From IMG/VR virus record IMGVR_UViG_3300033148_000978, positions 1 to 32,446 of that record: a stretch of 32,446 bases of DNA. One strand, written 5' to 3'. How positions within the stretch are numbered: position 1 is the stretch's first letter; each line of letters begins with the position of its first letter. Of the stretch, positions 1 through 32,446 are shown piece after piece. The position numbers and the translations under genes are program-made. This stretch comes from a virus. The notes below the pieces were generated by a model. That model made no database searches. It saw only the letters and a program-made list of their open reading frames with translations, and was not told the DNA's origin.

Positions 1-24
1 AAAATTAAAGGATAGCAAACTCCA

Positions 25-93
25 ATGAACAAAAGCGAGGGAGCCACAATTGAACAAAGCATTATAATAAGTTTTTGCAAAATTCAATCTTAA
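25..93 (+). CDS. Possible 22-aa leader peptide
   Basis: A short frame starting ATG AAC AAA AGC and ending TAA. An AAAGGATAGC motif at 7-16, which precedes several other genes of this phage, lies upstream, but its distance to the ATG (8 nt from the motif end) is rather long. No recognisable motif. It could equally be non-coding DNA left of the first promoter. Confidence 0.2.
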   Translation: MNKSEGATIEQSIIISFCKIQS

Positions 94-128
94 TTGGGAA
101 ACTCTTTACTTATTGACTGTTTTTTGGT

Positions 129-134
129 TATAAT
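129..134 (+). promoter_or_regulatory. Putative -10 element of the early promoter
   Basis: TATAAT in the context TTGGTTATAATAA. No -35 at normal spacing (a TTGACT at 113-118 is too close). It resembles the other intergenic TATAAT sites of the window. Transcription would start near 141, just before the structured leader and the gene at 314. Confidence 0.45.
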
Positions 135-143
135 AACTTTACA

Positions 144-271
144 ATATTAGCATTACTAAGTGTTAATATACTTCTAGGTGTTCAAGCCGAAAGGGGAGTT
201 AATCACTCGATTAGCTCTTTCTTACTTTGAATAGCTAGAAGTTACGATTAGTAGTAAGAACTTGAACACCT
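144..271 (+). ncRNA. Candidate structured leader RNA / three-way junction
   Basis: Several complementary segments nest here. Hairpin A pairs ATATTAGCA (144-152) with TGTTAATAT (161-169), with one G-U. A perfect 11-bp outer stem pairs AGGTGTTCAAG (176-186) with CTTGAACACCT (261-271). Inside it, hairpin B pairs 193-204 with 209-220 (12 pairs, four of them G-U) around a 4-nt loop, and stem C pairs CTTACT (221-226) with AGTAAG (253-258). B and C abut directly, giving a three-way junction closed by the outer stem. It lies between a TATAAT and the first sizeable gene. No T-run follows, so it is not a simple terminator. The pairing is seen by eye; the function is unknown. Confidence 0.4.
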
Positions 272-313
272 CTTATAAAAACTTCCAAATTAAAATAGTT
301 TAAAGAACAGCAG

Positions 314-577
314 ATGAGTGAACTATCAGAAACATACGAACTTATGAAAAAAGTAAGTCGTGAAAAGAAGCTCTCTAATAAAGAGTTTTCTACTGTGTTG
401 CTTGATAAAATGGGAATAGATTATGAGCCTAAAAATAATGGAATACATCTAATTGTTTATAATGGCGAAGAAACTATTGATTTTTATCCAAGTACAGGAA
501 AATGGATACCAAGAGGTAAACAGGCTCAAAGAGGTATTAGAAAACTTCTTGACTATTTGCAAGATAGTATATCATGA
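314..577 (+). CDS. Hypothetical phage protein, 87 aa
   Basis: First substantial gene after the leader. The second half contains the run YPSTGKWIPRGK followed by a short basic helix. Short phage proteins with an 'xDFxPSTGKWxxRG' pattern are common near replication genes, but I know no function for them. The stop overlaps the start of the initiator gene by 4 bp (ATGA), so the two are probably translationally coupled. The ribosome-binding site is weak (AAAGAAC). Confidence 0.75.
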   Translation: MSELSETYELMKKVSREKKLSNKEFSTVLLDKMGIDYEPKNNGIHLIVYNGEETIDFYPSTGKWIPRGKQAQRGIRKLLDYLQDSIS

Positions 578-1350
578 AGCAGAAAAACATTAATAAACGA
601 GATGGGTTTACATTTTTTAATAGTGTTCAAAAAGCAATCAATAAATTAAATGATAAACAACTAGCTACATTTATGAGAGAGTTTTTATCTGTGCAATTTT
701 TAGAAAAAAGATGGGATGAAGTAGAGTTTAAAGACCCACTTTTAGATATGATGTGGGTAAATATGGTTAATACTGTAGAAGCTCAGATTAATGGGTATTT
801 AGTTAATAAAATTAAATCAACTAACCAATTCATGGGGGTTTATGATATTTCTAACCCCCCGTCTGACGCACCGTCACACCCCCCGTTACACGAAGTACAA
901 GGAGAAGTACAAGTACAAGATAAAGTAAAAGGACAAGAGCAAGAGATTATCACAACTGAAAGTTATGATGACAGCCTCAGATTATCTAATTATCTTTTTA
1001 ATAATATTCTCAAAGTAAACCCTAACTTTAAAAAACCTAATTTAGATACCTGGGCTAAAGATATTGACAAAGCTATTCGCATAGATAAAAGAACAGTCGA
1101 GCAATTAAAAGAATGTATCGATTGGATATATACTGAAAAAGGTGCATTTTGGCAAAAAAACATTCTAAGTGGTAAAAAACTAAGAGAGAAATTTGATACA
1201 ATGAATATGCAAGTAATAACAAAAGTCTCAACTAAGCAAGAGTTAAAGCTAAGTGAAGAAGCTCAAGTATGGGCTAATGTTTATCGTAAGCAAGGTATGA
1301 GTGAAGAAGATATAATTGAGAAGCTTCGTGAAGCTGAATATATAGTGTAA
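574..1350 (+). CDS. Phage replication initiator / replisome organiser-like protein
   Basis: A 258-aa protein with two domains joined by a repetitive linker. Residues 1-90 (DGFTFFNSVQKAI...) resemble the DUF6291-type N-terminus of phage replication proteins. Residues 95-125 form a Pro/Ser-rich then VQ/VK/QEQ-rich linker. Residues 130-258 carry the FWQKNILSGKKLREKF signature (192-207) typical of DnaD-like or replisome-organiser C-termini. Such proteins bind the phage origin and load the host helicase; no polymerase or helicase gene is in the window, which fits use of the host replisome. The linker is encoded by direct DNA repeats (855-919) that may be the origin. The family call rests on remembered motifs. 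Confidence 0.65.
   Translation: MKQKNINKRDGFTFFNSVQKAINKLNDKQLATFMREFLSVQFLEKRWDEVEFKDPLLDMMWVNMVNTVEAQINGYLVNKIKSTNQFMGVYDISNPPSDAPSHPPLHEVQGEVQVQDKVKGQEQEIITTESYDDSLRLSNYLFNNILKVNPNFKKPNLDTWAKDIDKAIRIDKRTVEQLKECIDWIYTEKGAFWQKNILSGKKLREKFDTMNMQVITKVSTKQELKLSEEAQVWANVYRKQGMSEEDIIEKLREAEYIV
855..919 (+). repeat. Repeat cluster inside the initiator gene, candidate origin iterons
   Basis: CCCCCCGT occurs at 855-862 and again at 879-886 (24 bp apart), a striking C-rich patch in AT-rich DNA. It is followed by GAAGTACAAG at 892-901 and 904-913 (12 bp apart) and a further GTACAAG at 913-919. The repeats encode the linker of the initiator. In lambda, origin iterons lie within the O gene between the two protein domains, so this arrangement is suggestive. 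The alternative is simple amino-acid repetitiveness of the linker. Confidence 0.4.
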
Positions 1351-1362
1351 AAGGATAGCAAG

Positions 1363-1581
1363 ATGAAGAAATGTTATATAAAAAATGGAGAGATTAAACT
1401 TTGTAAGGAATTGTATCATGTAACTACAAATCTTAATACAAAGTTAGAGCGTGTAGAAATGTGCTATATGAGTGAAGCCGATAAAGGTTTTATAGGTGCA
1501 ATAACATTTAGATATGGAAGAAAAAAGAATGACATTGTAGCTATTTCTTTTTGTCCTATTTGCGGTGGAGAATTAAGATGA
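1363..1581 (+). CDS. Small Cys-containing protein, possible zinc ribbon
   Basis: 72 aa, preceded by AAAGGATAGC at 1350-1359 with good spacing to the ATG. Cysteines at 4, 14 and 34, and a C-terminal CPICGGELR, suggest a half zinc-ribbon knuckle. Function unknown. It overlaps the next gene by 4 bp (ATGA at 1578-1581), part of a tightly coupled operon. Confidence 0.65.
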   Translation: MKKCYIKNGEIKLCKELYHVTTNLNTKLERVEMCYMSEADKGFIGAITFRYGRKKNDIVAISFCPICGGELR

Positions 1582-1835
1582 TTATCAACCGAGAAATTCT
1601 AAACCAACACACGACACATAAATACACAGTAGAAAGAGTAATGGCAAAAGCACGACACTTTCAAATCATATTCGATAAAATGGCACGAACATCAAACGGA
1701 GCGATTTATCCGACAGTTCATTTCAAAAAAGCCGATTGGATTGAAGCTCAGAAAATCCATATTGCAACAATGAGAATTGATGCGGTTGCGACTAATACAC
1801 AGTTGCTTGAATTTGTTGAGGGAGTGACGATATGA
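1578..1835 (+). CDS. Hypothetical protein, 85 aa
   Basis: I chose the ATG at 1578 (MIINREIL) because it overlaps the upstream stop by 4 bp and has GGTGGAG 8-13 bases upstream. A longer frame from 1551 would overlap the previous gene by 31 bp. No recognised domain; the protein is basic and helical (VERVMAKARHFQIIFDKMAR). It overlaps the next gene by 4 bp. Confidence 0.65.
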   Translation: MIINREILNQHTTHKYTVERVMAKARHFQIIFDKMARTSNGAIYPTVHFKKADWIEAQKIHIATMRIDAVATNTQLLEFVEGVTI

Positions 1836-2614
1836 AATATTTAGCAATGTTAAGTGGTGGACAAGATAGTACAGCAATGACTTTAAGGATGTTGGAATTA
1901 GGTATGCAAATTGATTATATTATATTTTGCGACACAGGGCTAGAGGTTAAAGAAATGTATAATTATATTGATAAATTAGATACATTTTTTCAGCGTAAAT
2001 ATAATATTAAGATCACAAGACTAAATCCAAGAAAAACTTTTGAAGAATGGGTATTTGGTAAAGTTACAAGTGGAGAAATGGAAGGAAAAATTAGAGGGAT
2101 ACCACTAATTACAACACCTTGCTATTGGAGAAGAGAAGTTAAAGAGTATGCTTTTCTTGATTTTATAAAAGAAAATAATATTACAGAATATATAAAGTAT
2201 ATAGGCTATACATTTAGGGAGAGTGATAGATGGAAAGATATTGAAAAATATAATGCAGTTGCACCTTTTGTAGAGTGGAAATGGAATGAGCCAGAAGTGC
2301 AAAAATATTTAAAAGACAATCAAATGGAAAATAAACTGTATCAGCATTTTACAAGAATAGGGTGCGGAATTTGTCCAAAACAAGGAAAGTCGTTCTATGA
2401 AGTATATAAATATTATCCTGATACATGGAAATACGCAAAAGACTTAGAGAAAAGACTATACAATGAAAGGGATATTTTAGGAGAAAAACAAATGCCTTCT
2501 TATGATATAAGCAGATTTTCGTGGGAACTAGAAGAAGATTTTAAAAGAAAAGATAAACAACAGACTTTCGATCTTGGATTTGCTCCACCTCAAGACTGTT
2601 TTTGTAAAATATAA
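1832..2614 (+). CDS. PAPS reductase-like / N-type ATP pyrophosphatase
   Basis: 260 aa. The N-terminus has the PP-loop signature SGGQDST (residues 8-14) on an alpha-hydrolase-like fold, followed by IIFCDTGLE (31-38), as in phosphoadenosine phosphosulfate reductases and related adenylating enzymes. Cysteines at 97, 178/181 (CGIC) and 256/258 (CFCKI) could ligate a metal or Fe-S cluster. Family members activate a substrate with ATP or reduce PAPS; phage versions are mostly uncharacterised, and some relatives (DndC) act in DNA phosphorothioation. No Dnd-like partners are nearby, so sulfur metabolism, nucleotide/tRNA modification and DNA modification all remain possible. It sits between the replication initiator and ninG. 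Confidence 0.8.
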   Translation: MKYLAMLSGGQDSTAMTLRMLELGMQIDYIIFCDTGLEVKEMYNYIDKLDTFFQRKYNIKITRLNPRKTFEEWVFGKVTSGEMEGKIRGIPLITTPCYWRREVKEYAFLDFIKENNITEYIKYIGYTFRESDRWKDIEKYNAVAPFVEWKWNEPEVQKYLKDNQMENKLYQHFTRIGCGICPKQGKSFYEVYKYYPDTWKYAKDLEKRLYNERDILGEKQMPSYDISRFSWELEEDFKRKDKQQTFDLGFAPPQDCFCKI

Positions 2615-2623
2615 GGAAACAAA

Positions 2624-2809
2624 ATGCAAACAATAAAACAATACTCAAAAAAAGACAATCACATTATTGTAGGTAAGTTCAATGAAGGAAAGCTAACTTC
2701 ATTCGGTGTAGCTGATAACCAGATGGAACTTGTAACAGCAGAGAGTTTTAAAACTGCTGCTGAAGCTATGAGTTGGGCTGAGAATTATAAGGGACTTTGT
2801 TGTGGCTAA
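2624..2809 (+). CDS. Hypothetical protein, 61 aa
   Basis: Small protein with a plausible site (AAGGAAAC) before the ATG. It has alternating beta-like segments (HIIVGKFNEGKLTSFGVA) and a C-terminal helix ending in GLCCG. It overlaps the GTG start of ninG by 8 bp. No known family recognised. Confidence 0.6.
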   Translation: MQTIKQYSKKDNHIIVGKFNEGKLTSFGVADNQMELVTAESFKTAAEAMSWAENYKGLCCG

Positions 2810-3353
2810 ACCTAAAACCTGTAAGATCTGCAAAGACAAATTTATTCCAGTTAGACAACTTCAGCCAACTTGCCAAAAGATGGATTGTATGATAGCTTAT
2901 TCAGATAAGCATCTTGCAAAAAAGAAACTCGAAGTAAAAAAAACTCATCGACAAGCACTAAAAAAATTCAACAACTCAGATATAAATATACTTAAAAGAC
3001 TAGCTCAAAAAATCTTCAATCAATACATCAGAAAAAGAGACGAAAAATTACTTTGCATTAGTTGTGGCTACAATTTCAATACAGCAGAAAAACCAAGACA
3101 AGCCCACGCATCTCACTATCGCCCTGCAACTAATTCTAATTTACGGTTTGATGAAAGAAATGTTTGGAGGTCGTGCCAAATTTGCAACACTCATCTAAGT
3201 GGAAATCTTGCTAATTACAGAATTGCTTTAATTGATAAAATAGGCTTAGAGCAGGTGGAAGAACTCGAAGCAACTAATGGAATTAAGAAGTTTACGACAG
3301 ATGAATTGCAAGAAATAATAACTAAATATAGACAGAAATTAAAAGAATTATGA
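2802..3353 (+). CDS. ninG: NinG/Rap-like recombination protein
   Basis: 183 aa with a GTG start inside the end of the previous gene. The N-terminal zinc ribbon has C7/C10 and C24/C29. A basic helical middle is followed by an HNH-like C-terminal zinc region: C85/C88, H102 and H105 (HASHYRP), RFDERN at 115-120, C125/C128 and H131. This is the layout of the lambda NinG (Rap) family, which targets branched recombination intermediates and promotes phage recombination. It would cooperate with the ERF and YqaJ genes at the right end of the window. It closes the first operon: a 73-bp gap with a promoter follows. Confidence 0.88.
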   Translation: MAKPKTCKICKDKFIPVRQLQPTCQKMDCMIAYSDKHLAKKKLEVKKTHRQALKKFNNSDINILKRLAQKIFNQYIRKRDEKLLCISCGYNFNTAEKPRQAHASHYRPATNSNLRFDERNVWRSCQICNTHLSGNLANYRIALIDKIGLEQVEELEATNGIKKFTTDELQEIITKYRQKLKEL

Positions 3354-3370
3354 TTATTATAGTAAATTCC

Positions 3371-3400
3371 TTTACATTATAGTGTTAATTAGGTTATAAT
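3371..3400 (+). promoter_or_regulatory. Promoter with -35 TTTACA and -10 TATAAT
   Basis: TTTACA (3371-3376), an 18-bp spacer and TATAAT (3395-3400, context AGGTTATAATGG). This is the only site in the window with a fair -35 at normal spacing. An AAAGGATAGC ribosome-binding motif (3414-3423) and the ATG at 3427 follow. Confidence 0.6.
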
Positions 3401-3426
3401 GGTTATATCAAGAAAAGGATAGCCAA

Positions 3427-3630
3427 ATGGATAGAGTTGAATATGATACTAACGAGTATTACAAAGGGATTGAGAAAGGTGAAAGAGCGTTAGATAACTT
3501 TCGCTCAGACATAGAGCCGATTGTTTCAGAGATTGAAGATTTAATCACACGAATTAAGGAAATTGCAGAAGGTTATCCTGATTATTGTTTTGAAGATGAA
3601 ATATCTCAACAGTTAAAGGATATCCAATGA
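3427..3630 (+). CDS. Hypothetical protein, 67 aa
   Basis: First gene of the second early transcript, with a good ribosome-binding site (AAAGGATAGCC). Acidic and predicted helical, with a coiled-coil-like stretch (FRSDIEPIVSEIEDLITRIKEIAEG). It overlaps the HTH gene by 4 bp. Function unknown. Confidence 0.65.
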   Translation: MDRVEYDTNEYYKGIEKGERALDNFRSDIEPIVSEIEDLITRIKEIAEGYPDYCFEDEISQQLKDIQ

Positions 3631-3839
3631 GCCAATGCAGTAATATACTAAAACACTTAGAAGAGGGTAAAAGTATCACTCCAATAGATGCACTAAATTT
3701 ATTCGGAGTGTTTCGCCTTGCAGCGAGAATTTCAGATATTAGAAATGCAGGTCACGAAATTACAACTAAATCGGTGAAGGTAAATAATAAAGAGTTTGCA
3801 AGTTATTTCATGCCAGAACATATTGAAGTAAAAGGATAA
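3627..3839 (+). CDS. Small helix-turn-helix protein
   Basis: 70 aa. The segment SITPIDALNLFGVFRLAARISDIRNAGHEI matches the pattern of the short phage HTH domain in which 'T..dAl..fG..rL.aRI.dLr..G..I' forms the winged helix (HTH_39-like); residues after it (TTKSVKVNNKEFASY) would form the wing. Widespread in phage early regions and probably DNA-binding, but the target is unknown. Confidence 0.7.
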   Translation: MSQCSNILKHLEEGKSITPIDALNLFGVFRLAARISDIRNAGHEITTKSVKVNNKEFASYFMPEHIEVKG

Positions 3840-3843
3840 AAAT

Positions 3844-3963
3844 ATGACTATGGAATATTTAGACAGACTTCACACAAAGAAGATGGAAACAGGAGAAATG
3901 ACGAGAGAGTGGATGAGTAGATTTTCAAAGATTATGCTGAAATTTGCAAGGAGAGTAAGATGA
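3844..3963 (+). CDS. Small hypothetical protein, 39 aa
   Basis: Starts MTMEYLDRL and ends FARRVR. The AAAGGA at the end of the upstream gene (3833-3838) serves as ribosome-binding site, and the stop overlaps the next ATG (ATGA at 3960-3963). The tight fit between neighbours makes it likely to be translated. Basic and Met-rich; no family recognised. Confidence 0.5.
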   Translation: MTMEYLDRLHTKKMETGEMTREWMSRFSKIMLKFARRVR

Positions 3964-4199
3964 TACCATTGTATAAAGCAGATACGATAGATGGTAAGGA
4001 AGTTGAGGGTTTATTGATGAATAAAAATATAATCAATACAGCTCCATTAAATACTATATGGGTATTACCAGAAACAATCAAACCAGACACATTGAAAATC
4101 TTATTTGATGGAAAGAGTTGGTATGACGCAAATAATGTTATGCAAGAAATATTAAACGAACAACGATATAAAGTAGAAGCTAAAATGAGAGGACTATAA
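3960..4199 (+). CDS. Hypothetical protein, 79 aa
   Basis: Overlaps the 39-aa gene by 4 bp and shares one base with the next start (TAATG). Contains a short beta-rich region (TIWVLPETIKPDTLKILFDG) and a C-terminal helix. No recognised domain. Confidence 0.6.
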   Translation: MIPLYKADTIDGKEVEGLLMNKNIINTAPLNTIWVLPETIKPDTLKILFDGKSWYDANNVMQEILNEQRYKVEAKMRGL

Positions 4200-5416
4200 T
4201 GAACAACAATAAACTAAAAGAAATATACGAAGCTAATCCTAGTGATTGGGTTATATATGCTTTAACAGGTGCTAACACTTGGATAAAAGTATCTGATACA
4301 GACCATGATGATATTCAACTAATAGCTAAACAACACGAACATATAGCTGATGCTGTTATTGCTAATCCTGAGGTTGAAGTGGAACAATGGTCAGAGATTA
4401 AGGATATTGCTTGGGCTACTTGTCCTGATTTCTTTAGAGATTATGACGATAGATATTTTGATTACAGACTAAAAGAAACAAAACCAGTAAACTTTAATAA
4501 TGGCTATATAAAAGCTAGTCAAGAGGCTTATGATTTATTAGTAGAACAGTATACCAGTATGTTGGGCTACGATAAAAATTTTGGTTATATGTATATTGAA
4601 AATAATGAAATAACAATGTGTACTTTAGATTATATTAAAGTATGTAATGAGCAAGAAATCAAATACAAACAACTCTGCATAAACAACGGAGAGCTTAGCT
4701 GGGATGAGTCAACTATTTCCAAAATGGAAACAGTTCACATAAACTCAATGGAAGACCTTAATGAACTTCCAATAGTAGGAGAAGAAGAAATGAACGCATC
4801 AGACGACTATAAAAAAGGTTGGAAAGATAGAGATAAACAATCTGACCTAGAAGTAACACCAGATAATGTAGATGGATTTAATTCTGATGGTTCATATAAC
4901 CATGTTGAAGATGAAAGAGGATGGGATGACTTTGAAGTAAATCCTGCATTTCAGAAATCTTTTAAATCAGAAGGAGAAACAGATGCAATCACAGATAGTA
5001 GAACTGATATGTGCAACAATGGCGATAGTGATGGTGATAAAGTGGATATGGAAATAACAGATGATGATGGTAAGGTTTATTCTTTTGAGAAGCCTAAGTT
5101 TGAGTGTGAGTTGCTGAAGGTAACTGACAAGTATTTATATGGTTTAATTTTTCCAAAAGATAGTGAGGAACAAATTCAAAGATGGGATTTAGAAACTGGA
5201 AGAAGTTATTTTACTTCAATGCTACAAGATGAATTAATTCCAATTAAACCAAAAGAAGAAATCAAATTCCCTGCATTGATGATAAATAGATATTACAGTT
5301 TTACATCAGTTAAAAATAAAGAAGAGTATCTGCTGAATTTAGACCATTGGAGACTAGCTACTAAAGATGAGTTGGATGGACTTTATTATGAAGGAAAAAA
5401 CAATGAAGTTAATTGA
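4199..5416 (+). CDS. Hypothetical acidic protein, 405 aa
   Basis: The largest unknown in the early region. Residues 1-190 look globular (Trp/Tyr-rich, with WVIYALTGANTWIKV near the start). Residues 190-295 are Asp/Asn/Gly-rich and look flexible (DDYKKGWKDRDKQSD). The C-terminal 100 residues look folded again (KYLYGLIFPKDSEEQIQRW, then MINRYYSFTSVKNKEEYLL). No known family recognised. Its last codons overlap the start of the HNH-like gene by 14 bp, so the 3' end may have been altered by that gene's arrival. Confidence 0.65.
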   Translation: MNNNKLKEIYEANPSDWVIYALTGANTWIKVSDTDHDDIQLIAKQHEHIADAVIANPEVEVEQWSEIKDIAWATCPDFFRDYDDRYFDYRLKETKPVNFNNGYIKASQEAYDLLVEQYTSMLGYDKNFGYMYIENNEITMCTLDYIKVCNEQEIKYKQLCINNGELSWDESTISKMETVHINSMEDLNELPIVGEEEMNASDDYKKGWKDRDKQSDLEVTPDNVDGFNSDGSYNHVEDERGWDDFEVNPAFQKSFKSEGETDAITDSRTDMCNNGDSDGDKVDMEITDDDGKVYSFEKPKFECELLKVTDKYLYGLIFPKDSEEQIQRWDLETGRSYFTSMLQDELIPIKPKEEIKFPALMINRYYSFTSVKNKEEYLLNLDHWRLATKDELDGLYYEGKNNEVN

Positions 5417-5933
5417 AGACTTAGGGGTATTAGATACTGGGAGAACTAAGAAAAATGGTAAGCCAGTAAGAGAAAGTTTTGGAATGTATGAGTGTCCAAT
5501 ATGTGAAACACCTTTCAAGGTTAGAAGAACAAATGAAAAAAGCAGTCATACAACCAAGTGTAGAAGTTGTCAAGTGATTATAAAAAATACAAAACATGGA
5601 GACTCAAAGTCAAAATTGTTTAATATATGGGTTGGGATAAAACAAAGATGCTTAAATCCAAACAACAAAAGCTATAAAAACTATGGAGCAAAAGGTGTAA
5701 CCATATCTGATATTTGGATAAACGATTATCAGAGCTTTAAAGATTGGTCTATTGAAAATGGTTATAAAGAAGGGTTGTCAATAGATAAAGATAAGCTATG
5801 TGAAGAATTAAAAATATATCCTAAAATATATTCTCCAACAACTTGTCTATGGATGACACAAAGTGAAAATTCAATAGATATGCACAACAGAAAAAGGTCA
5901 ATGTCACTCTATTGTGAAGGAAAAGAATGTTAA
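5403..5933 (+). CDS. HNH/homing-type protein with N-terminal zinc ribbon
   Basis: I chose the ATG at 5403 (MKLIEDLG), with AAGGAA upstream, over an in-frame ATG at 5367 inside the upstream gene; this gives 176 aa. N-terminal zinc ribbon CPIC...CRSC, then the block KLFNIWVGIKQRCLNPNNKS, YKNYGAKGVTISDIWIN, F.DWSIENGYKEGLSIDKDK and a late SPTTCLWMTQSEN. This is the layout of phage freestanding homing-type proteins ('R.y..Wk.mkqRCyNp....y..YGgrGI.v...W'), often with an HNH or AP2 element. The HNH region is divergent (an extended KLCEELKIYPKIY insert), so activity is uncertain. A related zinc-ribbon gene lies at 26323-26625 on the other strand. Confidence 0.7.
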   Translation: MKLIEDLGVLDTGRTKKNGKPVRESFGMYECPICETPFKVRRTNEKSSHTTKCRSCQVIIKNTKHGDSKSKLFNIWVGIKQRCLNPNNKSYKNYGAKGVTISDIWINDYQSFKDWSIENGYKEGLSIDKDKLCEELKIYPKIYSPTTCLWMTQSENSIDMHNRKRSMSLYCEGKEC

Positions 5934-6193
5934 TAACAGTAGAACATCTAAGTAAATACACAACCAAGAAATATGCTACTAATATAATGAACGCATTACA
6001 GAAAGGTTTTGTACCTGTGAAAATCAGACAAGTTACTATTAAAGATTATATACGCTGTATCAGACATGTTGATTTAGATGATGCTATTAACTTCTATGAA
6101 GATTTACTTATTAGAGATAAGAGAAATTTAACACAGGTTGCTGGTAAGAAGAAACTAGAGATATTAAAAGAGGTTAAAGATGAAAGCAAGTGA
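5927..6193 (+). CDS. Hypothetical protein, 88 aa
   Basis: Starts within the stop region of the HNH-like gene (7-bp overlap) with AAGGAAAAG upstream. Basic, predicted all-helical (TTKKYATNIMNALQKGF; LDDAINFYEDLLIRDKRN). It overlaps the next gene by 14 bp. No family recognised. Confidence 0.6.
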   Translation: MLITVEHLSKYTTKKYATNIMNALQKGFVPVKIRQVTIKDYIRCIRHVDLDDAINFYEDLLIRDKRNLTQVAGKKKLEILKEVKDESK

Positions 6194-6470
6194 AGCAAAA
6201 GAATTAGTTTGTCCATTTATACAAGATAGCATAATATTAACATCAAATGTAGAATTTTCATCGAGTCCTGCAAACATAAATTGTATAACAACTAATTGTA
6301 TGGCTTGGAAGAAGGCTAGGGGAGCAGAGAAAAAGTTTAATGCAGAACAAGTTAATTGGTGTGAACCAGAAGGATATAAATTTATAAAATATTCAAAAGA
6401 CAATTACTATATGATTTGTTATAAACTAAATGAAGCTAATGGCTATTGTCAAAGGTTATCTAATGGGTAG
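6180..6470 (+). CDS. Cys-rich small phage protein
   Basis: 96 aa with cysteines at 11, 35, 40, 61, 80 and 89. The pattern is 'EAKELVCPF...INCITTNCMAWK...NGYCQRL'. Small phage proteins with 'W/VCP...CI...CMAW......GYC' are common in early regions and probably bind a metal ion; their role is not known to me. The start overlaps the upstream gene by 14 bp. Confidence 0.65.
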   Translation: MKASEAKELVCPFIQDSIILTSNVEFSSSPANINCITTNCMAWKKARGAEKKFNAEQVNWCEPEGYKFIKYSKDNYYMICYKLNEANGYCQRLSNG

Positions 6471-6753
6471 ACAGCCAGTAAATCAAGATAAGATACCAGA
6501 AGACCAAACTTGTATTGATTGCTCTATAACCAAAGCAAGGGGTGGTATATTCAGAGCTTATAGTGCAATGACTCAAAAGCATGGTGAGGTTTGGTATGTA
6601 TCTAGTAGATGTAATAAATGCCATTATAAAAGAGAAGTAGAACTATGTCCTATTAAGAGAGCCAAGAGAGACAGAGCGATAAACAAAAAACTAAACAGAA
6701 TAGCAACTAAGAAAAAAATAGCTGAATACTTTAAGGAGAAAGATTATGAATAA
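6463..6753 (+). CDS. Zinc-ribbon-like hypothetical protein, 96 aa
   Basis: I chose the ATG at 6463 (MGRQPVNQ), since AAGG at 6451-6454 gives normal spacing and the upstream in-frame ATGs lie deep in the previous gene. CIDC and CNKC pairs (TCIDCSITKARGGIFR...SSRCNKCHYKRE) form a likely four-Cys zinc site, followed by a very basic tail (KRAKRDRAINKKLNRIATKKK). Probably a nucleic-acid-binding protein; specific function unknown. Confidence 0.62.
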   Translation: MGRQPVNQDKIPEDQTCIDCSITKARGGIFRAYSAMTQKHGEVWYVSSRCNKCHYKREVELCPIKRAKRDRAINKKLNRIATKKKIAEYFKEKDYE

Positions 6754-6823
6754 AAAACAAAAGAAAAACATATTGAAGTGTTTAGGTGAATGGTGGGCGA
6801 AATGTGCAAAAAAGTTTCTATAG
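6746..6823 (+). CDS. Small basic peptide, 25 aa
   Basis: MNKKQKKNIL... ending AKKFL. A strong ribosome-binding site (AAGGAGAAAG) lies 5-13 bases upstream, and the start overlaps the previous stop. Two Cys and two adjacent Trp. Translation is plausible from the strong site; function unknown. Confidence 0.4.
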   Translation: MNKKQKKNILKCLGEWWAKCAKKFL

Positions 6824-6918
6824 CTTCTAAGAGGTTTGACTACAGAATTGAAAGAATATATATTATGTTAGATCTACTGATACAAAAAAACTGGAAATGG
6901 AGCATAGATAATGAATAA
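6802..6918 (+). CDS. Possible 38-aa protein
   Basis: Frame starting MCKKVSIASK and ending WSIDNE, overlapping the peptide before it by 22 bp and the next gene by 8 bp. It fills what would otherwise be a gap in a compact operon, but the ribosome-binding site is poor. Low confidence. Confidence 0.3.
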   Translation: MCKKVSIASKRFDYRIERIYIMLDLLIQKNWKWSIDNE

Positions 6919-7300
6919 TATAAAAAATGAAATTTTATCTATAATGAAACTAGAAGATGGTTGGAACTATGGGGATGGTATTGCAATTACGGAAGAAGCA
7001 TCTTTGATTGCTCTTGCTATATCTGATATTTTACCAACAAGTATATATAAAAATATTGAGCCATTTCCTTTGAATGACGGTAGTATAAGCTTAAGAATAA
7101 CACTTAGAGAAAATTTAACAATTGGTTTGATAATTAATTCCGAAGATAATATACACGCATTCATCGATGATGAGGATGGTATTGAAAATTTTGATATAAT
7201 ATTTCCGAAGGTATTAAAAAAAGCGATTAGAGATAATAGAAGTATGATTAAGCGAGAAGTGAAAAAGAACAAAAAATTATTATTGGAGATAGTAGCATGA
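6911..7300 (+). CDS. Hypothetical protein with 'DGW...' motif, 129 aa
   Basis: The N-terminus reads LEDGWNYGDGIAITEEA and is followed by IEPFPLNDGSISLRI, a weak match to the common small-protein pattern 'L..GWdGyGa.pis.ea...A......P.v.P..dGgi.l.W' found beside mobile and toxin-like genes. Its function is not established. The C-terminus is Lys-rich and helical. It overlaps the next gene by 4 bp. The family link is tentative. Confidence 0.58.
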   Translation: MNNIKNEILSIMKLEDGWNYGDGIAITEEASLIALAISDILPTSIYKNIEPFPLNDGSISLRITLRENLTIGLIINSEDNIHAFIDDEDGIENFDIIFPKVLKKAIRDNRSMIKREVKKNKKLLLEIVA

Positions 7301-7488
7301 AGTATGATGTTAAATATGTAGAGTATAGAAGTTTATGGAAAATTGCTAAGGTAAAAGAAGGGTATTTAATACTAAATCATTTAGATGAAGAAATAGATAT
7401 TTTTGATGGATTTGGTGCAGAAAAAAACACATTTGAAAGTTTTGATGATGCTTATAGTTATGTTCATAAGTTTAAGGATTGTAAATAA
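7297..7488 (+). CDS. Hypothetical protein, 63 aa
   Basis: Short, Tyr/Asp/Phe-rich, with a beta-like pattern (YVEYRSLWKIAKVKEGYLIL) and a final helix. It overlaps the previous gene by 4 bp and is the last gene of this operon: a 58-bp gap with a promoter follows. No family recognised. Confidence 0.58.
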   Translation: MKYDVKYVEYRSLWKIAKVKEGYLILNHLDEEIDIFDGFGAEKNTFESFDDAYSYVHKFKDCK

Positions 7489-7515
7489 TAATTAATTTAA
7501 TAAGCAATTTATGAT

Positions 7516-7529
7516 TATAATGATATAAT
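7516..7529 (+). promoter_or_regulatory. Two overlapping -10-like elements
   Basis: TATAAT at 7516-7521 and again at 7524-7529, in the only intergenic gap between 3427 and 8193. The motif AGAGGATAGC (7537-7546) and the ATG of the HTH-like gene at 7547 follow immediately, so if the second site is used the leader is very short. Confidence 0.5.
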
Positions 7530-7546
7530 ATGCAAAAGAGGATAGC

Positions 7547-7768
7547 ATGATAAAAACAATAACAGATACAGAAATAGGAAAAACTTTAAAAGTTGGAGTG
7601 AATACTTTATTCAGATGGAAAAAAGACACTGAAAAATATCCATTTAGATATGAACTATATAAGCTTGGAGCATTATTAAAAAAGAATGATATTAGTTTCT
7701 TTGATGTTCTAAGTCTAGCAGAGAAAAATATTGAGCTTGAAGCTAAGTTAAAAGAGCTTGGAAAATAA
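7547..7768 (+). CDS. Small HTH-type regulator candidate, 73 aa
   Basis: The sequence TDTEIGKTLKVGVNTLFRWK followed by a further helix and a C-terminal coiled-coil-like tail (LAEKNIELEAKLKELGK) looks like a Cro/excisionase-style HTH in which 'evgk.l.vs..Tl.rWk' is the recognition segment. It has its own promoter and is the best candidate regulator in the window, ahead of the packaging genes. It shares the TAATG junction with the membrane protein that follows. DNA binding is inferred only from the pattern. Confidence 0.6.
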   Translation: MIKTITDTEIGKTLKVGVNTLFRWKKDTEKYPFRYELYKLGALLKKNDISFFDVLSLAEKNIELEAKLKELGK

Positions 7769-8013
7769 TGCAAACAATATTAAAATTAACAGATGCAATA
7801 CTTTTATTATTAAAGTATAAATTCTTAGATATTTTTTGGTTTAGCTTTTGGGTATTTTTAATGGGAGAAATGTTTTTATATTCAGCAGAGAAACTATTAG
7901 GCTATAAAGCAATAATCAGATGGTATGATATGGCTTGGTTAATGGTGGTGTTCATAGCGTGTTTTCTTATAAGTTATAGACTATACATTCTAGTACTTAA
8001 TGCAAAGGTTTAA
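7768..8013 (+). CDS. Small membrane protein, two TM segments
   Basis: 81 aa, with hydrophobic segments at about 18-38 and 55-77 separated by a charged loop (AEKLLGYKAIIRWYD). No signal peptide cleavage site is apparent. The arrangement is loosely like SieB-type superinfection-exclusion proteins or a small holin-like protein, but the similarity is weak. It is coupled to the HTH-like gene and followed by another small membrane protein. Confidence 0.6.
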   Translation: MQTILKLTDAILLLLKYKFLDIFWFSFWVFLMGEMFLYSAEKLLGYKAIIRWYDMAWLMVVFIACFLISYRLYILVLNAKV

Positions 8014-8016
8014 TAG

Positions 8017-8193
8017 ATGGAAATATTAACATATAGCTTATGGTTTACTTTGATTTGGTGGTGTGTTTTCTTTCGTGTGTTTACTAAAGAAGAAAAAAAT
8101 AATCAACGAAGCACTGGAGCACTAGGTTTTCATCTTATAATGTTTTATGTTCCTCTTGGTGCAATATTGCTAGAATATTTAATAGTGAGGTAA
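8017..8193 (+). CDS. Small membrane protein, 58 aa
   Basis: MEILTYSLWF... with two hydrophobic stretches (about 5-22 and 36-56) separated by a charged loop (TKEEKNNQRST). AAAGG lies 8-12 bases before the ATG. Composition and spacing make it a likely real gene. With its neighbour it forms a two-gene membrane pair just left of the terminase; function unknown. Confidence 0.55.
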   Translation: MEILTYSLWFTLIWWCVFFRVFTKEEKNNQRSTGALGFHLIMFYVPLGAILLEYLIVR

Positions 8194-8197
8194 TGAA

Positions 8198-8268
8198 ATG
8201 ACACCAATTGAAGAAGATTAGAGAAAATTGTAAAAAACAGACCCCTTGAAATAGGGATTTGGTGCTAA
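8198..8268 (+). pseudogene. Frame-broken small gene
   Basis: GAGGT upstream and ATG at 8198 begin MTPIEED, but a TAG follows at once. One extra T in the TT at 8218-8219 would continue as LEKIVKNRPLEIGIWC up to the TAA at 8266-8268. The frame change falls at a short homopolymer, so it is either a decayed short gene or a base error. The downstream part lacks any other start. Confidence 0.3.
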
Positions 8269-8290
8269 AATAGCCTATAGTAAAACAATA

Positions 8291-8299
8291 TGCTATAAT
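8291..8299 (+). promoter_or_regulatory. Late promoter, extended -10 (TGCTATAAT)
   Basis: ATATGCTATAATGAG precedes the terminase genes. The same ATATGCTATAAT core occurs before the portal gene and before the GNAT gene. No -35 is seen. The ATG at 8298 lies inside this -10 and therefore cannot be the terminase start. Confidence 0.6.
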
Positions 8300-8333
8300 G
8301 AGTAAAACAAATTCGATTAATGGACGGAATACC

Positions 8334-8855
8334 ATGAGTGATAAAGCAACAACAAAACAAGAAAAACAATACAGAGCATTCGCACAAGAATACATAATAA
8401 GTTTTAATGGAAAAGAAGCAGCTATCAAAGCAGGGTATAGTGAAAAGACTGCATCCTCACAAGCAAGCCGATTGTTAACTCATGTTAAAGTTCAAGAGTA
8501 TCTTAAGTTTTATACAGAAGAGAGAGAAAAGAGAACAGAGATAACAGGTGATATGGTTATTAAAGAGTTGTCGAAAACTGCATTTATTCAAGAGTCAGAC
8601 TTCTATCACGATAACGGAGATGTTAAAAAATTAAGTGAACTTACAGATGAACAGAAAGCAGGGTTATCTTCATACGGATTTAAGTCTTTACATATTGGAG
8701 ATGGAGAATACATTGATGTTCCAGTATTTAAAGCACAAGATAAAATAAAATCACTTGAGTTACTTGGGAAACATTTCGGAATATTCAACGAGAAAACAGA
8801 GATGATACATAGTGGACATATAACGATGTTACCACCTAAAGATGAAGATAATTAA
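8334..8855 (+). CDS. terS: Terminase small subunit
   Basis: I chose ATG 8334 (MSDKATTKQEK), with GGACGGA upstream; the in-frame ATG at 8298 overlaps the promoter -10. 173 aa. The N-terminal HTH region reads FAQEYIISFNGKEAAIKAGYSEKTASSQASRLL, the hallmark of the Terminase_2 family ('Fv.eYl...n.t.AaikAGYs..tA...asrLL'), followed by a helical oligomerisation part and a C-terminal segment (KSLELLGKHFGIFNEKTE) typical of the family. It recognises phage DNA for packaging and hands it to the large subunit, which starts directly after its stop codon. Confidence 0.92.
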   Translation: MSDKATTKQEKQYRAFAQEYIISFNGKEAAIKAGYSEKTASSQASRLLTHVKVQEYLKFYTEEREKRTEITGDMVIKELSKTAFIQESDFYHDNGDVKKLSELTDEQKAGLSSYGFKSLHIGDGEYIDVPVFKAQDKIKSLELLGKHFGIFNEKTEMIHSGHITMLPPKDEDN

Positions 8856-10256
8856 ATGAGTGCTACACCACCTTTTGAAGTTTACGAAGAAGTATCTCGA
8901 AAGTATTTTGATAAAGGTAAAGATGTAACAACGTGGACCCCAACAAATAAACAAACTACAATGCTATCTTCAACAGCTTCTTATATTCTTTTTGGAGGAA
9001 GTAGAGGCGGAGGGAAAACTGATGCAGCGATAAGATGGTTTCTTTATGACATACATCATGAAAAGTTTCGTGGCTTAGTAATTAGACGTAATGCAAAAGA
9101 TTTAACCGACTTTGTAGATAGAGCAAATCAAGTCTGGAGTAAGTTCGGAGCAAAGAAGACCGGAAACCCTGCAAAGTTTACTTTTCCAAGTGGTGCGATT
9201 ATTTATACTGGACACTTAGGAACAGAGGATGCCTATACTGCTTATCAAGGTCACGAATACCACAAAATATTAATTGAAGAACTTACACACATTCCAACAC
9301 AAGAACTTTTTGAAAAACTTATGGGCTCATTACGTTCTAGTGAGCCAGACTTAACGCCTCAATTTCTAGCAACAACAAATCCGGGTGGTCCAGGTCATGA
9401 ATGGGTTAAAGAATATTGGAAAATTACAGACGAAGAACAAGAAAATGGTAAAAAGTTTGAAGAAGGTGGAATAACTAGATTATTCGTTCCGGCAAATATT
9501 GAAGAGAATAGACACTTAGCAGACGCTGATCCTGGTTATGTCCAGTTCCTTAAAAATCTACCGCCAGACCTTAGAGCTAAATGGTATGAAGGTTCATGGG
9601 AAGACATTGACACAGAAAATCAATACTATGCAAGTAGAATAACAAGAATGAAACAACAGGGAAGAATTACTCGTGTTCCGATAGAGTCCGCATTAAGAAC
9701 TTTCACAGTTTTTGATTTAGGCGTTGGGGACAGCATGGTACTTTGGACTTTCCAACTATTTGGAAGAGAAGTAAGATTAATTGATTGTTTTGCAGATAGA
9801 GGACAGCCATTAAAATTTTATTCAGACTATTTAAGAACGCTTGAAAAAGACAACAGCATGAATATTGAGAAATTATTTGTTCCGCATGATGCAAGCGTAA
9901 GAAGTATGACGAGTGATACACTAATGACTAGATTTGAGAAGCTTGAAAAACTAGGGTGGAAAGTTGAGATGGCTCCAAATGTTTCTATTGATGATGGGAT
10001 AGATGCAGTAAGGGATTTATTAGATCACTGTTATATTGATGATAAAAGATGTAAAGAAGGAATAAGAGCTTTACGAGCATATCAAAAAGAATTTGATGAA
10101 AAAATGAACAGATATAAAAATAGTCCTAAACATGATTGGGCTTCTGATTATGCAGACTCTTTTAGATACTTAGCACTATCTTTACCTTCTGTTTATAAAA
10201 AACTCAATAATTCATCATTATATCAAACGGGTGGTGGTGGATGGATGGGTGGTTAA
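8856..10256 (+). CDS. terL: Terminase large subunit
   Basis: 466 aa. N-terminal ATPase: Walker A GGSRGGGKT (47-55), Walker B ILIEE (138-142) and coupling motif ATTNPGG (172-178). C-terminal RNase H-like nuclease: acidic residues in VFDLG (D287), PHDAS (D345) and DWASDYADSFRY (D427/D434). This motor cuts concatemeric DNA and pumps it into the prohead through the portal. Length and motif order are complete. It starts immediately after the small-subunit stop and ends in a Gly-rich tail. The downstream 58-bp gap carries the portal promoter. Confidence 0.95.
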   Translation: MSATPPFEVYEEVSRKYFDKGKDVTTWTPTNKQTTMLSSTASYILFGGSRGGGKTDAAIRWFLYDIHHEKFRGLVIRRNAKDLTDFVDRANQVWSKFGAKKTGNPAKFTFPSGAIIYTGHLGTEDAYTAYQGHEYHKILIEELTHIPTQELFEKLMGSLRSSEPDLTPQFLATTNPGGPGHEWVKEYWKITDEEQENGKKFEEGGITRLFVPANIEENRHLADADPGYVQFLKNLPPDLRAKWYEGSWEDIDTENQYYASRITRMKQQGRITRVPIESALRTFTVFDLGVGDSMVLWTFQLFGREVRLIDCFADRGQPLKFYSDYLRTLEKDNSMNIEKLFVPHDASVRSMTSDTLMTRFEKLEKLGWKVEMAPNVSIDDGIDAVRDLLDHCYIDDKRCKEGIRALRAYQKEFDEKMNRYKNSPKHDWASDYADSFRYLALSLPSVYKKLNNSSLYQTGGGGWMGG

Positions 10257-10277
10257 ATCTATCATCATAAATAAATA

Positions 10278-10286
10278 TGCTATAAT
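10278..10286 (+). promoter_or_regulatory. Late promoter, extended -10 (TGCTATAAT)
   Basis: ATATGCTATAATGTG in the 58-bp gap before the portal gene; nearly identical to the site before the terminase genes. No -35 seen; the upstream DNA is AT-rich. Confidence 0.6.
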
Positions 10287-10314
10287 GTGCAATAATAATT
10301 AAGAAAGGCAAATT

Positions 10315-12393
10315 ATGGAAATAACATCAATCGCAGACAAGCCAATTCAAGTTAGAGATGGGAATACGGAAGCAGATATTCTCAAACAAGCTAAAGACAG
10401 AGTAGAGATAGCCAACAGAGGATGGAAAGATACTTTCGATAGTGCTAAAGATGACGAATTGTTTATTTCTGGTAATCAATGGGATAACGCGTCTTTAATT
10501 AATAGAGAGGAAGAAGGTCGCCCATCATTAGTAATCAATCAACTTCAGCAATATGTATCAAGAGTAGCAGGCGCACAAAAGAAACAAGTCCAAGAGATTA
10601 AAATATCTCCTACGGATGCAACAGCAGGAAAACCAGAAGCCGAAATTAAAACAGTTGGTGGAGAAGATTTAAAACTTTCACGAGTTCTTGAGGGTGTTGT
10701 AAGAAATATACAATCAATCTCAAATGCTCCAGCACAATATAAAACAGCTTTTAGACACGCTTTAGGTGGAATAGGATGGCTTAGAGTTTTAACAGATTAT
10801 TCAACCCAAGATAGTTTTGATCAAGATATAAAGATAAAAGCAATTTCAAATAGATGGTCAGTATTAATGGACCCAGATGCAGATGAAGCGGATTATTCAG
10901 ATGCTAACTATTGTTTTGTATCAGAAAGAATTACTAATAAAGAATTTGCGAAAAGATACCCTGGTAAAACAGTAGGCGATTTAGGAAATACAAATTCAAA
11001 CAGTTTTTGGTGGGGTGATGATAAAACTGTTACCGTATCAGAATATTTCAGACGTGAGCCAGCGAAAAGGAAACTTTTACTTTTGACAAGTGGTGAAATA
11101 GTATTTGAAGATGATGTTAAAGATGTACTTGATGAATTAGCTGAACAGGGTATCACAGTTGAACGTGAGAGAACAATCGACACTTATAAGGTTGTATGGT
11201 CTAAGATTACAGCAAACTCAATACTAGAGAAAGATAGAGAGTTCCCAACTTCAACAATTCCAATAGTTCCGGTAACGGGTCGTGAAGTAAATATTGATGG
11301 CAAAAGATTTTATCAAGGTTTAATTACTCACGCAAAAGATCCACAAAGAATGTTAAACTATTGGCAAAGTGCAGCGACTGAAAGAATATCACTTGCACCA
11401 AAAGCACCGTTCATTGCAGAAGCAGAAGCAATAGAAGGTCACGAAGTACAATGGAAAACTGCTAATACTAAGAACTGGGCGGTATTAGTCTATAATAAAG
11501 GCTTTACAAAACCATCTCGTGAAGCTCCACCAATGATGCCAATAGCAGAAATGAATATGGCTCAAAATATGCAAGCTTCAATTCAATCAACAATAGGAAT
11601 TTATGACGCTTCAATCGGTAAAGCTGGGAATGAGTCAAGCGGTAGAGCAATCCTTGCAAGACAGAGTGAGTCAGATACAGGAACTTTTGAATTTGTTGAT
11701 AACCTAGCAAATGCAATGCGAAGAATAGGAATACTTTTAGTTGAGATGATACCTAAAGTTTATGATACTGAAAGAATACTAAGAATTAAAAGTGAAGATG
11801 GAAGTGGTGACTTTGTAGAAATCAACAAAGTTATAAAAGATGAAGAAACAGGAAAAGATGTTGTAATAAATGATTTAGCTATGGGTAAATATGATGTTAC
11901 TGTAACTACTGGAGCAAGCTATGCAACAAAACGTATAGAGACAGCAGATAGTATGCTTCAATTTATGACAGCAGTTCCACAAGCTGGTCAAGTTGCAGCA
12001 GACCTTGTAGCTGAAAATATGGACTTCAATAATAGTGACGCAATTGCAATGAGATTGAAAAAAGGACTTCCTTTAAACTTATTAAGCCCAGAAGAACAAG
12101 AAGAGATTACAAAAAATACTCCACAACAAGAAGCACCGCCTCCAAGTCCAGAGCAAATTAAAGCAGAAACAGATATGCAGATGGCTCAACTAGACGCACA
12201 AATGAAAACACAAGAACAAGCATTTCAAAAAGAGATGGAAAACATCAAACTTCAGACAGCGGAACTTAATTTTAGATCAAAAGAAGTTGATGCAGGTCAA
12301 AAAATAAGAGAAGGTAATGAGAAAGAAGATGATGAAATAAAAGAGGGAATAGCTAAAGATATAGCAAATAAAATTCAGAATGGAGGTGTATAA
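10315..12393 (+). CDS. Portal protein, P22 type
   Basis: 692 aa, close to the roughly 725 aa of P22 gp1. The N-terminus (DRVEIANRGWKDTFDSAKDD, then GNQWD, RPSLVINQLQQYVSRVAGAQK) is the P22-like portal signature; the core continues through RWSVLMDPDADEADYSDANY and FYQGLITHAKDPQRMLNYW. From about residue 585 the C-terminus becomes Gln/Glu/Lys-rich and coiled-coil-like, as in the P22 barrel. Twelve copies would form the packaging/ejection channel. A gene for a 19-aa basic peptide follows the stop at once. Confidence 0.93.
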   Translation: MEITSIADKPIQVRDGNTEADILKQAKDRVEIANRGWKDTFDSAKDDELFISGNQWDNASLINREEEGRPSLVINQLQQYVSRVAGAQKKQVQEIKISPTDATAGKPEAEIKTVGGEDLKLSRVLEGVVRNIQSISNAPAQYKTAFRHALGGIGWLRVLTDYSTQDSFDQDIKIKAISNRWSVLMDPDADEADYSDANYCFVSERITNKEFAKRYPGKTVGDLGNTNSNSFWWGDDKTVTVSEYFRREPAKRKLLLLTSGEIVFEDDVKDVLDELAEQGITVERERTIDTYKVVWSKITANSILEKDREFPTSTIPIVPVTGREVNIDGKRFYQGLITHAKDPQRMLNYWQSAATERISLAPKAPFIAEAEAIEGHEVQWKTANTKNWAVLVYNKGFTKPSREAPPMMPIAEMNMAQNMQASIQSTIGIYDASIGKAGNESSGRAILARQSESDTGTFEFVDNLANAMRRIGILLVEMIPKVYDTERILRIKSEDGSGDFVEINKVIKDEETGKDVVINDLAMGKYDVTVTTGASYATKRIETADSMLQFMTAVPQAGQVAADLVAENMDFNNSDAIAMRLKKGLPLNLLSPEEQEEITKNTPQQEAPPPSPEQIKAETDMQMAQLDAQMKTQEQAFQKEMENIKLQTAELNFRSKEVDAGQKIREGNEKEDDEIKEGIAKDIANKIQNGGV

Positions 12394-12394
12394 A

Positions 12395-12454
12395 GTGAAA
12401 GCAAAGAAATGCAAAAAGAAAGTTACACAAAAAAAAGAAATGCCCATAGTGTAA
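12395..12454 (+). CDS. Lys-rich 19-aa peptide after the portal
   Basis: GTG start with a very strong site GGAGGTG at 12383-12389, encoding MKAKKCKKKVTQKKEMPIV. Ten of 19 residues are basic or Cys. A similar basic 19-aa peptide follows the coat gene (14634-14693). Either may be a genuine small virion or assembly peptide. Confidence 0.42.
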   Translation: MKAKKCKKKVTQKKEMPIV

Positions 12455-12470
12455 TTTTAAGTAACATTTA

Positions 12471-12479
12471 TGTTATAAT
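12471..12479 (+). promoter_or_regulatory. Late promoter, extended -10 (TGTTATAAT)
   Basis: TTTATGTTATAATATGCG in the gap before the scaffold gene, with no -35. An in-frame ATG at 12480 falls on the end of the -10 and is not used in this reading. Confidence 0.55.
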
Positions 12480-12530
12480 ATGCGTAACAAGAATATCTCT
12501 TGTAATAAATCGAGCCTAAAGGGTGTACGA

Positions 12531-13358
12531 ATGGGAAATGAAAAAAAAGAAGTAGAAGCTCCAAAGAATGAGTTTGAAGTTGAAACAGTTGGAACAAAAG
12601 TAGAAGCAAAAGAGGAAACTCCAAAAGCAGACGCCGAAAAGCCAGAAAAAAACGACAGCGACACTAAAAAAGATGAAGCTGGAACGGAAAATCAACCAAA
12701 GAAAAGTAGAGCGCAAAAGCGTATTGAGAAACTAGCACACGAGAAAAGAGAATTAGCTAAAGAGTTAAAAGAGTTGAAAGAAGCAAAAGCGGATAAAACC
12801 GAAGATGATGATTTAGACCCTTATGATTTTGAAGACTATGACACTTATCTTGATGCAGTAACTGAAAATACGAAGGCTGATAAGCCAAAAGAAAAGAACT
12901 CTAACCAATCAAAAGCTGATGATTTTCAAAAAGTATTAGATGAAATCGAAGTAAAATTCGATGACACGAGAGATAAATATGAAGACTTTGATGATTTAGT
13001 GCAGAAGCAACCGGAAGATGGTGGACCACACATTTCACTAAACATGGTAGAAGCTATAAACGAAGTTGATAACAGCGGTGAAGTGGCGTACACACTTGCT
13101 AAAGATATTAATGAGTCAATTCGCATTTCAAAATTAAGTCCGACTAAACAAATAATCGCAATAGGTAAACTTAGTGATAAGCTACTTAAAGCAGATGAAA
13201 AACCAGAGCCTAAAGTAAAAAAAGTTACTAAAGCTCCAGAGCCAATTAACGCAATCGGTGGTGGGGATATGGTAACAAAAACTTTAGCAGATGCGGGCAA
13301 TTTCAAAGACTATGAGTCAATGAGAGAGCAACAAAATACCAGCCGAGGCGGCTGGTAA
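12531..13358 (+). CDS. Scaffolding protein
   Basis: 275 aa from ATG 12531 (MGNEKKEVE), chosen because AAAGGGTG lies upstream and the longer frame starts in the promoter. Highly charged and Lys/Glu-rich, with an acidic disordered N-terminal half, a coiled-coil-like stretch (KIEKLAHEKRELAKELKELK region near 75-95) and a C-terminus with PEPINAIGGGD and FKDYESMREQQN. That C-terminal pattern and the position between portal and coat are typical of P22-like scaffolds (P22 gp8 is 303 aa). It would direct prohead assembly and be released before packaging. Confidence 0.85.
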   Translation: MGNEKKEVEAPKNEFEVETVGTKVEAKEETPKADAEKPEKNDSDTKKDEAGTENQPKKSRAQKRIEKLAHEKRELAKELKELKEAKADKTEDDDLDPYDFEDYDTYLDAVTENTKADKPKEKNSNQSKADDFQKVLDEIEVKFDDTRDKYEDFDDLVQKQPEDGGPHISLNMVEAINEVDNSGEVAYTLAKDINESIRISKLSPTKQIIAIGKLSDKLLKADEKPEPKVKKVTKAPEPINAIGGGDMVTKTLADAGNFKDYESMREQQNTSRGGW

Positions 13359-13381
13359 AAACATAATAGGAGAATAATATT

Positions 13382-13840
13382 ATGGCAGGTCAAACAACAG
13401 GTGTAGATAACGTCTTATTAACAGACGATCAAATCATCAATGAAGCGATGTTTCAGTATAAGAACAATTTAGTTGCGTGTAAAAACGTATATAGAGATTT
13501 AGAAAAAAGAATTGTAAATGGTGTTGGTGATCAAATTTCAGTTAAAAAACCATTCCGTAGTAAATCTACAGAAGGTCGTACACTTGGAAACTCTCCATTA
13601 GTTGATAACTCAGTAACATTAGTTATATCTCGTCAAAGAAATGTTGGTTTAGAGTTTACTCTACAAGATAGAACTTTATCTATTCAAGCATTTAGCGAAA
13701 GATATATTCAGCCAGCAATCGGTGAGATAGCGACACAAGTTGATTTATCAATCTTTACAGTAGCAGAAGCTGAAACTTATTTCACTACTGGAACAATTGG
13801 TTCAGCATTAACTCACACATCAGTAAGCAAATATTTCTAG
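13382..13840 (+). CDS. Major coat protein, N-terminal fragment (P22 gp5-like)
   Basis: 152 aa ending ...GSALTHTSVSKYF then TAG. AGGAGAA precedes the ATG. The sequence (DQIINEAMFQYKNNLVACKN, SVKKPFRSKSTEGRTLG, LEFTLQDRTLSIQAFSERYI) corresponds to the N-arm and E-loop part of P22-like coat proteins. The reading frame breaks near 13829-13840, and the rest of the protein continues in another frame from about 13830 (next entry). Compared from memory with P22 gp5, the segment that should follow (spine helix and a conserved 'NP' loop, about 40 residues) is absent, so the gene appears to have lost DNA out of frame. A sequence or assembly error, or a defective phage, would explain it. Confidence 0.82.
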   Translation: MAGQTTGVDNVLLTDDQIINEAMFQYKNNLVACKNVYRDLEKRIVNGVGDQISVKKPFRSKSTEGRTLGNSPLVDNSVTLVISRQRNVGLEFTLQDRTLSIQAFSERYIQPAIGEIATQVDLSIFTVAEAETYFTTGTIGSALTHTSVSKYF

Positions 13841-13868
13841 TGCAGTTTCAGGTGTATTCAATGAGACT

Positions 13869-14570
13869 ATGGTTAAAGGCGCAATCCAAAAAGGTTACAT
13901 TGGACCGTTAAGCGGTTTTGAAACATACTCAAGTCAATTAGTACCGACACATACAGTTGGTGATCATGGTGGTACTCCATTGGTTGATGGTGCTCAAACA
14001 GGAGCAAGCATTTTAACAAATGGTTGGGACACTTCAGTAACAGGACTTCTTTTAGAAGGCGATACAATTACTTTTGCAGGTGTTTATGAAATCAATCCAG
14101 TTACTTATGCAAGTACAGGACGTTTACAGACTTTTGTTGTAACAGCAGACGTTGACTCAAGTGCAGGTGGTGTAGCAACTATTCCAATTTCACCTTCAAT
14201 CAATGATGGTACTTTAACGACTACTGATACAGAAAGCAATACAGTTTCTTTAGCTGCATATCAAAATGTTTCAGCAGCAATCGTTAATGATGCAGCAATC
14301 GTTGTTAGTGGTGATGCTAATGGTGTTTATCGTCAAAACTTCTACTGGCACCAAAATGCAATTGGTTTTGCAATGGTTGATTTATATCTTCCTGAAAGTG
14401 CAGCAACAGCAGCAAGAGTTCGTGACCCAGAAACAGGTCTAAGTTTATCATTAACGAAAGATTATGATATTACTAGCCACAAAGAGACAACTCGTCTTGA
14501 TGCTCTTTGGGGTGTTAAAATGATGAACCCTGAATTATGTTTCAGAAATCTAGCTCAAAAAATTAGCTAG
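13869..14570 (+). CDS. Major coat protein, C-terminal fragment (P22 gp5-like)
   Basis: Open frame from the TAA at 13824-13826; the first ATG is at 13869, but coat-like residues (ISSAVSGVFNET) already begin near 13833, so this is a continuation rather than an independent gene. MVKGAIQKGYIGPLSGFETY..SQLVPTHTVG matches the region after the spine helix in P22-like coats. It continues through the inserted beta domain (GDTITFAGVYEINPVTYAST) to the C-terminal segment LDALWGVKMMNPELCFRNL. No ribosome-binding site precedes the ATG. With the N-terminal part the total is about 395 residues against 430 in P22. Confidence 0.8.
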   Translation: MVKGAIQKGYIGPLSGFETYSSQLVPTHTVGDHGGTPLVDGAQTGASILTNGWDTSVTGLLLEGDTITFAGVYEINPVTYASTGRLQTFVVTADVDSSAGGVATIPISPSINDGTLTTTDTESNTVSLAAYQNVSAAIVNDAAIVVSGDANGVYRQNFYWHQNAIGFAMVDLYLPESAATAARVRDPETGLSLSLTKDYDITSHKETTRLDALWGVKMMNPELCFRNLAQKIS

Positions 14571-14583
14571 GTTAGTTAAACTT

Positions 14584-14604
14584 TGCCCTCTCTTTTTGAG
14601 GGTA
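14584..14604 (+). terminator. Possible weak terminator after the coat gene
   Basis: CCCTC (14586-14590) pairs with GAGGG (14598-14602), extended by a G-U and a T-A pair, with a T-rich 7-nt loop. Only a broken T-tract (TTGTTTAG) follows. It could attenuate transcription after the highly expressed coat gene. Confidence 0.35.
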
Positions 14605-14633
14605 TTGTTTAGTTAATATATAAGGACTTTTAA

Positions 14634-14693
14634 ATGGCTTGCAAAAATAAAACTATAAGTAAATCCACAAAACCTAAAAAGAAAGGATACTAA
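14634..14693 (+). CDS. Lys-rich 19-aa peptide after the coat gene
   Basis: MACKNKTISKSTKPKKKGY, with AAGGAC 8-13 bases before the ATG and a stop just ahead of the next start. Similar in length and basic, Cys-containing character to the peptide at 12395-12454. Function unknown. Confidence 0.45.
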   Translation: MACKNKTISKSTKPKKKGY

Positions 14694-14694
14694 G

Positions 14695-14988
14695 ATGAGA
14701 CAATGGTTATATAATAAAAACGCAGAGCCTACAATATTTACAGGACAAGAAGCTATTGATAAAGCATTGAAAGATGGATGGGTTGATACTCCAGCAGCAT
14801 TTAAAGAAAAGGATGCAATAGAAGCAACGGTTGTTACAAAAGTAAAAGCCATTGAAGCAATTGTTGTAGAAGAAGATAATCTTGACTCACTTGAACGTGA
14901 TGAACTTTATGAAATGGCAAAAGATGCAAACCTAAAAGTACCTTTTAATATAGGCAAAAAAACATTGTTAGCTAGATTAAGAGGATAG
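14695..14988 (+). CDS. Head-region protein with HeH/LEM-like C-terminus
   Basis: 97 aa. The N-terminus MRQWLYNKNAEPTIFTGQEA...ALKDGWVDTPAAF is a common phage pattern ('kWlYh.d..pkif.g.e...al.dGWvDtPa.f'). The C-terminus DELYEMAKDANLKVPFNIGKKTLLARLRG has the HeH/LEM-like helix-extension-helix spacing. It lies between coat and the gp4-like gene, where P22-like phages often have such a small protein, probably in head completion or DNA binding. The exact role is not established. The ATG overlaps the GGATACTAAG region of the preceding peptide gene. Confidence 0.68.
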   Translation: MRQWLYNKNAEPTIFTGQEAIDKALKDGWVDTPAAFKEKDAIEATVVTKVKAIEAIVVEEDNLDSLERDELYEMAKDANLKVPFNIGKKTLLARLRG

Positions 14989-14992
14989 GCAG

Positions 14993-15715
14993 ATGCTTAT
15001 CTCAAAAACAATTGACTCAGCACTTAGAAAAATTGGTGTTTTAACAGCACAAGATGAAGCAAGTCCGGCAGACCATCAGTTAGGCCTAGATACATTAAAT
15101 CGCATAATTGATGCTTATAATACAGAAAATCTAGTTATCACATATCTTGAAGATATTCCTTATTCTGCACCAACAGCAGGGTGGACAAACACTCTTACTT
15201 TTGGAATTGGACAAGACATTGATGAGCAAGCTCCAGTTCAAATCGAAAACTTGTTTTGGGCGCAAGGTGGAACAACTTATATTTCTGAGGATATGTCAAG
15301 CACTCAATGGGCAGATATAATTACGAAAGGCACTGTAAAAATACCAACAAGACACCACATTCAAAGAATGAATAATAATGACATTAAGATATATTTTGAT
15401 GCAATTCCTCAAGATGGTTTAGTATTACACCTACAAGCAAAAAGACCTTATACTGGAGTAAATGGAGAAGGAAATAATTATGTTCCAACAGATGATATTA
15501 ACTGGACTTTCGGTTTTGAAAAAATGTTAATGTATCGTTTAGCAGTAGAACTTGCACCTGATTTTGAAGTAAACGTATCAGACATTGTTTTGTCTTTAGC
15601 AATAGAGTCAGAAGCAAAATTAAAAGCATTTAATTATCAACCAATGACACTAGACTCAGATATTTCTCTTTCAAGCAGCGTACTCTACAGCAGAAGAACA
15701 AGCAGAAGGTACTAG
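14993..15715 (+). CDS. P22 gp4-like head completion / tail accessory protein
   Basis: 240 aa. Begins ISKTIDSALRKIGVLTAQDEASPADHQLGLDTLNRIIDAYN, the helical N-terminus of P22 gp4-type connector proteins; WTFGFEKMLMYRLAVELAP is another family block. P22 gp4 (166 aa) docks on the portal after packaging and closes the head; here the protein is longer, as in many environmental P22-like phages. It starts 4 bases after the previous stop and is followed directly by the gp10-like gene. Confidence 0.8.
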   Translation: MLISKTIDSALRKIGVLTAQDEASPADHQLGLDTLNRIIDAYNTENLVITYLEDIPYSAPTAGWTNTLTFGIGQDIDEQAPVQIENLFWAQGGTTYISEDMSSTQWADIITKGTVKIPTRHHIQRMNNNDIKIYFDAIPQDGLVLHLQAKRPYTGVNGEGNNYVPTDDINWTFGFEKMLMYRLAVELAPDFEVNVSDIVLSLAIESEAKLKAFNYQPMTLDSDISLSSSVLYSRRTSRRY

Positions 15716-17074
15716 ATGCCTCGATTAACTCAAGTTCCTTTTGTCATATCAAGCGGAAGCGCATATTCAGATAGAAATAATAGTACAGAATTACTTAATA
15801 TGTATGTTCAGATAGAAGAACAAGGAAGTAAAACAAATCATATTTTATTAAATACTTCTGGACTAGAATTAATTGCATCGTCTGATTATACTATTTATGG
15901 AGTATATGAATTTTTAACAGTAATTTATATAGCAACATCGGACTTTTTATATTCTTTTGAAGATGGAGTCTTGGTTAGTTTAGGTGCAGTAGATTTTACA
16001 AGACAAGTTGTTTTCTCAGATAATGGAATTGATTTAATGGTAGTTGGTGGAAATGGCTATGCGTATACTCCGACAACAGAAACATTTAAAAATATGGATA
16101 CAGAAGCAGGATGGTTTCCAGCAGACACAGTTGCTTACATGGATGGATATTTTATATTTAATCGTACTGGCTCAGGACAGTTTTTTATCTCTAAATTATA
16201 TAGTACAGAAATTGACCCTATTGATTGGGCAAGTGGTGAGTCTGCTCCAGATGATACAATCGGAGTTGTTGTAACTTCAAGGCAATTATGGGTTATTGGA
16301 GAAAGAACAGTAGAAGTATGGTATGACTCAGGAGACCCAGATTTTCCATTTACAAGAATAAGCGGTGCAGTAAGTGATATAGGGTGTGCAAATCATCAAA
16401 CATTATCAACTATAAAGACAGCAGTTTTATTTGTTGGAATTGATAATAAAGTTTATATGACAAGTGGTTACACTCCAAAAATTATTAGTACACCAGCAAT
16501 TGAAAAAAGCTTAATTAATTCAGAAAGAACAAAACTTATAGCTTTTTCATATACAGAAAATGGAGCATGGTTTTATGTGTTAACAATAGATGATAATCTT
16601 ACTTATGTGTATGACCCAGATACTGCACAATGGCACAGAAGAAAAAGTTCAACAATTGAAAAATGGAAAATAAGTGGAGCAATAAATATCTATGAAGATG
16701 GGAGTGCTATAGGTTTCGAGGGTAAAAACTTTCATTCTTTATCAATTGATGACTTAACTGAAAATGGAGACAGAATAAGAAGGGAAGCAATCACTCTTCC
16801 AGTAAATAAAACTGTCAATAGAATTAGAACTCACGAAGTCCAACTAGATATGGAAGGAGGCTTTGAAATTGAAGCTACGGTTAATTTACAACTTTCAAAA
16901 GATAGTGGTAAAACATGGGAAAATCAAGTTGAAGCAACAACAGGTGCAGTTGGAGAATATCAAAGAAGAGTTAGATGGTTGAGACTTGGACAGTCAAGAG
17001 ATACGATTTATAAAATCTCTACTACCGATGCGATACCAATTCGTATTCTTGGTTTATGGGCAAGGATTAGCTAA
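15716..17074 (+). CDS. P22 gp10-like packaged DNA stabilisation protein
   Basis: 452 aa (P22 gp10 is 472). The opening FVISSGSAYSDRNNSTELLNMYVQ and the block SRQLWVIGERTVEVWYDSGD are characteristic; many beta strands resemble the propeller-like tail hub. VSDIGCANHQTL and WHRRKSSTIEKWKI are further typical segments. Six copies would bind below gp4 to hold packaged DNA and attach spikes. It begins at the base after the previous stop and shares one base with the following start (TAATG). Confidence 0.87.
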   Translation: MPRLTQVPFVISSGSAYSDRNNSTELLNMYVQIEEQGSKTNHILLNTSGLELIASSDYTIYGVYEFLTVIYIATSDFLYSFEDGVLVSLGAVDFTRQVVFSDNGIDLMVVGGNGYAYTPTTETFKNMDTEAGWFPADTVAYMDGYFIFNRTGSGQFFISKLYSTEIDPIDWASGESAPDDTIGVVVTSRQLWVIGERTVEVWYDSGDPDFPFTRISGAVSDIGCANHQTLSTIKTAVLFVGIDNKVYMTSGYTPKIISTPAIEKSLINSERTKLIAFSYTENGAWFYVLTIDDNLTYVYDPDTAQWHRRKSSTIEKWKISGAINIYEDGSAIGFEGKNFHSLSIDDLTENGDRIRREAITLPVNKTVNRIRTHEVQLDMEGGFEIEATVNLQLSKDSGKTWENQVEATTGAVGEYQRRVRWLRLGQSRDTIYKISTTDAIPIRILGLWARIS

Positions 17075-17724
17075 TGGCTCTAACACCAATAGATGAAGTT
17101 TTTATCAAAAAAACACCACCTCCACCAGTACATGAAAGCATTGTAGGTGGCGGAAATAAAGCAACAACAGCATTTATTAGATATTTAACTGATGTACAAA
17201 AAGCAGATGGAAATATTTTTACAGAAATAAATAAGGTTATAGCTCAGGTGAATTTAAATATTGTAGAAATAAATTCACTTCAAGTAGAGTTAGATAACAC
17301 ACAAGGGGGTGCTGGATTAGATACTGATGGAAATTATATTCCTTTTATTGGATCAAACTATATTGACACAGCAATATCTCTTTCAGATGCAGATGATTTA
17401 CTAGATAAAGCAATTTTTGACAATTCAAGAGAGTTGATAATTGAAGTCACAGCAACAACAGCACTAAATGCAGAAAATCAACTTATTTTATGTGACGCAA
17501 CAAGTGAAGAGATTGATATTACTTTACCAGACCCTTCACTTTCTTTTGCTGATAGTAGGTCTTTTAAAATAGGAATTACAAAGGTTGATACAAGTGTAAA
17601 CGCTGTTAATATTTTACCCTTTGCGAGTGAATTAATAGTTGGTGAAACAAGCCAATATTTAGTGCTTGATGGTGAAGTGTTAAATTTTATAACCGATGGA
17701 ACAAATTGGTATTTGGAGAATTAA
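17074..17724 (+). CDS. Virion/tail protein, 216 aa
   Basis: A Pro-rich N-terminus (KKTPPPPVHESI) is followed by a helix (ATTAFIRYLTDVQKADGNIFTEINKVIAQVNLNIVEINSLQ) that may form a trimeric stalk, then a beta-rich C-terminal domain (ITLPDPSLSFADSRSFKIG...EVLNFITDGTNWYLEN) like those capping phage fibres. It occupies the place of the P22 needle gp26 but I cannot equate them. A tail fibre or needle role is an inference. Confidence 0.55.
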   Translation: MALTPIDEVFIKKTPPPPVHESIVGGGNKATTAFIRYLTDVQKADGNIFTEINKVIAQVNLNIVEINSLQVELDNTQGGAGLDTDGNYIPFIGSNYIDTAISLSDADDLLDKAIFDNSRELIIEVTATTALNAENQLILCDATSEEIDITLPDPSLSFADSRSFKIGITKVDTSVNAVNILPFASELIVGETSQYLVLDGEVLNFITDGTNWYLEN

Positions 17725-18963
17725 ATGAGTTTTTTAAGAAAAATACAGGCACAGATAGTTGATACAGGCGGTAGAAGTAATTTTATCGGAGTATTTGGCG
17801 AACAATGGGCAACAGATGTAAAGAACGATATATTAGCTCAGTTTAGTTACGGACAGAGTAGATTTGATTTAAAGCCTGAAGTAGTTACAAACGGCGGGAC
17901 AACAGGAATTGAAGAAGACAACCTTCTTACGGTTTCAACAGGAACAGATATAGCAGGGACATCATACATTGAGAGTTATAATGCAGTACGATATAGACCG
18001 GGACACACTATATTTTGTCATTTTACTGCTCTATGGACAGATATAACAAAAGCTGACACTCATCAATGGATTGGTTTAAATGATGGAATAAATGGTTTTG
18101 GAATTGGTTCAGAGGATGGTGTTATAGCAGTAGAACACATTAGAGATGGTGTACATACTCATATTGAGATTGACGATTGGAACGGTTCGGTTAATCCTGA
18201 TAATATTGTATGGAGCAATATAAATATCTTCAGAATAGCTTTTGGCTATTTAGGAATAGCACCTTGTACAATTGAAATGCTAGACCCCGCTAATGGAACT
18301 TTTAGGCCTTTACATACTTTATATTTTCATAATCAACAAACAGAAACACATATTCAATTACCATATCTTCCAATATCAATGAGCGTTGAGAATAATGGGA
18401 ATAACACAAATGTTGAAATTCGCTCAGGTTCTTGGCAGGCAGGAGTGATGGGATTATGTCAAGAGTGTGGGAGTAGGGGTTTTGGATATCCAACTTCGGC
18501 AGGTTCAGCAGCAATAAAAACAGCAATAGGAACAACACCTGTTGTTTTAGCTGGATTTAAAAGTGTTACGACTTTTGAGGGTTTTTCAAATAAGATTAGA
18601 GCGGTATTAAAAAAATTTAGTTATACGCCTTATGGTGCAAGTGTCGATACTTTAGTTACTGTTCAATTAGTCGGTGGCACAACAGTTACAGGTGGAACAT
18701 ATAACGATGTTGAAGCAGGGGAAAGCACACTAGAGGTAAATACTACTGCGACGGGATACACAGGCGGTCAATCAGGATTAACACTTTATGCTACAGCAAC
18801 AGCAAGTCAAGGGAATATACCGCCACAATCTACAGATGGAAATTTAGACGCAGTTGCTTTAGGTTTGTTTTTAGACCCAAGCCAAGAATACGCTATTATT
18901 GCATTTACTCAAGCAGGAACAGTCGATGTTGCTTGGACCGTAAATTGGAGTGAATTATTTTGA
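17725..18963 (+). CDS. Virion structural protein, 412 aa
   Basis: Begins FLRKIQAQIVDTGGRSNFIGVFGEQWATDVKNDILAQFSYG, then a beta-rich domain (SYIESYNAVRYRPGHTIFCHFTALW; QWIGLNDGINGFGIGSEDG) and a Gly/Thr-rich end. This resembles a widespread phage structural family in which 'ai.S.n.lRYrpGqg...rfTa.F' is conserved, usually next to tail genes; its role may be receptor or carbohydrate binding. I know no precise function. It ends this operon; a promoter follows. Confidence 0.6.
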   Translation: MSFLRKIQAQIVDTGGRSNFIGVFGEQWATDVKNDILAQFSYGQSRFDLKPEVVTNGGTTGIEEDNLLTVSTGTDIAGTSYIESYNAVRYRPGHTIFCHFTALWTDITKADTHQWIGLNDGINGFGIGSEDGVIAVEHIRDGVHTHIEIDDWNGSVNPDNIVWSNINIFRIAFGYLGIAPCTIEMLDPANGTFRPLHTLYFHNQQTETHIQLPYLPISMSVENNGNNTNVEIRSGSWQAGVMGLCQECGSRGFGYPTSAGSAAIKTAIGTTPVVLAGFKSVTTFEGFSNKIRAVLKKFSYTPYGASVDTLVTVQLVGGTTVTGGTYNDVEAGESTLEVNTTATGYTGGQSGLTLYATATASQGNIPPQSTDGNLDAVALGLFLDPSQEYAIIAFTQAGTVDVAWTVNWSELF

Positions 18964-18985
18964 TGTCAGAATTGTTTTAAAATAT

Positions 18986-18993
18986 GCTATAAT
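18986..18993 (+). promoter_or_regulatory. Late promoter, extended -10 (TGCTATAAT)
   Basis: AAATATGCTATAATAACG in the 47-bp gap before the GNAT gene; the third copy of the ATATGCTATAAT core. A T/A-rich block (TTGTTTTAAAA) lies upstream, with no -35. Confidence 0.6.
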
Positions 18994-19010
18994 AACGCAA
19001 AGGGTAAATA

Positions 19011-19415
19011 ATGGATTATGTTACAGAAGTTATCAAGAAGTTTGCACCAATAAACGGATTAGGAATTAAGCCTTCTGAAAATATCGAAGAAATAGTTGAG
19101 AACATACTACAAAACAAAGACATTATTTGCATAAAAAAAGATGGCAAAGGTGTTATTCTTGGGATACTATACCCTCTTTTTTATAATCCTGATGTTATAA
19201 TTGCTCAAGAGTTAGGATGGTGGGTTGAGCCAGAATACAGAGGTACATCAATAGGAATAAAACTACTTAAAGAATTTGAAAAAGAAGCAAAGGAGAAAGG
19301 TGCTGATAAAGTAATCATGTTTTACTTAGAAGCACAAACTCCAGATAAAATAGACTCTATTTTAAAAAGACTTGATTATAAGCACGTTGAATATAATATG
19401 GTAAAGGATTTATAA
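19011..19415 (+). CDS. GNAT-family N-acetyltransferase
   Basis: 134 aa. The acetyl-CoA-binding motif A lies in LGWWVEPEYRGTSIGIKLLKEFE (68-90), where RGTSIG (77-82) is the pyrophosphate loop; KGVILGILYPLFYNPDVIIAQEL forms strands 2-4, and the C-terminal part (LKRLDYKHVEYNMVKDL) is the usual motif B end. GNAT proteins are common beside tail and ejection genes of podoviruses; the substrate (virion protein, host protein or small molecule) is unknown. It heads the ejection-protein operon, sharing TAATG with the next gene. Confidence 0.82.
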   Translation: MDYVTEVIKKFAPINGLGIKPSENIEEIVENILQNKDIICIKKDGKGVILGILYPLFYNPDVIIAQELGWWVEPEYRGTSIGIKLLKEFEKEAKEKGADKVIMFYLEAQTPDKIDSILKRLDYKHVEYNMVKDL

Positions 19416-20098
19416 TGGCAATAAGTACAGCAGCAGCAATAATGGGTTCAGCAGCAGTTGGTGTTGTTGGGTCAGTTCTAGGAAGTAAATCACAAGCATC
19501 AGCAGCAGAAGCAGCAGCAGGAACATCAGCAGGCGCTCAAGCTTATAGTGCAGACATACAAAAAGAAATGTATGAGCAAACAAGAGCAGACCAAGAGCCT
19601 TGGAGAATTGCAGGAGAAAAAGCACTTCAAGCTATCCAAGAGCGACCAGACTTTGAATTTACAGCAGCAGATTTTGAGAACTTTAAAGACCCTGCTTATG
19701 ACTTTCGTGTGCAAGAGGGGATTAATGCTTTAGATAGAAGTGCAGCATCAAGAGGTAGACTTTTAAGTGGAGCTCAAGATAAAGCAGTAACTAGATACGG
19801 AAGTAATCTAGCCTCACAAGAATATATGAACGCTTTTAATCGTGCATTAACAACAGAAAATGTAAACTTAGCAAGAGAACAATCACTCGCAAATGTTGGT
19901 CAAAGTGCGACAAATGTTGTCTCTCAAGCAGGACAAGCAACAGCAGCAAACATTGGAAGTGGAGCAATTCAAAGTGCAGGACAGCAAAGCAATGCTTTAA
20001 TAGCAGGTGGACAAGCACAAGCACAAGGATATGCAGGAGTGGCAACAGCAGCTAATCAAGCAATAGGAAATTATCTTCTATATAAAGGAATTGAATAA
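19415..20098 (+). CDS. Ejection protein, P22 gp7-like
   Basis: 227 aa, against 229 in P22 gp7. A hydrophobic Ala/Gly N-terminus (residues 1-24, IMGSAAVGVVGSVLG) could enter membranes. The core has RADQEPWRIAGEKALQAI, DPAYDFRVQEGINALDRSAA, GRLLSGAQDKAVTRYGSNLA and YMNAFNRAL, a strong signature of phage DNA-transfer proteins, followed by an Ala/Gln-rich tail. It would be packaged in the head and injected to help form the trans-envelope conduit. First of three ejection genes, in the P22 order 7-20-16. Confidence 0.82.
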   Translation: MAISTAAAIMGSAAVGVVGSVLGSKSQASAAEAAAGTSAGAQAYSADIQKEMYEQTRADQEPWRIAGEKALQAIQERPDFEFTAADFENFKDPAYDFRVQEGINALDRSAASRGRLLSGAQDKAVTRYGSNLASQEYMNAFNRALTTENVNLAREQSLANVGQSATNVVSQAGQATAANIGSGAIQSAGQQSNALIAGGQAQAQGYAGVATAANQAIGNYLLYKGIE

Positions 20099-21795
20099 TG
20101 CCAACAGGAAGCCAATACGGAATAGATGTAGGTAATATTTTATCTACAGAGTCAGCAATAAAAACAGCGAGACTTAACCGAAAATCAAGAGAATTAAAAA
20201 TGGAAAAAGAAGAAGCAGGAACATTATTGAGAAAAAATGTTCTTGACATAGGTCAAAACCTTTTACAATCTAAAGAAGCAATGATAGCAGAAGGAATTGA
20301 AGGTCCAGCACCAAAGCCATTAGAAACTTTATCACAAGAAGAAGTAAATAGATTAAGTTCTATCGCTCCTATAGTTGCTGGTGATATTGAAAAAGCAGAA
20401 AAAGTAAAGCAAAGAGAAAGCTCTTTAACTAAATATTTTGAAAGCAAGGGTGTGCCAAAAGAAGAAGCGGTACTTAGAGCAAGTGGATACAATAAAGAAA
20501 TTGACACATTCAATAAAGAATTTCAAGCAAAAGATAAAGTTACACAGCAAAATATCAAAAATAATTTAGCGCAACAAGGTCAAGCAATTCAAACAGTTCT
20601 TGAAACAAGCGCTCAAAACCCTCAAGCTGCAAATAAAATGTTTACTGATTATAGAGCAGATACTAATGAACAAATCAAATCTCTTTTAAGAGAAGGTAAA
20701 ACTAAAGAAGCTGATGCTTTACAATCAAGCCTTGACAAAATACCATCATCTTTAATTAAAACAGATGGAAGTTTTGATACTGAATTTCTTATGCTATCTT
20801 TATCTAAAATAAGTACAAGCTTAACAGATGCAGAGTCATGGGAAAAGCAACAAACAGCAGAAACAATTCAAGAAAATAAACTTGCTATAGAAAGAGAAAA
20901 AGCAAAAACTCCTAAGAAACAAACAAAAAGAGAATTTCAACAACTAATGGCAGAATTAGATAAAGAAACTGACCCAGCCAAAAGAAAAATGATTGAAGCT
21001 AGATTGGCAACACTATCACAGCCTAAAATGAAAGCACTCGGCGATGATATAAGAGTAATCACAGAAAAAAGAAATACTTTTGCAAGTAAGATGGGATTAA
21101 AAGACCCTTACGAATTATCAACAGTTGATACAAGGGAATGGACTCCAGAGCAAAGAGCAGAAGGAAACGATGTAGCTTCTATTATCATTAGAGGTCTTAA
21201 GGCCAACGCAAAACAAGTTGAAAAGAAAATGGGCGAGTATGGAGCAATGGCAGGACAAATGCAAAACGCTATTGACGCTTATCAAGATGTAGGACAATTT
21301 AGAGCAGCCGATGAAGCAACTAAAAAATACTTCTCTAACTATTTTGGACTTTCAGAAGATGAGTTAAAATCAACAGAAGCGGCACAATCTTTTCAATCAA
21401 TGATGAATATTAAAATTAAAGCAGATAGTGGCTCAGCTGTATCAGGTCAAGAAATGGTTAGAAATGTTTTAGAGACAGCATCGACATTTATGACAAAAGA
21501 AAGAATACTAATGGGTATTAGAAATGTTGCAAAAAGATATAGCGGAGAATTAAAAGCACTCAAAAAAGTAATGGGTCCAGTAGCTTTTAATCTTAAATAT
21601 GGAACGACATTAAAGAACTATGAAGAAATAGCAAATGCTACAAAAGATAGTGAAGTTAAAAAAGGTGATAAACTTTCAGAACTTAGAAAGACTAAAAAAG
21701 TTCCTAGACAAACTTTATATAACCAAATAAAAGCACAAAGACCAAACGCAACAGATGCACAAATAAACGCTTATTTAACAAAAAAAGGGTACTAG
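20098..21795 (+). CDS. Ejection protein, P22 gp20-position
   Basis: 565 aa, almost entirely helical, Lys/Glu/Gln-rich, with little hydrophobic core (TARLNRKSRELKMEKEEAGT near the start; QIKAQRPNATDAQINAYLTKKGY at the end). Length (P22 gp20 is 471), composition and position between the gp7-like and the giant ejection gene support an internal virion/DNA injection role. Sequence similarity to gp20 itself is not obvious to me. It shares TAATG with the gene before and abuts the next start. Confidence 0.68.
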   Translation: MPTGSQYGIDVGNILSTESAIKTARLNRKSRELKMEKEEAGTLLRKNVLDIGQNLLQSKEAMIAEGIEGPAPKPLETLSQEEVNRLSSIAPIVAGDIEKAEKVKQRESSLTKYFESKGVPKEEAVLRASGYNKEIDTFNKEFQAKDKVTQQNIKNNLAQQGQAIQTVLETSAQNPQAANKMFTDYRADTNEQIKSLLREGKTKEADALQSSLDKIPSSLIKTDGSFDTEFLMLSLSKISTSLTDAESWEKQQTAETIQENKLAIEREKAKTPKKQTKREFQQLMAELDKETDPAKRKMIEARLATLSQPKMKALGDDIRVITEKRNTFASKMGLKDPYELSTVDTREWTPEQRAEGNDVASIIIRGLKANAKQVEKKMGEYGAMAGQMQNAIDAYQDVGQFRAADEATKKYFSNYFGLSEDELKSTEAAQSFQSMMNIKIKADSGSAVSGQEMVRNVLETASTFMTKERILMGIRNVAKRYSGELKALKKVMGPVAFNLKYGTTLKNYEEIANATKDSEVKKGDKLSELRKTKKVPRQTLYNQIKAQRPNATDAQINAYLTKKGY

Positions 21796-24700
21796 ATGGA
21801 TGAAGAACTACTTGCAGACTTTGATAGCTTTACCGCTCCAGAAGCAGATTTAGCACCAGTAGTTGAAACAGCACCGATTGTAGAAGCTCCAGTAGTTGAG
21901 CCGATAAGTGAAGCTGATCCAATGTTAAGCGACTTTGACACATTCACGCAAGTGGAACAACCGCAAATAGACCCAATAGAACAGCATCGACCTCCAGAAG
22001 TAGATGAAAACACATGGCAAGATATAAGAAGTCGTGTAAGCAAACTTTTAACAGAATATACACCACTTGGAGCAATCCCAGCAATGGGTGCTGAATTAGT
22101 TGCGGAAGGTATGCAAAAAGAAGGAAGTCAAGTTGCGGAAGCAATGTCTGTTAAATCAAGACTTGAGAATATCGACTTTGCTTATTCTGATTTAGCGGAT
22201 ACTTTTAAGGCAGCTACTGGAGATAAAGAGTCCGAACAATTACTAAAAACAAAACAAAATAAATTAAATGATGAAGTTGTATCTATTTTAGATGATAGAG
22301 GGATAGAGTCATACAATGATAATGGTAAGTTAAAAGTCGTAATAAAAGACGAAGACGGAAATGATACACTTCACGATTTAGATGATGAAGTCCTAGATAG
22401 TGTTTTAGGTGGATTTAAAGCAAGTGCTGGAGAAATAGGCGGTGCAATAATCAGTGCAACAGGTGGAGCAGTTCAAGCACAAAGAATGTTACCATTAACA
22501 GCAACACCGCAACAAAGAGCAGTTGCAGGAACAGTTGGCGCACTTGGAGCAGGATATGTTGGTGCAACAATAGGAAGAGCAACAGATTTAATCCGTAATG
22601 CGATTTCGCTAAATAAAGAAATAGATGCGAAAGAAGTTTTAACAAAGTCGCTAGAAGCAGGAACAGCAGATATAGCAGGAACAGTAGCAGTTGGAGCAAT
22701 AGCAAAAGGCGTGAGCAAAGCAGTTGCACCACTTGGAAAAGCCTTTGATAAAGCAAAAACACTTATCAAACAAGGTAATTTATCAGGTGCAAAAAAGCAA
22801 ATTATGAAAGACTTTGATCTTACTGATGCAGATATAGATAAATTATATAAAAATGTAGCAAAAGATGTTGAGTACGCAGAAGATTTAACTGGAGATGATT
22901 TGCTAAGAGCAAAATTAACAGCGACAATGCAACAGCAACCTCAAGGGTTAGAGCCATTAAGACAAGCTATTAAGAAAAACACTAAAGCAGCGATTGAAAC
23001 AAGCAAAGAAATTAATATGAGAGCAAGAGAAGTTATGAACTCAGCTTCACAATTTGCTAAAAAACCAAGTGCAATTGGAAAGAGTGTAGAGAAGTACGAA
23101 AAAGCAGTACTAGAAAATTATGGAGAAGTTAGAAGTTTAATCGATGAAGCATTACCATTTCATAAATCAGATTTAGATACTGCTTCTTTCAAACCAACAT
23201 TAGATGATTTAAACAAAAGAGTTGTTGATCCAACAGTTAAAGAAAAACTAACAAACCTTGCGGAGTCTTTAGCTTCACAAAAATCAGACACTGTAGATGA
23301 TTTAATCGGAATAAGACAACAATATAATAAGTTCTATGGTAAAAACATACAACACTTTGATACTAAACCAGATAAAGAAGCATTAAAAAGCATTCAAGAT
23401 ACTATAGATGCTAAAATTGATGAAGCTCTTAACACATTACCTGAAAACATAAGCAAATCTCTTAAAGGTGCTTTTACAGATGCTAAGCAAAAGTATGTGA
23501 AAATGTTTAAAACTCAAGATACTGCAACTTATAATGCAATCTTTAGAAAAGGTGCAAGTGAAAGCGATATTGCAAATTCATTAATAAAGTATTCTAAAGC
23601 AGCAGATAAAGACTTAGAGACTGTTTTAAGTAAATTATCTACCGTTCAAAGAACAAAAGCAGAGTTTGGTGTCATTAATAAAATGGTAAAAGACAATCTT
23701 GCAAAAGGCGAAGCTAAAGCAGTTGACTTTGCACAATTAGCAGAAGACATTGGAACATCAAAAGAAATATTTAAGACACCAGAAGCAAAACAATTTATTA
23801 AAAATATTGAAGGTTTTAATACTAAATTTGCAAAAGATATTGAATTACAATCAGCAGCATTAGGTGTAACAGAAAAAACAAAAAAGAATATTGCAACAAG
23901 TGTTGAAGGTAAAGCAAGAATGGTTATAGCATCTAACTATTTTGAAGCGTTTCAAAGATTATTTCCAAGTGAAACAGGAAGAAGATTATCACTACAAAAA
24001 GCAATCGAAATGTCACTAGAAAAGTCAAGAACACCAAGAGAGTTCTTTTTCAACGCATCAAAGATAAAAGGTATGCCAAATAAGGACAGAATAGCACTTA
24101 AAAAGGCGATTAAAGAAATAGGCGAGCAAGAGCATAGATTGAAGGTTAAAGCTCAAATAGAGCAGGATAGAGTAGCTAAAGAAACTGCAACTAAAAAAGA
24201 AAAGAAGATACTTACAGAAAAAGAGTTTCATAAGGCTAAATGGGAAGAGGCTAAAGCAGAAAGAGCAAAAGAAATTGAAGCCGAAAAGAAAGGTCCATCA
24301 ATCGAAGAGTCAAAAGAAGCTGCAAGAAAAGCAAAAAAGAAACTTCCTCCACAAGCACAAAAAGTAAAAGATGCAAGTGTTCCAGAAATAGGAGCAGAAG
24401 CAGATAGTGAAAAGAAAGCGGTTAAAAATATGTTTGCTAAAAATACTTCTGATAAATACAAAGGAATGAGCAAATCAGAAATTGCAGAACTTGACAGAAT
24501 GGATGCACAAGCACTCATGGATGAAGCTAACTCAGTTTTTGCAAAAGGTGGGGATAATTTAGCTGCAGGTTTAATCGCAGGAATTGAAAAAGACGAAGAT
24601 GGAAACATAACTTTTGATCCAGAAAAATTTGTTTTAGGACTAGGCGGATATACAGCAGTTAAAGCACTTGCTAAAAATAAAACTATTCAGAAAGAGTTTA

Positions 24701-26295
24701 AATCTTATGTTGATAGAGCATTAACGGATTTAGAGAATAAAAAAGGGTTTAATTATTTAACTGGAAAGCAGAGTATCGTAGATGCAGGAAAAGCACCATC
24801 TAAAAATAGTTTAATTGTTCAACACAATTTAACATCAGAAAATATTTTACATGCCGAAGATGTTGGTGGATTGGCAGTTCCATCTTTAGCAGTAACAAAA
24901 GTAGATGCTCCATTAGCAGGTTTTGGAGACATTACACTTTTAGGTCATAGTAATTTAATAAAACCTTCAAGAGATATTAAGGTTTTTGGTGCTGATGTTT
25001 ACAGCCCTCGCTATCCTCAAATTAATTATAGCCTAACATCAAGACAACAAAGAATGATAGATGAAGATTTAGCGCCTTATGAAGCAATCACAGCAAGCAG
25101 AGAGTATGCAGAAAAAGATGGCCTAAACGCATTATATGATAATGTTGCATTCAGAGCAAAATTCTTAGATGAAAAAGGTATTAAGGTTAAACTTCCAAAA
25201 GCAGCAAAAGCGAATACTGATAGTATGAAAGCGTACAACAAATACTATAAGAAGATTGTATCATTTAAAAGTTTTGTGGACTCACAGCAATTGAGATTTG
25301 ATGTTGATTTTCAAAAAGCAATGATACAAGAATACAAAGATGCTGATCCTGCAATGCTTAAAGCTTTAGATATTGGAAATCCTGATGGAGTTAAAGCCTC
25401 ACAAGAACTAATAAACCTTGCATGGAAGAGAGCTCAAAAACTTTCATCACTTGCAGAACAAATGAAAAAAGCAGGTAAGCCGGACGAATATGCAATAAAA
25501 GGTGCAATCAGAGAAGCAATCAATAAAAAGAAACTTAGCGGTGAGTTAAAAAATTACGCTAAAAAATATTTAAAAGATGTTGGTGCTAAAGAAACTATTT
25601 GGAATGGTACTGATAGAATGGGTCGAAATAAATACATAGAGCATACTCTAAGCAATGTTATTAATAAATTAAAGAAAGACATTAGAGGCGGAGAGAACTT
25701 TAACTATGGGCTTGGTACAGCAAGGGCAAAGCTTACTCCTGAATTTAAAACTATTAAGCAAATACAATCTCAAAAAGACAAATTAGTATCTAGTGGGCAA
25801 TTTGAATTAGTAAAAAAAGAGATGGATGATAAAGTTGATGAAGTTTCTGATAGTCTAAAAATGTATTATGAATATGACTCTGATGCTTTTGGTTATCAAG
25901 CAGAAGTGCTTGGCGCAATTTCAGAACAAGACTTAAGGGGCTATGGATTTAAAAATCTTCCTGATTATGTAAAAGAAGAAGTTGCAGAATTAACAACAGC
26001 TTTAAGAGAAATGCCAACAGAATATTTTGAAGTAAAAGTTTTAAGAGCATTAGATGCAGGTGAATTTAAACTTGCAGTAATTCCGAATGGCACATCCAGA
26101 GAAACAATAAATTTACTTAAAAAGAAAGGTTTAAAAATATCTAAATATAATCCGTCAAATAAAGGATCTAGAGAAGATGTTATTAAAAAGGCTGCAGGAA
26201 GAGAAAGGATTTTATTTATGCACCCTGCAACACCTGGTGGAGCAATTGCCATTGGCACAGCAAACGAATTAACTAAAACAAAAAAGGAAAAATAA
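21796..26295 (+). CDS. Giant ejection protein with polyvalent-type C-terminus
   Basis: 1,499 aa, in the place of P22 gp16 (609 aa). Residues 1-60 are acidic and Pro-rich with a duplicated motif, LLADFDSFT (5-13) and MLSDFDTFT (43-51). Residues about 195-315 are Gly/Ala-rich and hydrophobic, perhaps membrane-active. About 330-770 is helical. About 775-880 is a Lys/Glu coiled coil. From about 1,000 the C-terminus reads IVQHNLTSENILHAEDVGGLAVPS, GFGDITLLG, FGADVYSPRYP and near the end TEYFEVKVLRALDAGEFKLAVIP, a block arrangement I recall from large polyvalent proteins of phages and conjugative elements. This suggests an effector domain delivered into the host with the DNA. The enzymatic activity is unknown. 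Confidence 0.72.
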   Translation: MDEELLADFDSFTAPEADLAPVVETAPIVEAPVVEPISEADPMLSDFDTFTQVEQPQIDPIEQHRPPEVDENTWQDIRSRVSKLLTEYTPLGAIPAMGAELVAEGMQKEGSQVAEAMSVKSRLENIDFAYSDLADTFKAATGDKESEQLLKTKQNKLNDEVVSILDDRGIESYNDNGKLKVVIKDEDGNDTLHDLDDEVLDSVLGGFKASAGEIGGAIISATGGAVQAQRMLPLTATPQQRAVAGTVGALGAGYVGATIGRATDLIRNAISLNKEIDAKEVLTKSLEAGTADIAGTVAVGAIAKGVSKAVAPLGKAFDKAKTLIKQGNLSGAKKQIMKDFDLTDADIDKLYKNVAKDVEYAEDLTGDDLLRAKLTATMQQQPQGLEPLRQAIKKNTKAAIETSKEINMRAREVMNSASQFAKKPSAIGKSVEKYEKAVLENYGEVRSLIDEALPFHKSDLDTASFKPTLDDLNKRVVDPTVKEKLTNLAESLASQKSDTVDDLIGIRQQYNKFYGKNIQHFDTKPDKEALKSIQDTIDAKIDEALNTLPENISKSLKGAFTDAKQKYVKMFKTQDTATYNAIFRKGASESDIANSLIKYSKAADKDLETVLSKLSTVQRTKAEFGVINKMVKDNLAKGEAKAVDFAQLAEDIGTSKEIFKTPEAKQFIKNIEGFNTKFAKDIELQSAALGVTEKTKKNIATSVEGKARMVIASNYFEAFQRLFPSETGRRLSLQKAIEMSLEKSRTPREFFFNASKIKGMPNKDRIALKKAIKEIGEQEHRLKVKAQIEQDRVAKETATKKEKKILTEKEFHKAKWEEAKAERAKEIEAEKKGPSIEESKEAARKAKKKLPPQAQKVKDASVPEIGAEADSEKKAVKNMFAKNTSDKYKGMSKSEIAELDRMDAQALMDEANSVFAKGGDNLAAGLIAGIEKDEDGNITFDPEKFVLGLGGYTAVKALAKNKTIQKEFKSYVDRALTDLENKKGFNYLTGKQSIVDAGKAPSKNSLIVQHNLTSENILHAEDVGGLAVPSLAVTKVDAPLAGFGDITLLGHSNLIKPSRDIKVFGADVYSPRYPQINYSLTSRQQRMIDEDLAPYEAITASREYAEKDGLNALYDNVAFRAKFLDEKGIKVKLPKAAKANTDSMKAYNKYYKKIVSFKSFVDSQQLRFDVDFQKAMIQEYKDADPAMLKALDIGNPDGVKASQELINLAWKRAQKLSSLAEQMKKAGKPDEYAIKGAIREAINKKKLSGELKNYAKKYLKDVGAKETIWNGTDRMGRNKYIEHTLSNVINKLKKDIRGGENFNYGLGTARAKLTPEFKTIKQIQSQKDKLVSSGQFELVKKEMDDKVDEVSDSLKMYYEYDSDAFGYQAEVLGAISEQDLRGYGFKNLPDYVKEEVAELTTALREMPTEYFEVKVLRALDAGEFKLAVIPNGTSRETINLLKKKGLKISKYNPSNKGSREDVIKKAAGRERILFMHPATPGGAIAIGTANELTKTKKEK

Positions 26296-26346
26296 ATGCC
26301 AACAATAGACACAGCAACAATATTAAAAGTTTTTAGTGTGTTCTAA
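26296..26346 (+). pseudogene. Remnant gene start resembling the tailspike N-terminus
   Basis: ATGCCAACAATAGACACAGC starts right after the stop of the giant ejection gene, with AAAAAGGAAAAATAA as ribosome-binding site, and encodes MPTIDTATILKVFSVF before a stop. Its first 14 bases differ at one position from the start of the tailspike (ATGGCAACAATAGA at 26760; MATIDAASLF). It looks like an original spike or fibre start cut off by the minus-strand insertion. Confidence 0.4.
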
Positions 26347-26625
26347 CTTGTTGGAAACTATATAGCTATCGTATGCTTTTGCTGCGTCAATTTTCTCTGA
26401 GTATTGACCTATATATTTTTGCTTTGTATTAGTTTTGGTATTAAAGCACCCACAACTCTTAGAAGTTCCCTTTTTAACAGTTGTCAATATTGCTCTGTAT
26501 TCTTTACCACAAGAACACTTAAACAAACCGTAGTGATTTTTTTGTTTACTTTTTTCAGTAGGGAATAACATTCCTAAATCTTGTATCATTGTTGGCTTTG
26601 GTGGTATTTTTATTGAAGTTTTCAT
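26323..26625 (-). CDS. AP2/zinc-ribbon mobile gene (homing-type), minus strand
   Basis: 100 aa and the only convincing minus-strand gene. The N-terminal part MIQDLGMLFPTEKSKQKNHYG, then FKCSCGKEYRAILTTVKKGTSKSCGC, is the zinc-ribbon module of phage homing-type proteins. The C-terminus KYIGQYSEKIDAAKAYDSYI has the second half of an AP2 DNA-binding domain ('yiG.fdt.eeAAkAYd.aa'). No HNH segment is present, so it is short, perhaps degenerate. TTCCTT on the plus strand (26632-26637) gives the site AAGGAA 6 bases before the ATG. Opposite orientation and position between virion genes indicate insertion. Confidence 0.7.
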   Translation of the reverse strand: MKTSIKIPPKPTMIQDLGMLFPTEKSKQKNHYGLFKCSCGKEYRAILTTVKKGTSKSCGCFNTKTNTKQKYIGQYSEKIDAAKAYDSYIVSNKLEHTKNF

Positions 26626-26631
26626 TTGAAG

Positions 26632-26689
26632 TTCCTTAGTTAATTTCTTAGTCTCAATGAATAGAGGGGTAATTAATCCCTCAACTAAG
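26632..26689 (-). promoter_or_regulatory. Leader hairpins at the mobile gene's ribosome-binding site
   Basis: On the plus strand, CTTAGTT (26635-26641, overlapping the ribosome-binding site) and CTTAGT (26647-26652) are both complementary to AACTAAG (26683-26689), and GAGGG (26664-26668) pairs with CCCTC (26678-26682) between them. The minus-strand transcript can therefore fold in two exclusive ways, one of which covers part of the AAGGAA site. Phage homing genes are known to be translationally silenced by such hairpins; the assignment here is an inference. Confidence 0.35.
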
Positions 26690-26724
26690 ACTCACATTAT
26701 ATCATCAAAATACTTTATTTTAGA

Positions 26725-26740
26725 TATAATAGGGTATAAT
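26725..26740 (+). promoter_or_regulatory. Two -10-like elements before the tailspike
   Basis: TATAAT at 26725-26730 and again at 26735-26740, upstream of AAAAAAGGAAATACT and the spike ATG. They give the spike its own transcript downstream of the inserted gene. Confidence 0.5.
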
Positions 26741-26759
26741 TTATAAAAAAGGAAATACT

Positions 26760-28826
26760 ATGGCAACAATAGATGCGGCCTCTCTGTTTTTTGACACACA
26801 GTTTCAAGCCTTCGGAGATGATGGCGCAGCAGTAGCACTTGGAACAGTTCTTTTTACTCGTTCAGACAATGGTGCAGAAGTAGATACATATAAAACAGCA
26901 CAAAGAACAGCTATGAATACAAGACCAGTTGTTTTAAGTGCAAGTGGTAAAGCGGATATTTATGTAGACAACGGACAGTATACAGTAGTTGTAAAAGACT
27001 CTAATGATTTAACTGTTAGAACTATTGAAGACTTCTCACCTGCAATATCATCTACGGAAGATTTTGCAACAAACTTTGCACTAGCTTTAGCAGATACAAC
27101 TCCAGTAATATATAGAGATACAATCGCAAATATGCTATTAATAGATGGAGAACTATTTCCAACAGTTAATGTTCAAGCAGAAGGTGTTGGTGGGATATTT
27201 AATTATGATGATACACAAGTAGCAGTAAATAATGGTGTTACAATCTTTGATGGTTGGGTTAGACAGGATTTAACCCCAATTAATGTTAAGTGGGCTGGTG
27301 CAAAAGGCGATGGAATTGAAGATGAGATTGTTGCAATTCAAGCAGCTTTAGATATAGGTGGAGATATATTTTTCCCTGAAGGAGATTATAATCTTTCAGC
27401 AGCAGTTGTTCCAATTTCAAATTCTACTATATATGGTGAAAAAGGCGCAAGAATAATTAAATCTGATGCTGGGACTGATTATGATTTATTTGACAATAAG
27501 ACTGGAACATTAAATAATATAACAGTAAGAGACTTAGAATTTGTAGGAAGTGGTGTTGCGTCAGGTGTATCATTTGGTATAAACTTTCAAGGAACTTCAA
27601 GTGTTGCAACAACAGCACCAGTGAGAATTACAAACATTACTGTTAAAGATTGCCAGTTTAGTCTTTTTCAATCAGGCGGTATGTATATTAGATATGCTAA
27701 AAACTTCTATGTCTTAAATAATCTCGTAACAGATTGTAGAGTTTATGGTATTTTAATAGGCTCTGGCTCAATAGGTGTAATAAAGAATAACATTGTGAAA
27801 AGAATTACTGAGACAGGTTCAGGATATGGGATCATAATGACTTCTTCATGGGATGCTGGAAGTGATACAGTAAGATTTCCTAGAAGCCAAGATATAGTGT
27901 GTTCTGATAATTACGTTGAAGAGGTAACAAATTGGACAGGTATTGATACACACGGTGGGTTAAACATCAAGATACTAGACAACACTATTCTTGGTTGTCA
28001 CTATGGAATAGGGATGGGAAAAGTTGATAGTGGAGGCTCAGGCAATATGTTTACTACCTCTAACTCTATTGCAGATGGGAACTATGTTGTTGGAACAGTA
28101 AGCTTTTTCGGATTAGGAATATCAGGAACTTCAGCTATAAAAGGATATGATAATAAGATAATAAATAATACTTTCGTATCTTGTGGTAATGAAGCTTCTG
28201 TGGATGGCGCAGCATTATATGTAAATCATCAAGAGGGTACGTTAATATCAGGGAATACTTTTAATGAATGTGCTATTGAAGGTATTCAAATTGACTCCTC
28301 TGATAACTTTATATGTACTGAAAATACTATAAAAGATGTTTACTCAGATATAGGTACTGCAAGGTGTATAGATATTGAAAATAACTCTAAAGGTGTAATT
28401 AATAACAATAGAGCAATTAGAGTAAATTCAGGTCTTGGAACTTCTGTTACAGAGGTTGGTTTAAGGGTAAGTGATGCAACGGGATTAGTATTGGATGACA
28501 ATGATTTTGAAGAAGCAGTTACACCGTATGAGATTACGGCAGGAATGCCCTTGGTATATCCGACTTCTGAAGTCGGGCAAGATACTTCCGCTGCTAGCAC
28601 TGGTGCTTCTTATCTTGATGTTGTTATCCCTTTAAGAAGAAAGTTATCAGCAAACCCAGTAAATATATTGGCATCCTCTAATAGAGGCTTTGGTGGTGTA
28701 GGAATAATTTCATATCCTTTTACTCAGACAACTACGACAATAACGATAAGACACGCAACAGTAGATGGAAGTAATTTTGCAAGTGCTTATAATATAATAA
28801 CATATTATCAAACAAGTGGATATTAA
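26760..28826 (+). CDS. Tailspike protein with parallel beta-helix
   Basis: 688 aa. The N-terminal region (1-110) is a virion-attachment domain of the kind found in phages (LGTVLFTRSDNGAEVDTYKT..., then YVDNGQYTVVVKDSNDLTVRTIEDF). INVKWAGAKGDGIEDEIVAIQAAL (174-197) followed by GDIFFPEGDYNLS is the classic start of a pectate-lyase-like beta-helix. Repeated short strands (ILDNTILGC, ISGNTFNECAIEGIQIDSSDNF, INNNRAIRVNS) form the helix coils; a separate C-terminal domain (590-688) probably trimerises. It would bind, and perhaps degrade, surface polysaccharide of the host; the catalytic residues cannot be named from sequence alone. Confidence 0.85.
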   Translation: MATIDAASLFFDTQFQAFGDDGAAVALGTVLFTRSDNGAEVDTYKTAQRTAMNTRPVVLSASGKADIYVDNGQYTVVVKDSNDLTVRTIEDFSPAISSTEDFATNFALALADTTPVIYRDTIANMLLIDGELFPTVNVQAEGVGGIFNYDDTQVAVNNGVTIFDGWVRQDLTPINVKWAGAKGDGIEDEIVAIQAALDIGGDIFFPEGDYNLSAAVVPISNSTIYGEKGARIIKSDAGTDYDLFDNKTGTLNNITVRDLEFVGSGVASGVSFGINFQGTSSVATTAPVRITNITVKDCQFSLFQSGGMYIRYAKNFYVLNNLVTDCRVYGILIGSGSIGVIKNNIVKRITETGSGYGIIMTSSWDAGSDTVRFPRSQDIVCSDNYVEEVTNWTGIDTHGGLNIKILDNTILGCHYGIGMGKVDSGGSGNMFTTSNSIADGNYVVGTVSFFGLGISGTSAIKGYDNKIINNTFVSCGNEASVDGAALYVNHQEGTLISGNTFNECAIEGIQIDSSDNFICTENTIKDVYSDIGTARCIDIENNSKGVINNNRAIRVNSGLGTSVTEVGLRVSDATGLVLDDNDFEEAVTPYEITAGMPLVYPTSEVGQDTSAASTGASYLDVVIPLRRKLSANPVNILASSNRGFGGVGIISYPFTQTTTTITIRHATVDGSNFASAYNIITYYQTSGY

Positions 28827-28829
28827 ACC

Positions 28830-29033
28830 ATGATACCAGTGTTGTATAAAGAAATCATCAGATACATTATAATCGCTTTAATCATGTATGGAACTTACGA
28901 TATGTCAATGAGAGCTTATGATTTAGAGATAGCTGGAACTTTAACAATGCAATTTGCTGGTGTAGTTGCTTCAACCTATGCTATACTTACATTAGTTTTA
29001 AAATTCATATTTCAAAGTAAAGTAGGAGATTAG
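28830..29033 (+). CDS. Holin candidate
   Basis: 67 aa, with TM segments at about 8-24 (EIIRYIIIALIMYGTYDM) and 40-60 (MQFAGVVASTYAILTLVLKFIF) and a short charged C-terminus. Size, two-TM topology and position directly before spanin genes fit a class II holin, which permeabilises the inner membrane for lysis. It follows the tailspike by 3 bases and abuts the i-spanin gene. Confidence 0.7.
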   Translation: MIPVLYKEIIRYIIIALIMYGTYDMSMRAYDLEIAGTLTMQFAGVVASTYAILTLVLKFIFQSKVGD

Positions 29034-29282
29034 ATGTTAGGTTTATTTTTACAAAACAATGCACTTCCATACATAGCTATACTTATAATGGGTACTATCA
29101 TATACTTTCAATTTGAAAACTCAATAGAACAGAAACTATTAATAGCTGAACAAGAAGCTAGTATTGAATTAACTGCTAATAATATGAATATTATTCAGAC
29201 AATGAATGAGAACAGATTTAAAGCTCTTGAAACTGTTAGAAAAACTAAATGGAAGAGAGGCAAACATGAAGGTTCTTTTTAG
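29034..29282 (+). CDS. Inner-membrane spanin (Rz-like)
   Basis: 82 aa: an N-terminal membrane anchor at about 11-27 (PYIAILIMGTIIYFQFE) followed by a helical periplasmic part (LLIAEQEASIELTANNMNIIQTMNENRF) and a basic end. The lipoprotein gene starts inside it in another frame (17-bp overlap), the arrangement expected of an Rz/Rz1 pair that fuses inner and outer membranes. No direct sequence match to lambda Rz. Confidence 0.68.
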   Translation: MLGLFLQNNALPYIAILIMGTIIYFQFENSIEQKLLIAEQEASIELTANNMNIIQTMNENRFKALETVRKTKWKRGKHEGSF

Positions 29283-29526
29283 TATTACAATCTTTGTATT
29301 ATTATTTAGTGGATGCTCAACAGTTAAACCAGCAGTCTATTTACCTCATTTTGAAAGACTGAAACCAACTAATTTAAGCTGGACTGACATGACAGTAAAA
29401 GGTAAAAATGTTCACGTTTTAACTACTGATGAATGGAATGATGTTCAAATTGAACTTATAAATCGAAGAATTACGGGCAACACTTGCATTGATATAATTA
29501 ATAAAATTAGTGAACAAAACAAATAA
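29266..29526 (+). CDS. Outer-membrane spanin lipoprotein (Rz1-like)
   Basis: I chose ATG 29266 (MKVLFSITIFVLLFSGCST), preceded by GAGAGG; a longer frame from 29206 would place the signal internally. The signal peptide ends in the lipobox LFSG-C (Cys17), so the protein should be lipidated and exported. At 86 aa it is longer than Rz1 and less Pro-rich, with two further Pro in KPAVYLPHF. It overlaps the i-spanin gene in a different frame. Confidence 0.7.
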   Translation: MKVLFSITIFVLLFSGCSTVKPAVYLPHFERLKPTNLSWTDMTVKGKNVHVLTTDEWNDVQIELINRRITGNTCIDIINKISEQNK

Positions 29527-29530
29527 GTGT

Positions 29531-29538
29531 GTTATAAT
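29531..29538 (+). promoter_or_regulatory. Promoter -10 (GTTATAAT)
   Basis: GTGTGTTATAATACA in the 43-bp gap before the 114-aa membrane gene. No -35. TTTAAAGG 9-16 bases before the ATG at 29570 is the ribosome-binding site. Confidence 0.5.
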
Positions 29539-29569
29539 ACAATAAATACATTTTAAAGGTTTATTAGTT

Positions 29570-29914
29570 ATGCCTGGAACAAGAACTCCCTCACAAGAAA
29601 CAGTAGATAATACAGTTGCAATCGGACAACTAACAGTCATTTCAGAGAGAACCACTAAAGACGTGGATAGACTTGTAAAACACATTGAAAAGATTTTGCC
29701 AATTCACGAAAAACTCTCAAACTTAAAAAAGATACTTTACTCAACAATAACACTTATCTTTGCTTTTTGTTGTTGGATTTCCCTAGAACACTTTGACTTA
29801 AAATCAAACTTTCATTCCTTAGAAAAAGTAGAAGCAGAAAAACACAAAGGGATAGATAAAAAAATAAATACCAACACAAATCAAATAACATATCTCGAAG
29901 GAAGAATTAAATAA
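29570..29914 (+). CDS. One-TM membrane protein, XhlA-like candidate
   Basis: 114 aa. A coiled-coil-like N-terminus (VAIGQLTVISERTTKDVDRLVKHIEKI), one TM segment at about 53-74 (LKKILYSTITLIFAFCCWISL) and a second coiled-coil-like tail (KGIDKKINTNTNQITYLEGRIK). The pattern 'GqLaviSErT.....v....' recalls XhlA-type membrane-associated lysis or holin-accessory proteins. It sits between the spanins and the lysin candidate and shares one base with the latter's start. Tentative. Confidence 0.55.
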   Translation: MPGTRTPSQETVDNTVAIGQLTVISERTTKDVDRLVKHIEKILPIHEKLSNLKKILYSTITLIFAFCCWISLEHFDLKSNFHSLEKVEAEKHKGIDKKINTNTNQITYLEGRIK

Positions 29915-30354
29915 TGTTCATTCAACTAATGAGACTTCAAGATAATGGAAAATCTACAATTGGCACTATGCACATTAATGGAACTTTTGAATGTTTCTCG
30001 CTAGAAGATGCTTTTAATGAGCCTAAAATATTTAGTGAAACAAGAATACCTGATGGAGAGTATGAAATAAAACTCAGAACTGAAGGAAATATGACAAAGA
30101 CTTATTCCAAGAAATATGGTGACGATCACGAAGGAATGTTATGGCTTCAAGATGTGCCTGGATTTGAATGGGTTTATTTACATACTGGTAATAAGCATGA
30201 ACATACTGATGGTTGCATATTGGTTGGTACTGGATGCGACTCTAATAAAATAAGGCAAAATGTAACAGGTAGTGTTCTCAAATACAAAAAAACTTATGCA
30301 AAAATACTTCAAGCAATAAAAGATGGCGAAACAGTCACTATTCAAATAATATAA
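29914..30354 (+). CDS. DUF5675-family protein, probable endolysin
   Basis: 146 aa. IGTMHINGTFECFSLED (16-32), RIPDGEYEIKL (44-54), LWLQDVPGFEWVYLHTGN (76-93) and TDGCILVG (98-105) match the DUF5675 pattern. H90, D99 and C101 lie in a 'HxGN...T.GC..vG' arrangement reminiscent of L,D-transpeptidase-type active sites, though no activity is established to my knowledge. No lysozyme, amidase or transglycosylase exists elsewhere in the window, so within the lysis cassette this is the only candidate for cutting peptidoglycan. No signal peptide, hence release would depend on the holin. Confidence 0.7.
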   Translation: MFIQLMRLQDNGKSTIGTMHINGTFECFSLEDAFNEPKIFSETRIPDGEYEIKLRTEGNMTKTYSKKYGDDHEGMLWLQDVPGFEWVYLHTGNKHEHTDGCILVGTGCDSNKIRQNVTGSVLKYKKTYAKILQAIKDGETVTIQII

Positions 30355-30403
30355 ATCTCCACTACAATAAACAACTAATCATAATAATCACAATTTAGCA
30401 ATA

Positions 30404-30423
30404 ACCTAAGGTCTACCTAAGGT
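30404..30423 (+). promoter_or_regulatory. Tandem operator (ACCTAAGGT x2)
   Basis: ACCTAAGGT occurs at 30404-30412 and 30415-30423. Each is an inverted repeat (ACCT-A-AGGT), and the centres are 11 bp apart, one helical turn. They lie just upstream of the TATAAT at 30433, covering the -35 position. The first gene downstream encodes a ribbon-helix-helix protein, a class that commonly binds short tandem repeats. Confidence 0.5.
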
Positions 30424-30432
30424 AAACTATTA

Positions 30433-30438
30433 TATAAT
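30433..30438 (+). promoter_or_regulatory. Promoter -10 of the recombination operon
   Basis: TATAAT in CTATTATATAATTTTC, 10 bp after the second operator repeat; AAAGGATAG (30453-30461) and the ATG at 30467 follow. Confidence 0.5.
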
Positions 30439-30466
30439 TTTCTATCTCATTTAAAGGATAGGGAAA

Positions 30467-30607
30467 ATGACAAAAGAAAAACACATAATAGTTGATGAAG
30501 AAACTCATCAAATGGCGAAAGACCAAGCGAAACAAGCTGGTATGACAATACAAGGTTATGTTAAAAGTTGTTTTAATAGTTGCAAATCAGATAAAAAGGC
30601 TAAGTAA
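30467..30607 (+). CDS. Ribbon-helix-helix DNA-binding protein, 46 aa
   Basis: MTKEKHIIVDEETHQMAKDQ, then AKQAGMTIQGYVKSCFNS. This is the beta-strand / helix A / 'Gm(T/S)' turn / helix B pattern of Arc/CopG/MetJ-type proteins. It has a good ribosome-binding site (AAAGGATAGG) and is the first gene behind the tandem operator, so autoregulation is likely. It could also control the ERF-YqaJ operon that follows. It shares the base at 30607 with the next ATG (TAATG). Confidence 0.65.
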   Translation: MTKEKHIIVDEETHQMAKDQAKQAGMTIQGYVKSCFNSCKSDKKAK

Positions 30608-30789
30608 TGAAAAAAACAGTATCAAAAACAGTTGATTTAAAATTAACTGAGGAAGAAGTGATTGAATGTATTATTAAGTGTCATATTGAAGATATTCAAG
30701 ATAATGAAAAAGCAGTGTTGGTTTCAGCATATCAATCATTAGGCGAATACAATTTTAAAATTGTTCCTAAAAAGGACAAAAAATGCTAA
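30607..30789 (+). CDS. Hypothetical protein, 60 aa
   Basis: MKKTVSKTVDLKLTEEEVIECIIKCHIED... with a strand then helix and a basic end (KIVPKKDKKC). No family recognised. It overlaps the next small gene by 7 bp and belongs to the recombination operon. Confidence 0.6.
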   Translation: MKKTVSKTVDLKLTEEEVIECIIKCHIEDIQDNEKAVLVSAYQSLGEYNFKIVPKKDKKC

Positions 30790-30863
30790 TTATTTTATCA
30801 GCAATTGGTTTTTTAATGATAGTAGCTGAAATGCAATCAAAAACAATAGAAAAGAGAGTTTAA
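30783..30863 (+). CDS. Single-TM micropeptide, 26 aa
   Basis: MLIILSAIGFLMIVAEMQ followed by a basic tail SKTIEKRV. AAAAAGGAC precedes the ATG at good distance, and the stop is one base before the ERF start. A hydrophobic N-terminus with a charged end suggests a small membrane peptide; function unknown. Confidence 0.42.
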   Translation: MLIILSAIGFLMIVAEMQSKTIEKRV

Positions 30864-30864
30864 A

Positions 30865-31422
30865 ATGGAAAAAAATAATAACGGTATTTATGGAAAGCTT
30901 TTTAATGTTCAAGCAAATGTAGGAAGATTAAAAAAAGACAAAACTAATCCTCACTTTAAAAATTCGTATGTTGATGTTAATAGTGTATTAGAAGAAACAT
31001 TGCCTGTTCTTAATGAAGAAAAGGTTTTATTGCTTCAGCCAACAGAAGTTAAAAATGGAGTAAATTATCTTTACACAAAGCTAGTTGATATTGAAGATGG
31101 TTCAAGAGTTGAGGCATCAATGATTTTACCAAATGGCTTAGATGCTCAAAAGACAGGCTCAGCACTCACTTATTATCGTAGGTATATGCTAGTATCTATT
31201 TTAGGATTACAGGCTGTAGATGATGATGGAAAAGCAGGAAGCAATCCAATTAAAGATAATAAAAAACCTACTGAAGAAATGATACTTGAATTAGAAGGCT
31301 TCTTTAACGGGAATGTTGAATTTAGAACTCAATGGCTGCAATATTTAAAAGTTGAAAGATTTGAATTATCAACATTCGGACAAATTGAAAAAGCAATTAA
31401 GCAATTAAGAAAAGGAGCTTAA
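30865..31422 (+). CDS. erf: ERF-family single-strand annealing protein
   Basis: 185 aa. LFNVQANVGRLKKDKTNPHFKNSYVDVNSVLEETLPVLNEEKVLL matches the N-terminal core of ERF proteins (P22 Erf relatives), with the family block AQKTGSALTYYRRYMLVSILGLQAVDDDG (about 99-127). The C-terminal 55 residues are a separate helical tail. It anneals complementary single strands exposed by the exonuclease encoded next, giving recombination or circularisation of phage DNA. Only one base separates it from the exonuclease start. Confidence 0.92.
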   Translation: MEKNNNGIYGKLFNVQANVGRLKKDKTNPHFKNSYVDVNSVLEETLPVLNEEKVLLLQPTEVKNGVNYLYTKLVDIEDGSRVEASMILPNGLDAQKTGSALTYYRRYMLVSILGLQAVDDDGKAGSNPIKDNKKPTEEMILELEGFFNGNVEFRTQWLQYLKVERFELSTFGQIEKAIKQLRKGA

Positions 31423-31423
31423 A

Positions 31424-32287
31424 GTGAGAAAAGAAATAGTTGATGAAACTTCAGTACAAGGAAGTGCTGAATGGTTAGAGGCAAGAAAAGGTTTTAGAAA
31501 TGCAAGTGAAACTCCTGATGTTATGGGAGAGGGCTTTAATACTCCAAATAAACTAAAGAGAATTAAAGCAGGGCTTGATACTGTATATGTTAATAGTGCT
31601 ATGAAAAGAGGTAATGAACTTGAAGATCAAGTAAGAGAGTGGGCGGAAAAAGAACTTGATGAAATGTTTGCTGCTTCTGTTTGGGAAAATGGAAAATATA
31701 GAGCTTCATTAGATGGCTTAAATTTCGGTCAAGATTTGTTAATAGAAATTAAAGTATCTGATATTTCATTCGATGAAGTACAGGATGGAAATATCCCATA
31801 TAAATATCAGTTACAAATGCAACATCAAATGTATTGTAGCCCTGTCGAAAAAGGATATTTAATTGTTTATTCACCTACTAAAGATGAGTATATTATTAGT
31901 GAGCCGCTTGTATTTGATCATGGTTTATGGGAAAAAGTTCAAACAAAATGGGCGGAGTTTGATGCTATGGAAGTTCCAGAAGAAGAATATATTGAAATTG
32001 AAGATGAAAGATATTCAGAATTAGACCTTTTATATGCTGCAAAAAAAGAAATGATTGATGAATGGAACGCTTCTTTAAAAGAGATTAAAGCAGAAATGGA
32101 GCTTATTGCTGATGGTAGAAATATCAAAGCTGTTCATACAACGCTTAATTTCGCTAATCGAAAAGGCTCGGTTGATTATAAAAAAATACTCAAAGAAAAT
32201 GATATAAAAGTAGATGAAGATACATTTAGAAAACCTTCAACAACTTATGCAACAATCAGAGTAAATAAGAATGATAATAAGCAATAA
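31424..32287 (+). CDS. YqaJ-type phage exonuclease
   Basis: 287 aa, GTG start after AAAGGAGC. VQGSAEWLEARKG (11-23) is the YqaJ/lambda-exo N-terminal motif; GNELE (63-67), ASLDG (94-98, D97) and LLIEIKVSD (105-113, E108/K110) supply the restriction-fold metal and lysine residues, and YQLQMQHQMYC follows at the expected distance. The last 90 residues form a helical coiled-coil region. It resects double-stranded ends to make 3' single strands for ERF, a standard two-component phage recombination pair. Confidence 0.92.
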   Translation: MRKEIVDETSVQGSAEWLEARKGFRNASETPDVMGEGFNTPNKLKRIKAGLDTVYVNSAMKRGNELEDQVREWAEKELDEMFAASVWENGKYRASLDGLNFGQDLLIEIKVSDISFDEVQDGNIPYKYQLQMQHQMYCSPVEKGYLIVYSPTKDEYIISEPLVFDHGLWEKVQTKWAEFDAMEVPEEEYIEIEDERYSELDLLYAAKKEMIDEWNASLKEIKAEMELIADGRNIKAVHTTLNFANRKGSVDYKKILKENDIKVDEDTFRKPSTTYATIRVNKNDNKQ

Positions 32288-32446
32288 TTTCAATAGGCTT
32301 CTAAGAGGTATAATAAAGGAGTTTAGAGACCAATTAGTGTTAGGCATAGAAGATAAAGAGGAAGCAATAAAAATCACTCCTGTTATCGTTAAAACTATGC
32401 TGTGTGCTGTTAATAAAAACTATCCTAAAGATGAAGATGGAAAACC
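32271..32446 (+). CDS. Partial hypothetical gene running off the right edge
   Basis: An open frame from ATG 32271 (MIISNNFNRLLRGIIKEFRD) with no stop before the end of the window, overlapping the exonuclease gene by 17 bp. At least 58 residues, starting with a basic helix followed by an acidic stretch (GIEDKEEAIKITPVIVKTML). The ribosome-binding site is weak and the start could lie slightly downstream. No family recognised; from its position it is probably another member of the recombination operon. Confidence 0.5.
   Translation, partial: MIISNNFNRLLRGIIKEFRDQLVLGIEDKEEAIKITPVIVKTMLCAVNKNYPKDEDGK

Follow-up and report, generated by a model that had tools for sequence, protein, structure and literature searches.

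The window analysed here spans a complete virus record (32,446 bp), which may represent a genome fragment. Its phage genes include a P22-type portal (PF16510, E 2.4e-177), the small and large terminase subunits, NinG and a DnaD-like replication protein. An almost gap-free run of plus-strand genes starts at 30467 with the gene for a 46-aa protein of CopG-like size (30467-30607), for which a ribbon-helix-helix (RHH) fold is predicted and which is the proposed autoregulator. A likely ribosome-binding site, AAAGGATA, is located upstream of this open reading frame (ORF) at 30453-30460; the motif occurs nine times on the plus strand of the record and once on the minus strand. The second gene (30607-30789) starts on the last base of the RHH gene's stop codon and encodes a 60-aa protein with a low-confidence model and no assigned function. 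A hydrophobic ORF of 26 codons (30783-30863) bridges to the genes of an ERF-family single-strand annealing protein (30865-31422; PF04404, E 2.1e-23) and a YqaJ-family exonuclease/recombinase (31424-32287; PF09588, E 6.5e-12). A scan of 28800-32446 for terminator-like sites returned none, which is a weak result since shuffled sequences give only 1.2. It is plausible that ERF and YqaJ are driven by a promoter with its -10 element at 30433, and further internal promoters are possible.

Three observations concern other parts of the window. The leader before the replication genes (135-305, plus strand) contains a candidate structured RNA of -47 kcal/mol (shuffled: -27.1, sd 4.0; z -4.98; 0 of 200 as low), in which an outer stem of GGTGTTCAAG and CTTGAACACC surrounds further hairpins; Rfam gave no match at the gathering score over the whole record, this RNA included. 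The gene at 1832-2614 (plus strand) encodes a PAPS-reductase-like phage protein (phrog_424; PF01507) that is also matched by the SspD model of PADLOC (E 7.3e-17). A 100-aa ORF is found on the minus strand (26323-26625) between two long plus-strand genes, and the other long ORFs look one-directional.

Upstream of the gene run, the palindromic 9-mer ACCTAAGGT occurs at 30404-30412 and again at 30415-30423, so that 30404-30423 has the layout ACCTAAGGT-CT-ACCTAAGGT. Each copy consists of 4-bp arms flanking a central A, with the centres at 30408 and 30419. The record contains no other exact ACCTnAGGT site; at three single sites the motif is off by one base. Among 100 dinucleotide shuffles, two contained at least two ACCTnAGGT sites per record. 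Exactly repeated odd palindromes of 9 bp at an offset of 9-25 bp occur on average 0.03 times per shuffled record (200 shuffles), and in 1 of 200 shuffles if at least three different bases are present in the arms. When the 110-bp leader was shuffled 1000 times, the full pair never appeared and a single exact site appeared five times. A looser tandem form (8-12 bp, offset of 14 or less) was found twice when other viral and phage loci totalling 992,887 bases were scanned, a set of partly overlapping loci from which those fetched by the pattern itself were excluded. The preliminary description had reported two identical 9-bp inverted repeats with centres 11 bp apart; they are exact in the sequence and beyond chance in the shuffles, and the scan for further ACCTnAGGT pairs that it proposed returned this pair alone. 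The site pair is real, well-formed and non-random.

The candidate -10 element, TATAAT at 30433-30438 on the plus strand, begins 9 bp past the second site. A pair followed by TATAAT at 6-14 bp was seen in none of 100 shuffles; the record has 43 plus-strand TATAATs, and one within a given range of nine positions is an event of about 1%. A 17-bp spacer would place the -35 hexamer at 30410-30415, within the pair, which bears out the earlier placement of the repeats on the -35 position, for what is here a candidate promoter. The best -35 hexamer for this TATAAT matches 2/6 positions at spacers of 16-18 and 3/6 at spacers of 15-19, and a TGn extension is absent. A consensus promoter scan called no promoter at 30433. 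The 14 calls that it made in the region, including nearby plus-strand calls at 30341-30368 and 30678-30705, are a chance number (18.3 in shuffles). The core promoter at 30433 looks weak by the E. coli rules that were used; those of the host may differ. The extended -10 element TGnTATAAT, as a separate observation, recurs in intergenic gaps at 10281, 12474, 18988 and 29533 and at the start of the ORF 8298-8855 (at 8294), and is not found at the operator promoter.

The 46-aa protein has the sequence MTKEKHIIVDEETHQMAKDQAKQAGMTIQGYVKSCFNSCKSDKKAK. Pfam contains no family that matches it above the curated cut-off; the best match is a NikA-like family (E 0.003, 18 bits against 27), followed by a zinc-finger family and a FitA-like RHH family (E 0.08), all sub-threshold. 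NCBIfam likewise gave no model above cut-off. As a control, three Mycoplasma relatives (see below) also stayed below the cut-offs and CopG itself passed, which makes this a weak test. A single-sequence AlphaFold2 monomer model (mean pLDDT 69) has helices at residues 11-23 and 28-39 and no strand, with about seven residues remaining after the second helix. Foldseek returned 59 matches in the PDB at E <=10, of which the best has E 0.41 and none reaches 0.001. Its first 13 rows are proteins known or titled as RHH, namely FitA, VapB- and MazE-type antitoxins, CopG, NikA, ORF56 and Arc. When the model was aligned to 91 of the Foldseek chains with VIA-align, PutA, Arc, CopG and MazE-type antitoxins ranked on top with Z 5.3-5.9. 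Such Z values alone are not decisive, and it is the consistency of the matches that speaks for the predicted RHH fold.

Relatives of the protein are found on plasmids. Searches yielded no match among phages at E 10, and none of 25 stretches from viral contigs was confirmed. In a plasmid collection, 20 records matched at E <=10 (14 from Streptomyces, five from Mycoplasma and one from Exiguobacterium). The best match (48% identity, E 0.03) is a 44-aa protein whose gene directly precedes rep on Mycoplasma yeatsii pMG2F-1. Proteins encoded at the same position on two more Mycoplasma plasmids, one of them carrying the annotation of a copy number control protein, match the 46-aa protein with E 2 and 3 and the M. 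yeatsii protein with E 2e-7 and 7e-4; a fourth plasmid codes for the same protein as the second Mycoplasma relative. None of 2000 shuffles reached similarities as good as the three Mycoplasma ones. The similarity to CopG depends on the method, being reached by 1 of 1000 shuffles in global alignment and by 90 of 2000 in local alignment. Among the Streptomyces matches listed, 9/10 cover 70% of the query and 1/10 covers 98%. The earlier statement that the first gene encodes a 46-aa RHH protein thus stands as far as the position of the ORF directly after the promoter, the predicted fold and the relatives are concerned, and lacks a family model above cut-off.

The operator is not clearly echoed in any of six Mycoplasma and Streptomyces loci that carry plasmid relatives, and no operator was recognised in the two fetched Streptomyces loci. 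Two ACC motifs 11 bp apart in a Mycoplasma plasmid (L168) were considered as an echo and rejected, as the agreement of 10/16 was reached by 56 of 1000 shuffles and is not significant; the other five loci agree at 8-9/16, reached by 483-904 of 1000 shuffles. Aligned with CopG, the 46-aa protein would place E4, H6 and I8 at the DNA-facing positions, an unusual set with a negative charge.

Records that share the early module were searched for with YqaJ, ERF, portal, RHH, DnaD-like and DUF5675 proteins, and none was found. YqaJ matched three distant loci in viral contigs (29-31% identity), and none of eight ERF stretches, or of 31 portal stretches from genome contigs, was confirmed. Six records with portal relatives (66-81%) contain no operator at three or fewer mismatches, no YqaJ and no RHH match, in a set without a positive control; five of the six are under 19 kb, and the early regions differ where present. 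Among two DnaD-like and 49 DUF5675 loci, 0/51 have a tblastn match at 1e-3 to RHH, ERF or YqaJ, and four of them were also read. A small ORF before an ERF-like gene in locus L004 appeared RHH-like by eye and was discarded when Pfam gave no support.

The 20-bp pattern itself is found in public collections at 13 viral and 53 genome loci, the latter count being near the roughly 60 expected by our own arithmetic. Viral sites are mostly of the direct kind (11/14, with some loci not independent, being copies from a single family or ends of the same contig), and genome sites are mostly inverted (38/54, with 14/54 direct). No RHH gene was recognised by eye in the small ORFs (35-130 aa) that start no more than 250 bp from these sites; this includes L153, which has the identical 20-mer and no RHH gene among its ORFs of 35-130 aa. 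In one viral family (L012 and L013, with L005 and L007 of the same sequence family), an ACCTnAGGT tandem pair is located 83 bp before the terminase large subunit gene (phrog_38, L012). Short repeat arrays are found near T7-type genome ends, and this pair is possibly comparable to them. A perfect 20-bp dyad, ACCTCAGGTCGACCTGAGGT, precedes an ORF of about 280-330 aa by 14-15 bp in L116, L117, L118, L149, L161 and L165 (also L159), the ORF of L116 being an alpha/beta hydrolase; the same dyad is found beside MerR genes in L122 and L164 and may serve Actinobacteria as an operator for MerR-family regulators.

What the data show are the tandem sites, the TATAAT, the order of the genes and a fold prediction. 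The best reading of them is a CopG/Arc-like autoregulator, in which the RHH protein would bind the pair and limit the operon; we give it somewhat better than even chances. The operon would be transcribed from the promoter with its -10 element at 30433, and its first gene would supply the 46-aa RHH protein, whose dimers would bind their two cognate ACCTAAGGT sites side by side, perhaps cooperatively, on one DNA face and one turn apart. Bound dimers would cover the -35 zone and limit the access of RNA polymerase. Feedback repression of this type would cap the expression of the RHH, 60-aa, ERF and YqaJ proteins after a first burst, and may thereby set its timing. The preliminary reading of a small repressor circuit is partly supported, in that the tandem site over the -35 zone is specific, the first gene is a plausible partner by its predicted fold, and ERF and YqaJ follow in the closely spaced run; cognate binding, repression and timing are proposals.

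One of the closest parallels is CopG of pMV158/pLS1, described in the available text of PMC5717011 as the auto-repressor of copG-repB. As in plasmid cop-rep operons, a small single-domain protein, here of predicted RHH fold, is encoded by the first gene and palindromes are present. The best match of the 46-aa protein is also located in a cop-rep setting; the M. yeatsii relative before rep has the gene order of autoregulated cop-rep operons and counts in favour of the CopG-like reading. The 46-aa protein is, however, only 16% identical to CopG, the operator sequence is not common to both, and the genes behind the RHH gene are phage recombination genes instead of replication genes, following a promoter that is a candidate. 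Moreover, the plasmid operator is a 13-bp symmetric element according to the title of del Solar 1990, whereas two separate 9-bp sites are present here. Arc and Mnt of phage P22 are likewise small phage-encoded RHH proteins; the window has a P22-type portal, and Arc is among the fold matches. Arc binds two subsites that are spaced by about one turn. Its target is ant in the immunity I region and not the stretch ahead of erf. A further difference is that the 46-aa protein has no sequence match at E 10 among PDB entries, Arc included.

Viral RHH proteins on tandem repeats at their own promoter, as proposed here, have a precedent in F55 of the Sulfolobus virus SSV1, which binds such repeats both at its own promoter and at early promoters according to the available part of PMC5569661. 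F55 belongs to an archaeal virus, has several target promoters and serves the maintenance of lysogeny, whereas a single site pair is present in this record. RelB dimers are described as binding adjacent half-sites on one DNA face (PMC2812701, available text). MobC of RA3, whose promoter is repressed by the protein itself via a palindrome located there (PMC4175270, available text), relates to the NikA-like family that is the best sub-threshold Pfam match; MobC is, in contrast, a transfer accessory protein of 176 aa. A literature search combining ribbon-helix-helix, phage early promoter, repressor and operator found no paper, and the text matches listed for ACCTAAGGT are unrelated by title. The proposed circuit is of a kind known from plasmids and other viruses and is ordinary in that respect. 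Against the CopG/Arc-like circuit, a promoter without a -35 element is unexpected where a strong promoter in need of repression is assumed; the E4/H6/I8 set, the family models below cut-off, the lack of an operator echo in relatives and the absence of a promoter call at 30433 count in the same direction.

The missing -35 element could instead mean that the pair is an activator site, at which the RHH protein or another phage protein would stand in for the -35 element and recruit polymerase; the outcome would be positive feedback or a switch of the delayed-early type. This is unlikely. A -35 hexamer matching 4/6 or better (spacer 15-19) or a TGn accompanies 7 of the 13 TATAATs listed outside a hand-made set of genes, and 30433 has neither; however, the same is true of five others, one of which (32309) falls in an open ORF left out of that set. 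RHH proteins are able to activate, AmrZ being described as both activator and repressor in the available text of PMC3325190. As a variant of the same low probability, an RHH protein of the plasmid copy-control type would use the pair as a -35 substitute and activate the annealase/exonuclease operon, or would activate it at low and repress it at high concentration. Small single-domain RHH autoregulators are mostly repressors, and a -35 box is dispensable in some bacteria, both of which weigh against activation. If true, the copy-control variant would couple recombination to phage copy number, as CopG couples rep to plasmid copy number.

Slightly less probable still is that the pair forms one 20-bp dyad which serves another regulator of host or phage origin, for example of the MerR type, with the RHH gene as a bystander. 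The pair can indeed be read as one imperfect 20-bp palindrome. Elsewhere the 20-bp pattern adjoins MerR genes in three Actinobacteria loci (inverted kind in L122 and L164, direct kind in L152), these being the three small ORFs near the pattern that were tested by Pfam, and it precedes the alpha/beta hydrolase gene of L116. The site in the window is of the direct kind, 9 bp before TATAAT; since the L152 site beside MerR is also direct, the argument from direct versus inverted sites against a dyad is weakened. Against a single dyad, the arms of each 9-mer form a perfect palindrome and the central base is identical in both copies, no -35 hexamer was seen upstream at MerR-like spacing when the sequence was read by eye, and a gene of predicted RHH fold immediately downstream makes a more economical partner.

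A toxin-antitoxin operon, with the RHH protein as antitoxin, the overlapping 60-aa product as toxin and the tandem site as the usual operator, would agree with the one-base overlap of the two genes and with the fold matches to FitA, VapB and MazE-type antitoxins, but is very improbable given that Pfam, NCBIfam, PHROGs and PADLOC link the poorly modelled 60-aa protein to no toxin family and that the RHH protein extends only about seven residues past its second helix. The idea of an anti-CRISPR-associated (Aca) regulator was also dropped, with no support for the 60-aa protein as an anti-defence protein.

If the CopG/Arc-like autoregulator is correct, a compact regulator of the plasmid copy-control type would be placed ahead of phage recombination genes, and the locus would show a way in which a phage of this kind doses its annealase and exonuclease.
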